A stretch of DNA of 64,000 nt, taken from assembly GCF_026712245.1 (NCBI RefSeq), contig NZ_JAPPUY010000004.1, positions 248,001-312,000 of the forward strand, given 5' to 3'. The notes beneath the pieces are model-generated. The model did not search any database. It was not told the origin of the DNA and saw nothing but the letters and a program-made list of their open reading frames with translations. Source of the DNA: Roseateles hydrophilus (lineage in GTDB: Bacteria > Pseudomonadota > Gammaproteobacteria > Burkholderiales > Burkholderiaceae_C). The translations under genes were made by a program, and so were the position numbers. The first letter of the stretch is position 1; each line of letters begins with the position of its first letter. This document shows, piece by piece, positions 1 through 64,000 of the stretch.

Positions 1-1950
1 GCGCAGCTCCTGGCGCACCTCGTCGAAGCGGTAGTACTCGCCGCCCAACTCGGTGATGTGCACCAGGCCCTCAACGTAGAGCGCATCCAGCTGCACAAAC
101 AGCCCGAACGACGTGACCGCGCTGACGGTGCCGGCGAACTCCTCGCCGAGGTGGTCGCGCATGTAGCGGCACTTGAGCCAGGCCTCGACATCACGGCTGG
201 CCTCGTCGGCGCGGCGCTCGTTGGCGCTGCAGTGCGCACCGACGACTTCCCAGCGCTCGGCCTCGTTGCGGGCGTCCGCCGGGTTGGGTGGTGCAGCGCG
301 GCCGGGGCGTTTGGGCGCCTGCGGCACGTTCATCTTGCTGGCATCCAGCGTGCACTTCTTCGCCGCCAGCAGCGCCTTGATGACGCGATGCACCAGCAGG
401 TCCGGGTAGCGGCGGATGGGGCTCGTGAAGTGCGTGTATGCCGGATAGGCCAGGCCGAAGTGGCCGGAGTTGGTGCCGGTGTAGATGGCCTGCTGCATGG
501 AGCGCAGCAGCATCTGGTGGATCTGCTGCGCGTCAGGACGATCCTTCGTGGCGGCGGCGAGTTGCTGGAACTCGCGCGGCGCCGGATCGTCGGAGATGCC
601 CAGTGAGATGCCCAGCGAGCGCAGGTAGTTCTGCAGCGTCTGGCGCTTCTCGGGCGTGGGGCCCTCGTGCACGCGGAACAGCGCGTGGTGCTTGTTGGTG
701 TGGATGAAGTCGGCCGCGCAGACGTTGGCGGCCAGCATGGCCTCTTCGATCAAACGGTGCGCATCGTTGCGCGTGCGCGGGACGATCTTCTCGATGCGCC
801 CGTTGTCGTCGCAGACGATCTGGGTCTCGGTGGTCTCGAAGTCGATCGCACCGCGCCGGCCGCGCTCGGACAGCAGCGCGCGGTAGACCTCGTGCAGGTG
901 CAGCAGGTGCGGGACGAGCTCTCGCCGCTTGGCGGCCTCAGGGCCATGCGTGTTGCCCAGGATGGCCGCGACCTCGTTGTACGTAAAGCGCGCGTGCGAG
1001 CTGATGACGGCCGGATAGAACTGATAGGCGGTGACCTCGCCGTCGGTGGACACGAGCATGTCGCAGACCATGCTGAGCCGGTCCTCGTACGGGTTCAGCG
1101 AGCACAGGCCGTTGGACAGCTTCTCCGGCAGCATGGGGATCACGCGGCGCGGGAAGTAGACCGACGTGGCACGCTCATACGCATCGGCATCCAGCGGCTC
1201 GCCGGGCTTCACGTAATGCGACACGTCGGCAATCGCCACCAGCAGCCGCCAACCGTCGAAGGCCTTCTTGCCGCGGCCCTGCTTGAAGGGCTCGCAGTAG
1301 ACAGCGTCGTCGAAGTCGCGCGCGTCCTCGCCGTCGATGGTGACCAGCGGCACATCGCGCAGGTCGATGCGGTGCTTCAGGTCGACGGCGCGCAGCTTCT
1401 CGGGCAGCTTGGCGCTCTGCGCCAGAGTCTCCGGGCTGAAGCGATGCGGCACGTCGTACTTGCGCACGGCGATCTCGATCTCCATGCCGGGGTCGTCGAT
1501 CTCGCCCAGCACCTCGACGACGCGACCGACCGGCTGCGAGTACAGCGACGGCGGCTCGGTCAACTCGACCGCGACGACCTGCCCGGCCGTCGCATTCGCA
1601 ATGCCGTTCTTGGGGATGAGGATGTCCTGGCCCATGCGCCGGTCCTCGGGCGCGACCAGCCAAACGCCAGACTCCAGCAGCAGGCGCCCGATAAGGGGCC
1701 GCTTCTTGCGCTCGAGGATCTCCAGCACCTTGCCTTCGGGGCGGCCACGCTTGTCAAAGCGCATGACGCGCACGCGCAGGCGGTCGCCATGCATGACGGC
1801 ATGGGTCTCCTGCGAGGACAGATAGACGTCGGCGGAGCCGTTATCGGGAATCAGGAAACCATGGCCGTCGCGATGACCTTGCAGCGTGCCTTCGACTTCG
1901 CCGAGCAGCCCGGCACCGTCGGCATGGGAGGGATGTGTTGTGTTCTTCAA
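1..1950 (-). CDS. rnr: Ribonuclease R (3' end of gene cut by left edge)
   Basis: 3'-5' exoribonuclease that degrades structured RNA and helps in mRNA and rRNA quality control. The minus-strand frame reads from about 1950 to the left edge without a stop. In order it shows an N-terminal cold-shock-like segment (GHRDGHGFLIPD), the RNB catalytic domain with the Asp cluster DGEDARDFDDAV, the RNB signature FTSPIRRYPDLLVHR, and the beginning of the C-terminal S1 domain (SFGLFVQLD...GLVHITELGG), where the window ends. No ATG lies near the expected start. A TTG at 1948-1950 gives a sensible N-terminus (KNTTHPSHADGAG), while the first in-frame ATG (1792-1794) would remove the N-terminal domain. The start is therefore tentative. 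The gene is divergent from tRNA-Leu(CAG) and its start lies inside that tRNA's promoter region. Confidence 0.93.
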   Translation of the reverse strand, partial: MKNTTHPSHADGAGLLGEVEGTLQGHRDGHGFLIPDNGSADVYLSSQETHAVMHGDRLRVRVMRFDKRGRPEGKVLEILERKKRPLIGRLLLESGVWLVAPEDRRMGQDILIPKNGIANATAGQVVAVELTEPPSLYSQPVGRVVEVLGEIDDPGMEIEIAVRKYDVPHRFSPETLAQSAKLPEKLRAVDLKHRIDLRDVPLVTIDGEDARDFDDAVYCEPFKQGRGKKAFDGWRLLVAIADVSHYVKPGEPLDADAYERATSVYFPRRVIPMLPEKLSNGLCSLNPYEDRLSMVCDMLVSTDGEVTAYQFYPAVISSHARFTYNEVAAILGNTHGPEAAKRRELVPHLLHLHEVYRALLSERGRRGAIDFETTETQIVCDDNGRIEKIVPRTRNDAHRLIEEAMLAANVCAADFIHTNKHHALFRVHEGPTPEKRQTLQNYLRSLGISLGISDDPAPREFQQLAAATKDRPDAQQIHQMLLRSMQQAIYTGTNSGHFGLAYPAYTHFTSPIRRYPDLLVHRVIKALLAAKKCTLDASKMNVPQAPKRPGRAAPPNPADARNEAERWEVVGAHCSANERRADEASRDVEAWLKCRYMRDHLGEEFAGTVSAVTSFGLFVQLDALYVEGLVHITELGGEYYRFDEVRQELR

Positions 1951-1967
1951 GTTTTTGATGCTATAGT
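1938..1967 (+). promoter_or_regulatory. Candidate sigma-70 promoter of tRNA-Leu(CAG)
   Basis: TTGTGT (1938-1943), an 18-bp spacer, then TATAGT (1962-1967). The tRNA 5' end is about 50 bp downstream. It reads as a sigma-70 promoter by eye; the -35 box is a weak match and there is no experimental support. Confidence 0.5.
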
Positions 1968-2018
1968 CCGCGCTTTCCTGAAACGGCTCAGGGCTTCGGA
2001 AGAAGTTTTGAGAACCTT

Positions 2019-2103
<85 letters not shown>

Positions 2104-2115
2104 TAACAAGAAACG

Positions 2116-2146
2116 AAAAGGCCAGCACGCAAGTGCTGGCCTTTTT
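2116..2146 (+). terminator. Rho-independent terminator after tRNA-Leu(CAG)
   Basis: Perfect stem AAAAGGCCAGCAC / GTGCTGGCCTTTT with loop GCAA, running into TTTTT. The A-run on the other side could also let it act on minus-strand transcripts coming from the purA region. Confidence 0.88.
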
Positions 2147-2257
2147 GCTTTGTGCGCCCCGGCGAGGCCGAAGGAGAAAAAGCGACGGCGCCCAACGCGT
2201 CGGGCACCGCCTTCGAGGGGCGCATCAGCGAATCCTGCCGGGCGCCCATCTTCACGT

Positions 2258-2779
2258 TCAGACGACGAATTTCTTCGCCAGGGCTTCGGGACCCATGCCG
2301 TCGTATTCCTCGAACGGCTGGTGGATCCACGGCGAGGTTTCGAGCATCTCGACGTAGTAGTCCGGCGTGTAGGCTGAGACCTTCTTCGTCCAGATGACGG
2401 CCGAGCGCAGTTCGCTGATGGCCGGCATGCCGCGCAGGCGTTCCACGACCGCCTTCAGCGTGACGCCCGAGTCTGCCAGGTCATCCACCAGCAGCACGCG
2501 GCCCGCCAGCTCGCCCTTGGGCATGGTGATGTACTTGGCCATGTCCAGCCGGCCCTGGATGGTGCCGGCCTCGGCGCGGTAGGAACTCGTCGACATGATG
2601 CCCAGCGGCTTGTCGAACACACGCGACAGCACGTCGCCCGGGCGCATGCCGCCACGGGCCAGGCAGAGGATCTGGTCGAACTCCCAACCCGAGGCATGAA
2701 CCTTGAGCGCCAGGCGCTCGGTCAGCAGGTGGTATTCGTCCCAGGATACGTAAAGGTGCTTGCCGTCGTCGGTCAACAT
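2258..2779 (-). CDS. Phosphoribosyltransferase (hypoxanthine/guanine-type)
   Basis: A 173-residue type I phosphoribosyltransferase. The PRPP-binding loop is VLLVDDLADSGVTL (about residues 95-108), preceded by the hydrophobic strand and LARGGMRPGDVL, where substrate and pyrophosphate sites lie in this fold. Enzymes of this family join a purine base and PRPP to give the nucleotide; the base preference cannot be read from the sequence. It lies 30 nt downstream of purA on the same strand, which fits a purine salvage role beside AMP synthesis. Probably cytoplasmic. Confidence 0.88.
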   Translation of the reverse strand: MLTDDGKHLYVSWDEYHLLTERLALKVHASGWEFDQILCLARGGMRPGDVLSRVFDKPLGIMSTSSYRAEAGTIQGRLDMAKYITMPKGELAGRVLLVDDLADSGVTLKAVVERLRGMPAISELRSAVIWTKKVSAYTPDYYVEMLETSPWIHQPFEEYDGMGPEALAKKFVV

Positions 2780-2809
2780 GGTGGTGTTGTCTCCGTGGTG
2801 TGATGGTGG

Positions 2810-5357
<2,548 letters not shown>

Positions 5358-5431
5358 GGGCGCAGGCTAGGCGGTTAAAAACGGCATTGTACCTATGCCC
5401 TTCCCGCCGCCACACACCGCGAGCCTTCAGA

Positions 5432-5614
5432 TCAGCGCAACCACAGCAATCCCAGGGCGCCGAGCACGATGCTGACCAGCCCGATGAAGCGGATCTGACC
5501 GTCACTCATGGCCAGCACGCGGCTGAACACCTCGCGCCAGCGTGTGGGGCTGATCAAGGGCATCAGGCCCTCGATGATCAACACCAGCGCCAGTGCGCTG
5601 AGCAGCTCGGTCAC
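5432..5614 (-). CDS. DUF2065 family small membrane protein
   Basis: Sixty residues with two hydrophobic segments: about 5-21 (LSALALVLIIEGLMPLI) and about 41-59 (FIGLVSIVLGALGLLW). The intervening SPTRWREVFSRV is typical of the DUF2065/YjeT family. Its ATG overlaps the hflC stop by 4 nt (ATGA), so translation is probably coupled. The family sits beside hflC in many proteobacteria, but its function is unknown. Confidence 0.85.
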   Translation of the reverse strand: MTELLSALALVLIIEGLMPLISPTRWREVFSRVLAMSDGQIRFIGLVSIVLGALGLLWLR

Positions 5615-6504
5615 TTGCGGGCGGGCGCCGCCGGCGCAGGACCAGCGCCCCGCATGGCCTTGAAGAAGTCGCTGCTAGGGTCGACGACCATGACGTCGCT
5701 CTTGCTCTTGAAGCTGGTGCGATAGGCCGTCAGCGAGCGGTAGAACTGCGCGAACTGCGGATCACGGCCAAATGCTTCCGCGTAGAGCGCGGATGCCTGG
5801 GCGTCGCCCTCACCCATGACCTTCTGGGCATCACGATAGGCCTCGGACACGATGACCTCGCGCTGGCGGTCGGCATCGGCCTTGATCTTCTCGCCCTCGG
5901 CCGCGCCGGTGGAACGCGCCTCATTGGCCACGCGCTTGCGCTCCGACTCCATGCGGCGGTAGACCGCCTCGGTGATGTCGGATGCAAAGTCCACACGCTT
6001 GATGCGCACATCCACGACCTCGATGCCGAACTGCTTGGCCTCGTCGGCCAGACGCTTCTGCACATCGTTCATGACCTTCTCACGCTCGGTGGCCAGCACC
6101 GCGATGACGGTGCGCTTGGTCACTTCCTCGTTGAACGCCGCCTGCACGATGGGCGAGAGGCGGTTCTCGACGTTGCGGATGTCGGCCCCGCTGTTGCGGA
6201 TGAACTGGCGCGGCTCGGTGATGCGCCACTTGATGAGCCAGTCGATGACCAGGCTTTTCTTTTCGGCCGTGAAGATGGGGCGCGACTCGGCGCTGTCCAG
6301 CGTCTGCACGCGGCGATCCAGCAGCACCACGTTCTGGAATGGCGGCGGCAGCTTGCCGTGCAGGCCCGGCTCGGTGATGACTTCCTTGATCTCGCCCAGC
6401 GCGTAGACCGCAGCGAACTGGCGCTGGTCGACCACGAACAGCATGGACGAGGCCAGCATCAGCGCGACGAGGACGCCGGCAACGATGGCGGCAATTCGGT
6501 TCAT
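5611..6504 (-). CDS. hflC: HflC, FtsH protease modulator (SPFH/prohibitin family)
   Basis: Forms with HflK a large inner-membrane cage around the FtsH protease. The 297-residue protein has one N-terminal membrane segment (about 5-25, IAAIVAGVLVALMLASSMLFVV) followed by the SPFH band domain with the core VVDVRIKRVDFASDITEAV. A helical region with MESERKRVANEARSTGAAEGE follows, typical of HflC. It lies 15 nt downstream of hflK and overlaps the DUF2065 gene. Confidence 0.96.
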   Translation of the reverse strand: MNRIAAIVAGVLVALMLASSMLFVVDQRQFAAVYALGEIKEVITEPGLHGKLPPPFQNVVLLDRRVQTLDSAESRPIFTAEKKSLVIDWLIKWRITEPRQFIRNSGADIRNVENRLSPIVQAAFNEEVTKRTVIAVLATEREKVMNDVQKRLADEAKQFGIEVVDVRIKRVDFASDITEAVYRRMESERKRVANEARSTGAAEGEKIKADADRQREVIVSEAYRDAQKVMGEGDAQASALYAEAFGRDPQFAQFYRSLTAYRTSFKSKSDVMVVDPSSDFFKAMRGAGPAPAAPARK

Positions 6505-6519
6505 GTCAGGGCTCCTCGA

Positions 6520-7770
6520 TCAGCGGCCGTCGCGGCTGCGCTGGTTGTCACGGCTGCGCAGGTCGGTCGCGTTGGGCACGACCTGCGGCTCAGGCACGGT
6601 GGTGGGCTGCGGCGGCGACACCGTCACGGTCGCATTGCCCTGCTGCAGCAGCTTGTCCAGCGGCAGGTACAGCATGTTGGAGCCGGTGCGGCTGTCCACC
6701 ATGACCTTGCTGACGTTGCTGTAGATCTGCTGCATCGTGTCGATGTAGAGCCGGTCCCGGGTGACCTGCGGCGCCTTCTGATACTCCGCGAGCACGCTGC
6801 GGAAACGCTGCGCATCACCCTCGGCGGTGGCGATCACGCGCGCCTTGTAGCCCTCGGCCTGCTCGCGCAGCTTGGCGGCCTCGCCCTGCGCGCGCGGGAT
6901 CACCTCGTTCGCATAGGCCTCGGCCTCGTTCTTGATCTGCTCCCGGTTCTGCCCGGCCTTGAAGGCATCGGCAAACGCAGCCTGCACCTGCTCGGGCGCC
7001 TGCACGCTCTGCACGTTGACGTTCTTGACCTGGATGCCGGCCTTCAAGCGGTCCAACTGGGCTTGAATGGACTTAACGAGGTCGGTCGCGATGGCGTCGC
7101 GCTGCTCGTAGAGCACGGAGTCCATCTTGCTCTTGCCGACGATCTCGCGCACGGCGGATTCCGCCGCCAACAGCACAGCCTGTTCGGGGTCGCGGTTCTC
7201 GAACAGGAAGTCCTTGAGGTCGCGCACGACGAACTGCACCGAGAAGCGGATGTCGACGATGTTCTCGTCCTGCGTCAGCATGGACGAGTCCCGCAGCCCC
7301 GTGGCCGCAACCACCGAGTTACGACCCACCTCCACCTGGCGCAGCTGCGACACCGGCTGCACCTCGTGCGCCTGGAACGGGAACGGCAGCCGCCACTGGA
7401 AGCCCGCCTCCACCGTCTTGCTGTACTTGCCAAAGGACGTCACAACGCCCTGCTGGCCTTCCTGCACGATGAAGAAGCCACTGGCCATCCAGCCCAGTGC
7501 CACGACACCGGCGATCAGCCCGGCACCGATGCCCGCGCCCTTCATGTCGGGCGCACCACCGCCGGACGGGCCCACCGGGCCGGTCGGGCCTCCCGGCTTG
7601 CCGCCGAACATGCCGGAGAGCTTGCGATTGAAGTCGCGCCACAGCTCATCGAGATCGGGCGGGCCATCGTTGCGGCCGTTGTTCAGCAGCCGGCCAGCGG
7701 CGCGCGCGACCGGCGTCAACAGACGCCGGGCCCAGGGACTGCGGGGCGATGTGTGGGAAGTGCTGCTCAT
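6520..7770 (-). CDS. hflK: HflK, FtsH protease modulator (SPFH/prohibitin family)
   Basis: Partner of HflC in the HflKC complex that restrains FtsH. It has 416 residues. The N-terminal cytoplasmic part includes a Gly/Pro-rich stretch (about 57-75), then a membrane segment (about 82-102), the SPFH domain (RQVEVGRNSVVAATGLRDSS...ENIVDIRFSVQF) and a Pro/Gln-rich C-terminal tail. Its ATG overlaps the hflX stop by 4 nt, so hflX-hflK-hflC is a coupled series. Confidence 0.96.
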   Translation of the reverse strand: MSSTSHTSPRSPWARRLLTPVARAAGRLLNNGRNDGPPDLDELWRDFNRKLSGMFGGKPGGPTGPVGPSGGGAPDMKGAGIGAGLIAGVVALGWMASGFFIVQEGQQGVVTSFGKYSKTVEAGFQWRLPFPFQAHEVQPVSQLRQVEVGRNSVVAATGLRDSSMLTQDENIVDIRFSVQFVVRDLKDFLFENRDPEQAVLLAAESAVREIVGKSKMDSVLYEQRDAIATDLVKSIQAQLDRLKAGIQVKNVNVQSVQAPEQVQAAFADAFKAGQNREQIKNEAEAYANEVIPRAQGEAAKLREQAEGYKARVIATAEGDAQRFRSVLAEYQKAPQVTRDRLYIDTMQQIYSNVSKVMVDSRTGSNMLYLPLDKLLQQGNATVTVSPPQPTTVPEPQVVPNATDLRSRDNQRSRDGR

Positions 7771-9011
7771 GCCTGGGTGGGGTCTGAGGATGAAGACTCG
7801 GGGTCGTCCGACGGGTAATCGTCGAAACGTGGGTCCCGCTCGTCGGGAATCAAGGGCTGCGCCTGCATGGCCGTCGCAATCAGCTGGCGCAACTCAGCCA
7901 GGCCGTCGCCTTCAACGGCACTGACAAACACGCGCGGCGTCGGCTCGGTGGAGCCGTTGGGGCGCAGCATCGCATCGACGATGTCGCGCGGGCGCTGGTC
8001 GTCGGCCAGCAGATCCTGCTTGTTGTAGACCAGGATCTGCGGCACATGACCCGCGCCGATTTCCTCCAACACACGCTCGACCTCGGCCATCTGCTCGTCC
8101 AGCACCGGGCTGGCGGCGTCGACGACATGCAACAGCAGATCGGCGTCGGCCGCCTCCTGCAGCGTCGCACGGAAGGCCTCGACGAGCTTGTGCGGCAGGT
8201 CGCGGATGAAGCCGACCGTGTCGGACAGCGACACGCTGGCCTCGGCCTGCTCCAGATAGAGCGAGCGGGTGGTGGTGTCCAGCGTCGCGAACAGCTGGTT
8301 GGCTGCGTAGCTGCGTGCCTTCGTCAGCGCATTGAACAGCGTGCTCTTGCCCGCGTTCGTGTAGCCGACCAACGAGACCTTGAAGACGCCGTTTCGGGAG
8401 CGCGACTTGCGCTGCGTGCTGCGCTGCTTTTGCACCTGCTTCAGGCGCTCCTTGGTCTTCTTGATGCGGTCGTCGATCATGCGACGGTCCAGCTCGATCT
8501 GCGCCTCGCCGGGGCCGCCGCGCATGCCGATGCCGCCACTCTGGCGCTCCAGGTGGCTCCAGCGGCGCACCAGGCGCGTGGCCAGGTACTGCAGCCGCGC
8601 CAGCTCGACCTGCAGCTTGCCCTCGTGGCTCTTGGCGCGCTGAGCGAAGATTTCAAGGATCAGCGCCGTGCGATCGGCGACCGGCACACCCAGCACCTTC
8701 TCGAGGTTGCGCTGCTGCGCGGGCGAGATGGCCTGATCGAACAGCACCGTGTGGGCCTGGTGGGCCTGCACGAGCAGCTTGATCTCGTCGGCCTTGCCGG
8801 AGCCCACGAACAGCGCCGCGTCGGGCGCGGGGCGGCGGGCGATGACCTTGGCGACCGGCGTATCGCCGGCTGATTCGGCCAGCAGCGCCAGTTCGTCCAG
8901 GCTTTCGTCAAAGCCCTGCTTGGCGGCGTGTCGACCGAAATCGACACCCACAAGAATGGCGCGCGCCGCCTCGGAGGGCGGCGTCGCGGCGTTGATAGCT
9001 GTCGAAGACAA
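7767..9011 (-). CDS. hflX: GTPase HflX
   Basis: Ribosome-associated GTPase that can split stalled or stressed 70S ribosomes. The 414-residue protein has the N-terminal HflX domain, the glycine-rich linker SGGIGMRGGPGEAQIELD and a long basic coiled region (IKKTKERLKQVQKQRSTQRKS). The G domain has G1 GYTNAGKST, G3 DTVGF and G4 NKQD. The C-terminus is acidic and Ser-rich. It lies 10 nt downstream of hfq, the classical hfq-hflX-hflK-hflC order. Confidence 0.97.
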   Translation of the reverse strand: MSSTAINAATPPSEAARAILVGVDFGRHAAKQGFDESLDELALLAESAGDTPVAKVIARRPAPDAALFVGSGKADEIKLLVQAHQAHTVLFDQAISPAQQRNLEKVLGVPVADRTALILEIFAQRAKSHEGKLQVELARLQYLATRLVRRWSHLERQSGGIGMRGGPGEAQIELDRRMIDDRIKKTKERLKQVQKQRSTQRKSRSRNGVFKVSLVGYTNAGKSTLFNALTKARSYAANQLFATLDTTTRSLYLEQAEASVSLSDTVGFIRDLPHKLVEAFRATLQEAADADLLLHVVDAASPVLDEQMAEVERVLEEIGAGHVPQILVYNKQDLLADDQRPRDIVDAMLRPNGSTEPTPRVFVSAVEGDGLAELRQLIATAMQAQPLIPDERDPRFDDYPSDDPESSSSDPTQA

Positions 9012-9021
9012 GGGGGTGGGA

Positions 9022-9264
9022 TCAGGCGTCCGCGGGAGCGTCGCCGGCGTGGAAGTTGACCGCGCGGCCCGGCACGACGGTAGAGATCGCGTGCTTGTAG
9101 ACCATCTGGGTCACCGTGTTGCGGAGCAGCACGACGTATTGGTCAAACGACTCGATGTGGCCTTGCAGCTTGATGCCGTTGACCAGGTAAATGGAAACCG
9201 GCACGTGCTCTTTGCGCAGCAGGTTCAAAAAGGGATCCTGCAAAAGTTGGCCTTTATTGCTCAT
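9022..9264 (-). CDS. hfq: RNA chaperone Hfq
   Basis: Hexameric Sm-like protein that pairs small RNAs with mRNAs. The 80-residue protein holds Sm1 and Sm2, with the proximal-face motif YKHAIST (Lys57, His58) and the N-terminal [10 protein letters not shown]. The tail after residue 68 is only about 12 residues, as is usual in betaproteobacteria, compared with the longer tail of E. coli. The 78-nt gap to der may hold its own promoter; none was clear by eye. Confidence 0.98.
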
Positions 9265-9342
9265 CGGTATGCTCCGAGTTATTCGGGATGTGGACTACGG
9301 GTAAGACCTTAACACAGCGCCTTTAACCCTCCGGAAGTCAGC

Positions 9343-10674
9343 CTAGGTCTTTTCGTCGAAGGGATTCTTCGAAGAACGCAGCTCAATCTTGAGCGGCGTG
9401 CCGACCAGTTTGTAGTGCGCGCGGATGCGGCCTTCGAGGTAACGCTTGTAGACCTCGGTGACGCCGTCCAGCGCGTTGCCATGGATGACGACGATGGGCG
9501 GGTTCTGGCCACCCTGGTGGGCGTAGCGCATCTTGGGGCGCGACACGCCCGAGCGCTTGGGCTGCTGGTGCTCCACGGCCTCGTGGATCAGGCGGGTCAG
9601 CACCGGCGTCGTCATCTTGCGGTAGGCGGACGCATATGCATCGGCCATCGCGTTCCACAGCGCAGCCAGCCCCTGGCGCTTGAGCGCGGAGATCTGGTGC
9701 ATGGGCGCGAACTTCAGGAAGGCCAGGCGCTGTTCGATCTGGCGCTTCAGCGTCTCGCGCTGGTAGCTGTCGACGGCATCCCACTTGTTGCAGGCCAGCA
9801 CGACCGCACGGCCGCTGTCGAGGATGTAGCCGGCGATGTGCGCGTCCTGGTCGGTCACACCTTGCGTCGCGTCCAGCAGCAGCAGCACGACATGCGCGTC
9901 CGCAATGGCCTGCAGCGTCTTGACCACCGAGAACTTCTCGATGGCCTCGAACACCTTGCCCTTGCGGCGCAGGCCTGCCGTGTCGATGAGCTTGAACTTC
10001 TGGCCGTTGCGCTCGAAGTCCACCGCGATGGCGTCGCGCGTGGTGCCCGGCATGTCGAAGGCGACGAGGCGCTCCTCGCCCAGCCAGGTGTTGATCAGCG
10101 TGCTCTTGCCGACGTTCGGCCGGCCGGCCACCGCCAGGCGGATGACATCGCGATCCTCGGCCTGGTCGTCGCGCTCGGTCGCGTCAAAGGGCTCCAGCAC
10201 GGCATCAAGCAGACTGCGGATGCCTTGGCCGTGTGCCGACGAGATCGGGTGCGGCTCGCCCATGCCGAGTTCGTGGAACTCGGCCAGCAGCGGCGACTCG
10301 CTCATGCCCTCGGCCTTGTTGACGGCCAGGTGAACGCGCTTGTTGACACTGCGCAGGTAGCGGGCGATGTCGCTGTCGTGCGCCGACAAGCCCAGGCGGA
10401 CGTCGACGACGAAGATGACGGCATCAGCCTCGGCAACGGCCTGCTTGGTCTGCTTGGCCATCTCCTTGACGATGCCGGTCGAGCTGTCGGGCTCGAAGCC
10501 GCCGGTGTCGATGACGATGAACTCGCGGTCGCCCAGGCGGCCGTCACCGTAGTGGCGGTCGCGCGTCAGGCCGGCGAAATCGGCCACGATGGCATCGCGC
10601 GACTTCGTCAGGCGGTTGAACAGCGTCGACTTGCCCACGTTGGGGCGGCCGACCAGGGCAATGACAGGCTTCAT
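9343..10674 (-). CDS. der: Ribosome-assembly GTPase Der (EngA)
   Basis: Double-GTPase needed for 50S subunit maturation. The 443-residue protein has two G domains in tandem, each with GRPNVGKST (residues 8-16 and again near 185), G3 motifs DTGG and DTAG, and NKxD motifs (NKAE variant in the first, NKWD in the second). A C-terminal KH-like domain follows (about 355-443, with the [15 protein letters not shown] segment). It overlaps the bamB stop by 4 nt. Confidence 0.98.
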
Positions 10675-11816
10675 TCGGTCTTGATGGCGAACAGGCCGCC
10701 ATTCCTGGTGGCGACAAGCGCCGTGTCGCCCAGCAGCGTGATGGCCGCGATGGGCGTGCCGTCGGTGGCGATGCGGGAGCGGGTCTTGCCGGTGTCGCGG
10801 TCCAGCAGGTGAACCTGGCCTTCGAAGTCACCCACGATGATCTGCTTGTTCAGCACCACGGGTGCCGACAGCTTGCGCAGCTGGAACTGGTCGGCCGACC
10901 ACGCGAGGTCGCCATTGGCCAGCTTCCAGGCCGACAGGCGGTCCGACGCGTCACCGGCCACGACGACCTGGTCGTCAGCGCCAACACCGTTGGTACCCCC
11001 GACGATGCGGTTCCACAGCGCACTGCCGCGCTCGGCGTTCACACAGCCCACCGACGACTGGAAGGCGCGCGCGCAGATGACCTCACCCTGGCGCACGGCC
11101 GGGCCGACGAGGTCAGCCAGGCGCTCGACCTCGTTGGTGCCGCGCGGCGTGGCCACGCTGGCTTCCCAGCGCAGTTGGCCCTTGAGCGGGTCGATGCCCG
11201 CCAGGCGCGCGCCCTGGCCGACGATCAGCGTGTCCTTGTACGAGGTCAGCACGCCGGCTTTGGCCAGCGTCAGCGGCTCGCCGGGGCGACGCAGTTCCCA
11301 GATCTTGCGGCCGTCCAGCGCATCGAAGGCGATGACCTGACGGTCCAGCGTCAGCGCGAAGACGCGCTCGCCGGCCACCAGCGGCGCGGCGATGACGGGC
11401 GTCGGCAGGGCCTTCTTCCAGACCACGCGGCCGGCGTCCAGCACGACCAGTTCGTTGTCGCGGTTCACCACGGCTGCGAAGCGGCCGTCGCTGCCGACAC
11501 CGGCGACCAGCTTGGCGCCGGCCGTGCCGCGCCACAGCTCGCGGCCGTCGGCAGCGGCCAGTGCGCGGACGGTGCCGTCGACGCTGGCGACGACGAAGCG
11601 GTCACCCGGCGCCGCGATGCTGAGCGGGAACGTGATGTCATCGCCCTTGGCGCTCCACAGCACGCGACCCGTCGCGGGGCCGCTCAGCGCCTCCAGCGCG
11701 GCCGGGCGGTTCTTGCCGTCACCGAACCAGCGGTCCCAGGTGTTGCTGATCGTCGAGCAGCCCGACACGCTGGCCGCCGCCAGCGCGATCAGCGAGATCT
11801 GGACAAGGCGCCTCAT
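10671..11816 (-). CDS. bamB: Outer membrane assembly lipoprotein BamB
   Basis: Beta-propeller lipoprotein of the BAM complex that inserts outer-membrane proteins. It has 381 residues. The signal peptide ends in the lipobox VSGC (lipidated Cys20). PQQ-like propeller repeats follow, with motifs such as [31 protein letters not shown] and LANGDLAW. The ATGA overlaps with der (downstream) and the yfgM-like gene (upstream) place it in a coupled series with der, a well-known proteobacterial arrangement. Confidence 0.97.
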
Positions 11817-12484
11817 TGCGCAGCTCCGGTGGTGGGTTCGACCGCAGTCGGCACGCCCAGCGTGGCCAGCTTGGCCTCGATGATGCGGCGGTAGTCCTGC
11901 GTCTTCTCCAGGCCTGCCAGCGCCTTCTGGTACTCGGCCTTGGCGGCATCGCCCTTGCCCTGCAGCAGCAACGCGTCACCGCGGCGGTCGGCCACGAGCG
12001 CGGCGAACTCCGTGGACTTGATGGCGTCCAGCGTCTTCAGCGCATCGTCAAAGGCCTTGGCATCCAGTTGCAGGCCGGCCAGGCGCAGGCGGGCCAGGTC
12101 ACGGTAGGACGCCTCGGCGCCCTTCTCCGCCACCCAGGCCAGGCTCTGGCGGGCGTCGTCGGCCTTGTCCTTGTCCATCTGCAGCTTGGCGATCTGCAGA
12201 CCGGCCTGGGCGGCGAAGCCCGTGCCGGCGTAGCGCGACTTCAGGTCGCCCGCGGCCGTGGCGGCCTTGTCCAGGTCCTGCGCGGTGAAGGCGCGCTCGA
12301 ACTCCTCGTACATGGCGCCGGCCTTGGCGGCCTGGTCACGCTGGTACCAGGTCCAGCCCTGCCAGGCGGCAAAGGCGGCCAGCGCGGCGGTGATCACCCA
12401 GGTGATGAGGTTGCCCCAGCGCTTCCAGAAGGCCTTGAGCTGGTCGAGTTGTTCTTGTTCTTCGAGGTCGAGATGCGATGCCAT
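11813..12484 (-). CDS. YfgM-like membrane-anchored TPR protein
   Basis: A 223-residue protein with a short cytoplasmic N-terminus (LDLEEQEQLDQLKAFWKRWG), one membrane segment (about 26-46, NLITWVITAALAAFAAWQGW) and a periplasmic helical-repeat domain. This is the YfgM/DUF2133 organisation, in which the protein binds the SecYEG translocon and periplasmic chaperones. It lies between hisS and bamB, exactly where yfgM lies in E. coli, and overlaps the bamB start by 4 nt. Confidence 0.92.
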   Translation of the reverse strand: MASHLDLEEQEQLDQLKAFWKRWGNLITWVITAALAAFAAWQGWTWYQRDQAAKAGAMYEEFERAFTAQDLDKAATAAGDLKSRYAGTGFAAQAGLQIAKLQMDKDKADDARQSLAWVAEKGAEASYRDLARLRLAGLQLDAKAFDDALKTLDAIKSTEFAALVADRRGDALLLQGKGDAAKAEYQKALAGLEKTQDYRRIIEAKLATLGVPTAVEPTTGAAQ

Positions 12485-12520
12485 GGGAGGAAGTCAGCGT
12501 GTGCGGGCCAAGGCCCGGGA

Positions 12521-13828
12521 TTATGCGGTGCGCAGTTCGGCCGCCCAGGCGGCCACGTCGGCGAGGGGGCGGCAGGTCTGCTCGGCGCCGTCGCGCAGCG
12601 GCTTCACAGCCACTTCGCCACGGGCCAGTTCGTCGCCGCCGAACACCAGCGCGTAGCGGGCGCCGGAGCCGTCAGCCTTCTTGAACTGCGACTTGAAGGA
12701 GCCGCCGCCGGCGTGCATCTGCACAGCCACGCCGGCCGCGCGCAGCGCCTCCAGCGCGGGCAGGATGCGCGGCAGCTCGGCAGGGTCGGGCACGACGGCG
12801 TAGACATCGGGCGCCGCGGCGGGCGCCTGCAGGCCCAGCGTCTCCAGCAACAGCAGCAGGCGCTCCATGCCCATGCCGAAGCCCACGGCTGGCGCCGGCT
12901 TGCCGCCCAGCTGCTCGATCAGGCCGTCGTAGCGACCGCCGGCACACACCGTGCCCTGGGCGCCGAGCTTGGTCGTCACCCACTCGAAGACGGTGAGGTT
13001 GTAGTAGTCCAGCCCGCGCACCAGGCGCGGGTTGATGCGATAGGCAAGCCCGACCGCATCCAGCAGCGCGCGCACGCCGTTGAAATGGGCCAGCGAGGCC
13101 TCCCCGAGGAAGTCCAGCAGCTTGGGCGCCGCTTCGGCCATGGCCTGCATCGCGGGGTTCTTGGTGTCCAGCACGCGCAGCGGGTTGCTGTACATGCGCG
13201 ACTTGGCTTCCTCGTCCAGCACGTCCTGGTGCTGCTCCAGGTGAGCAATAAGCGCAGCGCGGTGCGCAGCGCGCTCCTCGGGCTGACCCAGGCAGTTGAT
13301 CTCCAGCGTGACGTCTTCGCCCTCCTTCAGCCCCAGCTCACGCCACAGCGTGCGGGCCAGCAGGATGACCTCGGCGTCCACATCGGGGCCGGCGAAACCC
13401 AGCGCCTCGATGCCCATTTGGTGGAACTGGCGGTAGCGGCCCTTCTGCGGCTTCTCGCGGCGGAACATGGGGCCGACGTAGTAAAGCCGGCGCGGGCTGT
13501 CGCGCAGGTAGCTGTGCTCGATCATCGCGCGCACGACGCCGGCCGTGCCCTCGGGGCGCAGCGCCAGGTGCTCGGCCTGGCCGTGCTTGTCGGCACGGTC
13601 TTCGAAGGCGTACATCTCCTTCTCGACGATGTCGGTCACTTCGCCGATGCCGCGCACGAACAGTGCCGTCGGCTCCACGATGGGCACACGCACGTTCTGG
13701 TAGCCATAGCGCGCCAGCACGCCGCGCATCGTCGCTTCGAGTTGCTCCCAGCGCGCCGAATCCGGCGGCAGGATGTCGTTCATGCCCTTGACCGCTTGCA
13801 GCGGCTGGACTTTCTTGGTCTCGCTCAT
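12521..13828 (-). CDS. hisS: Histidyl-tRNA synthetase
   Basis: Charges tRNA-His. The 435-residue class II synthetase begins with [19 protein letters not shown]. It carries the motif 2 region [20 protein letters not shown] and the histidine signatures [15 protein letters not shown] and [13 protein letters not shown], plus the C-terminal anticodon-binding domain. It lies 11 nt downstream of ispG, the usual neighbour. Confidence 0.98.
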
Positions 13829-13839
13829 GGGGTTCGTGT

Positions 13840-15102
13840 TCAGGCCGTGGCCTTGGCGCCGAAGCGCTTCTCGATGTAGTTCTCGACCAGCGCGTGGAAC
13901 TCCTGCGCGATGTTGTCGCCGCGCAGGGTCACGGCTTTCTCGCCGTCGATGAAGACGGGCGCCGCGGGCGCCTCGCCGGTGCCGGGCAGGCTGATGCCGA
14001 TGTCAGCGTGCTTGCTCTCGCCGGGCCCGTTGACGATGCAGCCCATGACGGCCACCTTCATCTCCTCGACACCCGGGTACTTGTTGCGCCAGACCGGCAT
14101 CTGCAGGCGCAGGAAGTCGTCGATCTGCTTGGCCAGTTCCTGAAAGGTCGTGCTGGTCGTGCGGCCGCAGCCCGGGCAGGCCGTGACGCTGGGGTTGAAG
14201 TGCCGCAGGCCCAGCGACTGCAGGATCTCCAGCGCGACGACGACTTCCTGCGTGCGCGCCTCGCCCGGCTGGGGCGTGAGGCTGACGCGGATGGTGTCGC
14301 CGATGCCCTCTTGCGCCAGGATGCCCAGTGCAACGGAGGACGCCACCGTGCCCTTGGTACCCATGCCGGCCTCGGTCAGGCCCAGGTGCAGCGCGTAGTC
14401 GCAGCGGCGGGCCAGTTCGCGGTAGACCGAGATCAGGTCCTGCACGCCGCTGACCTTGCAGCTGATGATGATGTTGTCGGGGTTCATGCCCAGCTCGCGG
14501 GCATAGGCGGCCGACGTCAGCGCGGACTCGACCAGCGCCTGGTACATGACCGGCTTGGCGCCCCAGGGCGTGGCGCGCTTCGCGTTCTCGTCCATGAACT
14601 GGGCGAGCAGTTCCTGGTCCAGGCTGCCCCAGTTGACGCCGATGCGCACGACCTTGTCGTAGGTCATCGCCGCTTCGATCATCTGGGCGAACTGCTTGTC
14701 CTTCTTCTCGCCCTTGCCCACGTTGCCGGGGTTGATGCGGTACTTGGACAACGCCTGCGCCATCGCCGGGTAATCGGTCAGCAGACGGTGGCCGTTGTAG
14801 TGGAAGTCGCCCACCAGCGGCACATCGATGCCCATGCGGTCGAGTTGCTCGCGGATGTAGGGCACCTGCTCGGCGGCCTCCGGTGTGTTGACGGTGATGC
14901 GCACCATCTCGGAACCGGCAATGGCCAGCTCCTTGACCTGGATGGCGGTGCCGATGGCGTCCACCGTGTCGGTGTTCGTCATGGACTGCACGCGCACCGG
15001 CGCGTCACCGCCGACCGTGACCACGCGATTGCCCCAGACCACACGGGCCTGGCGGCTCTTGCGAGGCGCCGGCGCGGCCTCGGGAATGATCCATTCGCTC
15101 AT
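13840..15102 (-). CDS. ispG: 4-hydroxy-3-methylbut-2-en-1-yl diphosphate synthase (flavodoxin)
   Basis: Fe-S enzyme of the MEP isoprenoid pathway that converts MEcPP to HMBPP. The start at [15 protein letters not shown] gives 420 residues; the frame is open upstream, but that part is antisense to nothing useful and overlaps the rodZ-like gene. The cluster ligands appear as the ACPGCGRT pair and the later Cys of GCIVNGPGE. The substrate-binding region [12 protein letters not shown] is at the N-terminus. Its ATG overlaps the upstream stop as TGATG. Confidence 0.97.
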
Positions 15103-16007
15103 CACTTCAACTCCAGACGGGCGACATTGTTGGTGGCGCTGGCGGCCAGGTCGACAGCAGCGCCGCGCCACTCCAGGCGCGTGCCACCGACGTTGCCGAT
15201 GCGCAGCTTGTACGGGGCGGCGCCGGAGAACTCCTGCTGCTCCCCCTGCCGCAGCAGACGCGACAGCAAGACCTGGCCCTTGGCGTCGACCACCTCGACC
15301 CAGCTGTCGGCCGTGGTCGACAGACGGAGCGCGGCGGCGGCTGGCGCGACTGCACTCGGCGCCGGCACGCTGGCGGGCACAGCGGCGGAGGCGGCTGCCG
15401 GCACCGACGCTGTCACAGGCGACGGCGCAGACGCGGGCACGGCCGAAGCCGCCACCGGCGTCGATGCCGCCGCAGGCGCCGGCACAAAGTCGATCACCGG
15501 CGCACTGGCTGCGGCACTCACCACCCCGGACGCCGGAGCGACGCCCTCGGGCTGTGAGTCGCTGCCGCCCTGAGGTAGCCAGCCCGCCGGAATCCAGTAG
15601 ATGGCGGCGGCTGCGGCCACCAACAGCAACGGCCCCCACACCTTGGGCCGCAGCAGGGCGGTCAGCACGGCGCCATCCAGCATGGCGCCGCCCGCACGCT
15701 CGCGGAAGGGCTGGTTCAGCCCCGGGCGCATGTCGAACTGCTGGTCGCGCGTGCTCGGCAACAAGGCCAGCACCGGCCCGGCATCAACCTTCAGCGCGCG
15801 GCACATCGCTGTGGCGAGTGCGCGTGCGAAGGTCGCGTCAGGCAACTCGTCATAGCGGTCGCCCTCAAGCGCTTCGAGCTTGGCCTGCGGCACCTTGAGC
15901 ATGACGGCCAGCGCCGCGATGTGCAGGCCGCGCTGCTGGCGAGCCTGCCTCAACCAGGCGCCTGCGGTGGCGGGCTGGGGCTCGTGCCCCTCGGAGATGG
16001 GTTGCAT
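15102..16007 (-). CDS. RodZ-like helix-turn-helix membrane protein
   Basis: A 301-residue protein: cytoplasmic HTH_25 domain (about 16-80, [19 protein letters not shown]...[15 protein letters not shown]), one membrane segment (about 123-142, [18 protein letters not shown]), an Ala/Pro/Ser/Val-rich linker and a C-terminal DUF4115 beta domain ([19 protein letters not shown]). This is the RodZ layout; RodZ links MreB to the cell-wall elongation machinery. The start at [10 protein letters not shown] fits the family better than the longer frame reaching into pilW. The gene order pilW-rodZ-ispG is conserved. Confidence 0.85.
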
Positions 16008-16038
16008 CGTCTCGTTCTTCGGTCGGCCGCGAAGCGGC

Positions 16039-16824
16039 TCAGTCTTCGTAGCGGCCGGCGTCCAGCGCCTGCGTTTCGGGGGCCTGCGGGAACTTGCGGC
16101 GCAGGATGAGGGCCAGATCGTCGACGATGCCCGTGTGGCCCAGCTTGCGCTCGATGCGCAATTGCAGCCACACGCTCTGCGCATTGAGCTGCTCCGGCTG
16201 GTCGTTGACACGCTTCACGTAGAAGCGGGCGCGCTCCAGCTCACGGTTGCGATAAAGCACCTCGGACAGGTTGACGGCAATGACGGGGCTGGCCGGGTCC
16301 AGCTCGAAGGCGCGCGACAGCGTCTTTTCGGCCACCAGCAGGCGGCCGGCACGCGCCTCGCAAACACCCTTGGCCAACAGCGTGCGCGCCGGGGCGCGGT
16401 AGGTGGGCTGGGCCAACGCCTGGTCGAACAGCGAATCCGCCGTGGGCCAGCGGCGCTGCTGGCACAGGAACCAGCCGTAGTTGTGCAGCGTGTCAGGATC
16501 GTTGGGGTAGACGGCCAGCGCACGGCGGAAGGTTTCCTCGGCCAGCTGCATCTCGCCCATGGACGCGTAGATGAGGCCGCGCAGGTTGACAGCCTCGCGC
16601 ATGTCGGGCTTGGCCTGCAGCGCGAGCTTGAGCTCGTCCAGCGCCGTCGGGAACTGACCGCGCGAGAAGTAGCCCTGCGCCAGCTCCAGCCGGATGGCAG
16701 CCCGGCGGTCGACATCGGTCTGGTCGGAGTCGGTCTTGATCTCGCGGTCGGCGGTGGGCGCGGTGCCGGTGCTCGCGCAGGCGGCCAGCAGACAGGCAGT
16801 CAGGACGGTCAGCAGTCGCTTCAT
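16039..16824 (-). CDS. pilW: Type IV pilus biogenesis/stability lipoprotein PilW (PilF)
   Basis: TPR lipoprotein that helps PilQ secretin assembly in the outer membrane. The chosen start (MKRLLTVLTACLLAACAST) has a GAGGA ribosome site 4 nt upstream and an immediate lipobox with Cys16. It gives 261 residues; a start 33 nt earlier would put 11 extra residues before the signal peptide. Several TPR helices follow (ELAQGYFSRGQFPTALDELK, VNLRGLIYASMGEMQLAEE, LHNYGWFLCQQ). It sits between rlmN and the rodZ-like gene, as in other betaproteobacteria. Confidence 0.9.
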   Translation of the reverse strand: MKRLLTVLTACLLAACASTGTAPTADREIKTDSDQTDVDRRAAIRLELAQGYFSRGQFPTALDELKLALQAKPDMREAVNLRGLIYASMGEMQLAEETFRRALAVYPNDPDTLHNYGWFLCQQRRWPTADSLFDQALAQPTYRAPARTLLAKGVCEARAGRLLVAEKTLSRAFELDPASPVIAVNLSEVLYRNRELERARFYVKRVNDQPEQLNAQSVWLQLRIERKLGHTGIVDDLALILRRKFPQAPETQALDAGRYED

Positions 16825-16853
16825 CAAATCCTCGTGGTAGGACACCCAGCGTG

Positions 16854-17966
<1,113 letters not shown>

Positions 17967-18007
17967 ACGAACTTCCTGGGCCGGGGTCTCCCGACCCCGT
18001 TGGGGGT

Positions 18008-18436
18008 TTACTTGGCAGCGTAGACGTTCATGCCGGGGAAGAAGAACGCCACTTCGACGGCGGCCGTTTCGGCGGCGTCGGAGCCGTGCACGGCGTTGGC
18101 GTCGATGCTGTCAGCAAAGTCAGCACGGATGGTGCCCTTCTCGGCCTTCTTCGGGTCGGTCGCGCCCATCAGGTCACGGTTCTTCAGGATGGCGCCTTCG
18201 CCTTGCAGGGCCTGGATCATCACCGGGCCGCTGATCATGAAGTTGACCAGGTCGTTGAAGAAGGGGCGGGCCTTGTGGACGGCGTAGAACTGCTCGGCTT
18301 CGCCGCGCGACAGGTGCACCATCTTGGCCGCCACGATCTTCAGGCCAGCGGCCTCGAAGCGAGCGTAGATCTGGCCGATGACGTTCTTCGCCACGGCATC
18401 GGGCTTGATGATGGACAGGGTGGTTTCGATCGCCAT
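18008..18436 (-). CDS. ndk: Nucleoside diphosphate kinase
   Basis: Transfers the gamma phosphate between NTPs and NDPs through a phospho-histidine. The start [15 protein letters not shown] has a GGAG site just upstream and gives 142 residues, the family size; the longer frame adds ten residues without support. The active-site His is in [10 protein letters not shown] (His117). It starts the long housekeeping series that continues into rlmN. Confidence 0.97.
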
Positions 18437-18520
18437 GGTGTTCTCCTGATGGGATGTATTGGACAAAGCCTGCGATTGTAGCTCTGCGGGATGACCCTAG
18501 TTGTGGGTCACCCCCTGCAC

Positions 18521-20470
18521 TCAGCGGTTGCGCCCGCCAAAGCCGCCGCCCGAACGGCCGCCGCCGCCCTTGCCGCCGCCACGATTGCCGCCGCCGCCAC
18601 CGCCGCGACGCAGGTAGGCATCGCCGCCGATGTAGCCCACCGAGGTCTGCATGGGATCGGGCTCACGCGGGCCGCCGCCCTTGTTGCCGCCCCGGGCAGG
18701 CCGGTCACGCTGCTGACTGCCGCCAGCGCCGAAGCCCTGCGGAATGCCGCGCTTGCCGCCGGATGCGTGACGACGGTCGAAAGTCTGCTCCAGCGGGTTG
18801 ATGTGATGAGGGATGAAGTCGTCATCGTCCTCATCATCATCGCGGCGCACGCGCTCCTCGCGCGGCGGGCGCGGCTGCTGCGGCTCGGGCGGCCGGCTGG
18901 GGCGCGGGCCAACGCCGCTGTGGCGGTCGTCGGATCGACGCTTGTTGCGTTCGCCGCCCTTGCCTCCCTGCTGCGGCTGCTGCTGCCCACGGCCTTGGCC
19001 CTGCGGCTGCGCCTGGCCGTTGTTGGACGTGTGGCCGGCCAGGCGGCGGATGACGCGCACATCGTCGTCGCCCAACTCCACCCAGACACCGCGCTTGAGA
19101 CCACGCGGCAGTACGACCGTGCCATAGCGGATGCGGATCAGCCGGCTGACGACCATGCCCACTGCCTCGAACAGCTTGCGCACCTCGCGGTTGCGGCCTT
19201 CGGTGATGGTGACGCGGTACCAGCGGTTGGCGCCTTCGCCGCCGCCGTCCTCGATCGCCTTGAACGCGGCCGTCTGGCCGTCGACGCTGACGCCCTCCAG
19301 CAGCTTGGCACGCTGCTCATCACTCAGCGAGCCCAGCACACGCGCCGCGTACTCGCGCTCCACGCCGAAGCGCGGATGCATCAGCTGGTTGGCCAGCTCA
19401 CCCGAGTTGGTGAACAACAGCAAGCCTTCGGTGTTGATGTCCAGGCGACCGACGGACTGCCACTTCTGGCCCTGCACGCGGGGCAGCGAGCGGAACACGG
19501 TCGGGCGGCCCTCGGGGTCGTTGAAGGTCGACACCTCGCCGGTGGGCTTGTGATAGGCCAGGATGCGCGGGTTGGGCGGCGAGATGCGCACGCGCACTTC
19601 CTTGCCATTGACGCGCACACGGTCCCCGAACGAGATGCGCTGGCCGACATGGGCGACCTCGCCATTCACCTCGATCTTGCCCTCGGCAATCCACTCCTCG
19701 ATGTCGCGGCGCGACCCGATGCCGGACTGCGCCAGCACCTTCTGCAGCTTGGGCGCATCGGCGTCCGGCGCGAGCACGCGCTTGCCCTCGCCGTCGACGG
19801 CCTCGGACTCCTCCAGCTCTGGGCGCAGCTGGGGCAACTCGCCGACGGGACCTTCGGATTCGGCATCCAGATTGCCCGACAGCACGTCGGCGAAGCGCGC
19901 ACCAGCGGCTTCGACAAGCTCGTGCGTCAGCGCTGGCGCCGGCGGCTCGCTGCCGCCAGTGGCCTGCACAGCCGCGCCGTCCGCCGCCGCGCGCTCGCCC
20001 CGCTCCTTGCGGTTGCGGCGCCGGTTGCGACCGCGGCCACTGCGCTCACCTTCATCACCATCGCCACCACCCTCGCCGCCGTCGTCGCTCCCCTCGCTCG
20101 CCGGCGTCTCGCCCGCCACCACCGGTGCCTCGGCCGCCAGCGTGAACAGCGGTGCTTGCGCGGGCGCCACCTCGACGACCGGCTCAGCCGCTGCCGCCGT
20201 CTTGCGCGGCGCACGTTTGCGCGCAGGCGCTGCGGAAGGCTCTTCGGCCACGGCCTCGGGCACCACCCCAGCCGCGGCCTCAGCCGCAGCCGACTCCGCC
20301 TTGCGCCGCGTGCGCTTCACCGGCACGGCGGCCTCTGCGCCTTCGGGCGCAGCATCTGGCGCCACCTCCGCGGCGGCCTTGGCCGTCGTGCGGCGGCGCT
20401 TGGGCGCTGCTGGCGCCTCGGCGTCGGCAATGGGGGACAGGGGCTTGTCTTGATCAGCAGCGTCGTTCAT
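18521..20470 (-). CDS. rluB: 23S rRNA pseudouridine synthase RluB with long low-complexity tails
   Basis: Makes pseudouridine 2605 in 23S rRNA. The 649-residue protein is about twice the usual size. Residues 1-235 are an Ala/Pro/Arg/Glu-rich tail, 241-285 an S4 RNA-binding domain (KLQKVLAQSGIGSRRDIEEW), and about 300-485 the RsuA/RluB catalytic domain with GRLDINTEGLLL (catalytic Asp344). The rest is a basic Gly/Arg-rich tail. The first ATG keeps the N-terminal tail; the core alone would begin near 235. It lies 8 nt downstream of scpB, a common pairing. Confidence 0.93.
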   Translation of the reverse strand: MNDAADQDKPLSPIADAEAPAAPKRRRTTAKAAAEVAPDAAPEGAEAAVPVKRTRRKAESAAAEAAAGVVPEAVAEEPSAAPARKRAPRKTAAAAEPVVEVAPAQAPLFTLAAEAPVVAGETPASEGSDDGGEGGGDGDEGERSGRGRNRRRNRKERGERAAADGAAVQATGGSEPPAPALTHELVEAAGARFADVLSGNLDAESEGPVGELPQLRPELEESEAVDGEGKRVLAPDADAPKLQKVLAQSGIGSRRDIEEWIAEGKIEVNGEVAHVGQRISFGDRVRVNGKEVRVRISPPNPRILAYHKPTGEVSTFNDPEGRPTVFRSLPRVQGQKWQSVGRLDINTEGLLLFTNSGELANQLMHPRFGVEREYAARVLGSLSDEQRAKLLEGVSVDGQTAAFKAIEDGGGEGANRWYRVTITEGRNREVRKLFEAVGMVVSRLIRIRYGTVVLPRGLKRGVWVELGDDDVRVIRRLAGHTSNNGQAQPQGQGRGQQQPQQGGKGGERNKRRSDDRHSGVGPRPSRPPEPQQPRPPREERVRRDDDEDDDDFIPHHINPLEQTFDRRHASGGKRGIPQGFGAGGSQQRDRPARGGNKGGGPREPDPMQTSVGYIGGDAYLRRGGGGGGNRGGGKGGGGRSGGGFGGRNR

Positions 20471-20478
20471 TCGGTGAT

Positions 20479-21315
20479 TCAGTGCAGGGGTTGCGGGGGC
20501 GTGTCGGTGGGATCGGGAGTCGGCAAGGCGGGCGTGCCGTCAGCGCCAAACAGGCTGGTGGATGCAATCGGCAGCTCGGCAGCCACCGGAGGCTGTGCCG
20601 CGGCGTGCAAAACCTCGGGCAACACCTGGGCAGCCAGCGCTGCCGCGGACTCAGGCGCCGGCTCGGTGTCGTCCACGCTGACCACTGGCAGGTCGTCGGT
20701 CGTCAGCGCCGCAACGGTGGCGTCCACCGCCACCGGCTCAGCCGGCGCCTCGTCGACCTCATCCAGCAGTTGCCCTTGCAGCGCCTCGAAGGCCGGTGGC
20801 GCACTGCCGACGTCCAGCGCGGGCAACTGCTCCAGGCTGGCCAGGCCCAGGTCGTCAAGGAAGGCCTTGGTCGTCGCATACAGCGCCGGCCGGCCAGGCG
20901 TCTCGCGGTGGCCGATGGCGTCAATCCAGCCGCGGTCTTCCAACTGCTTGATGATCTGGCTGGCCACCACGACACCACGGATGTCCTCGATGTCGCCGCG
21001 CGTGACCGGCTGGCGGTACGCAATGATGGCCAGCGTCTCCAGCACGGCGCGCGAGTAGCGCGGTGGCTTCTCGGGGTGCAGCCGGTCCAGGTATTCGCGC
21101 AGCTCGGGCCGGCTCTGGAAGCGCCAGCCCGAGGCCAGTGCCACCAGCTCCACGCCCTTCCCGTCCCAGTCGCGGCTCAGCTCGTCGAGCAGCCCGCGCA
21201 GCGTGTCAGCGCCCAGCTCATCGGCGAATAGGCTGCGCATCTCGCGCAACGTCAGCGGCTGCGAGGCACAGATCAGCGCGGTTTCAAGGACGCGCTTGGC
21301 ATCCTGGGTATTCAT
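20479..21315 (-). CDS. scpB: Chromosome segregation and condensation protein ScpB
   Basis: Winged-helix subunit of the SMC-ScpAB condensin-like complex. It has 278 residues. The paired winged-helix region (about 1-165) has the typical segments RVLETALICASQPLTLREM, YSRAVLETLAIIAYRQPVTR and IEDIRGV. The C-terminus is acidic and Ala/Pro-rich. No scpA is visible in the window. It precedes rluB by 8 nt. Confidence 0.95.
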   Translation of the reverse strand: MNTQDAKRVLETALICASQPLTLREMRSLFADELGADTLRGLLDELSRDWDGKGVELVALASGWRFQSRPELREYLDRLHPEKPPRYSRAVLETLAIIAYRQPVTRGDIEDIRGVVVASQIIKQLEDRGWIDAIGHRETPGRPALYATTKAFLDDLGLASLEQLPALDVGSAPPAFEALQGQLLDEVDEAPAEPVAVDATVAALTTDDLPVVSVDDTEPAPESAAALAAQVLPEVLHAAAQPPVAAELPIASTSLFGADGTPALPTPDPTDTPPQPLH

Positions 21316-21560
21316 GAACTCAACTTCGCACCCTCAATGGGTAGAGCTCTGGCGATGGCACTTGGGGCCTGGGCGCTCTGTCCAGAGCGCTCGTCAGGTG
21401 GACGGGTCAGGTCTTGCACGGTGCGCCGCAGCCGGCCTTCAGGGCACGGACAGATCGGCGAATGGGGTTGGCGGCTTGCGGGCGGACTGCAATCCCGCTG
21501 CACATCGCGCCTGCTCGGCACGGCGCTGTGGCGCGACAACCGGGCTGCATTGTAGCCATG

Positions 21561-22568
21561 TCAATCGGACAGGTCGCCAGCGCCCACCGCGGCCCAGGCC
21601 AACGCCATGTCCGACGGCAGTGCCGAGCGCAGGCTCAGCGCCTCGGCGGTGATCGGGTGTGCGAACGACAGCCGGGCCGCATGCAGGGCCTGGCGGGTCA
21701 TGCCCAGCGCTGGCACGCCGCCGTACAACGTGTCGGCCAGCAGCGGGTGGCCGCTGTGCATCAGGTGCACGCGGATCTGGTGGGTGCGGCCGGTGTGCAG
21801 CACGCAATGCACGGCGCTGACGGGCCGCGCCTGCCCGTTGACCTGCACCTCACCCACGCCCAGCGGAAACACGTCGGTGCGTGCCGGCTTGCCGAGGTTG
21901 GCGGGCGCGATGGCCATCTTCACGCGCGACACCGGGTCGCGGCGCATCGCCTTCTCAACGACGAACGGCTCCTCGACACGCCCCCACGCCAGCGCCAGGT
22001 ACTCGCGGTGCACCTCGCGGGCGGCGATCTGGCGGCTCAGCGCCGTGACGGCCTCGAGCGTCTTGCCGACCACCATCAGCCCGCTGGTGTCCTTGTCCAG
22101 CCGGTGCACGATGCCGGCGCGCGGCAGCGTGGCGGCAGCCGGGTGGCGCGCGAGCAGCCCGTTCATCAGCGTGCCCGACCAGTTGCCGGGCGCCGGGTGC
22201 ACCACCAGCCCCACCGGCTTGTCGATGACGGCCAGGTGCTCGTCCTCGTACACCACGTTCAGCGCCATCGCCTCGGGTCGGAAGGCGCGACTCTCGTCGG
22301 TGGGCTGCAGCTCGATGTCCACGCGCTGACCGGCGCGCAGCTTGAGCGCCGGCTTGGCCAGCGGGCGCCCGTCGGCCGTCACGCAGCCACGCTCGATGAG
22401 CGCCTGCAGGTGGTTGCGCGAGAACTCCGGCGCCAGCCCGGTCAGCCAGCGATCCAGCCGCTCCCCATGGCCGGACGCGTCGACTTCGGCGCTGCGCCGC
22501 TCCGGGGCATCGTCCGCGCCGTCGTCTTCCGGGTCTGTCAGACCCCCCGCCCTATACTCCGCGTCCAT
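21561..22568 (-). CDS. rluD: 23S rRNA pseudouridine synthase RluD
   Basis: Makes pseudouridines 1911, 1915 and 1917 in helix 69 of 23S rRNA. The S4 domain (ERLDRWLTGLAPEFSRNHLQ) is followed by the RluA-type catalytic motif HRLDKDTSGLMV. The start at MDAEYRAGGLT gives 335 residues and leaves 43 bp to the divergent bamD; an upstream ATG at 22613 would overlap the bamD start. rluD/bamD divergence is a conserved proteobacterial arrangement. Confidence 0.94.
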   Translation of the reverse strand: MDAEYRAGGLTDPEDDGADDAPERRSAEVDASGHGERLDRWLTGLAPEFSRNHLQALIERGCVTADGRPLAKPALKLRAGQRVDIELQPTDESRAFRPEAMALNVVYEDEHLAVIDKPVGLVVHPAPGNWSGTLMNGLLARHPAAATLPRAGIVHRLDKDTSGLMVVGKTLEAVTALSRQIAAREVHREYLALAWGRVEEPFVVEKAMRRDPVSRVKMAIAPANLGKPARTDVFPLGVGEVQVNGQARPVSAVHCVLHTGRTHQIRVHLMHSGHPLLADTLYGGVPALGMTRQALHAARLSFAHPITAEALSLRSALPSDMALAWAAVGAGDLSD

Positions 22569-22611
22569 TGTTCCCCGTGACCAGCCGGCAGCACCGCCGT
22601 CGACTTCAGAC

Positions 22612-23427
22612 ATGTTTGTTGAGAAATTCAAGGCCGGCCGCATCGTCGCCGGCACCGTGCTGATGGCCTTCGCGCTCGCGCTCAGCGGCTGCGGCTCCAC
22701 GGCCAAGGACGACCCGAACTCCCAGGCCGCGCTCGACAAATTGTATGCAGACGCCAAGGACGACCTGAACGCCGGCAGCTACGACCGCGCGATCAAGACG
22801 CTGGAGCGCATCGAGGGCCGGGCCGCTGGCACGCCCATGGGCCAGCAGGCGACGCTGGACCTGGCCTGGGCTTACTACAAGACGGCTGAGCGCGCGCAGG
22901 CGGTGTCCACGCTGGACCGCTTCATCAAGCTCAACCCGTCCAGCCCGGCGCTGGACTACGCGATCTACATGAAGGGCATCGTCAACTTCAACGAAGACCT
23001 GGGCCTGTTCGGCCGCCTCGCCAACCAGGACGTCTCCGAGCGCGACCAGCAGGCCTCGCGCGAGGCACTGCTGGCCTTCCGCCAGCTGATCGAGCAGTTC
23101 CCCGAGTCCAAGTACACGCCCGACGCGCAGACCCGCGCCAACTTCATCTCCAACACCCTGGCGGCCTACGAGGTGCACGTCGCGCGCTACTACTTCAACC
23201 GCAAGGCCTACGTGGCCGCGGCCAACCGCGCGCAATCGGCCGTGGCCGAATTCCAGAATGCCCCTGGCATCGAGGAAGCGCTCTACATCATGAGTGAGAG
23301 CTACGACAAGCTGGGACTCACGCAGCTGCGTGACGACGCGCGCCGCGTGCTGGACAAGAACTTCCCCGACAGCCAGTACGCCTCCAACAGCGGCAAGAAG
23401 AAGAAACCGTGGTGGAAAGTCTGGTGA
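22612..23427 (+). CDS. bamD: Outer membrane assembly lipoprotein BamD
   Basis: Essential TPR lipoprotein of the BAM complex. It has 271 residues. The signal peptide ends in the lipobox LSGC (Cys27), followed by five TPR-like repeats (LYADAKDDLNAGSYDRAIKT, FIKLNPSSPALDYAIYMKGI) and the conserved YYFNRKAYVAAANRA segment. The start is MFVEKFKAG; a longer frame upstream lies antisense to rluD and lacks a signal peptide. A hairpin follows the stop. Confidence 0.97.
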   Translation: MFVEKFKAGRIVAGTVLMAFALALSGCGSTAKDDPNSQAALDKLYADAKDDLNAGSYDRAIKTLERIEGRAAGTPMGQQATLDLAWAYYKTAERAQAVSTLDRFIKLNPSSPALDYAIYMKGIVNFNEDLGLFGRLANQDVSERDQQASREALLAFRQLIEQFPESKYTPDAQTRANFISNTLAAYEVHVARYYFNRKAYVAAANRAQSAVAEFQNAPGIEEALYIMSESYDKLGLTQLRDDARRVLDKNFPDSQYASNSGKKKKPWWKVW

Positions 23428-23434
23428 GTTGAAT

Positions 23435-23456
23435 GAACGGGCCGTCAGGCCCGTTC
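23435..23456. terminator. Bidirectional terminator between bamD and the DinG-like helicase gene
   Basis: Inverted repeat GAACGGGCC / GGCCCGTTC with loop GTCA, followed by TTC on the plus strand. It lies at the convergence of bamD and the helicase gene, whose stop codon at 23445 is inside it. T-runs are short, so strength is uncertain. Confidence 0.65.
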
Positions 23457-25496
23457 TTCATTGAGCAGCTGCAGCCAGGCCAGCGCCTCGGCCTCGTTGG
23501 CCACCGGCGTCATCGGCGGCAGCGCGGCGCGCAGGCGGCGGCCGTAGTTCATGCCGGCCATGCGCGGATCGCACACCACCAGCAGGCCACGGTCGGTCTC
23601 GGTACGGATCAGCCGCCCGGCGCCCTGCTTCAGCGCAATGGCGGCCTCGGCAATGAAGTAATCGGCAAACGCGTTGCGCCCCTCGGCCTCCAGCCGCTGC
23701 ACGCGTGCCTCCACCAGCGGGTCGTTGGGCGGCGGGAACGGCAGCTTGTCGATGACAACGCACTGCAGCGCATCGCCCGGTACGTCAATGCCTTCCCAGA
23801 AGCTGGCCGAGCCCACCAGCACCGAGGCCGGGTTGTCGATGAAGCGTTGCAGCAGCACGCGCTTCGGCAGCGCACCCTGCTGCAGCACGGCGATGGCGTC
23901 ACCGCCCTCCTCGAAGCGCTCGCGCAAGGCGTCGGCCACGGTCTGCAGGTTGCGCAGCGTCGTCGTCAGCACGAAGGTGCGGCCACCGAGGGCCCGCGCC
24001 AGGCGGGACGCCAGCAGCGCAACGCTGGCCGGATGCGTCGGTTCAGCCGGCTTGGGGAAGCCGCGCGGCACGTACAGCCGCGCGTGCGCCGGGTAGTCGA
24101 ACGGGCTGCCGACACGCAGGATCTCGGCGTCCTGCAGCCCGGCGGGCTCGGTGAACCAGGTGAGCCCCTCGTCATCGCCCAGCGTGGCGGACGTGAACAC
24201 CCACGCCTTGGGCGGGCCTTCGAGCTGCTGCTGCATCGCGTCGCGGATGTCCAGCGGCGACTCGACCAGCCGCGCCGCGTGCGGGCTGATGTCGATCCAG
24301 CGCACATCGCCCGGGTCGGGCTCGGCGGCGAACTGCCTGGCCAGGTCGCGCAGCTGCTGGGCGCGTTCGCACAGGCGGGCGAAGTCCGGCGCCGCCTCGC
24401 GCACGCCGGTCAGCGCCTCCAGCGCCTGCTCACAGGCGGCCGCCACGCCGGCCAGCGCGGCGCCAAACGCCGGCTGTGCGGCGCGCTCCTTCCAGCCCAG
24501 CTTCAGCGTGCCACGCAGCTCGCGCCCGGCCGTGGCCAGCGCGCCGGCAGCGGCCAGCCGCAGCTCGCGCGCGGACTTCTCGATGGCAGCATGCAGCCCC
24601 TGCCAGTCGTTCACGCCGCGCGCGTGGGCCAGGCCCTGGGCCAGCAGGTCCCGCGCAAAGTCGATCAGCGCCGCCGTGCCCAGCACGGTGCCCAGGAACT
24701 GCACACCGGCCTCGGCCAGTTGGTGGGCCTCGTCGAAGATGGCGATCTCCACACTGGGCAGCAGCTCGGCCACGCCGGTGTCGCGCAGCGTCATGTCGGC
24801 GAAGAACAAATGATGGTTGACGACGACGACGTCGGCCTCCATCGCCTCGCGCCGCGCCTTCACGACATAGCAGGCCTTCCAGTCCGGGCACTCCTGCCCC
24901 AGGCAGTTCTCGCGGCTGGAGCTGACGATGGGGATGATGGGCGAGCGCTCGTCCAGGCCATCGATCTCGGCGAAGTCGCCCGTCGCCGTGCCCAGCGCCC
25001 AGCGCTCGATGCGCGCCAGCGACAGCGCCGTGCGGCGGTCCGGGAACTCGCCCGACACGCGCGCCTCCTTCATGCGGTGCAGGCACAGGTAGCTGCTGCG
25101 GCCCTTCAGCAGCGCGAGCCGCACCGGCATCCTCAGCGCCTGGGTCAGTCGCGGCAGGTCGCGCAGGAAGAGCTGGTCCTGCAGGCTCTTGGTGGCCGTG
25201 CTGATCAAGGCCCGGCTGCCCGCCAGCAAGGTGGGCACGAGGTAGGCAAAGGTCTTGCCCACGCCAGTGCCGGCCTCCACCACCAGCGCCTGGCGACGGC
25301 TCAGCGCGCGCGCGACGGCGCGGCTCATCTGCAGCTGCGGCTCGCGCGGTTTGTAGCCCCGGTCCAGCTGCGCCAGCGGCCCGCCGGCATCGAACGCAGC
25401 CTCCACAGCCTGAGCGAGTTCGTCGGCGGCGGGTGGGGCGGGCGGGGTGGCCTGGTCGAGCGCATCCAGCCAGTCGTCGAGATCAGGCAGGCTCAT
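23445..25496 (-). CDS. ATP-dependent DNA helicase, DinG/YoaA (XPD-like Fe-S) family
   Basis: SF2 5'-3' helicase; family members unwind damaged or R-loop DNA. The start at MSLPDLDDWL gives 683 residues. Walker A is EAGTGVGKTFAYLVP and motif II is FDEAHQL. Cysteines able to hold a 4Fe-4S cluster appear as YLCLHRM and NCLGQECPDWKACY. The C-terminal motif LIRTETDRGLLVVCDPR is typical. Its start overlaps the end of the DUF465 gene by 14 nt. Paralogue assignment (dinG or yoaA) is not possible by eye. Confidence 0.92.
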   Translation of the reverse strand: MSLPDLDDWLDALDQATPPAPPAADELAQAVEAAFDAGGPLAQLDRGYKPREPQLQMSRAVARALSRRQALVVEAGTGVGKTFAYLVPTLLAGSRALISTATKSLQDQLFLRDLPRLTQALRMPVRLALLKGRSSYLCLHRMKEARVSGEFPDRRTALSLARIERWALGTATGDFAEIDGLDERSPIIPIVSSSRENCLGQECPDWKACYVVKARREAMEADVVVVNHHLFFADMTLRDTGVAELLPSVEIAIFDEAHQLAEAGVQFLGTVLGTAALIDFARDLLAQGLAHARGVNDWQGLHAAIEKSARELRLAAAGALATAGRELRGTLKLGWKERAAQPAFGAALAGVAAACEQALEALTGVREAAPDFARLCERAQQLRDLARQFAAEPDPGDVRWIDISPHAARLVESPLDIRDAMQQQLEGPPKAWVFTSATLGDDEGLTWFTEPAGLQDAEILRVGSPFDYPAHARLYVPRGFPKPAEPTHPASVALLASRLARALGGRTFVLTTTLRNLQTVADALRERFEEGGDAIAVLQQGALPKRVLLQRFIDNPASVLVGSASFWEGIDVPGDALQCVVIDKLPFPPPNDPLVEARVQRLEAEGRNAFADYFIAEAAIALKQGAGRLIRTETDRGLLVVCDPRMAGMNYGRRLRAALPPMTPVANEAEALAWLQLLNEERA

Positions 25497-25686
25497 CCGG
25501 CTCCGTCTCGGCTTCCAGCCGCGCAATCATGTCGCGCAGCGCGAGGCGCCGCTTCTTCAGACGCTGCACGCCCAGTTCATCTACGGGCGCCTGCTCGCTG
25601 AGCCGGTCGATCGCGGCATTGAGGTCCGCGTGCTCCATGCGCAGCTCGATGAGGCGCCGCGTCAACGAGTGAAGTTGTTCATCCAT
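25483..25686 (-). CDS. DUF465 (YdcH-like) small helical protein
   Basis: A 67-residue, highly charged helical protein with LRMEHADLNAAIDRL and LGVQRLKKRRLALRDMIARLE, the two antiparallel helices of DUF465/YdcH. Function unknown. It overlaps the helicase start by 14 nt, so the two are probably co-translated. Confidence 0.85.
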   Translation of the reverse strand: MDEQLHSLTRRLIELRMEHADLNAAIDRLSEQAPVDELGVQRLKKRRLALRDMIARLEAETEPDEPA

Positions 25687-25748
25687 GACGGGTTAACGAG
25701 AGCGGCTCGCGGCAGGTCGGGGGCGGGCGGGCCAGTATAGTTTTCGCC

Positions 25749-26522
25749 ATGGCTCCTCCCTCCTCCGCCACCGGATTCCGGCTCAGTGCCGCCACGGGCA
25801 CGCACCGCGGCGACCGGGCCTACCAACAAGACCAGGTCGCGGTGATCGCCCACCCGCGCATCGCCGGCTGCATGATGGGCATCGTGGCCGATGGCATGGG
25901 CGGCAAGAGCGGTGGCCGCAAGGCCGCCGACCAGGTCATCCTGACGGCCCACCAGCTGTTCGAACGCTACTCGCCCGATGACGAATCGCCAGCCGAGTTG
26001 CTGGGCCAGATCACGTCCGAGGCGCACCTGATGATCAAGCTGACGGCCATCTCCGCCGAGGAGGAGCCGCACAGCACCATCGCGGGCTTCGTCATCACCA
26101 GCGACCGCTGCGCGCACTGGATTCATTCCGGCGACTCGCGCATCTACTGGTTCCGCGGCGCACGGCTCGTGAAGCGCTCGATGGATCACTCCTATGTGCA
26201 GCGCCTCGTTGACGAAGGCCAGCTCAGCGAGGCCGAGGCGAGCTCCCATCCGCAGAGCAATCTGCTGACCTCCTGCCTGGGCACGGTGCAGGACCCGACC
26301 TCCTCATCGGAACGCTTCGAGGGCCTGGAGGTGGGCGACTCGTTGATGTGCTGCAGCGACGGCCTGTGGCACTACTTCACCGCCCAGGAACTGGGCAGCG
26401 TGCTCTACAGCCTGCCGCCGCGCGAAGCGGCGGAGTTGCTCGTCAGCAAAGCGCGCCAGCGCGCGCGCGGCGGCGGCGACAACCTGTCGCTGGCCATCGT
26501 CAAGCTCGAGAGCCTGGACTGA
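25749..26522 (+). CDS. PP2C-family Ser/Thr phosphatase
   Basis: Metal-dependent phosphatase of 257 residues with the PP2C motifs RGDRAYQQDQ (metal Asp28), GIVADGMGG (Asp48), HSGDSRIYWF, and the late GGGDNLSLAIV. It is a cytoplasmic single-domain Stp-like enzyme. No partner Ser/Thr kinase or FHA protein is visible in the window, so its substrate is unknown. The gene is divergent from the DUF465 gene and converges on the small coiled-coil protein at 26523. Confidence 0.9.
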   Translation: MAPPSSATGFRLSAATGTHRGDRAYQQDQVAVIAHPRIAGCMMGIVADGMGGKSGGRKAADQVILTAHQLFERYSPDDESPAELLGQITSEAHLMIKLTAISAEEEPHSTIAGFVITSDRCAHWIHSGDSRIYWFRGARLVKRSMDHSYVQRLVDEGQLSEAEASSHPQSNLLTSCLGTVQDPTSSSERFEGLEVGDSLMCCSDGLWHYFTAQELGSVLYSLPPREAAELLVSKARQRARGGGDNLSLAIVKLESLD

Positions 26523-27113
26523 TCAGCGCGACGCCGCCGAGGCGCCCGGACGGGGCAGCGGCGCGGCGGCCGGCTTGGCGCGGACGTCTTGCTGTGACTG
26601 CTGCGCGGCCAGGCGCTCGCGCACCCGCTGCTGCCGCTCCTGTGCGCGCTCGCGCCGCTCGGCGGCCTGCGCCTCGGCCTGACTGGCGGCCAGGCGCTGC
26701 CGTTGTTCCGCAGCCTGCGGGTCGCGCGCCCGGATCACGGGCGAAGCCGACGCAGCCGATGAAGCCGACGGGGGCGGCGCGTCCGCGATCAGGCGCTGAC
26801 GGCGCTGACCTTCATCCTGCGCCGCGGCCAGCTCCCGCTCACTGACCCGCTGGCGCTGCGCCGCCGCGCGTGCGAGGCGCTGCTCCGCCGCCAGCGCCTG
26901 CTCCTGGCGCACCACGGGCTGCAGCGCGGCCTGGCGGCGCTCCCGCACCTCGTCCAGGCAGGGTGTGACCGCGAAGCGCGTCTCGCAGGCCTGCCGTTCG
27001 CGCTCGAAGCGCTGCTCAATGGCGGTGCGCTGCGCCGCCAGCTCGGCGGGCGAGATGGTCGGGGCGGGCGCGGACGCCGCAGCGGCCGCAAGCAGGGCAA
27101 GCAAGGGTGTCAT
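26523..27113 (-). CDS. Hypothetical secreted coiled-coil protein
   Basis: A 196-residue protein, not recognised. It starts with a hydrophobic signal-like segment (MTPLLALLAAAAASAPA), then a short part with two Cys (RQACETRFAVTPCLDEVR) and a long Arg/Gln/Ala/Glu-rich region with strong coiled-coil character (about 70-175). The ATG overlaps the zapE stop (TGATG), so it is coupled to zapE. It resembles the low-complexity periplasmic helical proteins common next to zapE in Burkholderiales. Confidence 0.75.
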   Translation of the reverse strand: MTPLLALLAAAAASAPAPTISPAELAAQRTAIEQRFERERQACETRFAVTPCLDEVRERRQAALQPVVRQEQALAAEQRLARAAAQRQRVSERELAAAQDEGQRRQRLIADAPPPSASSAASASPVIRARDPQAAEQRQRLAASQAEAQAAERRERAQERQQRVRERLAAQQSQQDVRAKPAAAPLPRPGASAASR

Positions 27114-28213
27114 CAGGTCAGCGAGGTGTCGACGTCGCGGCGGGCCAGCGCCAGGTACTCGGCCGAGCGCATCTCCTGCAAGCGCGACACGGTGCGCGGG
27201 AACTCGTGCGCCAACGGCCCTTCGGTGTAGAGCTGCTCGGCCGGCACGGCAGCGGAAATGATGAGCTTGACGCGGCGGTCATAGAGCACGTCCACCAGCC
27301 AGGTGAAACGCCGCGCCTCGCTGGCCAAACGCACCGGCATTTCGGGCACGTCAGACAGGATGACGGTGTGGAACTGGCTGGCCAGCTCCAGGTAGTCGTT
27401 CTGCGAACGCGGGCCGCCGCACAGGGTCTGGAAGTCGAACCACACCACACCGCCCGCGCGCCGCCGTGCCCACAGGGCGCGGTGCTCGATCATCAGCTTG
27501 CGGTCTTCGTCCTGCGCCTCGGCGAGGGCGTCAAACGCCTGGGTCAACGCCGCCTCGTTCGCCTCGTTCAGCGGCGTGAGGTAGAGGTTCATGTCCTCCA
27601 AGGTGCGGCGCCGGTAATCCGTGCCGGCATCGACGTTGATGACCTCCAGGTTCGCCTTCAGCAACTCAATGGCCGGCAGGATGCGGTCGCGGTGCAGGCC
27701 GTTGGGGTAGAGCTCGTCGGGGTGGAAGTTGGACGTGGTGACGATGGACACGCGGTTGCGGAACAGCGCATCCAGCAGGCGGTGCAGGATCATCGCGTCG
27801 GTCACGTCGGCCACGTGGAACTCGTCGAAGCAGATCAGCCGGAAGCGCCGCGCGATGCGCTTGCCGAGTTCTTCCAGCGGGTCGGCAATGCCCTTGAGCT
27901 CCTGCAGTTCGCGGTGCACCTCGCGCATGAACTCGTGGAAGTGCAGGCGCGTCTTGCGCGTCAGCGGCACGGCCTGGAAAAAGCAGTCCATCAGGAAGCT
28001 CTTGCCACGCCCCACGCCGCCATACATGTAGACGCCGCGCGGGATGGGCGGGCGGACGAGCAGCTTGGTCACCGCATTGCTGCGGCGGGCCTTGTAGGCC
28101 TCCCAATCGTCCTGGCAGCGCTGCAGCGCCGTGATGGCGCGCAACTGGGCCTCGTCGGCCTTGAAGCCACGCTCGGCAAGGGTCTGCTGGTAAAGCTCGG
28201 TGACAGTGGTCAT
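27113..28213 (-). CDS. zapE: Cell division ATPase ZapE (AFG1-like)
   Basis: P-loop ATPase of the AFG1/LACE1 family that interacts with FtsZ. It has 366 residues. Walker A is GGVGRGKSFLMD (65-76) and Walker B LICFDEFHVAD. The conserved IVTTSNFHPDELYPNGLHRDR and FTWLVDVLYDRRVKLI segments are present. Only 2 nt separate the ATG from the T-run of the lpdA terminator, so no Shine-Dalgarno fits upstream. Confidence 0.95.
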   Translation of the reverse strand: MTTVTELYQQTLAERGFKADEAQLRAITALQRCQDDWEAYKARRSNAVTKLLVRPPIPRGVYMYGGVGRGKSFLMDCFFQAVPLTRKTRLHFHEFMREVHRELQELKGIADPLEELGKRIARRFRLICFDEFHVADVTDAMILHRLLDALFRNRVSIVTTSNFHPDELYPNGLHRDRILPAIELLKANLEVINVDAGTDYRRRTLEDMNLYLTPLNEANEAALTQAFDALAEAQDEDRKLMIEHRALWARRRAGGVVWFDFQTLCGGPRSQNDYLELASQFHTVILSDVPEMPVRLASEARRFTWLVDVLYDRRVKLIISAAVPAEQLYTEGPLAHEFPRTVSRLQEMRSAEYLALARRDVDTSLT

Positions 28214-28215
28214 GG

Positions 28216-28248
28216 CAAAAAAAGGGGCGACTGTTCGGCCGCCCCTTC
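28216..28248 (-). terminator. Rho-independent terminator after lpdA
   Basis: On the minus strand, stem AAGGGGCG / CGCCCCTT runs directly into a T7 run. It ends the sucA-odhB-lpdA operon and abuts the zapE start. Confidence 0.88.
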
Positions 28249-28268
28249 TCGAATCGCGTGGTGTGCGA

Positions 28269-29690
28269 TCAGAAGTTCAGCGTGCGCTTGTCCACGGCCA
28301 GCGCCGCTTCCTTGGTCGCTTCGGACAGCGACGGGTGGGCGTGGCAGATGCGGGCGATGTCTTCGGCCGAAGCCTTGAACTCCATGGCCACCACGGCTTC
28401 CGAGATCAGCTCGGATGCGAACGGGCCGATGATGTGCACGCCCAGGATCTCGTCGGTCGTGGCGTCGGCCAGGAACTTGACGAAGCCGGTCGTGTCACCC
28501 AGTGCGCGCGCACGGCCGTTGGCCAGGAACGGGAACTGGCCCGCCTTGTAGGCCACGCCTTCGGCCTTGAGCTGTTGCTCGGTCTTGCCGACCCAGGCGA
28601 TCTCGGGGCTGGTGTAGATGACCCAGGGGATGGTGTTGAAGTTCACGTGACCATGCTGGCCCGCCATGCGCTCGGCCACCGCCACACCCTCTTCCTCAGC
28701 CTTGTGCGCGAGCATCGGGCCGCGCACGACGTCGCCCACGGCCCAGACGCCGGGCAGGTTGGTCTTGCACTCGTCGTCCACTTGAATAGCGCCGCGCTCG
28801 TCGAGCTTCAGACCCACGGCCTCCACGTTCAGGCCGATGGTGTTGGGCACGCGGCCGATCGAGACGATCAGCTTGTCGACCACCAGCGTCTGCTCGGCGC
28901 CCTTGGCGTCGGTGTAGGCGATGGTGACGTCCTTCTTGCCCTTGGTGACCTTGCTGATCTTGACGCTGAGCTGGATGTCCAGGCCCTGCTTCTTGAAGAC
29001 CTTGGCGGCTTCCTTGGCCACGCCTTCGTCGGCCGCGGCCAGGAAGGCCGGCATGGCTTCGAGGATGGTCACCTCCGAACCCAGGCGGCGCCAGACCGAG
29101 CCCATCTCCAGGCCGATCACGCCCGAGCCGATGACGCCCAACTTGCCCGGCACGGCCGGGATGCGCAGCGCGCCGTCGTTGGACAGGATCAGCTCCTCGT
29201 CGAACTCCGCGCCGGGCAGCTGGCGGGCGTTGGAACCCGTGGCCAGGATGACCTGCTTGGCGAACACGGTCTCGTCGCCGGCCTTGAGCTCATAACCGCC
29301 ATCCTTGGCGGCGACGAAGCTACCGCGGCCGTGGAAGAAGGTGACCTTGTTCTTCTTGAACAGGTAGAGGATGCCGTCGTTGTTCTGCTTCACGACGGCG
29401 TCCTTGCGGCCGACCATCTTGGCGATGTCGATCTTCAGGTTGTCCAGGCTGATGCCGTGCTCAGCGAAGTGGTGGCCGGCGTGGTCGAAGTGCTCCGACG
29501 ACTGCAGCAGCGCCTTGGACGGGATGCAGCCCACGTTCGTGCAGGTGCCGCCCGGGGCCGGGCCACCCTTGTCGTTCTTCCACTCGTCGACGCAGGCGAC
29601 GTTCATGCCGAGCTGCGCCGCGCGGATGGCGGCGATGTAGCCGCCGGGGCCGCCGCCGATGACGACGACGTCGAATTGCTTGGTGGTCAT
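28269..29690 (-). CDS. lpdA: Dihydrolipoyl dehydrogenase (E3)
   Basis: Reoxidises dihydrolipoamide of the 2-oxoglutarate dehydrogenase complex with FAD and NAD+. It has 473 residues. FAD motif: [18 protein letters not shown]. Redox-active disulfide: [12 protein letters not shown] (Cys50, Cys55). NAD motif: [15 protein letters not shown]. The active-site His of the partner subunit is in [13 protein letters not shown]. It is the last gene of sucA-odhB-lpdA. Confidence 0.97.
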
Positions 29691-29756
29691 TCAGTTCTCC
29701 AAATCTTCGTGAACGCCCCTGTCGGAGCGTAGCGAGCGGCTTCAGGGCAAGGCGCG

Positions 29757-29789
29757 GGTGCCGAGGCACCGGAACGTAGCAGCGCTACG
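29757..29789. repeat. Pair of short palindromes in the odhB-lpdA gap
   Basis: GGTGCC GA GGCACC (29757-29770) and ACGTAGC AGC GCTACGT (29773-29789), back to back in the 157-bp gap between odhB and lpdA. No T-run follows. It looks like a repetitive palindromic unit or an RNA processing stem within the operon mRNA. Confidence 0.5.
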
Positions 29790-29847
29790 TGAGGATGCCG
29801 AGGACGGGCCCCGCAACGCCACCATGGAGCCGCGCAGTAGCTCCGAC

Positions 29848-31104
<1,257 letters not shown>

Positions 31105-31203
31105 GGTGTGAGGCTCCGTGTCTTGTATTTGGGTGTGGGGTGCGCAGGCGCAGGCAAGCGCAGCGCCGGGTCTTCGTCAGAAGGGGCGCTGCGTCATGCG
31201 GTC

Positions 31204-34059
31204 TTACTTGGTCAGGATGAAGCCCTTGAGCTTGGCGAACGCCTGGTCCAGCAGAGCCTTCTGCTGGTCCTGGTGCAGGTGGGCGTAGCCGCAGGCCGGG
31301 CTGGCGCTGGCGGCACGGCCGGCGTAGCCGAGCTTCTGGCCGTCGAGCATGTTCTCGTGCACGTAGTGCTGCACGAAGAACCAGGCGCCCTGGTTTTGCG
31401 GCTCGTCCTGGCACCACACGATGTCGGTGGCGTTGGGGTACTTCTTGAGCTCAGTCGAGAAGGCCTTGTGCGGGAAGGGATAGAGCTGCTCGACGCGCAC
31501 GATGGCAACGTCGTTGGCCTTCTTCTCGGCACGGGTCTTGACGAGGTCGTAGTACACCTTGCCCGAGCAAACGATGACGCGCTTGACCTTGTCGGCCACG
31601 ATGCTGTCGTCACGCTCGCCGATGACGGTCTTGAACTCGCCCTTGGTGAACTCGGTCAGCGGCGAGGTCGCATCCTTCGCACGCAGCAGGCTCTTGGGCG
31701 TCATGATGACCAGCGGCTTGCGGAACATGCGCAGCATCTGGCGGCGCAGCACGTGGAAGATCTGCGAGGCCGTGGTCGGCTGCACGATCTGCATGTTGTT
31801 GTCCGCGGCCAGCTGCATGAAGCGCTCCAGGCGGGCCGAGCTGTGCTCGGGACCCTGGCCTTCGTAGCCATGCGGCAGCATCATCGTCAGGCCGTTGGAG
31901 CGGCCCCACTTCACTTCGCCCGAGGCGATGAACTGGTCGATGACGACCTGCGCGCCGTTGACGAAGTCGCCGAACTGGGCTTCCCAGATGGTCAGCGTGT
32001 TCGGTTCGGCGGCGGCATAGCCGTACTCGAAGCCTAGCACCGCCTCTTCGGACAGGATGGAGTCGATGACGGTGAACGGCGCCTGGCCGTCGGCCACGTT
32101 CTGCAGCGGGATGTAGGTGCCACTGTCCCAGTTGGCGCGGTTCTGGTCGTGCAGCACAGCGTGACGGTGCGTGAACGTGCCACGGCCGCTGTCCTCGCCC
32201 GACAGGCGCACCGGGTAGCCGGAAGCCACCAGCGACGCGAAGGCCATGGACTCACCCATGCCCCAGTCGACGTTGATCTCGCCACGGCCCATCGCGGCGC
32301 GGTCGGTGTAGAGCTTGGCGACGAGGTTGTGCGGCGTGAAGTCCTTGGGCAGCGTCGTCAGCTTCTCGGCCAGGCGCTTCCACTCGGTGGCGGGGATGGC
32401 CGTGTCGCAGCTGTCCGTCCATTTCTTGCCCAGGAAGGGCGACCAGTCGGTGGCGAACTTGCTCTTGAAGTTGGTCAGCACCGGGTCGACGGTGTGGCGG
32501 CCTTCGTCCATCGCGGCGCGGTAGGTCTTGACCATCTCGTCCGGGCCATCGGCCGGCAGCACGTTCTGGGCGACCAGCTTGTCGGCGTAGACCTTGCGCG
32601 TGCCGGGGTGGGCACCGATCTTCTTGTACATCAGCGGCTGGGTCAGCGCTGGCGTGTCCTGCTCGTTGTGGCCCAGCTTGCGGAAGCAGACGATGTCGAT
32701 GACGACGTCCTTCTTGAACTCGGCGCGGTAATCCATCGCCAGCTGCGTGGCGTAGACAACGGCTTCCGGGTCGTCGCCGTTCACGTGCAGCACCGGGGCT
32801 TCGATCATCTTGACGACGTCGGAGCAGTACCAGGTCGAGCGCAGGTCGCGCGGGTCGCTGGTCGTGAAGCCGATCTGGTTGTTGATGACGATGTGCACCG
32901 TGCCGCCCGTGCGATAGCCGCGCGTCTGGGCCATCGCCAGGGTTTCCTGCACGACGCCCTGGCCGCCGAAGGCCGCATCACCGTGCACCAGCACCGGCAG
33001 CACCTGAGCGCCGGCGGTGTCGCCGCGGCGGTCTTGACGGGCGCGCACGCTGCCCTCAACGACCGGGTTGACGATTTCCAGGTGCGACGGGTTGAACGCC
33101 AGCGACAGGTGGACCGGGCCGCCGGCAGTGGACACGTCGGAGCTGAAGCCCTGGTGGTACTTCACGTCACCGGCGGGCAGATCCTCGGCCGCCTTGTGCT
33201 CGAACTCGGCGAACAGGTCGGCAGGCATCTTGCCCAGCGTGTTGACCAGCACGTTCAGACGGCCGCGGTGGGCCATGCCAATGACGATTTCCTGCACGCC
33301 GCGTTCACCGGCGCGCTTGATCAGCTCGTCCATCGCGGCGATGAAGCTCTCGCCACCTTCCAGCGAGAAGCGCTTCTGGCCGACGTACTTGGTGTGCAGG
33401 TAGCGCTCCAGGCCCTCGGCAGCCGTCAGGCGCTCGAGGATGGCCTTCTTCTTCTCAGCGCCGAAGCTGGGCTTGCTGCGCGACTTCTCCAGCCGCTCCT
33501 GCCACCAGCGCTTCTCGGCCGGGTCGGAGCCGTGCATGAACTCAGAGCCGATGGAGCCGCAGTAGGTCTCGCGCAGCGCCTGCACGATCTGGCGCAGCGT
33601 CATCGTCTCGCCGCCGAAGTAGCTGTTCACCGCGCTGAACGAGATGTCCATGTCGGACTCGCTCAGGTCGTAGAACGCGGGGTCGAGTTCGGGGATCTTG
33701 GGGCGCTCGGCGCGCTTGAGCGGGTCCAGCTCCGCCCAGCGGTTGCCGAGGAAGCGGTAGGCCGCGATCAGCGACTGCACGTGCACCTGCTTGCGGGCGA
33801 CGGCCAGATCAGCGCTGGAGGCCTTGTTGGCGAAGGTGTTGGCCTTGGCCCGTTGCGCGAAAGATTCGATGACCGGCGCGTGGGCGACGTCGCGGGCCTC
33901 GCTGCCGTCCACGGCGGGGACGTGCTGGAGGGCGTCGAAGTAATCGCGCCAGTTGTCGGGCACGGAGCCCGGGTTGTCGAGGTAAGCCTCGTACATCTCC
34001 TCCACGTACGGGGCATTGCCCCCGAACAGGTAGGAGTTCGACCTGTATTGCTGCATCAT
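31204..34059 (-). CDS. sucA: 2-oxoglutarate dehydrogenase E1
   Basis: Thiamine-diphosphate enzyme that decarboxylates 2-oxoglutarate and succinylates the lipoyl group of OdhB. The 951-residue protein is of family length. It has the N-terminal SNSYLFGGNAPYVEEMYEAY, GMAHRGRLNVLVNTLGK, HGDAAFGGQGVVQETL and the C-terminal LEQLYPFP-like VEQLYPFPHKA and WCQDEPQNQGAW motifs. It is the first gene of the operon; the 298-bp upstream gap presumably holds its promoter. Confidence 0.98.
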   Translation of the reverse strand: MMQQYRSNSYLFGGNAPYVEEMYEAYLDNPGSVPDNWRDYFDALQHVPAVDGSEARDVAHAPVIESFAQRAKANTFANKASSADLAVARKQVHVQSLIAAYRFLGNRWAELDPLKRAERPKIPELDPAFYDLSESDMDISFSAVNSYFGGETMTLRQIVQALRETYCGSIGSEFMHGSDPAEKRWWQERLEKSRSKPSFGAEKKKAILERLTAAEGLERYLHTKYVGQKRFSLEGGESFIAAMDELIKRAGERGVQEIVIGMAHRGRLNVLVNTLGKMPADLFAEFEHKAAEDLPAGDVKYHQGFSSDVSTAGGPVHLSLAFNPSHLEIVNPVVEGSVRARQDRRGDTAGAQVLPVLVHGDAAFGGQGVVQETLAMAQTRGYRTGGTVHIVINNQIGFTTSDPRDLRSTWYCSDVVKMIEAPVLHVNGDDPEAVVYATQLAMDYRAEFKKDVVIDIVCFRKLGHNEQDTPALTQPLMYKKIGAHPGTRKVYADKLVAQNVLPADGPDEMVKTYRAAMDEGRHTVDPVLTNFKSKFATDWSPFLGKKWTDSCDTAIPATEWKRLAEKLTTLPKDFTPHNLVAKLYTDRAAMGRGEINVDWGMGESMAFASLVASGYPVRLSGEDSGRGTFTHRHAVLHDQNRANWDSGTYIPLQNVADGQAPFTVIDSILSEEAVLGFEYGYAAAEPNTLTIWEAQFGDFVNGAQVVIDQFIASGEVKWGRSNGLTMMLPHGYEGQGPEHSSARLERFMQLAADNNMQIVQPTTASQIFHVLRRQMLRMFRKPLVIMTPKSLLRAKDATSPLTEFTKGEFKTVIGERDDSIVADKVKRVIVCSGKVYYDLVKTRAEKKANDVAIVRVEQLYPFPHKAFSTELKKYPNATDIVWCQDEPQNQGAWFFVQHYVHENMLDGQKLGYAGRAASASPACGYAHLHQDQQKALLDQAFAKLKGFILTK

Positions 34060-34357
34060 CTTTCGCTCACCTCATGCCCCGGTTTCCAGGGAGTTGGCTG
34101 GTTGAAGAACCTTCCGCGACACGGCTCGACCGGTTGGCGGATTGCGACCCACCTTCGCTGTTGACCAGGCAAAAGGGACGGGAAGGACCATAAGTCTCAA
34201 GGGGCCGAACTCTAGCACCTCGGGTTTGCCCGGCGCAGTCACGCGGTCGCGACAAACTTCACTGATCAAGCTCGAATAAAGTTGACTGCCTCGTAAACTT
34301 GCGCCCGCGACAGCCCCGCGATTGAATGGCTGCGCCACGGGACAACGAGGATTCCCC
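34060..34357. other. Divergent intergenic region sucA / oxygenase
   Basis: About 300 bp between the divergent sucA and the oxygenase gene, without a convincing gene. A TTGACT (34282-34287) and AT-rich patches are present, but I could not pair them into a confident promoter. Both genes presumably start here. Confidence 0.5.
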
Positions 34358-35200
34358 ATGCAAGTCCAGGTCGTCGACTACCGCGCTGCGGACGCAGCCG
34401 AGAAGTTCACCCGCTCCCTGCACGAAACCGGCTTCGGCGTGCTGACCAACCACCCCATCCGCCAGGCCCTGGTCGAGAAGATCTACGCGGACTGGCTCGC
34501 GTTCTTCAACGGCGAGGGCAAGGACGCCTACGCGTTCTCGCGCGAGACCCAGGACGGTTGGTTCTCAACCGAGATTTCAGAAACGGCGAAGGGCTCCACG
34601 CAGAAGGACATCAAGGAGTACTTCCACGTCTACCCCTGGGGCCGCATCCCGCCGCAGCTGAAGGAAGACGCCCTCACCTACTACCGGGAGGCCAACGCGC
34701 TGGCCGAGGAACTGCTGGGCTGGGTGGAGCGCTACACGCCGCCGGAGATCGCTGCGAAGTACCGCGAGCCGCTGTCCCACATGATCCAGGGCAGCAACAA
34801 GACGCTGCTGCGCGTACTGCGCTACCCGCCGTTGACGGGGCAGGAGCCGGCCGGCTCGCTGCGCGCCGCAGCGCACGGCGACATCAATCTGCTGACCATC
34901 CTGCCCGCCGCGAACGAGCCGGGTCTGCAGGTGCTGGGCAAGGATGGCGCCTGGCATGACGTGCCCTGCGACTTCGGCACGCTCACCATCAACATCGGCG
35001 ACATGCTGCAGGAAGCCTCCGCGGGCTACTACCCGTCGACGCAGCACCGCGTCGTCAACCCGACCGGCGAGGGCGCGAAGAAGAGCCGCGTGTCGCTGCC
35101 GCTGTTCCTGCACCCACGCGACAACGTGGTGCTGAGCGACCGCTACACGGCGGACGCCTACCTCAACGAGCGCCTGCGCGAGCTGGGCGTCAAGACCTGA
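34358..35200 (+). CDS. Isopenicillin-N-synthase-like 2-oxoglutarate/Fe(II) oxygenase
   Basis: A 280-residue non-haem iron oxygenase. Start MQVQVVDYRAADA; 12 codons upstream are also open but lack family features. The N-terminal DIOX_N part (LHETGFGVLTNHPI) precedes the double-stranded beta helix with metal ligands His173 and Asp175 (AAHGDINLLT) and His230 (STQHRVVNP). Arg244 (KSRVSLPLF) binds the 2-oxoglutarate carboxylate in this family. Substrate unknown. It stands apart from sucA, though it would consume the same 2-oxoglutarate. Confidence 0.9.
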   Translation: MQVQVVDYRAADAAEKFTRSLHETGFGVLTNHPIRQALVEKIYADWLAFFNGEGKDAYAFSRETQDGWFSTEISETAKGSTQKDIKEYFHVYPWGRIPPQLKEDALTYYREANALAEELLGWVERYTPPEIAAKYREPLSHMIQGSNKTLLRVLRYPPLTGQEPAGSLRAAAHGDINLLTILPAANEPGLQVLGKDGAWHDVPCDFGTLTINIGDMLQEASAGYYPSTQHRVVNPTGEGAKKSRVSLPLFLHPRDNVVLSDRYTADAYLNERLRELGVKT

Positions 35201-35484
35201 CGCGGCAGGTCATTGAAATCCACCCCGACGCGCCGCCCAAGCCGGCCGTCGGGGCGGCCTGCAACGGCTGCGGCGTGTGCTGCCTGGCCGAACCCTGCCC
35301 GCTGGGTGTGTTGCTGAGCCGGCGCCTGCAGGGCGCCTGCGTTGCGCTGCGCTGGGAGGGTGGCCGCTATGTGTGCGGCGCGCTGACGGCACAACCGAGC
35401 GGCCTGCGTGGCTGGCTGGTGAAGCGCTGGATCGCATCAGGCAGCGGCTGCGACTGCTCGCTCGAGGTCACGGGCAAGCCCTAG
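35197..35484 (+). CDS. Small Cys-rich protein, YkgJ-like, with probable CTG start
   Basis: The frame encodes a short Cys-rich protein with the CNGCGVCC motif and later Cys (AEPCPLG, GACVAL, YVCGAL, GCDCSL), like YkgJ-type putative metal-binding proteins. No ATG, GTG or TTG precedes the motif; a GTG at 35275 would cut it in half. A CTG at 35197 overlaps the oxygenase stop as CTGA, the same geometry as an ATGA coupling. It gives about 95 residues starting TRQVIEIHPDAPPKP. The gene is likely real; the start is inference. Confidence 0.6.
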   Translation: MTRQVIEIHPDAPPKPAVGAACNGCGVCCLAEPCPLGVLLSRRLQGACVALRWEGGRYVCGALTAQPSGLRGWLVKRWIASGSGCDCSLEVTGKP

Positions 35485-35544
35485 CCGGCCGCGGCCGGCG
35501 CGTCGCTACATTTTTCGGCTTCTGTCCTTCCCCGAAGAAGCCGC

Positions 35545-37125
35545 ATGACCGCTGTTCTCCGCCTGCTGCCGCTGCTGGCCGCCCTGACCCTGGGCACCGC
35601 CCTGCCCTCAGTGCAGGCCGCCCCGCTGCGCTGGGCCGCACAGAACGACATCCTGACGCTGGACCCGCACGCGCAGGACCACAACACCTCCAACGCCATC
35701 GGCGCCCACATCTACGAGGGCCTGACACGGCTGAGCAAGGACTACCGGCCCGAACCCTCGCTGGCCACCACGTGGACCTACCTCTCGCCGACGCAGGTCC
35801 GCTTCGAACTGCGCAAGGGGGTGAAGTTCCACGATGGCTCGCCGTTCACGGCCGACGACGTGGTGTTCAGCTTCGGCCGCATCACGCAGCCGCAGGGCAC
35901 CAAGCAGACCTATGTGTCGGGCATCAAGGCCGTGAAGAAGGTCGACGACCACACCGTCGACCTGATGCTGGAAGCGCCCACGCCGATGCTGCTGCAAAAC
36001 ATCATCAGCTTCCCCATCATGAGCAAGCTGTGGTCCACGAAGCACAACACGACCAGCACGCAGGACTACAAGGCCAAGGAAGAGACCTACGCGTCGCGCA
36101 ACGCGAACGGCACGGGGCCGTACAAGCTCGTGAGCTGGCAGCCCGACCAGGCTGTGAAGATGGTGGCCAACCCGGCGTGGTGGGACAAGAACCCGGGCAA
36201 TGTCACCGAGCTGAGCTACCTGCCGATCAAGAGCGCGCCCACGCGTGTGGCGGCGCTGCTGTCGGGCGACGTGGACCTCGTCACCGACCTGCCGCCGCAG
36301 GACTTCTTCAAGCTCAAGACGGACGGCCGTGTGCGCCTGCTGGAAGGCCCCGAGATCCGCACCATCTTCTTCGTCATGGACCAAGGCAGCGACGAGCTGC
36401 GCGAGTCCAGCGTCAAGGGCCGCAACCCGTTCAAGGACCGCCGCGTGCGCGAGGCGCTGAACCTGGCGCTGGACCGCGAGGCTATCCAGCGCAGCCTCAT
36501 GCGCGGGCTGTCGGTGCCGGGCGCGCTGATGATCCCGCCGGGCGTGAACGGCTACGACGGCGCACTGGACGAGCCACTCAAGCCCGACCTCGCCAAGGCC
36601 CGCCGCCTGCTGGCGGACGCGGGCTACGCGAACGGCTTCGAGCTGCCGCTGCACTGCCCCAACAACCGCTACGTCAATGACGAGCAGATCTGCCAGGCGG
36701 CCGTCTCCATGTGGGCCAAGGTCGGCGTGAAGGCGCGGCTCGTCGCCGCGCCTTTTGCCACCCACAGCCAGACCTTCCAGCGCATGGAGTCGGCGTTCTT
36801 CATGCTGGGCTGGGGCGTGTCCACCTACGACGCGCTGTACGCCATGCAGTCCTGGGGCCACACGCGCACGGCCGGCGCGGACGGCAACTTCAACTTCGGC
36901 CGCGTCAGCGATGCGCGCCTGGACGCCCTGATCCAGCAGATCAAGTTCGAGCCCGACGTGGCCCGGCGCAACGCACTCATCCGCGAGGCCGTGCTGCGCA
37001 TCCGGGATGAGTTCCTGTTCATCCCCGTGCACCACCAAGTGCGGCCCTGGGCGCTGAAGCCCGGCGTGCAGACCACGCACCGCTCCAACGACTACTTCGA
37101 AGCCCGCTACACCACCGTGAAATAG
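35545..37125 (+). CDS. Peptide/nickel-type ABC transporter substrate-binding protein (first of a tandem pair)
   Basis: A 526-residue periplasmic binding protein of SBP family 5 (DppA/OppA type). The signal peptide LLPLLAALTLGTALPSVQA is followed by LRWAAQNDILTLDPHAQD, the typical EGLTRLSKDYRPEPSLATTW, FELRKGVKFHDGSPFTADD and the C-terminal FLFIPVHHQVRPWALK. It is homologous along its length to the next gene. No permease or ATPase genes follow, so its transporter is elsewhere or missing. The ligand cannot be told. Confidence 0.93.
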   Translation: MTAVLRLLPLLAALTLGTALPSVQAAPLRWAAQNDILTLDPHAQDHNTSNAIGAHIYEGLTRLSKDYRPEPSLATTWTYLSPTQVRFELRKGVKFHDGSPFTADDVVFSFGRITQPQGTKQTYVSGIKAVKKVDDHTVDLMLEAPTPMLLQNIISFPIMSKLWSTKHNTTSTQDYKAKEETYASRNANGTGPYKLVSWQPDQAVKMVANPAWWDKNPGNVTELSYLPIKSAPTRVAALLSGDVDLVTDLPPQDFFKLKTDGRVRLLEGPEIRTIFFVMDQGSDELRESSVKGRNPFKDRRVREALNLALDREAIQRSLMRGLSVPGALMIPPGVNGYDGALDEPLKPDLAKARRLLADAGYANGFELPLHCPNNRYVNDEQICQAAVSMWAKVGVKARLVAAPFATHSQTFQRMESAFFMLGWGVSTYDALYAMQSWGHTRTAGADGNFNFGRVSDARLDALIQQIKFEPDVARRNALIREAVLRIRDEFLFIPVHHQVRPWALKPGVQTTHRSNDYFEARYTTVK

Positions 37126-37173
37126 CCGGCGACTTCGGCGATCATGCGGCCTCCCAACCCAGGAGGATCGCCG

Positions 37174-38751
37174 ATGAAACTGCGCATGGCCACCGCCGCG
37201 CTTCTGGTGTGCGCTTCGCTCGCCACCACTGCTCCCGCCACCGCCAACACGCTGCGCTGGGCCGCGCAGAACGACATCCAGACGCTCGACCCGCACTCCC
37301 AGAACCACTCGGCCACGACGACCATCTCGGGCTACGCCTACGAAGGCCTGACACGCTACACCGAGAAGTTCGACGTGGAGCCGGCGCTGGCGAGCAAGTG
37401 GACGATGGTGTCGCCCACGCAGATGCGCTTCGAGCTGCGCCGTGGCGTGAAGTTCCACGACGGCACGCCCTTCACGGCGGACGACGTGGTGTTCAGCCTG
37501 CAGCGCATTAAGCACCCGGCCAGCAACATGATCATCTACGCCTCCGGCATCAAGGAGGCCAAGAAGATCGACAGCCACACGGTGGACCTGATCCTCGACG
37601 GCCCCAACCCCGTGCTGCTGCGCAACCTGACCTTTGTGCGCATCGTCAGCAAGGCATGGGCGACCAAGAACCGCTCCGAGAACCCGCAGGACTTCAAGGC
37701 CAAGGAAGACACCTTCGCGGCCCGCAACGCCAACGGCACCGGCCCGTTCCGCATCACCAGCTGGACGCCGGACCAGAAGGTCACGATGGTGGCCAACAAG
37801 GACTGGTGGGACAAGCCCAAGGGCAACATCAGCGAGGTGGTCTACCTGCCCATCAAGTCGGACGCCACGCGCGTCGCCGCGCTGCTGTCGGGCGCGCTGG
37901 ATCTGCTCACCGACCTGCCGCCGCAGGACGTCACCAAGCTCAAGGCCGACCCGCGCCTGAAGGTCATCGACGGGCCGGAGAACCGCACCGTGTTCTTCGC
38001 GCTGGACATCGGCAGTGACGAGATCAAGGGCGCCTCCGTGAAGGGCAAGAACCCGTTCAAGGACAAGCGCGTGCGCGAGGCCATGTCGCTGGCCATCGAC
38101 CGCGAGGCCATCAAGCGCAGCCTGATGCGCGGCCTGTCCATCCCGGCGGCCGTCATGGTGGCGCCCGTGGCCTACGGCTGGTCGCAGGAGCTGGACACCG
38201 TGGCCAAGGCCGACGTCGCCCGCGCCAAGCAGCTGATGACGGAGGCCGGCTACGGCGACGGCTTCGAGGTGCCGCTGGCCTGCCCGAACGACCGCTACGT
38301 CAACGACGAGGAGATCTGCCAGGCGGTGGTGTCGATGTGGGCCCGCATCGGCCTGAAGGCCAAGCTGCAGACGCAGCCCATGACCCAGCACTCCGCCGCG
38401 CTGCAGCGCTTTGACCTGCCGCTGTACATGTATGGCTGGGGCGTGACGACCTTCGATGCGCAATACACGCTGCAGGACATCGTGCACACCAAGACCTCGG
38501 GCGCCGATGGCAAGGGCAACTACTCGCGCGTCAGCGACGCCAAGGTGGATGCGCTCGTGCAGCAGATGAAGGTCGAGACCGACGCGCCCAAGCGCCTGGC
38601 GCTGATGCAGGAAGCGCTGAAGCGCACGCGCGACGAGTTCCTGTTCATCCCCATCCACCACCAGGTGCGGCCGTGGGCGATGCGGGCCGGCGTGACCATC
38701 CCGCACTCCGCCAACGACGCGCCGCAGGCCCGCTGGGCCACGATGAACTGA
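37174..38751 (+). CDS. Peptide/nickel-type ABC transporter substrate-binding protein (second of a tandem pair)
   Basis: A 525-residue SBP family 5 protein. The start MKLRMATAALL has an AGGAGG site 8 nt upstream; the longer frame adds ten residues ahead of the signal peptide. It is clearly paralogous to the preceding gene, with near-identical blocks (LRWAAQNDI, FHDGTPFTADDVVFS, NANGTGPF, RVAALLSG, LTDLPPQD, FLFIPIHHQVRPWAM). This is a local duplication. No transporter partners are next to it. Confidence 0.93.
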   Translation: MKLRMATAALLVCASLATTAPATANTLRWAAQNDIQTLDPHSQNHSATTTISGYAYEGLTRYTEKFDVEPALASKWTMVSPTQMRFELRRGVKFHDGTPFTADDVVFSLQRIKHPASNMIIYASGIKEAKKIDSHTVDLILDGPNPVLLRNLTFVRIVSKAWATKNRSENPQDFKAKEDTFAARNANGTGPFRITSWTPDQKVTMVANKDWWDKPKGNISEVVYLPIKSDATRVAALLSGALDLLTDLPPQDVTKLKADPRLKVIDGPENRTVFFALDIGSDEIKGASVKGKNPFKDKRVREAMSLAIDREAIKRSLMRGLSIPAAVMVAPVAYGWSQELDTVAKADVARAKQLMTEAGYGDGFEVPLACPNDRYVNDEEICQAVVSMWARIGLKAKLQTQPMTQHSAALQRFDLPLYMYGWGVTTFDAQYTLQDIVHTKTSGADGKGNYSRVSDAKVDALVQQMKVETDAPKRLALMQEALKRTRDEFLFIPIHHQVRPWAMRAGVTIPHSANDAPQARWATMN

Positions 38752-38821
38752 GGTCGCCAGGGCGGCGTCAGTGCCGCCCCCTGACCGAGCCTTGCCGGGC
38801 GGGCGCGGGACAATCCGCTGG

Positions 38822-40768
38822 ATGAGCGACGTCCCCTTCCAGCCCACCGGCATCAGCCCCAGCGCCGAGCAGCTGGCCATTCAGTTGCGCCGAACCCGCC
38901 TCCTGATCGTGGAGGCCAATGCCGGCGCGGCAAAGACGACGACGCTCGCCCTGCGCATCGCCCAGGCGCTGCAGCGCGGCGCGCAGCCCGAGACGGTGCT
39001 GGCCCTGACCTACACGGCGCCCGCCGTCACGGCACTCCAGCAGCGGCTGACCGGCATCGGCGTGCCCCGGGCGGTCGTGCAGAAGCTGCGCATCCAGACC
39101 TTCGAGGCCTTCAGCCTCGCGGTACTGGCGGCCGCGCAGGGCGAGGCGGCCCGCGTCATCACCGCGCCCGAGCAGGCCCGGCCCTACGTGGTGCGCGCCA
39201 TCGAGCGCGCGCAGTCGCTGCCCGACGAGCGCCACCCTGACGAGCTGATGGCCGACGCGCAGCCGCGCGACCTCGTCGAGGGGCTGCTGAAGTCCTTCGA
39301 CGTGATCAAGGGCCGCATGCTGGTGGAGCACCTCGACCCCGAGCAGCGCATGACGCCCGCGCTGGCCGATGAACTGGGCTTCGGATACCTGACGATGCGC
39401 GCCTGGGCCTGCTATGAGTTCGCGCGCAAGGGCGGCCACCCCGACCGGCCCGAGTTCCGCTTCCACGGCGACGGCACCTACGACCTGGCCCGCGCGCTGC
39501 TGAGCGGCGAGATCGACGCGGGCGACGATGCGCTGCGCCAGGGCCTCACGCTGATCTGCGTCGACGAGATGCATGACGTGAACCGCGCCGCCTTCACGGT
39601 GCTGAAGGCCGTGCTGGCCGCCAACCCGCGTGCGGCCTTCGTCGGCGTGGGCGACCGGGACCAGGTCATCCACGCGCAGACGGGTGCCGAGGCCGGCTTC
39701 ATGCACGAGCACTTCCGCGCCGAGATCGGCCCGCCCGAGGTGCTGCCGCTCACGCGCAGCCACCGCTTCAGCCCGCAGCTGGCCCGCCACGTGGGCGCGC
39801 TCGCCGGCAAGCCCTATGCGGCGGACGAGGCACTGCAGACGCTCGTCCGCCTGGAGCCCTGCGACACACCCCGGCTGGCCGCCGCCTTCATCGCCCGCCA
39901 GGCGCAGGCCCACCAGCAGCAGAAGGAGCTCGCCAGCCTGCGGGTGCTGCTGCGCCACCCGGCGCAGTCCGTGCTGATCGAGCATGAGCTGCTGCGCCTG
40001 GGCGTGCCCTACGACACCGTCGGCTTCGCGCCCTACCTTGAGCGCCCCGAGACGCTGCTGGTGCGCGGCCTGTATGCCATCGCCTGCCAGGACGACACGG
40101 GCTTGGAGAGCCCGGCGCAGCGGGCCGCGCTGCTGGACGCGCTGCTGCTGTTCTCAGGCGCTCGCGTGGACAGCATCGAGCTGCGCCACCTCGACAGCGC
40201 CGAGGCCCAGCGCGTGGCCGTCGCCGAGGCCGCCGCCAGCGCCGACACGACACGGGCCTTCGTCGACGCCCATGTGCTGCGCAGCGCCCACCCCGCCGCC
40301 CGGCGGCAGCTGGACGCCGCGATGAGCGTGCTGCGCACGCGCGACGCCGACGCCTTCGAGGCCTCGTTCCTGAACGCGCTGGACCCGCTGGCGCTGGCCA
40401 GCCGCGTGTTCGTGCGCCAGGACGACGCCGCGCAGGTGCTGGACAACATCACCCAGCTTCACCGCGTCGCCGTGGCCGAGGAGGCCGGCGTGGACGGGGC
40501 TTTTCGCATGTTCGCGGCCATGGACGCCGCGCGCCGCCGCCTGCGCAGCCACGACCGCGTGGCGCTGTCCAGCATCGAGGCGGCCAAGGGGCTGGAGTTC
40601 GACCACGTCATCGTGCCGCACCTCTCCCGGGGCGAGTTCGGCGACGGCTCGACCGAGACCCGCAACCTGCTCTACGTGGCCATGACGCGCGCACGGCGCC
40701 AGCTCACGCTGAGCTTCGACCCGCAGCGCCCGTCCCGCTTCCTGCGTGACGCGGCCCTGATCGACTGA
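38822..40768 (+). CDS. UvrD/Rep-type DNA helicase
   Basis: SF1A helicase-like protein of 648 residues from MSDVPFQPTG. Walker A is VEANAGAAKTTTLALRI (Ala32-Thr39), motif II VDEMHDVNRA, motif III-like FVGVGDRDQVIH, and late motifs SSIEAAKGLEFDHVIVPHL and NLLYVAMTRARRQLTLSFD. The Walker loop has AGAAKT rather than AGSGKT, as in some F-box/UvrD-like helicases. It probably acts in DNA repair or recombination, but its precise role is unknown. It stands alone between the binding proteins and a membrane protein. Confidence 0.88.
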   Translation: MSDVPFQPTGISPSAEQLAIQLRRTRLLIVEANAGAAKTTTLALRIAQALQRGAQPETVLALTYTAPAVTALQQRLTGIGVPRAVVQKLRIQTFEAFSLAVLAAAQGEAARVITAPEQARPYVVRAIERAQSLPDERHPDELMADAQPRDLVEGLLKSFDVIKGRMLVEHLDPEQRMTPALADELGFGYLTMRAWACYEFARKGGHPDRPEFRFHGDGTYDLARALLSGEIDAGDDALRQGLTLICVDEMHDVNRAAFTVLKAVLAANPRAAFVGVGDRDQVIHAQTGAEAGFMHEHFRAEIGPPEVLPLTRSHRFSPQLARHVGALAGKPYAADEALQTLVRLEPCDTPRLAAAFIARQAQAHQQQKELASLRVLLRHPAQSVLIEHELLRLGVPYDTVGFAPYLERPETLLVRGLYAIACQDDTGLESPAQRAALLDALLLFSGARVDSIELRHLDSAEAQRVAVAEAAASADTTRAFVDAHVLRSAHPAARRQLDAAMSVLRTRDADAFEASFLNALDPLALASRVFVRQDDAAQVLDNITQLHRVAVAEEAGVDGAFRMFAAMDAARRRLRSHDRVALSSIEAAKGLEFDHVIVPHLSRGEFGDGSTETRNLLYVAMTRARRQLTLSFDPQRPSRFLRDAALID

Positions 40769-40784
40769 CACCGCAGGCCTCGCG

Positions 40785-41429
40785 ATGAAACCTCCCGTCA
40801 TCAACTTCTCGACGCTGCAGTCCGTCGTCGAGGTCTCGGCCACGCTGGCCTTCGCGTTGTCCGGCCTGCTGGCCGGCGCGCGCAAGCGGCTGGATGCGGT
40901 CGGCCTGTGCGTCGTCGCGGGCCTGTCGGCCTTCGGCGGCGGCACGCTGCGCGACGTGCTGCTGGACCGCCGGCCCTTCTTCTGGGTCGAGCACGCCGAC
41001 TGGCTGTGGGCGCTGATGGCGCTGGCCTTCGGCGCGATGCTGTTCATGCGTCGCCGCCACCTCGCCGTGACGGAGCGCGCCATCGAATGGCCCGATGCGC
41101 TGGGCCTGGGCCTGTTCACCGCCAACGGCAGCTGGATCGCACTGCAGGCCGGCATGCCGGCCATCGTGGCGGTACTGATGGGTGTCATCACCGCCACGTT
41201 CGGCGGCGTGCTGCGGGACATCGTCTGCAACGAGATCCCGGTCGCCTTCCACGACCACCGGCCCTACGCGCTGTGCAGCTTCGTCGGCGGCTGGGTGGTG
41301 GTGGCGGCGGTGCAGCTGCAGGTGCCGCAGTGGGCCGCCATCAGCGCAGCCGCCACCATCACGGTGCTGCTGCGCGCGCTGGCGCTTTGGACGGGCTGGA
41401 CCTTGCCCGCCTGGCGCATGGGCAAATAG
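40785..41429 (+). CDS. TRIC-type / UPF0126 membrane protein
   Basis: A 214-residue polytopic protein with about six to seven membrane segments. The internal duplication of UPF0126 is plain: GGGTLRDVLLDRRPFFW in the first half and GGVLRDIVCNEIPVAF in the second. Bacterial TRIC proteins of this fold conduct K+ or other cations; the substrate of this one is unknown. It ends at a convergent hairpin. Confidence 0.9.
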   Translation: MKPPVINFSTLQSVVEVSATLAFALSGLLAGARKRLDAVGLCVVAGLSAFGGGTLRDVLLDRRPFFWVEHADWLWALMALAFGAMLFMRRRHLAVTERAIEWPDALGLGLFTANGSWIALQAGMPAIVAVLMGVITATFGGVLRDIVCNEIPVAFHDHRPYALCSFVGGWVVVAAVQLQVPQWAAISAAATITVLLRALALWTGWTLPAWRMGK

Positions 41430-41430
41430 C

Positions 41431-41460
41431 GCGGCCTGCGCAATGACGCGCGCAGGCCGC
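41431..41460. terminator. Hairpin between convergent TRIC-type and GH64 genes
   Basis: GCGGCCTGCG / CGCAGGCCGC, a perfect 10-bp stem with a 10-nt loop, between two convergent stop codons. It lacks a T-run, so Rho-independence is doubtful. Confidence 0.6.
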
Positions 41461-41470
41461 GCCCGCCGGC

Positions 41471-43231
41471 TTACCAGCCGATGGTGTAGGTCACCACGGT
41501 CGGCGCCGAGGTGTGGATGGACGGGCTGAAGTCCCCCACGTCGTCATAGGCGAAACCGTAGGCCTTGCGGTTGATGCTGTGGTCGTGCCAGAACTTGGAG
41601 TACCAGTTGCTGAGCTGGCCCGCCGGGTGGTGCGCGTTCTGCACGTACCAGTTGGCCGGCGTCTGCAGCACATGGCGGTTCAGTGCCGCGCACACCTGCG
41701 CCTGGATCTGCAGTTGCGTGCCGATGTTGGTCGGGTTGCCGCTGGCATCGGCCAACAGGCCCGCGCCCAGCAGCACCATGGCGGTGTCCGGCTTGCCGTT
41801 GATGTAGAAAGTGCCGGCCGGTGAGCCGCCGGTGAAGATGAAGCGGTCCCCGTTGACGCGGCCACGGAAGGTGCCGAGGTTCTGCAGCGTGAAGACCAGG
41901 TCCTCGTTGCGGTAGCGGGCCCACATCGCGTCGATGTAGGGCTGCAGGTAGTTGGCGTTGACCTGGCCCGGCTTGAAGGTCGCATGCGCGGGCGCAATGA
42001 TGCGGTACGGCGCGTGCGGCGCCTGGGCCAGCGAGCGGAACTGAGCCGGCACCTCGGCCTGGAAGTGGCTGAAGAGCTGGTCACGCGTTTCCGCCAAGGC
42101 CTCGCCCACCGTCTGGTCGAAGCCGCCCAGGCCCTGCACGCGCAACTTCAACGGGAACCCGAAATGGTCCACCCGCGTCGTGTTGATGAAGATGCCTTGG
42201 TTCGGATGGCCCTGCGGCAGGATGGCCATCTCGCCGAAGTCGAAATAGACGTCGATGTTGGGGTCGGTCGGGTTTTCGATGTTGGCCCCCGCGTAGCCCA
42301 CGTTGCCGTTGCCGTCCACGACCACGCGGATGTACATGGGCGAGCCCACGGACAGCATGATGCGCGCCGAGTCCAGCGCCGGGATGGTGACCGAGCGCGT
42401 GTTGCTGAGCCGGTGGAAGTAGTTGGAATAGGTCACGCCGTTCTTGCTCAGCGCGCCGTTGTCCGCCACCGACATCGGGATCAGGTTGCCCGCCGCGTCC
42501 ACGCGCACGAAGCGCCCCGTGGCCCAGTCGCGGCCGATGATGGCCCAGTAGACCTGATCATCCGCCCAGCGGCCACGGGTCTGGTTGACGATGTTGAAGG
42601 TCGTGCGGCCGTTCCAGCTGCCGCCATTGGTGGCCACGCGGTAGGACGAGGCCAGGTCGTTGAAGCCGCGGTTGACGAGATTGGGCTCATCGCCCGTCAG
42701 CGCGAGCGAGCTGCCGCCGAAGTTGATGTCGTTGAACAGCGTGACGCGGTAGCCCGGCGCCACCTTGACCGACGAGATGCGGTCGTTCCAGGCACTGCCG
42801 ATCCAGCCCGAATCCGCGCTGACGCAACTGCTCGCACCCGTGTAGTTCACGTCGGCAAAGAAGCACACCGGCCCGGTGGCGGTGTTGCCATTGACCGTGT
42901 AGCTGAACCGCGGGGTGTCGTAGGCAGGGCTGCCGTTGTTGTAGGTGAACCAGTAGCCGATGACGTTGCCACTGGCCACCGTCAGCTTCAGCTCGTAGCG
43001 GCCATTGGCCGCGGTCATGCGCACGTTTTGCTGTGCGCCGTTGTTGAGGCTGTAGTGCGCATCCACCCAGCTGGTGGCCACGTTGGATTTGAACCAGAGC
43101 GTCGCCGTTGTGCCGCTGACTTCCACGCCCTGCGTGTAGTCCTGCGCCAGCGCCGCGGGCGCGCCGAAGAGGCCCAACACCAGCAGCCACAGGGCGCCCC
43201 ACAAGCGCCAGCCATGCATCAGAAGTTTCAC
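41471..43231 (-). CDS. Secreted GH64 beta-1,3-glucanase with CBM56-like and beta/gamma-crystallin-like domains
   Basis: A 586-residue exported enzyme. The signal peptide is about 1-30 (cut after ALAQ). Residues 31-112 are a CBM56-like beta-1,3-glucan-binding domain (TLWFKSN..SWVDAHYSLNNG). Residues 121-200 look like a beta/gamma-crystallin double Greek key (VCFFADVNYTG, VTLFNDINFGGSSLAL). Residues 211-586 match GH64, laminaripentaose-producing glucanases of the thaumatin-like fold. Candidate acid residues are Glu334 (FDFGEM) and Asp355 (TRVDHFGFP), by position relative to the known pair of the family. It probably degrades fungal or algal glucan. Two LacI-type operators lie upstream. Confidence 0.88.
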   Translation of the reverse strand: MKLLMHGWRLWGALWLLVLGLFGAPAALAQDYTQGVEVSGTTATLWFKSNVATSWVDAHYSLNNGAQQNVRMTAANGRYELKLTVASGNVIGYWFTYNNGSPAYDTPRFSYTVNGNTATGPVCFFADVNYTGASSCVSADSGWIGSAWNDRISSVKVAPGYRVTLFNDINFGGSSLALTGDEPNLVNRGFNDLASSYRVATNGGSWNGRTTFNIVNQTRGRWADDQVYWAIIGRDWATGRFVRVDAAGNLIPMSVADNGALSKNGVTYSNYFHRLSNTRSVTIPALDSARIMLSVGSPMYIRVVVDGNGNVGYAGANIENPTDPNIDVYFDFGEMAILPQGHPNQGIFINTTRVDHFGFPLKLRVQGLGGFDQTVGEALAETRDQLFSHFQAEVPAQFRSLAQAPHAPYRIIAPAHATFKPGQVNANYLQPYIDAMWARYRNEDLVFTLQNLGTFRGRVNGDRFIFTGGSPAGTFYINGKPDTAMVLLGAGLLADASGNPTNIGTQLQIQAQVCAALNRHVLQTPANWYVQNAHHPAGQLSNWYSKFWHDHSINRKAYGFAYDDVGDFSPSIHTSAPTVVTYTIGW

Positions 43232-43370
43232 CGTTGTCTCCTTCGCCCGCTTCAGGCGGGTCGTCGCTGCGGCCCCGCGCCATCAGCGCGAGACCGCGTT
43301 ACGGCTGCGCGGGCCCGAAACACATCCATGCATGCAGCCGCTGCCGGACCGGACCACTGAGCGAAAGCAA

Positions 43371-43384
43371 TGAAAGCGCTTTCA
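43371..43384. promoter_or_regulatory. LacI/GalR-type operator 1
   Basis: Perfect 14-bp palindrome TGAAAGCGCTTTCA with a central CG, the form bound by LacI-family sugar repressors. It lies 140 bp upstream of the GH64 gene. No LacI-type regulator gene is in the window. Confidence 0.7.
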
Positions 43385-43414
43385 ATCTCGGGCGGCATCG
43401 TCCCGGGAAGAGCA

Positions 43415-43428
43415 AGAAAGCGGTTTCA
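43415..43428. promoter_or_regulatory. LacI/GalR-type operator 2
   Basis: AGAAAGCGGTTTCA, a near match to the site 44 bp away (about four helical turns centre to centre), which would allow two repressor dimers on one DNA face or a short loop. Confidence 0.55.
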
Positions 43429-43493
43429 TGGAATACCCGTGTCACGCCGGGCATGGCGTCACCCGCTCACGGGACAGGCAATCCAGCAAAGAC

Positions 43494-43517
43494 AACGGCC
43501 GCCCGCAGGCGGCCGTG
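43494..43517 (-). terminator. Hairpin downstream of the nitronate monooxygenase gene
   Basis: Minus-strand stem ACGGCCGCC / GGCGGCCGT with a short loop, then TTGTCTTTG. It ends the etfB-etfA-acyl-CoA dehydrogenase-monooxygenase cluster. Confidence 0.65.
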
Positions 43518-43536
43518 TTGGCGGAGGCTGAGCGCC

Positions 43537-44490
43537 TCAGCCCAGCGACAAGCGCGCACGTGCGGCGAGGTACTCACGCTTGAAGCGCGCCACCAACTCG
43601 CCAGCGGGCTGTACCGCCTTGATGGCACCAATGCCCTGACCGCTGCCCCAGATGTCCTTCCAGGCCTTGGCCGCGCCGCCACCGAAGTTCATCTTGCTGG
43701 GGTCGCTCTCGGGCAGGTTGTCCGGGTCCAGGCCGGCAGCCACCACCGAGCCGCGCAGGTAGTTGCCATGCACGCCGGTGAAGAGATTGCTGTAGACGAT
43801 GTCATCGCTGTTGCTGGCCACGATCATCTGCTTGTAGTCGTCGCTGGCGCGGGCCTCGTCGGTGGCGATGAAGGCCGAGCCGATGTAGGCCAGGTCCGCA
43901 CCGCAGGCCTGCGCCGCCAGGATGGCGTCGCCCGACGCGATGGAGCCCGACAGCGCCAGCGGGCCGTCGAACCACTCGCGGATTTCCTGGATCAACGCGA
44001 ACGGGCTCTTCACGCCCGCATGGCCGCCCGCACCTGCTGCCACGGCGATCAGGCCGTCGGCGCCCTTCTCGATGGCCTTCTTGGCGAACTTGTTGTTGAT
44101 GACGTCGTGCAGCACGATGCCGCCCCAGGCGTGCACGGCCTGGTTCACGTCTTCACGCGCGCCGAGGCTGGTGATGATGATGGGCACCTTGTATTTGGCG
44201 CACACCGCCATGTCGTGCTCAAGCCGCTCGTTGCTCTTGTGCACGATCTGGTTGATCGCGAACGGCGCAGCCGGCTTGTCGGGGTTGGCCTTGTTGTAGA
44301 CCGCCAGTTCGGTGGTGATCTCGTTCAGCCACTCGTCCAGCAGTTCGGCCGGGCGCGCGTTCAGCGCCGGCATGGAGCCGACGACGCCGGCCTTGCACTG
44401 TGCAATGACGAGCTTGGGGTTGCTGATGATGAACAGCGGCGAGCCGATGACGGGCAGCGGCAGGTTTTTCAGGATGTCGGGCAAAGCCAA
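43537..44490 (-). CDS. Nitronate monooxygenase-like FMN enzyme (2-nitropropane dioxygenase family)
   Basis: A 317-residue FMN TIM-barrel. The N-terminal LPLPVIGSPLFIISNPKLV and the phosphate-binding AAGAGGHAGVKSPFALIQE and SGSIASGDAILAAQACGAD motifs mark the family. Actual substrates vary; family members oxidise nitronates, and others may act as enoyl reductases. It lies 13 nt downstream of the acyl-CoA dehydrogenase, which suggests a lipid-related role here. Confidence 0.9.
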   Translation of the reverse strand: MALPDILKNLPLPVIGSPLFIISNPKLVIAQCKAGVVGSMPALNARPAELLDEWLNEITTELAVYNKANPDKPAAPFAINQIVHKSNERLEHDMAVCAKYKVPIIITSLGAREDVNQAVHAWGGIVLHDVINNKFAKKAIEKGADGLIAVAAGAGGHAGVKSPFALIQEIREWFDGPLALSGSIASGDAILAAQACGADLAYIGSAFIATDEARASDDYKQMIVASNSDDIVYSNLFTGVHGNYLRGSVVAAGLDPDNLPESDPSKMNFGGGAAKAWKDIWGSGQGIGAIKAVQPAGELVARFKREYLAARARLSLG

Positions 44491-44503
44491 GGGGATGTCT
44501 CCG

Positions 44504-46291
44504 TCAGAAAGCTTCGAGGCTCAGTTCGGTCACGCTGTCGGCGCCGTCGACGATGGCGCTGCGCAGCGCGCCGGTGCGCGGCAGGATGTGCTCGGCATAG
44601 AAGCGCGCGGTGGCAATCTTGGCCTCCATGAACGGCTTGTCAGTCGCCAACATGTCTTCGGCCACAAGCAGCGCGCGGGCGAGCTGCCAGCCGGCGACCA
44701 GATTGCCCGCCAACATCAGGTAGGGCACCGAGCCGGCATAGGCAGCGTTGGGGTTGGCCTTGGCCGAGCCGGCGATGAAGTCCACCACCGCCAGGTAGTC
44801 CTCACGCGAAGCCCGCAGCGCCCTCAGCACGGCGCGCGCTGCCGCGCTGTCGCGCTGGGCGAGTTGGCCTTCGGTGAGCTCGATCTGACCCGCGATGGCG
44901 CGCGCCAACTGGCCGCCGTCGCGCGCTGTCTTGCGGCCGACAAGGTCGTTGGCCTGGATGGCGGTCGTGCCTTCGTAGATGGTCAGGATCTTGGCGTCAC
45001 GGTAGTACTGGGCCGCGCCGGTCTCCTCGATGAAGCCCATGCCGCCATGCACCTGCACGCCGAGCGACGTGACCTCCAGGCTCATCTCGGTGCTGTAGCC
45101 CTTCACCAGCGGCACCATGAACTCGTAGAACGCGGCGTTCTGCTTGCGGGCGTCGGCGTCCGGGTGATGATGGGCGGCATCGAACGCAGCGGCGGCCGTG
45201 CTGGCCATCGCGCGGCAACCTTCCGTCAGCGCGCGCATCGTCATCAGCATGCGACGCACGTCCGGGTGGTGAATGATCGCGGCGCTGCCGGGCTTGGAGC
45301 CGTCCACGGGGCGGGACTGCACGCGGTCCTTCGCGTAGCCCACGGCCTTCTGGTAGGCGCGGTCAGCGATGCCGATGCCCTGCACGCCCACGCCGTAGCG
45401 GGCCGCGTTCATCATGATGAACATGTACTCCAGGCCACGGTTCTCTTCACCGATCAGCTGCCCGATGGCGCCGCCGTGGTCGCCGAACTGCAGCACCGCA
45501 GTGGGGCTGGCCTTGATGCCCATCTTGTGCTCGATGGACACGCAGTGCGCATCGTTGCGCGCGCCCAAGCTGCCGTCGGCATTCACCAGGAACTTCGGCA
45601 CGATGAACAGGCTGATGCCCTTCACGCCCTCCGGCGCGCCGGCCACACGGGCCAGCACGAGGTGGACGATGTTCTCGGCCATGTCGTGCTCACCGTAGGT
45701 GATGAAGATCTTGGTGCCGAAGATCTTGTAGGTGCCGTCGGCTTGAGGCTCGGCGCGCGTGCGCACCAGGGCCAGATCCGAGCCGGCCTGCGGCTCGGTC
45801 AGGTTCATCGTGCCAGTCCACGAGCCGTCCAGCAGCTTGGGGATGAAGACGGCCTTCTGCTCATCGCTGCCCGCGGTCAGCAGCGCCTCAACGGCACCGT
45901 CCGTCAGCAGCGGGCACAGCGCGAAGCTCATGTTGGCCGCTTGCAGCATCTCGTTGCAGGCTGCGCCAATGGTCTTGGGCGCGCCCTGGCCACCAAAGTC
46001 GGCCGGGTGCTGCAAGCCCTGCCAGCCGCCTTCGGCATAGGCACGGAAAGCCTCCTTGAAACCCGGCGTCGTCGTGACCTGGCCGTCCTTCCAGCTCGAC
46101 GGGTTTTTGTCGCCCTCCCAATTCAGCGGCGCGATGACGTCCTGCGTCAGCTTGGCGCACTCCTCCAGCACGGCGCCAGCGGTGTCCAGGCCGAAATCCG
46201 CAAACGCGGGAATCTGTTGCGTCAGCGTCTCCAGACCGGCGAGGTGCTGGATGTTGAAAAGCATGTCCTTGACGGGGGCTTGGTAACTCAT
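44504..46291 (-). CDS. Acyl-CoA dehydrogenase, 595-residue C-terminally extended type
   Basis: FAD enzyme that introduces the trans-2 double bond in acyl-CoA and passes electrons to ETF. It begins MSYQAPVKDMLFNIQHLAGL. It has LTEPQAGSDLALVRT, the FAD-site segment KIFITYGEHDM and VQVHGGMGFIEETGAAQYYRDAKI, plus a C-terminal extension typical of the long AcdA-like class. The chain-length preference is not readable. It lies downstream of etfBA; a terminator-like hairpin in between suggests partial attenuation. Confidence 0.94.
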   Translation of the reverse strand: MSYQAPVKDMLFNIQHLAGLETLTQQIPAFADFGLDTAGAVLEECAKLTQDVIAPLNWEGDKNPSSWKDGQVTTTPGFKEAFRAYAEGGWQGLQHPADFGGQGAPKTIGAACNEMLQAANMSFALCPLLTDGAVEALLTAGSDEQKAVFIPKLLDGSWTGTMNLTEPQAGSDLALVRTRAEPQADGTYKIFGTKIFITYGEHDMAENIVHLVLARVAGAPEGVKGISLFIVPKFLVNADGSLGARNDAHCVSIEHKMGIKASPTAVLQFGDHGGAIGQLIGEENRGLEYMFIMMNAARYGVGVQGIGIADRAYQKAVGYAKDRVQSRPVDGSKPGSAAIIHHPDVRRMLMTMRALTEGCRAMASTAAAAFDAAHHHPDADARKQNAAFYEFMVPLVKGYSTEMSLEVTSLGVQVHGGMGFIEETGAAQYYRDAKILTIYEGTTAIQANDLVGRKTARDGGQLARAIAGQIELTEGQLAQRDSAAARAVLRALRASREDYLAVVDFIAGSAKANPNAAYAGSVPYLMLAGNLVAGWQLARALLVAEDMLATDKPFMEAKIATARFYAEHILPRTGALRSAIVDGADSVTELSLEAF

Positions 46292-46311
46292 TTGTTCCTC
46301 CTGGAGGCGAC

Positions 46312-46346
46312 AAAAAGGGCGCCGCGACGTGTCGGTCGGGGCGCCC
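46312..46346 (-). terminator. Terminator-like hairpin between etfA and the acyl-CoA dehydrogenase gene
   Basis: Minus-strand stem GGGCGCC / GGCGCCC followed by a T5 run, 21 bp upstream of the acyl-CoA dehydrogenase start. It probably ends or attenuates the etfBA transcript. Confidence 0.75.
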
Positions 46347-46367
46347 AGCAGTGACAGTTCGGCGGGT

Positions 46368-47300
46368 TTACAGCTGGGACACCAGTTCCGGCACGGCCGT
46401 GAACAGGTCGGCCTCCAGGCCGTAGTCGGCCACCGAGAAGATCGGGGCTTCCGCGTCCTTGTTGATGGCCACGATGACCTTGGAGTCCTTCATGCCCGCC
46501 AGATGCTGAATGGCGCCAGAGATGCCGGCGGCCACGTACAACTGCGGCGCAACGATCTTGCCGGTCTGGCCGACCTGCCAGTCGTTGGGCGCGTAGCCAG
46601 CGTCGACCGCAGCGCGCGAGGCACCCAGCGCGGCGCCGAGCTTGTCGGCCAGCGGCGTCAGCACTTCCATGAACTTCTCGCTCGAACCCAGCGCACGGCC
46701 GCCCGACACGATGATCTTGGCGGCGGTCAGCTCGGGGCGGTCGCTCTTCGTCACCTCACGGCCGACGAAGCTGCTCTTGCCGCTGTCGGCAGCCGCAGCG
46801 GCGGATTCCACGGCGGCAGAGCCTCCGGTGGCGGCGGCCGGGTCGAAGCCGGTCGTGCGCACGGTGATGACTTTCACGGCATCGGTGCTCTGCACGGTGG
46901 CGATGGCGTTGCCGGCGTAGATCGGGCGCTCGAAGGTGTCAGCGCTGACAACCTTGGTGATGTCGCTGATCTGGCCCACGTCCAGCAGGGCCGCCACGCG
47001 CGGCGCGACGTTCTTGCCCGAGGCGGTGGCCGGGAACAGGATGTGGCTGTAGCCCGAAGCCAGCGCGATCACTTGCGCGGCCACGTTCTCGGCCAGGCCT
47101 TCGGCCAGCGAGGCGGCGTCGGCATGCAGCACCTTGGCGACGCCAGCGATCTGCGCAGCAGCCGCAGCGGCGGCACCAGCGTTGTGGCCGGCCACCAGCA
47201 CATGCACATCGCCACCCAGAGCGGCAGCGGCGGTGACGGTGTTCAGCGTGGCGCCCTTGATCGAGGCGTTGTCGTGTTCGGCAATGACGAGTACGGTCAT
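46368..47300 (-). CDS. etfA: Electron transfer flavoprotein alpha subunit
   Basis: Binds FAD and relays electrons from acyl-CoA dehydrogenases to ETF-ubiquinone oxidoreductase. It has 310 residues. The C-terminal FAD domain has VSGGRALGSSEKFM, GAALGASRAAVDAGYAPND, QVGQTGKIVAPQLYVA and VAINKDAEAPIFSVADY. It lies 24 nt downstream of etfB. Confidence 0.97.
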   Translation of the reverse strand: MTVLVIAEHDNASIKGATLNTVTAAAALGGDVHVLVAGHNAGAAAAAAAQIAGVAKVLHADAASLAEGLAENVAAQVIALASGYSHILFPATASGKNVAPRVAALLDVGQISDITKVVSADTFERPIYAGNAIATVQSTDAVKVITVRTTGFDPAAATGGSAAVESAAAAADSGKSSFVGREVTKSDRPELTAAKIIVSGGRALGSSEKFMEVLTPLADKLGAALGASRAAVDAGYAPNDWQVGQTGKIVAPQLYVAAGISGAIQHLAGMKDSKVIVAINKDAEAPIFSVADYGLEADLFTAVPELVSQL

Positions 47301-47324
47301 GTCAAAGTCTCCAGAGTCTGTGCG

Positions 47325-48074
47325 TTAGATGACCTTGGCTTCGGTCTTCAGCTTGGCCACCAGGGCAGCAACGTCGGCCACCTTCACACCAGCACCGCGC
47401 TTGGGCGGCTCACTGACCTTCAGCGTCTTGATGCGCGGCGCCACGTCCACGCCCAGGTCGGCCGGCTTCACCGTTTCCAGCGGCTTCTTCTTCGCCTTCA
47501 TGATGTTGGGCAGCGTCACGTAACGCGGCTCGTTCAGGCGCAGGTCGGTCGTCACCACGGCGGGCAGGCTCAGCGACACCGTTTCCAGGCCGCCGTCCAC
47601 CTCACGCGTCACGTTGACCTTGTCGCCGGCCACTTCCACCTTGGATGCGAACGTGCCTTGCGGCAGGCCCGCCAGCGCGGCCAGCATCTGACCGGTCTGG
47701 TTGCAGTCGTCGTCGATGGCCTGCTTGCCCAGGATCACCAGGCCCGGCTGCTCCTTGTCCACCAGCGCCTTCAGCAGCTTGGCGACGGCCAGCGGCTGCA
47801 GTTCGGCGTCGGTCTCGACGAGGATGGCGCGGTCGGCGCCGATGGCCATCGCCGTGCGCAGCGTTTCCTGGCACTGCGTGACGCCGCAGGACACGGCGAT
47901 CACCTCCGTGACGGCACCCTCTTCCTTCAGGCGCACGGCCTCTTCGACGGCGATCTCGTCGAAGGGGTTCATCGACATCTTGACGTTGGCGATATCAACG
48001 CCCGTGCCGTCGCTCTTCACGCGCACCTTGACGTTGTAGTCCACGACACGTTTGACAGGGACCAAGACCTTCAT
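47325..48074 (-). CDS. etfB: Electron transfer flavoprotein beta subunit
   Basis: Small ETF subunit with AMP. It has 249 residues, [19 protein letters not shown] at the N-terminus and the ETF-beta signature near [27 protein letters not shown]. It is the first gene of the etfB-etfA-dehydrogenase-monooxygenase cluster and is divergent from murI. Confidence 0.97.
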
Positions 48075-48092
48075 CGAAAACTCCAGCTCGAA

Positions 48093-48108
48093 TTGACGTA
48101 AACGTTAA
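48093..48108. promoter_or_regulatory. LiuR-like operator upstream of etfB
   Basis: TTGACGTAAACGTTAA, 18 bp before the etfB start, resembles the TTTACGTAAACGTAAA type sites of MerR-family regulators of branched-chain or fatty acid catabolism (LiuR). Inference from consensus memory only; no regulator gene is present in the window. Confidence 0.45.
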
Positions 48109-48248
48109 TCGGATTCTACGGGGCGCTCCGGGCGGAGCCGTGCAGAAAAAAGCACGATCGTTCGATTCTAGCCATGGCGCCAGCGGCGTCGAGCGTAGTC
48201 TTTTTGGAGAGGCCTCTCGAATCCGTGAAGCTAGACTGCTTTTTGCCC

Positions 48249-49052
48249 ATGCAGACAGACTTCCCCACCCGCCGCGAGATTGGCGTTTTCGACTCCGGCG
48301 TCGGCGGCTTCACGGTGCTGCGCGAGCTGCGCGCCCTGATCCCCGGCGCCCGCCTGCGCTACCTGGCCGACACGGCCTACGCCCCTTACGGCCCCCGCAC
48401 GCCAGACGACATCCGCGCCCGCAGCGTCGCGATCACCGAGCACCTCATCGCGCAAGGGGCCAGCCTCATCGTGATTGCCTGCAACACCGCGACGGCCCAC
48501 GCCATCGAAGCCCTGCGCGCCCGCTGGCCCGCGGTGCCCTTCGTTGGCACCGAGCCCGGCATCAAGCCGGCGGTTGCGGCCTCACGCAATGGGCGCATCG
48601 GCCTGCTGGCCACGGACGCCACGGCGGCGAGTGCAAGGTTGCATGCGCTGATCGAACGCCATGCGAGCGACCATCAGGTCGTCGTCCAAGGCTGCCCGGG
48701 CATCGTCGACCACATCGAAGCCGGCGACCTCGACAGCCCTGCGCTGCGCGCGCTGGTCCAGCGCTACTGCGCGCCACTGCGCGCCGCGGGCGTCGACACC
48801 GCGCTGCTGGGCTGCACGCACTACCCGCTGATCGAGCCCCTGTGGCACGAGGCGCTCGGTGCAGACGTGCAGTTGCTGCGCATCGAGACAGCCGTCGCCC
48901 GCAGGGCCGCGGACTTGTGGCAGCCAGACGCCGGACCGCCTGTGCTGAACATCGACACCAGCGGCGACCCGGCCGCGCTGCGCGGCTGGATTGAGCACGT
49001 GCTGGACTGGCGCGCGCCGGATGTGCGCCGCTGGCCGGCGGCGGCCGGCTGA
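48249..49052 (+). CDS. murI: Glutamate racemase
   Basis: Makes D-glutamate for peptidoglycan by a two-base cysteine mechanism. The start MQTDFPTRREIGVFDSGVGG gives 267 residues; a longer frame upstream lacks homology. Catalytic Cys78 (IACNTATAHA) and Cys189 (LGCTHYPLIEP) are both present. It reads away from etfB. Confidence 0.96.
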   Translation: MQTDFPTRREIGVFDSGVGGFTVLRELRALIPGARLRYLADTAYAPYGPRTPDDIRARSVAITEHLIAQGASLIVIACNTATAHAIEALRARWPAVPFVGTEPGIKPAVAASRNGRIGLLATDATAASARLHALIERHASDHQVVVQGCPGIVDHIEAGDLDSPALRALVQRYCAPLRAAGVDTALLGCTHYPLIEPLWHEALGADVQLLRIETAVARRAADLWQPDAGPPVLNIDTSGDPAALRGWIEHVLDWRAPDVRRWPAAAG

Positions 49053-49095
49053 ACTCGGCGCTCAAGTCAGCGCAGAGACGGCCGATAGCGGACGA

Positions 49096-49311
49096 ATGAA
49101 CATCGCCAATTCCGCCAGCGTCACCGCGGTCGTGAACAGCGCCTCCAACGGTGAACCCGGCACCGTCCAGGCCGCCGTCAGCATGCGGGTGCTCAAGCAG
49201 GCCCTGCAGACGCAAGCCGAAGGCGCCGTTGCGCTGCTGAACGCCCTGCCCCAGCAGCCCGCACTGGCCACTCAGGGCAACCTCGGGCGCCATGTGAACA
49301 CGTTCGCCTGA
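49096..49311 (+). CDS. YjfB-like small protein
   Basis: A 71-residue protein (MNIANSASVTAVVNS...) with a helical AVSMRVLKQALQTQAEGAVALLNAL block, matching the YjfB/putative motility protein family in size and pattern. Function unknown. It is the last chromosomal gene before the mobile element and ends 31 bp before the displaced tRNA-Leu 3' end. Confidence 0.75.
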   Translation: MNIANSASVTAVVNSASNGEPGTVQAAVSMRVLKQALQTQAEGAVALLNALPQQPALATQGNLGRHVNTFA

Positions 49312-49342
49312 CACTGGCCTCCCGGCCAATTCGGCGCAACGA

Positions 49343-49358
49343 TGGTGCGCGGGACGGG
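49343..49358 (-). other. Displaced 3' end of the split tRNA-Leu(UAA); left attachment junction
   Basis: On the minus strand this reads CCCGTCCCGCGCACCA: the 3' half of a T-stem (CCCGT), a 7-nt acceptor strand CCCGCGC, discriminator A and CCA. It is exactly what tRNA-Leu(UAA) at 55233-55310 lacks: CCCGCGC pairs with its 5' GCGCGGG and CCCGT with its ACGGG. Bases 49353-49358 (GACGGG on plus) are the 6-bp sequence shared by both junctions. Confidence 0.92.
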
Positions 49359-49370
49359 TACTAGCATCTT
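49359..49370 (+). repeat. Left terminal inverted repeat of the element
   Basis: TACTAGCATCTT; matches the reverse complement of the right end (TACCAGCACCTT) at 10 of 12 positions. In a circular form the two would flank GACGGG as GCTGGTA-GACGGG-TACTAGC, a typical tyrosine recombinase crossover site with two inverted binding arms. Confidence 0.8.
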
Positions 49371-49378
49371 GCAAAAAG

Positions 49379-49477
49379 ATGGACAGACGCCCGGCTGGCA
49401 AATTCAATGACTTAGCGCAGCCCGCGCTGTCCATCGTTTGAACTAAAAAATGGACACGCAATAGCTAGCTTGTCCAT
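49379..49477. repeat. Left subterminal ATGGACA/TGTCCAT repeats
   Basis: Four copies of one heptamer in alternating orientation: ATGGACA 49379-49385, TGTCCAT 49428-49434, ATGGACA 49450-49456, TGTCCAT 49471-49477. They are probably arm-type binding sites for a recombinase or the coiled-coil protein. The 110 bp that follow hold one hairpin (CCCCTGC TTC GCAGGGG, 49527-49543) and no gene. Confidence 0.75.
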
Positions 49478-49587
49478 TCCTACAGCGGTAGTTCGTCGCA
49501 TGTCGTCGCGCGGGCCAACCGCGCGCCCCCTGCTTCGCAGGGGCAAGCGACCGATGCTCCTCTACAGGGGGCATATTCGGCCTACAC

Positions 49588-49965
49588 CTATTGTCTTGAA
49601 GAATCTTTGCCGCCCGGCAAGGCGACGATTTTGCCAGCGGTATATGCCGCCAACTGAGCCTTTAGCGTATATATCTCATCGATAAGATTTATTTCGCGCT
49701 CAATAGACTCATCAAGCAGCTGACGCAACGTCTTCTTTTCATCACGCAATTGGACGAGCTTCGCCTCGGGCTGCGCCCGCTTTGCTACCTGCTCAGCGGC
49801 GGCTTCGTCAATGGCTTTAATAAGCTCTTCGAAAACCGGTCGAGACCGCTTGATTGAACCCTTTTTATTACCGGCCTCAATAGCAACAGTGTCGTTATTG
49901 ATTTTCGCGCCGCGCTTCTTCAGACGCTCCAGCGCTTCGAAGTAGGCAACAATTGCGTCAGACAT
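49588..49965 (-). CDS. TnpC-like HTH/coiled-coil accessory protein of the element
   Basis: A 125-residue protein starting MSDAIVAYFEALERLKKRG. Residues 10-50 resemble a small helix-turn-helix (INNDTVAIEAGNKKGSIKRS), and about 65-110 form a charged coiled coil (LVQLRDEKKTLRQLLDES...EIYTLKAQLAAY). It overlaps the upstream recombinase gene by 8 nt. Size, position after the recombinases and layout match TnpC of Tn554-type elements, which modulates direction and efficiency of transposition. The homology is suggested by pattern only. A longer frame with 43 extra residues reaches back into the recombinase gene and is rejected. Confidence 0.8.
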   Translation of the reverse strand: MSDAIVAYFEALERLKKRGAKINNDTVAIEAGNKKGSIKRSRPVFEELIKAIDEAAAEQVAKRAQPEAKLVQLRDEKKTLRQLLDESIEREINLIDEIYTLKAQLAAYTAGKIVALPGGKDSSRQ

Positions 49966-51898
49966 GCTTAGGTGCCTCGTTAAGTCGGTCTTTGGCGCGC
50001 AGAAGAACAGACAGGTTGGCGGCCTCGAGTCGATGCTCCACCGAACCAGGCGAAGTTGTCGCCAGCGCTGAAACGACAACCTGCTGCGACTCAATTACGT
50101 GCGATAAGCGCTTTCCGAAAACAACCAGATTTTTGCAGTTTGATTCAAGACAATCATACGGTATAGGTTCCAACGGACTTGATTTGCACTGCTCCGTCGC
50201 AGTGCAGCCGCCAAGAGGCGTTTCCCGATAGGCAAGTTCACCTCTGCGAAAAAGTTCCAAGCCATGCGCTCGAGAATAGACAGATACAGGTGAAGATTTG
50301 ACCTTCTCGCTTCTAGCCCAAGCCGACGCTCCGCCAAATACCTCATCATCGTTCAAGAGAAGGCCTAAGACGTAGCCGAAGTAACTTGATTCCGCTTTAG
50401 CCGAGTTCCATTCGTGCGAAAAGTGTTCTGAATCAAAAACTAAAGATGCCGCATTTTGAAATCCGGCAGAGTAATACAGCGTCATCTCCTCAGTGATGTG
50501 CTGTAGCTGGCCTTTAAGCGACGGCAAGGTCACCATACCACTTCGATGAGCATAAACGGCTAGCGCACGACGAAATTGATGGGTTCGCAGCGGCCAATGT
50601 TTGCCAACGCTAATTCCGCTCAACTCCCAATCTCGACCTAGCTGCATCGTGGTCAGCTCGGAGAGGTCCGCTTCATCGACAATGGGACACCTGTCAGCAA
50701 GCAACTCCCAGTAGTCTTTCCATTTACTAGAAATTCGTTTATATCCTGATTCGGTACCGCAAAAGAGCAGCGGATAGCGCGAATCTTCTCGGGGCGCCCG
50801 TCCAAACGAATCAACCGCCTTAGCAATTGCTTGTGCAGCGATGACAGCCCTTCGGCCAATATCGTTAGTTACCCAAGAAGTTTCTTTAAGTTCACCGCTC
50901 TCCAGCTTATACGTGAATCCTTTAACAATCCAATGAACCCTCCCTTCGTGTTCAAAGGAAGTAAGACATTCACGCGGCAAGTTAAGGGCTTCACCGACAC
51001 GCATCCCGGTGAAAGCCATTACTAGTGCGATTAGCGTGACTTGCTGTTCTACGACTTTTCCGCGCAGAAAGTTTAATCGACTTGCCCCGGACGGTTCGAA
51101 ACCGATGCGATTAAGCAGAGGCAGTATCCCGTCCAACGCCTCCCGGCGGCGTTTAGCTGCGGCCGACCTCGCGATATCACTAGGTAGGGACGCATGAAAC
51201 AATTTAGTCTCAATAAGGGCTTTAGCTATCTCGCCATCAGAATGCTCGATTGCTTCTAGGTTCGCTATTAGCAGGCCTAAGACGCCAGAATATATGCGCG
51301 ACGGCATTAGTGGCGTCTGCTGAAACTGTTTGCCCTGGGCCCGTAATCTTGAGATTTCGTCGCGCACAGCGTGCAAATCAAACGCAACGTTAAAGAGCTT
51401 GCGATTTCGATAGAGCACTTTCAAAAGTGCACTGGAGAACTTAAGTTCGTTGAGGTTGCCGGGGTCGATGTTTTCGGCGACCAACTGGGGGCTACTCAAA
51501 AGGTCAAATAGTGAGACTCCCAGTTTATAGCTCCGAGACGCCCACCTTTGAATTACGATATTACCGCCATATATCGTGCCAAAAGCAAGCGGTACGCCGC
51601 TAGCTGACTGATATGCCCACAGCAGAGCCTTACTTTGCAGCCTGATTCGCAAGGCCAGTTCATCCGCACGCTGGAAGTGCGCATGCTCGTGTTGAGGAAC
51701 GGCTTGGTTTGTCGGGGCGTGATGGATGCGTTTACTGTGGTTTTTTGAGACCGAAGAGTAGTCCCACACGTCATCTTTGAAACGAGATAACGGCGCCCCA
51801 TTCCGGTCCCATGTAACGGCGGTCTCTGGAGGGAAGTATTCTGGAAGGTTGACATCATCGTCCCCCGCGCTAATCGAAACTTCCAGCCTGTTATTCAT
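49958..51898 (-). CDS. Tyrosine recombinase, third of the trio (catalytically complete)
   Basis: A 646-residue protein with an intact tyrosine recombinase active site: Arg300 (FTGMRVGEAL), His440-x2-Arg443 (RTHQFRRAL), His467 (QLQHITEEM) and Tyr476 (TLYYSAG), with the usual His-9-Tyr spacing. The N-terminal 280 residues are helical and unrecognised. The C-terminus has four Cys (Cys565, 571, 583, 588) that may bind zinc, as in the second protein. It overlaps the preceding gene by 4 nt (ATGA) and the next by 8 nt. It probably performs strand exchange at the tRNA-Leu target together with the first recombinase. Confidence 0.88.
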   Translation of the reverse strand: MNNRLEVSISAGDDDVNLPEYFPPETAVTWDRNGAPLSRFKDDVWDYSSVSKNHSKRIHHAPTNQAVPQHEHAHFQRADELALRIRLQSKALLWAYQSASGVPLAFGTIYGGNIVIQRWASRSYKLGVSLFDLLSSPQLVAENIDPGNLNELKFSSALLKVLYRNRKLFNVAFDLHAVRDEISRLRAQGKQFQQTPLMPSRIYSGVLGLLIANLEAIEHSDGEIAKALIETKLFHASLPSDIARSAAAKRRREALDGILPLLNRIGFEPSGASRLNFLRGKVVEQQVTLIALVMAFTGMRVGEALNLPRECLTSFEHEGRVHWIVKGFTYKLESGELKETSWVTNDIGRRAVIAAQAIAKAVDSFGRAPREDSRYPLLFCGTESGYKRISSKWKDYWELLADRCPIVDEADLSELTTMQLGRDWELSGISVGKHWPLRTHQFRRALAVYAHRSGMVTLPSLKGQLQHITEEMTLYYSAGFQNAASLVFDSEHFSHEWNSAKAESSYFGYVLGLLLNDDEVFGGASAWARSEKVKSSPVSVYSRAHGLELFRRGELAYRETPLGGCTATEQCKSSPLEPIPYDCLESNCKNLVVFGKRLSHVIESQQVVVSALATTSPGSVEHRLEAANLSVLLRAKDRLNEAPKHV

Positions 51899-53598
51899 GC
51901 GAGCCCCAGAAACGCCAGTTGTTGCACTTTTGCGGACCAGTAGGGCGACAATCTATTCTCTCTGTCGACCTCAATCTCTACGCGCTCGAATGTTTCACAG
52001 TTGCGCTCCCGTAGTTCTATAAGGATTTTCTCAACCGAGTCCAGCGCTAACCCATACGCACGGTCGACGGCTTCAGCTGAACCTTGTAGCGGAACGAGTT
52101 TCTTCATCGCATACCGAAAACTAAGCAGTTTTCGCATGTCCACTTCGTCGGCGTGTACGCGGTACTTGTCGCAAAAGAGGCACCCTTCCTGCCTTCGGCA
52201 GTTCGGCTCCACCGGCGCGCCAGGCAGCGCCTGCTGCGGCTCGCCAAAGGCGGAGCAGCCTCCAATGGGAATTTCCGCCTCAGAACGGCCTCCTGAGCCG
52301 TCTACGACGCTCTGGACGAGCGAGTCTAGGAACGAGCCGAATTCACGGGCCCGGTCGGCCTTCCGACCGTTGCTGTAGGCCCGTACCGCCGTCTCGATGC
52401 TGTGCCCCATCACCGCAGCGGCAATGGGCAGCGGCTGCGTCCTGACTACGTGATTTTGCTTATACGCGCGCCATTCCCGGGCCGTGATATTCGGCAAATT
52501 AATACCAACGCTTTTCATACGCCGACGCAGCCGTGAAAGAAAATCCTGCGCGATACCTATAGGTGTACGTCCACGAGAGACCGTCACAAATAAGGCTTGA
52601 GCTTCAGCTCCTTGTAGCAACCACTCTCGAAGCGACAAATACGTTCTTAAGCGCTGAACGGCCGCAAGAGAAAGCGTAATGGGCACGTACCGTCCGCCAG
52701 CGCGAAATTTCACTACCCGCTGTCGGGCAGACGAAACATCGGGCCTACGAATTTGCTCAACAATCTCGGATTCGAAATTGAGACTCAGCAGCTGGGCAAG
52801 GTTGGAACCCGAATCGGCAAGTGTCAAGGCAGCTGCAGAAAGTGCTGCCAAAACAGCAACCTCCAGCTCTTTTCCTGGTTCCCCAATCTCAAAGTTGTGT
52901 GGATGGCCACCGACGATTATTTCCAATGAGAACGGAGCTTTGTCGCCCGCGATTATTGAGCTAGCGGTTTGGTCGAAGAATTGAGTAATGGAGCTCAAAA
53001 ATTCGGCGACCCTAGCCTCTTCCGGAACCTGGGTATGGTTGGTTTTCCGCTTTTGTTTCAATAGCGGTATGTCATCGGCAAAAGTTCTGCCATGCATAAG
53101 CTCAAGTCCAACGCGTGCCGACTCGACGAGCATCGCCGCTGTAGACAGCTTGATTTCTCCACGGCTAATCCGCGCCTTTTGAAAATTGTTGTACTTTTCA
53201 ATGGCAGCTCTTGCGCTCGTATTACTAGCCAGCAGGTTGAGCGAATCAATTCCATTGGCGCCATCATCACACCAAGTAAGAAACCTACCGAAATCTCCGA
53301 GATAGCTTTCAATGCTTGACGAGCGCCATCCCGTAATCTTGACCTTTTCGTTGAGACGCTCAACGAAGGTCCAAAGTTCTCGGGCCCGGGTTAGCAATAT
53401 GGATGACTTGTCAATTTCCCAATACTTCGGATGCGAACCGCTTGTCCTTCTACGCAGGTAGCACCAGGTCCACAAATGGATACGGCGCGGGCTGCCAACA
53501 TTGAGTATTAGTCGGTCAACACTTACGACGTCTGGTGCATTTGTAAAAGGGAACTGAAGAGTCAGTAGCCCATCAAACAAAGATGTGTCGGCAATCAT
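51895..53598 (-). CDS. Tyrosine recombinase-like protein, second of the trio (degenerate active site)
   Basis: A 567-residue protein from MIADTSLFDG; the ATG at 53598 overlaps the first gene's stop by 4 nt. It keeps the recombinase fold and the nucleophile (Arg377 in AREWRAY, His399 in MGHSIET, Tyr408 in RAYSNG), but the box I arginine is Asn265 (SGSNLAQLL) and the box II histidine is Arg374. It should be inactive, or act as a structural partner, in the way of degenerate recombinases in trio elements. Four C-terminal Cys (448, 467, 473, 476: GGCSAF...PNC...GCLFC) suggest a zinc site shared with the third protein. The frame is uninterrupted. Confidence 0.86.
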   Translation of the reverse strand: MIADTSLFDGLLTLQFPFTNAPDVVSVDRLILNVGSPRRIHLWTWCYLRRRTSGSHPKYWEIDKSSILLTRARELWTFVERLNEKVKITGWRSSSIESYLGDFGRFLTWCDDGANGIDSLNLLASNTSARAAIEKYNNFQKARISRGEIKLSTAAMLVESARVGLELMHGRTFADDIPLLKQKRKTNHTQVPEEARVAEFLSSITQFFDQTASSIIAGDKAPFSLEIIVGGHPHNFEIGEPGKELEVAVLAALSAAALTLADSGSNLAQLLSLNFESEIVEQIRRPDVSSARQRVVKFRAGGRYVPITLSLAAVQRLRTYLSLREWLLQGAEAQALFVTVSRGRTPIGIAQDFLSRLRRRMKSVGINLPNITAREWRAYKQNHVVRTQPLPIAAAVMGHSIETAVRAYSNGRKADRAREFGSFLDSLVQSVVDGSGGRSEAEIPIGGCSAFGEPQQALPGAPVEPNCRRQEGCLFCDKYRVHADEVDMRKLLSFRYAMKKLVPLQGSAEAVDRAYGLALDSVEKILIELRERNCETFERVEIEVDRENRLSPYWSAKVQQLAFLGLA

Positions 53599-55028
53599 TC
53601 GGAAGCGCCCACACACAGAAGGTGAATCAGATGAGAGCCCCAACCATCTTCTGCGCTTTTCAGCATATGCATGTTTCGGCGGTAATCGACATACCTTTCC
53701 GTCGTTGCGAGACTTTTGTGCCACATCAGCTCACGTAGCTGGTTCATCACCCATTTCCGCTTTTCGCGGTTCATCTCCATCTGCTTCTCGAAGAAGTCGA
53801 CGAAGTTCATGCCAAATGTGGCACGCAAGTCATGGAAACTGTACGAGAAGTCGGGATTGTTCAATTTCGCGCGCACCGCTGGAACCACCCGTTCGGCGAT
53901 GAATTTGCGGAGCCCCTGGCCGATTTTCGCAGACCTCAGGAGCGTATCCGAGTCGCGGTCCGCCGCTCTGTCATCCACGCTCTCGTAGAATGATTTACCG
54001 TGTTGCGTGAGAAAGAGATAATTTTCAGGAGATTCTTTTAGTTTTGATTTCTCCCTTCTCAGCCTCGCGCGCTCACTATGGGCATAAATGTAGAGGCGCT
54101 CGTAAAACAGCTTGGGAATTGTCAGGTAGACGTCCGCTTTTTGTCGCTTCGTGTCGATACCCGTCCCCGGACCGCAGCGCAGTTTGTAGTCCCCAGTTAT
54201 TTCGCTAGGCGGTCGGCTGAAATGCTTTAGCCTAAAGGTCAACACAGTTTGAGCACGTGCTCCGGTGAGAAGTGCTGACTCATGGATGAGCGACATTTCA
54301 GTATTTCCGAGCTCTCGTAGCACGGCAATAACGGCCTCCTGCTCTTCTTGGGGCAGTGGACGCAACTTTCCGCCATCGTCGATAGTCTTTTCCCAAGCGT
54401 AGGAGGATTTTGGACTCGCGATACTGATGTCAGTGGTCGTTATTCCCAGTGCTTGTTCGAATCCTTGCGCGTCGCGATAAGAAATGCTTGCGGATTTCTC
54501 CTGCCAGGGCGAAAAGGCCGGCCTAAAGGCGAAACGGTCACGGCGCTGAACATGTCGATAGAAGGAGATGACATTCGCCATCCGGCGGCTCGCAACGCTG
54601 TTGGAGACCCTGCCCGCCCTTATCTCGTGCAATAGATGTGCACGATACTGATAAGTAGGCAGGCCAAAAGGTTCAGCGGAAGAGAAGTCGTCCCAGCGGA
54701 AGTCAAACTCTTCCAGGAAAGCGCGATATTGTGCTAAGTCACGCGCAATCGAGCTGAGCGTGCCGATTGCCTGTGGTTTGAGCTTTGCCCTGTCAATTAA
54801 ATAGAGGCATGCGACGTCCCAGGGACTGCCATCGCCGCAAAGCACAACGGGGAATTTGGTGAAGCGCGTTGTCCTTATTCCCTTGGCTTGAACCGGCTCC
54901 CGATAATAGGTGCGCTTTCCTGCCTTACCAAGGAGAACCACCTGCCGCGCACCTGCCGAATCAGCATCGCAGACACGGCTAAGTTCGAATATTGGAAGGT
55001 GCTCGCAGCGAGGCGTGATATCAGGCAT
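53595..55028 (-). CDS. Tyrosine recombinase, first of the trio (catalytically complete)
   Basis: A 477-residue protein with all catalytic residues: Arg258 (LLTGARAQTVL), His399-x2-Arg402 (SFHDLRATFG), His437 (LMWHKSLAT) and Tyr446 (TTERYVDYR). An N-terminal SAM-like DNA-binding part (about 75-165) precedes it. Its start lies 32 bp from the 3' end of the element-borne tRNA-Leu, on the same strand, so both may share a transcript. It begins the coupled four-gene operon and is the likely integrase for the tRNA-Leu site. Confidence 0.9.
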   Translation of the reverse strand: MPDITPRCEHLPIFELSRVCDADSAGARQVVLLGKAGKRTYYREPVQAKGIRTTRFTKFPVVLCGDGSPWDVACLYLIDRAKLKPQAIGTLSSIARDLAQYRAFLEEFDFRWDDFSSAEPFGLPTYQYRAHLLHEIRAGRVSNSVASRRMANVISFYRHVQRRDRFAFRPAFSPWQEKSASISYRDAQGFEQALGITTTDISIASPKSSYAWEKTIDDGGKLRPLPQEEQEAVIAVLRELGNTEMSLIHESALLTGARAQTVLTFRLKHFSRPPSEITGDYKLRCGPGTGIDTKRQKADVYLTIPKLFYERLYIYAHSERARLRREKSKLKESPENYLFLTQHGKSFYESVDDRAADRDSDTLLRSAKIGQGLRKFIAERVVPAVRAKLNNPDFSYSFHDLRATFGMNFVDFFEKQMEMNREKRKWVMNQLRELMWHKSLATTERYVDYRRNMHMLKSAEDGWGSHLIHLLCVGASE

Positions 55029-55060
55029 CAGTACTCCATGGAGTCGATGCCAATCACGTG

Positions 55061-55146
55061 TGCTGGGGACGGGACTCGAACCCGTACGGGGTTTTCGCCC
55101 CGGCGGATTTTAAGTCCGCTGCGTTTACCGATTTCGCCACCCCAGC
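55061..55146 (-). tRNA. tRNA-Leu (anticodon TAA), intact, carried inside the mobile element
   Basis: An 86-nt class II tRNA. The acceptor strands GCTGGGG / CCCCAGC pair perfectly, followed by discriminator A; the next bases are CAC, so CCA is not encoded. The anticodon loop ACTTAAAAT gives TAA. The D-arm and anticodon arm are identical to those of the split host gene, while the acceptor stem and variable arm differ (GGGGCGAAAACCCC). It lies inside the element: the right TGTCCAT repeats and terminal repeat are on its 5' side. It can replace the destroyed isoacceptor, reading UUA and UUG. Confidence 0.93.
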
Positions 55147-55171
55147 TCAGGATGGAAGGACATCGACGACG

Positions 55172-55184
55172 TGTCCATGTCCAT
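55172..55184. repeat. Right subterminal TGTCCAT tandem
   Basis: TGTCCATGTCCAT, two overlapping copies of the heptamer found four times at the left end. In inverted orientation the neighbourhood reads AAAATGGACATGGACACG, matching the left AAAAAATGGACACG. Confidence 0.75.
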
Positions 55185-55220
55185 TTTACCAGAAGATGCT
55201 TGTAACGGGAACCAGCTTAG

Positions 55221-55232
55221 AAGGTGCTGGTA
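55221..55232 (-). repeat. Right terminal inverted repeat of the element
   Basis: AAGGTGCTGGTA; reverse complement TACCAGCACCTT matches the left end at 10 of 12 positions. It is immediately followed by GACGGG of the host tRNA. Confidence 0.8.
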
Positions 55233-55310
55233 GACGGGACTTGAACCCGTACGCCTGTTGAGGGCGGCGGATTTTAAGTCCGCTGCGTTTACCGATTTCG
55301 CCACCCGCGC
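55233..55310 (-). pseudogene. tRNA-Leu (anticodon TAA) body without its 3' acceptor strand
   Basis: It starts with acceptor strand GCGCGGG (55304-55310) and runs through D-arm, TAA anticodon and variable arm to the T-loop (GGTTCAAGTCC). After the T-stem and one base it runs into element DNA, giving CTACCAG where CCCGCGC is needed, so the acceptor stem cannot form. The missing strand and CCA lie at 49343-49352. Joining both (one GACGGG) recreates an 88-nt tRNA-Leu with encoded CCA. Confidence 0.92.
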
Positions 55311-55379
55311 TCCGGCCGAATTATCTGCGGCCGCAGAAAAGAAAACGGGAGACTCGATTGCTCGAATCTCCCGTGAATT

Positions 55380-55455
55380 TGGAGCGGGTAACGAGGCTCG
55401 AACTCGTGACCTCAACCTTGGCAAGGTTGCGCTCTACCAACTGAGCTACACCCGC
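55380..55455 (-). tRNA. tRNA-Gly (anticodon GCC), copy 1
   Basis: 76 nt with encoded CCA. Acceptor strands GCGGGTG / TACCCGC, anticodon loop CTTGCCAAG, T-loop GTTCGAG. First of three copies identical in sequence; upstream of the split tRNA-Leu on the same strand, so probably one transcript. Confidence 0.97.
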
Positions 55456-55504
55456 GCATTTCGCCTGATCTTGCGATCAGACATCGGTGCGACCGATTTC
55501 TAAC

Positions 55505-55580
55505 TGGAGCGGGTAACGAGGCTCGAACTCGTGACCTCAACCTTGGCAAGGTTGCGCTCTACCAACTGAGCTACACCCGC
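55505..55580 (-). tRNA. tRNA-Gly (anticodon GCC), copy 2
   Basis: Identical to the neighbouring copy, 76 nt with CCA. Confidence 0.97.
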
Positions 55581-55592
55581 ATGGTGTCTTTT

Positions 55593-55666
55593 TGGAGGCG
55601 CGGTCCGGAGTCGAACCGGACTAACCGGATTTGCAATCCGGGGCATAACCGCTTTGCTACCGCGCC
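55593..55666 (-). tRNA. tRNA-Cys (anticodon GCA)
   Basis: 74 nt with encoded CCA. Acceptor GGCGCGG / CCGCGCC, anticodon loop ATTGCAAAT. Member of the Gly-Cys-Gly-Gly-Leu cluster. Confidence 0.97.
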
Positions 55667-55752
55667 GCCGTAAAACCCAAATCAACGCCGTTGGTGCGAC
55701 GTCGACACTGACTGATGAAAAAGGGAAGCCGGGGCTTCCCTTTTCTAAAACC

Positions 55753-55828
55753 TGGAGCGGGTAACGAGGCTCGAACTCGTGACCTCAACCTTGGCAAGGT
55801 TGCGCTCTACCAACTGAGCTACACCCGC
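55753..55828 (-). tRNA. tRNA-Gly (anticodon GCC), copy 3
   Basis: Identical to copies 1 and 2; first tRNA of the cluster in transcription order. A small hairpin (GGGAAGCC GG GGCTTCCC) sits between it and tRNA-Cys. Confidence 0.97.
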
Positions 55829-55899
55829 ATTGCGTCAGCTTTCGCCAAGCAATTTCGCCAACTCGTTTCGATTTCTCTCAGCGATCTAGCGAAGCTGGC

Positions 55900-55929
55900 A
55901 TTGTAAGCCAGTTTTTGCCAGGGCCGCAA
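55900..55929 (-). promoter_or_regulatory. Candidate promoter of the tRNA cluster
   Basis: Minus strand TTGCGG (55924-55929), 18-bp spacer, TACAAT (55900-55905), then a GC-rich discriminator, about 70 bp before the first tRNA-Gly. The -35 box lies in the loop of a CAGGGC / GCCCTG hairpin next to the lon stop, so a terminator and the promoter may overlap. Low certainty. Confidence 0.4.
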
Positions 55930-55946
55930 GCCCTGACGCGTTTTTT

Positions 55947-58361
55947 TCAGTGCGGCACCGCTGCAGTCTTGCCGGCGACCTCTTCAGGCTTGGCCGCCGC
56001 AACGGGCACTTCCTCGTCCGGCAGGGGCGTCGGCGCGGCTTCAAGTGCCACTTCCAGCACACGTTCGATCCAACGAACCGGCACGATCTCGAGCTGGTTC
56101 TTCACGTTCTCCGGAATGTCCTGCAGGTCCTTGACGTTCTCTTCCGGGATCATCACGGTCTTGATGCCGCCGCGGTGGGCCGCTAGCAGCTTCTCCTTCA
56201 GGCCGCCGATCGCCGTCACCTCGCCACGCAACGTGATCTCGCCGGTCATCGCGACGTCAGCGCGCACCGGGATGCCCGTCAGCGCCGACACGAAGGCCGT
56301 CGTCATGGCCGCGCCAGCGCTCGGACCATCCTTGGGCGTCGCACCATCGGGCACGTGCACGTGGACGTCGCGCTTCTCGAAGACCTCGTCCTTGATGCCC
56401 AGGCGGCGAGCGCGTGAACGCACCACGGTGCGAGCCGCTTCGACGGACTCCTTCATCACATCGCCCAGCGAGCCGGTGCGGATGATGTTGCCCTTGCCCG
56501 GCATGGCCGTGGCTTCGATGGTCAACAGATCGCCGCCCACTTCCGTCCACGCGAGGCCGACGACCTGGCCGACCTGGTTCTTCTTCTCGGCACGACCGAA
56601 GTCGTACTTGCGCACGCCGAGGAAGTCGTGGAGGTTGTCCTCCGTGACGACGACCTTGCTGTCATAGGTCTTGAGCTGGATGCCCTTGACCACCTTGCGG
56701 CAGATCTTGGACATCTCGCGCTCGAGCGAGCGAACGCCGGCTTCCCGCGTGTAGTAGCGGATCACGCCACGCACCGCGGACTCGGTGACTTCCAGCTCCT
56801 CGTCCTGCACGCCGTTGTTCTTGCGTTGCTTGGGCAGCAGGTAGGTCTGCGCGATGTTGACCTTCTCGTCCTCGGTGTAGCCCGACAGGCGGATCACTTC
56901 CATCCGGTCCAGCAGCGCCGGCGGGATGTTCATCGAGTTCGACGTGGCAACGAACATCACGTCCGACAGGTCGAAGTCGACCTCGATGTAGTGGTCGCCG
57001 AAGGTGTGGTTCTGCTCGGGGTCCAGCACCTCCAGCAGCGCCGACGACGGGTCGCCGCGGAAGTCCATGCCCAGCTTGTCGATCTCGTCGAGCAGGAACA
57101 GTGGATTGCGCGTGCCGACCTTGGTCAGCGACTGCAGCACCTTGCCCGGCATGGAGCCGATGTAGGTGCGGCGGTGGCCACGGATCTCGGCTTCATCGCG
57201 CACGCCGCCCAGCGCCATGCGGATGAACTTGCGGCCGGTGGCGCGCGCCACGCTCTGGCCGAGCGAGGTCTTGCCGACGCCCGGAGGGCCGACCAGGCAC
57301 AGGATGGGCGCCTTGACCTTGTCGACGCGCTGCTGCACCGCGAGATATTCAAGGATGCGGTCCTTGACCTTCTCGAGGCCGTAGTGGTCTTCGTTGAGCA
57401 CGTCCTCGGCGTTCTTGAGGTCGTGCTTGATCTTGGTCTTCTTGCTCCAGGGCAGGTTGACCAGGGTGTCGATGTAGTTGCGCACCACGGTCGCCTCGGC
57501 GGACATGGGCGACATGAGCTTGAGCTTCTTGAGCTCGGCGTCGGCCTTCTTGCGGGCCTCCTTGGGCATCTTGGCGGCGAGGATCTTCTTCTCGAGTTCC
57601 TCCATGTCGGCGCCGTCTTCGCCGTCGCCGAGTTCCTTCTGGATGGCCTTGACCTGCTCGTTCAGGTAGTACTCGCGCTGGCTCTTCTCCATCTGGCGCT
57701 TGACGCGGCCACGGATGCGCTTCTCGACCTGCAGGATGTCGACTTCGTGCTCGAGCAGGTCGAGCAGCTTCTCCAGGCGCTTGGCGACGTCGGCCAGGTC
57801 GAGCACGGCCTGCTTGGCGTCGAGCTTGAGCGGCAGGTGCGCGGCGATGGTGTCGGCCAGGCGGCCCGGGTCGTCGATGCCGCCGATGGACGTGAGGATC
57901 TCAGGCGGGATCTTCTTGTTGAGCTTGACGTACTGGTCGAACTGCTGCGTCACGGCGCGGCGCAGGGCCTCGACTTCGGGCGCGTGCTCGGTCTCGGGCG
58001 GGATGGGGGTCACTTCGGCGACGAAGTGCTCACCCGGCTCGGTGATGGACTGCGTGGTGGCGCGCTGCAGGCCTTCGACCAGCACCTTCACGGTGCCGTC
58101 GGGCAGCTTGAGCATCTGCAGGATGCTGGAGACGCAACCGACCTCGAACATGTCTTCGGGCTTGGGCTCGTCCTTGCCAGCGGCCTTCTGCGCAACCAGC
58201 ATGATCTGGCGGCCGGCTTCCATCGCGGCTTCCAGCGCCTTGATGGACTTGGGACGCCCGACGAACAGCGGGATGACCATGTGCGGGAACACGACCACAT
58301 CACGCAGCGGCAACAGCGGCAGCGTGATCGGGTCGGCGGGGAGGATGGGGTGTCCGGACAT
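55947..58361 (-). CDS. lon: ATP-dependent protease Lon
   Basis: Homo-oligomeric AAA+ serine protease for misfolded and regulatory proteins. The 804-residue protein has the N-terminal LON substrate domain ([20 protein letters not shown]), Walker [13 protein letters not shown], Walker B LLDEIDK and the protease domain with catalytic Ser in [10 protein letters not shown] and Lys in [10 protein letters not shown]. It follows clpX (70-nt gap). Confidence 0.98.
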
Positions 58362-58431
58362 GAAGACCTCTCTTTCTCAGACCCATGTGCGGCCTGAGGG
58401 GGCGATTGCAAGTTGAGGGCTTGGCGCGTGC

Positions 58432-59703
58432 TCAGGCACTGGCCTTGGCTTGCTCGCGATAGACGAGCAAGGGACGTGCCGACGCGTCCTCGATGTTGTG
58501 CTCGTCCAGCACAACCTTCTCGACGCCTTCCAGCGCCGGCAGGTCGAACATGGTGTCGATCAGGGACTGCTCCATGATGCTGCGCAGGCCGCGCGCGCCG
58601 GTCTTGCGTGCCAGCGCCTTGCGCGCGATGGCGGCGAGCGCCGGCTTGCGGATCTCCAGCTCGACGCCGTCCATCTCGAACAGTTGCTGATACTGCTTGA
58701 CCAGTGCGTTCTTCGGCTCGGTCAAGATCTGGATCAGCGCGTCCTCCGTCAGCTCACCCAGCGTCGCAACGACGGGCAGGCGGCCCACCAGTTCGGGGAT
58801 GAGGCCGAACTTGATGATGTCCTCGGGCTCGCACTCGCGGAAGACCTCGCCGACCTTCTTGTCGGACTTGCTCTTCACGGTCGCGCCGAAACCGATGCCG
58901 GACTTCTCGCTGCGGTTCTGGATGACCTTTTCCAGGCCGTCGAAGGCACCGCCGCAGATGAACAGGATGTTGGTCGTGTCGATCTGCAGGAAATCCTGGT
59001 TCGGGTGCTTGCGGCCGCCCTGCGGCGGCACCGAGGCCATCGTGCCTTCGACGAGCTTCAGCAGCGCCTGCTGCACACCTTCGCCGGACACGTCGCGCGT
59101 GATGGACGGGTTGTCGGCCTTGCGCGAGATCTTGTCGATCTCGTCGATGTAGACGATGCCGCGCTGCGCACGCTCGACGTCGTAATTGCAGTTCTGCAGC
59201 AACTTCTGAATGATGTTCTCGACGTCCTCGCCCACATAGCCGGCTTCGGTCAGCGTCGTTGCATCGGCGATCACGAACGGCACGTTCAGCAGCCGTGCCA
59301 GCGTCTGGGCCAGCAGCGTCTTGCCGGAACCCGTGGGGCCGATCAAGAGGATGTTGCTCTTGGACAGCTCGACCGATTCCTTGGCCGTTGCCATGTGGCG
59401 CAGGCGCTTGTAGTGGTTGTAGACGGCCACGGCCAGCGTGCGTTTGGCCACGTCCTGGCCGATGACGTACTGGTCCAGGCTGGCCTTGATCTCGCTGGGC
59501 ACGGGCAGGTCAGACTTGCCGGCGCGCGCAGCCGGCGCGGGTGCAGGAACCTCGTCGCGGACGATGTCGTTGCAAAGCTCAATGCACTCGTCGCAGATGA
59601 AGACGGACGGGCCGGCGATCAGTTTCTTGACCTCATGCTGGCTCTTGCCGCAGAAGGAGCAGTACAGAACTTTCTCGCTGGAGGTGCCTTTTTTCTCGGC
59701 CAT
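58432..59703 (-). CDS. clpX: ClpX, ATPase subunit of ClpXP
   Basis: Unfoldase that feeds substrates to ClpP. It has 423 residues. The zinc-binding domain uses Cys15, Cys18, Cys37 and Cys40. Walker A is GPTGSGKT (122-129), Walker [11 protein letters not shown], and the RGLRSIMEQ sensor 2 and the IGFGA ClpP-binding loop are present. clpP lies 125 bp upstream with a hairpin in between. Confidence 0.98.
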
Positions 59704-59757
59704 GAAACTGCTCGATGAGAGGCGGAATGCCTCGAATGATGATAGTCCAAACGGTCA

Positions 59758-59785
59758 CGGGACCCTTGTGGAGATAAGGGTCCCG
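59758..59785. other. Perfect hairpin between clpP and clpX
   Basis: CGGGACCCTT / AAGGGTCCCG, a 10-bp stem with 8-nt loop, in the 125-bp gap. No T-run follows on the minus strand, so it is more likely an mRNA processing or stability element than a terminator. Confidence 0.6.
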
Positions 59786-59828
59786 ATTTCGCTGCGATTC
59801 CCTGGGGCCGCTCGCGGCCCTGCAGAAC

Positions 59829-60437
59829 TCAGGGGCGGTGTTCCAGCACCTGGTCGATCAGACCGTAAGCCTGCGCCTCAGCGGCGGACATGAAGTAATC
59901 GCGTTCGGTATCCGACTGGATTTTCTCCAGCGTCTGGCCCGTGCGCTCGGCGAGGATGCGGTTCAGCGCCTCACGCGTCTTCAGGATTTCACGCGCATGG
60001 ATTTCAATATCCGTGGCCTGACCCTGTGCGCCGCCCAGCGGCTGGTGAATCATGACCTTGGCATTGGGCAGCGAGAAGCGCTTGCCTTTGGCGCCGGCCG
60101 ACAGCAGGAAGGCGCCCATGCTGGCCGCCATGCCCATGCACAGCGTCGACACCTCGGGCTTGATGAAGTTCATCGTGTCGTAGATCGACATGCCGGCGGA
60201 GACGCTGCCGCCCGGGCTGTTGATGTACAGCGAGATCTCCTTGTCGGGGTTCTCGCTCTCCAGGAACAGCAGTTGCGCGACGACGAGGTTGGCGACAGCG
60301 TCGTTGACGGGGCCGACCAGGAAGATGATGCGCTCGCGCAGCAGGCGCGAGTAGATGTCGTAGGCGCGCTCACCGCGGCCCGACTGTTCGATGACCATGG
60401 GCACCATGCCCAGGTTGCTGGTTTCAAGCGCGCTCAT
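59829..60437 (-). CDS. clpP: ClpP protease subunit
   Basis: Serine protease forming the double heptamer of ClpXP/ClpAP. The 202-residue protein has catalytic Ser106 (GMAASMGAF), His131 (MIHQPLGG) and Asp180 (SDTERDYFM). A short N-terminal propeptide is expected. It lies between tig and clpX, the conserved order. Confidence 0.98.
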
Positions 60438-60490
60438 TCAGATCCTTGGAATTCAATACGTCCTGTGATGGGGGCAGATTATGGCCACGC

Positions 60491-60526
60491 AAGAAAGAAG
60501 GCGCCGGGCCTTGCGGCGCGGCGCCT
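60491..60526 (-). terminator. Terminator between tig and clpP
   Basis: Minus-strand stem AGGCGCCG / CGGCGCCT followed by TCTTTCTT, 19 bp after the tig stop. It may separate tig from clpPX. Confidence 0.7.
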
Positions 60527-60544
60527 CATCTGAGGTGTGGCTTC

Positions 60545-61858
60545 TTAGTTGCCCTGGGCCATCAGCTCGTCGAACGGCAGGGCCTTGTCGGTGACCTTGG
60601 CGGTCGCCAGCACGAAGTCCGTCACGTTGTTTTCAACGACGACGGCTTCCACTTCGGCCATGCGCTCGCGGTCGCTCAGGTACCAGCGCATCACTTCGGC
60701 GGGCTTCTCGTAGCTCTGCGACAGTTCTTCGATGTGCGACTGCAGCTGGGCCGGCTTGGCCTGCAGGTTGTTGGCGCGCACCAGTTCGGCCACCACCAGA
60801 CCCAGGCGCACGCGGCGCTCCGCCTGGGGCTTGAAGATGTCGGCGGGGATCTCGGCCTTGTCGGCATCCTTGACGCCGCGCTTCTTCAGGTCCTCACGGG
60901 CCTGACCGACCATGCGCTCGGCTTCGCCCTGCACCAGCGCGTTGGGCACGTCCAGCTCGGACACGGCCACCAGTGCGTCCATCACGGCGCCCTTGTTGCG
61001 AGCCAGCACCCGGAACTTCACCTCGCGCTCGAGGTTCTTCTTGATGTCGGCGCGCAGGGCTTCGACGGTCGCGTCCTTGATGCCCAGCGACTTGGCGAAC
61101 GCCTCGTTCACTTCGGGCAGGTGCTGGGCTTCGATCTTCTTGACGGTCACGAGGAAGTCGGCTTCCTTGCCGGCCACGTCCTTGCCGTGGTAGTCCTCAG
61201 GGAACTGCAGCGGGAAGGTCTTGCTCTCGCCGGCCTTCATGCCGCGCACAGCGGCGTCGAACTGCTCCAGCATCTGGCCTTCGCCGATCAGGAACTGGAA
61301 GCCTTCGGCCTTGCCGCCCTGGAAGGGCTCGCCGTCGATCTTGCCTTCGAAGTCGATGGTCACGCGGTCACCGGCGGCAGCCACGTCGGCGGCGGCGCGC
61401 TGGGCGAAGCTGCGGCGCTGCTTGCGCAGGATCTCGACGGTCTTGTCGATGGCTTCTTCGGTCACGTCGCTGGTGACGCGCTCGACTTCAGCCGCGGCCA
61501 GGTCGCCGATCTTGACTTCGGGGTAGACCTCGAACGTCGCCTCAAAGGCCATCTGACCTTCAGGCGCTTCGTTCTTCTGCTCGATGCGCGGCATGCCGGC
61601 AACGCGCAGTTGCGCTTCGTTGGCGGCGTTGTTGAAGGCGGCGCCGAGCTTGTCGTTGACGACTTCGTACTGCACCGAGTAGCCGTAGCGCTGGGCGACG
61701 ACGTTCATCGGCACCTTGCCGGGGCGGAAGCCGTCGGCCTTGACGGTGCGGGCCAGCTTCTTGAGGCGGGCTTCGACTTCGCTGTTGATCTCAGCGGCCG
61801 CCACGTGCAGGGTGATGCGGCGTTCCAGCTTTTCGAGGGTTTCGACGGTGACGGCCAT
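60545..61858 (-). CDS. tig: Trigger factor
   Basis: Ribosome-bound chaperone and prolyl isomerase. It has 437 residues: N-terminal ribosome-binding domain with the [12 protein letters not shown] signature, FKBP-type domain (about 155-245, [33 protein letters not shown]) and a C-terminal helical cradle. It starts 28 nt downstream of tRNA-Leu(TAG). Confidence 0.97.
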
Positions 61859-61886
61859 GTTGGACTCGGGAACAGTTGAAGGACAG

Positions 61887-61973
61887 TGGTGCGCGGGGCC
61901 GGACTCGAACCGGCACGCCCGTGAAGGCGTCAGGACCTAAACCTGGTGCGTCTACCAATTTCGCCACCCGCGC
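61887..61973 (-). tRNA. tRNA-Leu (anticodon TAG)
   Basis: 87 nt with encoded CCA. Acceptor GCGCGGG / CCCGCGC, anticodon loop GTTTAGGT. It lies just upstream of tig. It shares the acceptor stem with the split tRNA-Leu(UAA), but its T-stem is GCCGG/CCGGC, so the displaced 3' end at 49343 does not come from it. Confidence 0.97.
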
Positions 61974-61991
61974 AACGGGTTGGTTCTGGAA

Positions 61992-62023
61992 GGGTTGCCC
62001 GTCGTTTCAGACGCTGGCAACCC
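61992..62023. other. Stem-loop upstream of tRNA-Leu(TAG)
   Basis: GGGTTGCC / GGCAACCC with an inner GTC/GAC pairing, between a TACAAT-like -10 (minus strand, 62060-62065) and the tRNA 5' end. It would be in the 5' leader of the pre-tRNA. Confidence 0.45.
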
Positions 62024-62132
62024 CGTTAGACACGATTCGGGCGATTCGGCAAACCGGCGATTGTAGCGACCCCGCAAGGTTTGGCCGCCGCCCCGGCGTG
62101 CGGGGCGGCAAAACCCTAGGGTGCGTGCGGCG

Positions 62133-64000
62133 TCAGGCCTCGGCGGGCAGCTCGCTGTGCAGGCGGCTGTGCTCTTCCTCGGCAGGCCGCACGACGCGGA
62201 ACCAGGCCGCGTACATGGCCGGCAGCGCCAACAGCGTCAGCACGGTGGCGACGATGAGGCCGCCCATGATGGCCACGGCCATCGGGCCCCAGAACACGCT
62301 GCGCGACAGCGGGATCATGGCCAGCACAGCCGCTGCGGCCGTCAGCACGATGGGGCGGAAGCGCCGCACCGCCGACTCGACGATGGCCGACCAGTCCGGC
62401 ACGCCACGGGCGCGGTCCTGCTCGATCTGGTCGATGAGGATGACGGAGTTGCGCATGATCATGCCCATCAGCGCGACAACGCCCAGCAGCGCGACGAAGC
62501 CGAACGGCCGGTTCAGCACCAGCAGCGCCATCGCCACGCCGGCAATGCCCAGCGGCCCGGTCAGGAAGACCAGCATCGCGCGGCTGAAGCTCTGCAGCTG
62601 CAGCATCAGCAGTGTGAAGGTGATGAACAGCATCACCGGCACACCCGCCGCGATGGAGCCCTGGCCCTTGCTGCTTTCCTCGACGGCGCCCGCAATGGCA
62701 ATGCCATAGCCGGTGGGCATCTGCTTGCGCAGCTCGTCCAGCCGGGGCCAGACCTCCTTCGTGACAGTGGCACCCTGCAGCCCTTCGGCCACGTCGCCCT
62801 GCACGGTGACGGCGTACTGGCGGCCCTCGCGCCACATGACGCCGGGCTCCCAGTCGAACTCGATCTTCGCGATCTGCGTCAGCGGGATCGCACGGCCGGT
62901 GCTCGTGGGCACGTAGGCGTTGCCGATGTCGGTGATGACGGCGCGCTCGTCGGCCGGCTGGCGCAGCACGATGTTGATGAGCTTGTCGGCCTCGCGGTAC
63001 TGGCCGACGGTGGTGCCCGACAGCAGCGTGCGCGCCGACTGCGCCAGGCCCTGGCTCGTGACGCCCAGCGCGCGCGCCTTGTCCTGGTCGACGTTCAGGC
63101 GCAGCGTCTTGACGTTCTCGTTCCAGTTGTCGTTAACGCCGCGCATGTTGGGGCTGGCGCGCAGGATGTCCTTGGCCTTGTCCGCCCATTCGCGCACGAC
63201 CTTGGGATCGGCACCCGTGACGCGGAACTGCACCGGGTAGGGCACCGGCGGGCCGTTGGGCAGCAGCTTCACGCGGCCGCGCGCCTCGGGGAACTCCTCG
63301 GCCAGCACGGCCGGCAGGCGCTTGCGCAGCTCCTCGCGCTCCTCCAGGCCCTTGGGCAGCAGGATGGACTGCGTCACGTTGGAGGCCGGGAAGATGGTGT
63401 CCAGCGGCAGGTAGAAGCGCGGCACGCCCGAGCCCACCCAGCTCGTCACCGAGGCCATGCCCGGCTCCTTCAGCATGCGCGCCTCGAAGCGCTTGGCCAG
63501 CGCCTCGGTCTCCTGGATGGTGGCGCCCTCGGGCAGCGTCAGGTCGACGAGGATCTCGGGGCGGCTGGAGTCAGGGAAGAACTGCTGCTGCACGCGCGTC
63601 ATGCCGAACAGCCCCAGGCCGAAGACCAGCAGCGTGATTGCGATGGTCGTCCAGCGGTTCTCCACGCACCAGCGCACCAGGCTGCGGAAGCGGTTGTAGA
63701 ACGGCGTGTCGAACAGCTCGTGCACCTCGCCGTCGGCCGAGGGCTTGCTCTTCAGCAGCAAGGCGCCCAGATAGGGCACGAAATACACCGACGCCACCCA
63801 CGACACCACCAGCGCCGCGGCCGTCACCGCGAAGATCGCGAACGTGTACTCGCCGGTGGTCGACTTCGCCAGCCCGATGGGCAGGAAGCCCACCGCCGTG
63901 ATCAGCGTGCCGGTCAGCATGGGCATGGCCGTCACGTCGTAGGCGAACGTGGCGGCGTGCATCTTGTCGTAGCCCTCTTCGAGCTTTCGCACCATCATCT
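62133..64000 (-). CDS. RND-type efflux permease (5' part beyond the right edge)
   Basis: The C-terminal part, about 620 residues, of an AcrB-like inner-membrane proton antiporter. Visible: the loop and TM block MPMLTGTLITAVGFLPIGLA, periplasmic porter domain (PGMASVTSWVGSGVPRFYLP), then TM segments with LLMLQLQSFSRAMLVFLTGP, FVALLGVVALMGMIMRN and IPLSRSVFWGPMAVAIMGG, and an acidic tail. The gene has no start in the window, so the membrane fusion partner is probably further right. Substrate not known. Confidence 0.93.
   Translation of the reverse strand, partial: MMVRKLEEGYDKMHAATFAYDVTAMPMLTGTLITAVGFLPIGLAKSTTGEYTFAIFAVTAAALVVSWVASVYFVPYLGALLLKSKPSADGEVHELFDTPFYNRFRSLVRWCVENRWTTIAITLLVFGLGLFGMTRVQQQFFPDSSRPEILVDLTLPEGATIQETEALAKRFEARMLKEPGMASVTSWVGSGVPRFYLPLDTIFPASNVTQSILLPKGLEEREELRKRLPAVLAEEFPEARGRVKLLPNGPPVPYPVQFRVTGADPKVVREWADKAKDILRASPNMRGVNDNWNENVKTLRLNVDQDKARALGVTSQGLAQSARTLLSGTTVGQYREADKLINIVLRQPADERAVITDIGNAYVPTSTGRAIPLTQIAKIEFDWEPGVMWREGRQYAVTVQGDVAEGLQGATVTKEVWPRLDELRKQMPTGYGIAIAGAVEESSKGQGSIAAGVPVMLFITFTLLMLQLQSFSRAMLVFLTGPLGIAGVAMALLVLNRPFGFVALLGVVALMGMIMRNSVILIDQIEQDRARGVPDWSAIVESAVRRFRPIVLTAAAAVLAMIPLSRSVFWGPMAVAIMGGLIVATVLTLLALPAMYAAWFRVVRPAEEEHSRLHSELPAEA

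Follow-up and report, generated by a model that had tools for sequence, protein, structure and literature searches.

An integrative element of the GInt/SE kind that breaks a host tRNA-Leu(UAA) gene and probably supplies its substitute

Results

Layout of the locus

The window, by which we mean the whole stretch of 64,000 nucleotides that was analysed, contains on its minus strand a tRNA-Leu(UAA) gene whose two parts lie on either side of a compact element, with the following features:

55345-55374, minus strand: terminator-like hairpin between the last tRNA-Gly and the host tRNA-Leu
55233-55310, minus strand: 5' part of the host tRNA-Leu(UAA), G1 through T stem (sequence, Rfam, ARAGORN); its last 6 nt, CCCGTC at 55233-55238, are the attL core
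49353-55232, minus strand: whole element by sequence, 5,880 bp when one copy of the 6-bp core is counted
55147-55232, minus strand: left end of the element and operon leader, with end motif TACCAGCACCTT, a -10-like TAAAAT and TGGACA motifs
55060-55146, minus strand: carried complete tRNA-Leu(UAA) (ARAGORN, Rfam)
53595-55028, minus strand: ginA/intA-like tyrosine recombinase, 477 aa; HDLR, W-H and Y conserved in 8/8
51895-53598, minus strand: ginB/tfp-like degenerate tyrosine recombinase, 567 aa from an ATG that overlaps the ginA stop
49958-51898, minus strand: ginC/intB-like large tyrosine recombinase, 646 aa
49588-49965, minus strand: ginD/srap-like small protein, 125 aa
49359-49587, minus strand: right end of the element, with TGGACA/TGTCCA motifs, a GCTAAG-TTGA motif and end motif GCTAGTA
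49343-49358, minus strand: attR, with the core CCCGTC at 49353-49358 and then the displaced host tRNA end CCGCGCACCA at 49343-49352

The interrupted host gene starts at 55310, its final matching bases are the core at 55238-55233, and by sequence the break falls at the T-stem/acceptor border. An earlier note on this DNA, made from its letters alone, had claimed that the element splits tRNA-Leu(UAA), and indeed the two halves, once joined, are called by ARAGORN as a perfect tRNA-Leu(UAA) of 88 nt, the length that the note had foreseen; joined halves yield intact tRNAs in all five elements so checked. The note was also right that four recombination genes and a whole tRNA lie between the halves, while its bounds and gene layout needed amending: the core belongs to both ends, and the genes overlap (ATGA, ATGA and 8 bp, if ginB starts at 53598 rather than at an upstream GTG). 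Beyond the tRNA and the gin genes the window element holds no cargo genes, and its G+C content is 52.6% as against 67.4% in the rest of the window.

The claim that the 3' end of the host gene is left unrestored and a whole gene is brought instead is borne out by ARAGORN, which calls no tRNA at the junction in the window and a complete one at 55146-55060, and by Rfam, in which the carried tRNA scores 65.0 bits and the split gene 42.1, the latter over model positions 7-64 only. That the element might instead use its own end to repair the host tRNA, like a conventional tRNA island, with the second tRNA as mere cargo, could be argued from the interrupted gene of G238, which receives a weak ARAGORN call with a mispaired 8-bp acceptor; set against the silent junction in the window, and against inverted and anticodon-arm insertions that leave only a half gene beside the element, such a restoration seems to us scarcely credible. 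We discount a joining of the halves by trans-splicing, which is not known from bacteria.

The recombination proteins

The same four-gene order was found in 11 of the 14 relatives' loci tested, the other three being cut by contig ends. In the ginC/intB-like protein R300, H440, R443, H467 and Y475/Y476 are invariant in 16/16 sequences. In the ginB/tfp-like protein an invariant Asn266 takes the place of the expected first catalytic Arg, four Cys are invariant as well, and its assignment to the tyrosine recombinase type is backed by motifs and fold. None of the four proteins matched Pfam or NCBIfam above the curated cut-off. A simple motif search also found the Arg motif missing in protein 3 of some Pseudomonas relatives. 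The idea that ginB of G238 is broken was dropped, as the stops lie within the first 13 residues read, probably before the true start.

Ends and cores

The core CCCGTC is an exact repeat at the two ends of the window element, and the end sequences TACCAGCACCTT and TACTAGCATCTT agree at 10 of 12 positions as a short inverted repeat, which is less clear in other members. In most of the other elements the two cores are unlike each other: the attL core equals the host core in 6/8 elements and is one base off in the remaining 2/8, and the attR core is unlike the host core in 4/6 (for elements lacking an observed empty site, the common anticodon-arm sequence stood in for that core). Six elements have a common right-end layout in which the GCTA-TTGA part stands at the same spacing. 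No sigma-70 promoter passed our scan of the operon leader (55147-55232).

Relatives, target sites and orientation

A single GinA query had found no relative; those described here come from a scan of genome contigs with an alignment (A1). A tRNA-Leu(UAA) lies 17-29 bp upstream of ginA in 8 of 80 loci, and the window tRNA stands about 31 bp upstream of the first recombination gene; nine elements, all within one GinA clade, carry this tRNA immediately upstream of ginA. For all nine, at least one junction was seen inside a host tRNA-Leu(UAA) (left in 8/9, right in 6/9, both in 5/9; for L046 the left junction was not found in about 20 kb upstream). The expectation that each recombinase copy would sit in tRNA-Leu(UAA) beside an intact one therefore holds for the carriers and fails for the wider family, 72 of the 80 gin loci having no tRNA-Leu before ginA.

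The carriers occupy two sites in tRNA-Leu(UAA), the T-arm border or the anticodon arm, and in the latter, which is near-palindromic, insertions occur in either orientation. Among the seven clade members without a carried tRNA no tRNA-Leu half was seen before ginA, and four of these seven sit at the 3' end of ychF. A tree test rejects the carriers as one clade (AU p = 0.0001), so that a single origin with subsequent losses is an assumption. The named carriers come from three families, Sphaerotilaceae, Comamonadaceae and Burkholderiaceae, and the arrangement of the window is present in Pelomonas aquatica KCTC 42961. Viral contigs scanned with alignment A1 yielded no GinA relative; the plasmid search placed GinA relatives in 19 records, 39-42% identical in the best matches listed.

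Empty sites and element loss

That the split is no coincidence is shown by 20 genomes of the genus, among them that of the window: in 14 an intact tRNA-Leu(UAA) follows the same tRNA-Gly/Cys cluster, and murI lies within 1.5 kb of it in 10 of these 14; an empty site of this kind had been predicted. The rest comprise two genomes with an anticodon-loop insertion, two with a gene split by an element and two that are unclassified, and in G238, which has a related element, the two halves once joined match the intact tRNA of G801 exactly. A group I intron, guessed at in G366 and G806, found no Rfam support at the gathering threshold and was rejected.

These loci also bear on the possibility that the second tRNA is a host paralogue, born of local duplication, between or beside whose copies the element landed by accident. 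Both tRNAs of the window do have the D arm and the anticodon arm in common, with 84% identity, as duplicates might; among 17 genus loci without the element, on the other hand, ARAGORN found two tRNA-Leu(UAA) copies in none, and the same tRNA recurs before ginA in nine elements, in named carriers of three families and with sequences up to 99% alike, which makes an accident of this sort very unlikely.

A relative that has the split gene and an intact second tRNA and is free of the element was not met within the genus. G144, which is outside it, comes near: no gin genes were found, and a decayed-looking host 5' half is accompanied by an element-type tRNA, a state that we read as the remains of such an element and not as counter-evidence. 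In 10 of 399 family genomes without a ginA match the element-type tRNA is the only tRNA-Leu(UAA) found, in one of these ten beside a decayed-looking host half, and this pattern suggests that the carried tRNA can outlive the element.

The carried tRNA and codon usage

The genome of the window yielded no complete tRNA-Leu(UAA) other than the carried one; a point on the other side is that this tRNA, like that of G238, does not encode its CCA end. Two elements have carried tRNAs that are 99% identical and GinA proteins that are 58% identical. The full-length matches listed from phages and plasmids (best 15 each) have about 73-77% identity, and we therefore name no source for the carried tRNA.

Among the 194 Leu codons of the window's gin genes 12 are UUA, as against 9 of 14,244 in a host sample of 335 ORFs filtered for GC3>0.70. 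So rare a codon in the host means that the carried tRNA might not be strictly essential, and the same contrast invites the view that the tRNA serves mainly to supply the UUA-containing recombinase genes, as phage tRNAs may do, with the break in the host gene secondary. Wherever the host gene is intact, though, this tRNA would be on hand anyway, and in the relatives, for which ginA only was counted, L046 and L056 carry the tRNA and have no UUA in ginA, while ginA of L054 (two) and L049 (one) contains UUA and no tRNA is carried. What the carried tRNA tracks is the target site instead, and we consider codon supply a weak main reason and, on the whole, an unlikely explanation.

Discussion

Judged by its genes and their motifs, the four-gene module is of the GInt/SE kind (ginABCD; order intA-tfp-intB-srap) and represents neither Tn554 nor RIT nor a new class; the suggestions of the earlier note that no named family works this way, or that a Tn554-like branch is involved, must accordingly be given up (PMC5385486, PMC10214605, in their accessible parts). 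What is new is the tRNA swap, of which a narrow search of the open-licence literature returned no example, a weak negative.

According to the accessible part of their description (PMC5385486), GInt elements have a ginABCD operon for three tyrosine-recombinase-type proteins and a small fourth one, as does the window, insert site-specifically with a 6-nt exchange and need all four genes for circle excision; their targets are protein genes (ABC transporter, ssb, ribonucleotide reductase alpha subunit), and the main text makes no use of the word tRNA. They bear 2.5-70 kb of cargo, which the window element lacks, although the Paucibacter and Pseudorhodoferax elements, with about 38 and 52 kb between their ends, are like them in this. 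GInt elements are flanked by direct imperfect repeats of 10-17 nt; the window element has an exact 6-nt core repeat, and the end cores differ in most others. Furthermore, the sole GInt protein without the first catalytic Arg is GinC, the product of the third gene, while here that residue is missing in protein 2 and protein 3 retains it. The SE (PMC10214605, likewise in its accessible part) shares the order of a complete, a degenerate, a large complete and a small protein, a likeness judged by catalytic motifs and size. There the 6 bp of attR are a fingerprint of the former site and attL keeps those of the host, a rule that our elements resemble, with an attL that holds the host core and an attR often unlike it. 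SEs have imperfect terminal inverted repeats of 13-19 bp and leave no empty site after circle formation, no tRNA appears in the main text of that paper, and they are reported from Gammaproteobacteria, as opposed to the three families of the named carriers here.

Other systems are more distant. Islander islands, as far as their report is accessible (PMC4383910), use crossover subsites (anticodon loop, T/acceptor junction) that resemble the two sites seen here, but rebuild the tRNA with a fragment that one of their ends contributes, whereas in our case the break in the host gene persists and an entire gene is delivered. RIT and Tn554 are alike in having several tyrosine recombinases per operon; in the accessible descriptions (PMC3414803, PMC10214605) the three recombinases of the RIT archetype measure 315-410 aa and are joined by no further gene, as against the larger proteins and the fourth gene of the window, and Tn554 has two recombinases plus TnpC and lacks the third, degenerate recombinase. 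Tycheposons, too, are bordered by a tRNA and have a tyrosine recombinase, which is of the XerD type, and no broken host tRNA with a substitute is described in the accessible part of that source (PMC10872708).

The reading that we prefer, with a probability of roughly 0.87, is that of a minimal integrative element of the GInt/SE type specialised on tRNA-Leu(UAA), which breaks the host gene and supplies a whole substitute. The recombinases would insert a circular copy at a 6-bp core within the host gene, a reaction whose product is what the window displays, and the insertion would destroy what is apparently the sole gene of its kind; the loss would be offset because the first gene of the recombinase operon is a complete tRNA-Leu(UAA). 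In the window the carried tRNA is co-directional with, and downstream of, the host tRNA promoter region; in inverted relatives it would have to use a promoter of the element. Thereafter the cell would rely on the tRNA of the element for UUA codons, unless exact excision rebuilt the host gene. With regard to the element and its tRNA, we infer their function, essentiality and excision. In the part under attack the carried tRNA is unlike the host gene, and this could shield it from self-insertion. Moreover, the arrangement seems to be ancient and maintained by selection, since nine elements of one clade share it and the tRNA has, in the best case, diverged far less than the recombinase.

According to published descriptions, islands that enter a tRNA gene repair it, whereas the lineage described here breaks a gene of which no second copy was found and replaces it whole. 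Through such a swap a small element with no evident cargo would gain a firm grip on its host. One clade of recombinases reaches several positions, and both orientations, within a single tRNA gene, and the tRNA that it carries differs in the part attacked. We would give even odds to the broader proposition that this lineage, by replacing a gene, takes over a host function that is essential or nearly so: cutting the single tRNA-Leu(UAA), it would become the sole source and so resist simple deletion, its own tRNA would escape self-attack through the recoding of the arm concerned, and, once the recombinases die, that tRNA would stay behind as a host gene, providing a route of bacterial tRNA gene replacement. 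The swap is, in this respect, a concrete and testable mechanism for the xenologous replacement of tRNA genes.

The split tRNA gene and its replacement

An element of 5,880 bp, one core counted, breaks the host tRNA-Leu(UAA) gene of the window and brings with it a complete tRNA-Leu(UAA), so that the host gene is not repaired but replaced whole.

Features of the interrupted locus
Before the host tRNA-Leu(UAA), minus strand: tRNA cluster Gly, Cys, Gly, Gly
55310 down to the T stem at 55233, minus strand: host tRNA-Leu(UAA), split
55238-55233 and 49358-49353: two copies of the core CCCGTC, one per border
55146-55060, inside the element: carried complete tRNA-Leu(UAA)
49352-49343, minus strand: displaced acceptor 3' strand and CCA of the host tRNA-Leu(UAA), CCGCGCACCA

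The split proposed in the earlier note is borne out by ARAGORN, which recognizes a perfect 88-nt tRNA-Leu(UAA) once the flanks are joined; unjoined, the left part of the host gene receives no call in the window, where by ARAGORN it is non-functional, as that note held. The window's own genome is 98.66% complete and yields 52 tRNA matches, among them eleven tRNAs of 82-90 nt, each checked by ARAGORN, that comprise tRNA-Leu with anticodons CAA, CAG (twice), GAG, UAG and UAA, the others being Tyr and Ser; the split gene is the twelfth Leu match, and the only complete UAA tRNA-Leu found lies inside the element, with which a pattern scan agrees. A sucA RNA motif (Rfam RF01070, 81.8 bits) is also present in the window at 34064-34147 on the minus strand.

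The predicted empty site was recovered as an intact tRNA-Leu(UAA) behind the tRNA-Gly cluster in 14 of 20 genus genomes, our own counted, and murI, which borders the far side of the element in the window, occurs within 1.5 kb of the intact gene in 10 of these 14. The gene is split in two further genomes (our own and G238, Pelomonas aquatica) and bears an anticodon-loop insertion in two others (G366 and G806), while G809 gave no match and G810 no Leu nearby. The intact tRNA of genome G801 is identical to the joined halves of G238. The insertion in G366 and G806 (loci L184 and L185, about 1760-2080) is some 250 nt long and group I intron-like, with no intron match in Rfam at the gathering threshold.

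Family assignment of the recombinases

The earlier view that no named family works in this way is not supported: GInts and SEs are already known. The SE gene order is identical to that of the window element, whose four genes overlap (ATGA, ATGA, 8 bp), and we class the element as GInt/SE-type, with no choice made between the two. GinA conserves HDLR, W-H and Y in 8/8, and protein 3 (GinC/IntB-like) keeps R300, H440, R443, H467 and Y475/476 in 16/16, its profile matching XerH weakly (E = 0.00056). Protein 2 (GinB/Tfp-like) has Asn266 at the expected Arg position; its model (mean pLDDT 80.4, pTM 0.48) matches XerA, Cre and XerH with a Foldseek probability of 1.00, at low TM-scores of 0.25-0.35 by query length. 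The GInt paper places the missing Arg in GinC (PMC5385486), whereas in the window element the Arg is replaced in protein 2 instead. Protein 2 (51895-53598) and protein 3 (49958-51898) each have four invariant cysteines in their C-terminal part, which suggests a metal-binding site.

The word "tRNA" is absent from the main text of the GInt paper (PMC5385486) and from that of the SE paper (PMC10214605), and the open-access PMC literature searched, in the portions it offers, yielded no tRNA swap of this kind, a weak negative. The rule that islands restore the tRNA, as stated in the Islander paper (PMC4383910), is broken by the window element.

Carriers, insertion sites and element ends

GinA relatives (E up to 1e-20) occur in 15 of 399 family genomes, our own counted, with tRNA-Leu(UAA) near ginA in five; a scan of 399 genomes at the level of the order, at E up to 1e-60, returned four GinA relatives beyond our own genome, all without this tRNA near ginA. 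From a profile search of genome contigs, 80 of 114 GinA loci were kept; eight of the 80 have a tRNA-Leu(UAA) 17-29 bp before ginA, and the remaining 72 have no tRNA-Leu there. Distinct carriers, the window included, number nine.

Carriers besides the window, with site and orientation
Pelomonas aquatica (G238): T-stem/acceptor border, as in the window
Inhella gelatinilytica (L053): anticodon arm, host orientation
Paucibacter Y2R2-4 (L056): anticodon arm, host orientation
Paraburkholderia UYCP14C (L047): anticodon arm, opposite orientation
Paenacidovorax caeni (L050): anticodon arm, opposite orientation
MAG LL3.bin32 (L052): anticodon arm, opposite orientation
Pseudorhodoferax soli (L057): anticodon arm, opposite orientation
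Rubrivivax MAG (L046): anticodon arm, opposite orientation (right end only)

The anticodon arm, GCGGACTTAAAATCCGC, is a near-palindrome, which would explain insertion in both orientations. A pattern scan found no further intact UAA gene in 7 of 8 carrier genomes (Paraburkholderia lay outside the scan), but the same pattern missed three diverged carried tRNAs (genomes G787, G789, G792), so that a diverged second UAA copy could escape it too. In the LL3.bin32 MAG, one contig stops 12 nt before the end of an uninterrupted tRNA copy (L166:5400-5609, contig C63 of G789) and the element splits the same tRNA on another contig; the uninterrupted copy probably represents an empty site within that population.

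Among the nine carriers, the left junction is seen in eight, the right in six and both in five; the far ends lie about 38 kb (Paucibacter) and 52 kb (Pseudorhodoferax) away, and that of Inhella is on a separate contig. When six right ends are aligned on the core, position is shared by TTGA in 6/6, GCTAAG in 5/6 and TGTCCA in 4/6. With the common anticodon-arm sequence used as host core for elements whose empty site was not seen, the attL core equals the host core in 6/8 and differs by one base in 2/8, and the attR core is unlike it in 4/6. This pattern resembles the SE rule, given in section 3 of its description, that the 6 bp of the former site end up at attR (PMC10214605). Copy-out without an empty site would, we infer, spare the donor.

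GinA relatives are also found on plasmids (19 records, mainly Paraburkholderia and Cupriavidus). In Pseudomonas wadenswilerensis, an odd 83-nt tRNA-Arg(CCT) call (L119:9610-9692) 138 bp upstream of ginA may either mark a further tRNA target or be spurious.

Origin and conservation of the carried tRNA

A first GinA tree held 77 rows, seven of the 80 loci being excluded as partial or broken, and a second 26 chosen rows. One clade of 16 rows (support 100/99) comprises the nine carriers and seven members without the tRNA, of which four (L048, L049, L054, L055) sit at the 3' end of what we take, by eye from the coded sequence, to be ychF and one (L040) inside a presumed aminotransferase-like gene; none of the seven shows a tRNA-Leu half in front of ginA (the left ends of L051 and L094 were not located). 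The carriers are not monophyletic (AU p = 0.0001), and hence either a single gain of the tRNA was followed by loss when the target changed, or the tRNA was acquired on more than one occasion. The sister elements L048 and L049 have, by eye, a long GC-rich hairpin-like leader where carriers have the tRNA.

Sequence comparison indicates that the carried tRNA is under selection: between Paraburkholderia and Inhella the tRNAs are 99% identical as against 58% for the GinA proteins, a contrast less extreme in other carrier pairs. The window's carried tRNA is about 70% identical to those of the anticodon-arm group. The anticodon stem of the carried tRNA is unlike the target in 7/7 anticodon-arm elements; in the two T-arm elements the carried tRNA keeps the anticodon stem and differs in the acceptor, without CCA. 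These differences would fit self-immunity, a fit that is only suggestive, the cases being related by descent.

A search for the exact pattern of the anticodon-arm-type carried tRNA hit 12 of the 399 family genomes; two of these are carriers. In the remaining ten GinA was not matched (E up to 1e-20; two of these genomes are <80% complete), the loci of seven gave no Gin protein match, and in each the element-type tRNA is the only UAA tRNA-Leu found by pattern scan. In genome G144 (L259:6844-6930) it stands at the canonical place, after GATAAT and a decayed-looking host 5' end, and four genomes of that genus retain the host-type tRNA; domestication of an element tRNA is here the better reading. 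It is less sure for the others: G241 (L260:7780-7866) differs in the same way from four others of its genus, with no host 3' half found, and the other eight form two whole groups, g37 and g119, that may just as well have donated the tRNA.

Expression and need for the carried tRNA

GATAAT, a predicted promoter, precedes the host tRNA in the window, in G238 and G807 and in six compared genomes, and is absent there in G366 and G806; a terminator-like hairpin lies between tRNA-Gly and tRNA-Leu. Downstream of GATAAT in the window come the carried tRNA and the gin genes, in the same direction; inverted relatives would need a promoter of their own. Several leaders have a -10-like sequence upstream of the carried tRNA, and no candidate passed in a promoter scan of the window.

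The gin genes use UUA for 12 of their 194 Leu codons, as against 9 of 14,244 in 335 host ORFs sampled from the window and 400 kb besides, the host figure being lowered by leaving out ORFs with a GC3 of 0.70 or less. Like the bldA tRNA of Streptomyces, the carried tRNA may be needed for only a few host genes, and so might not be strictly essential.
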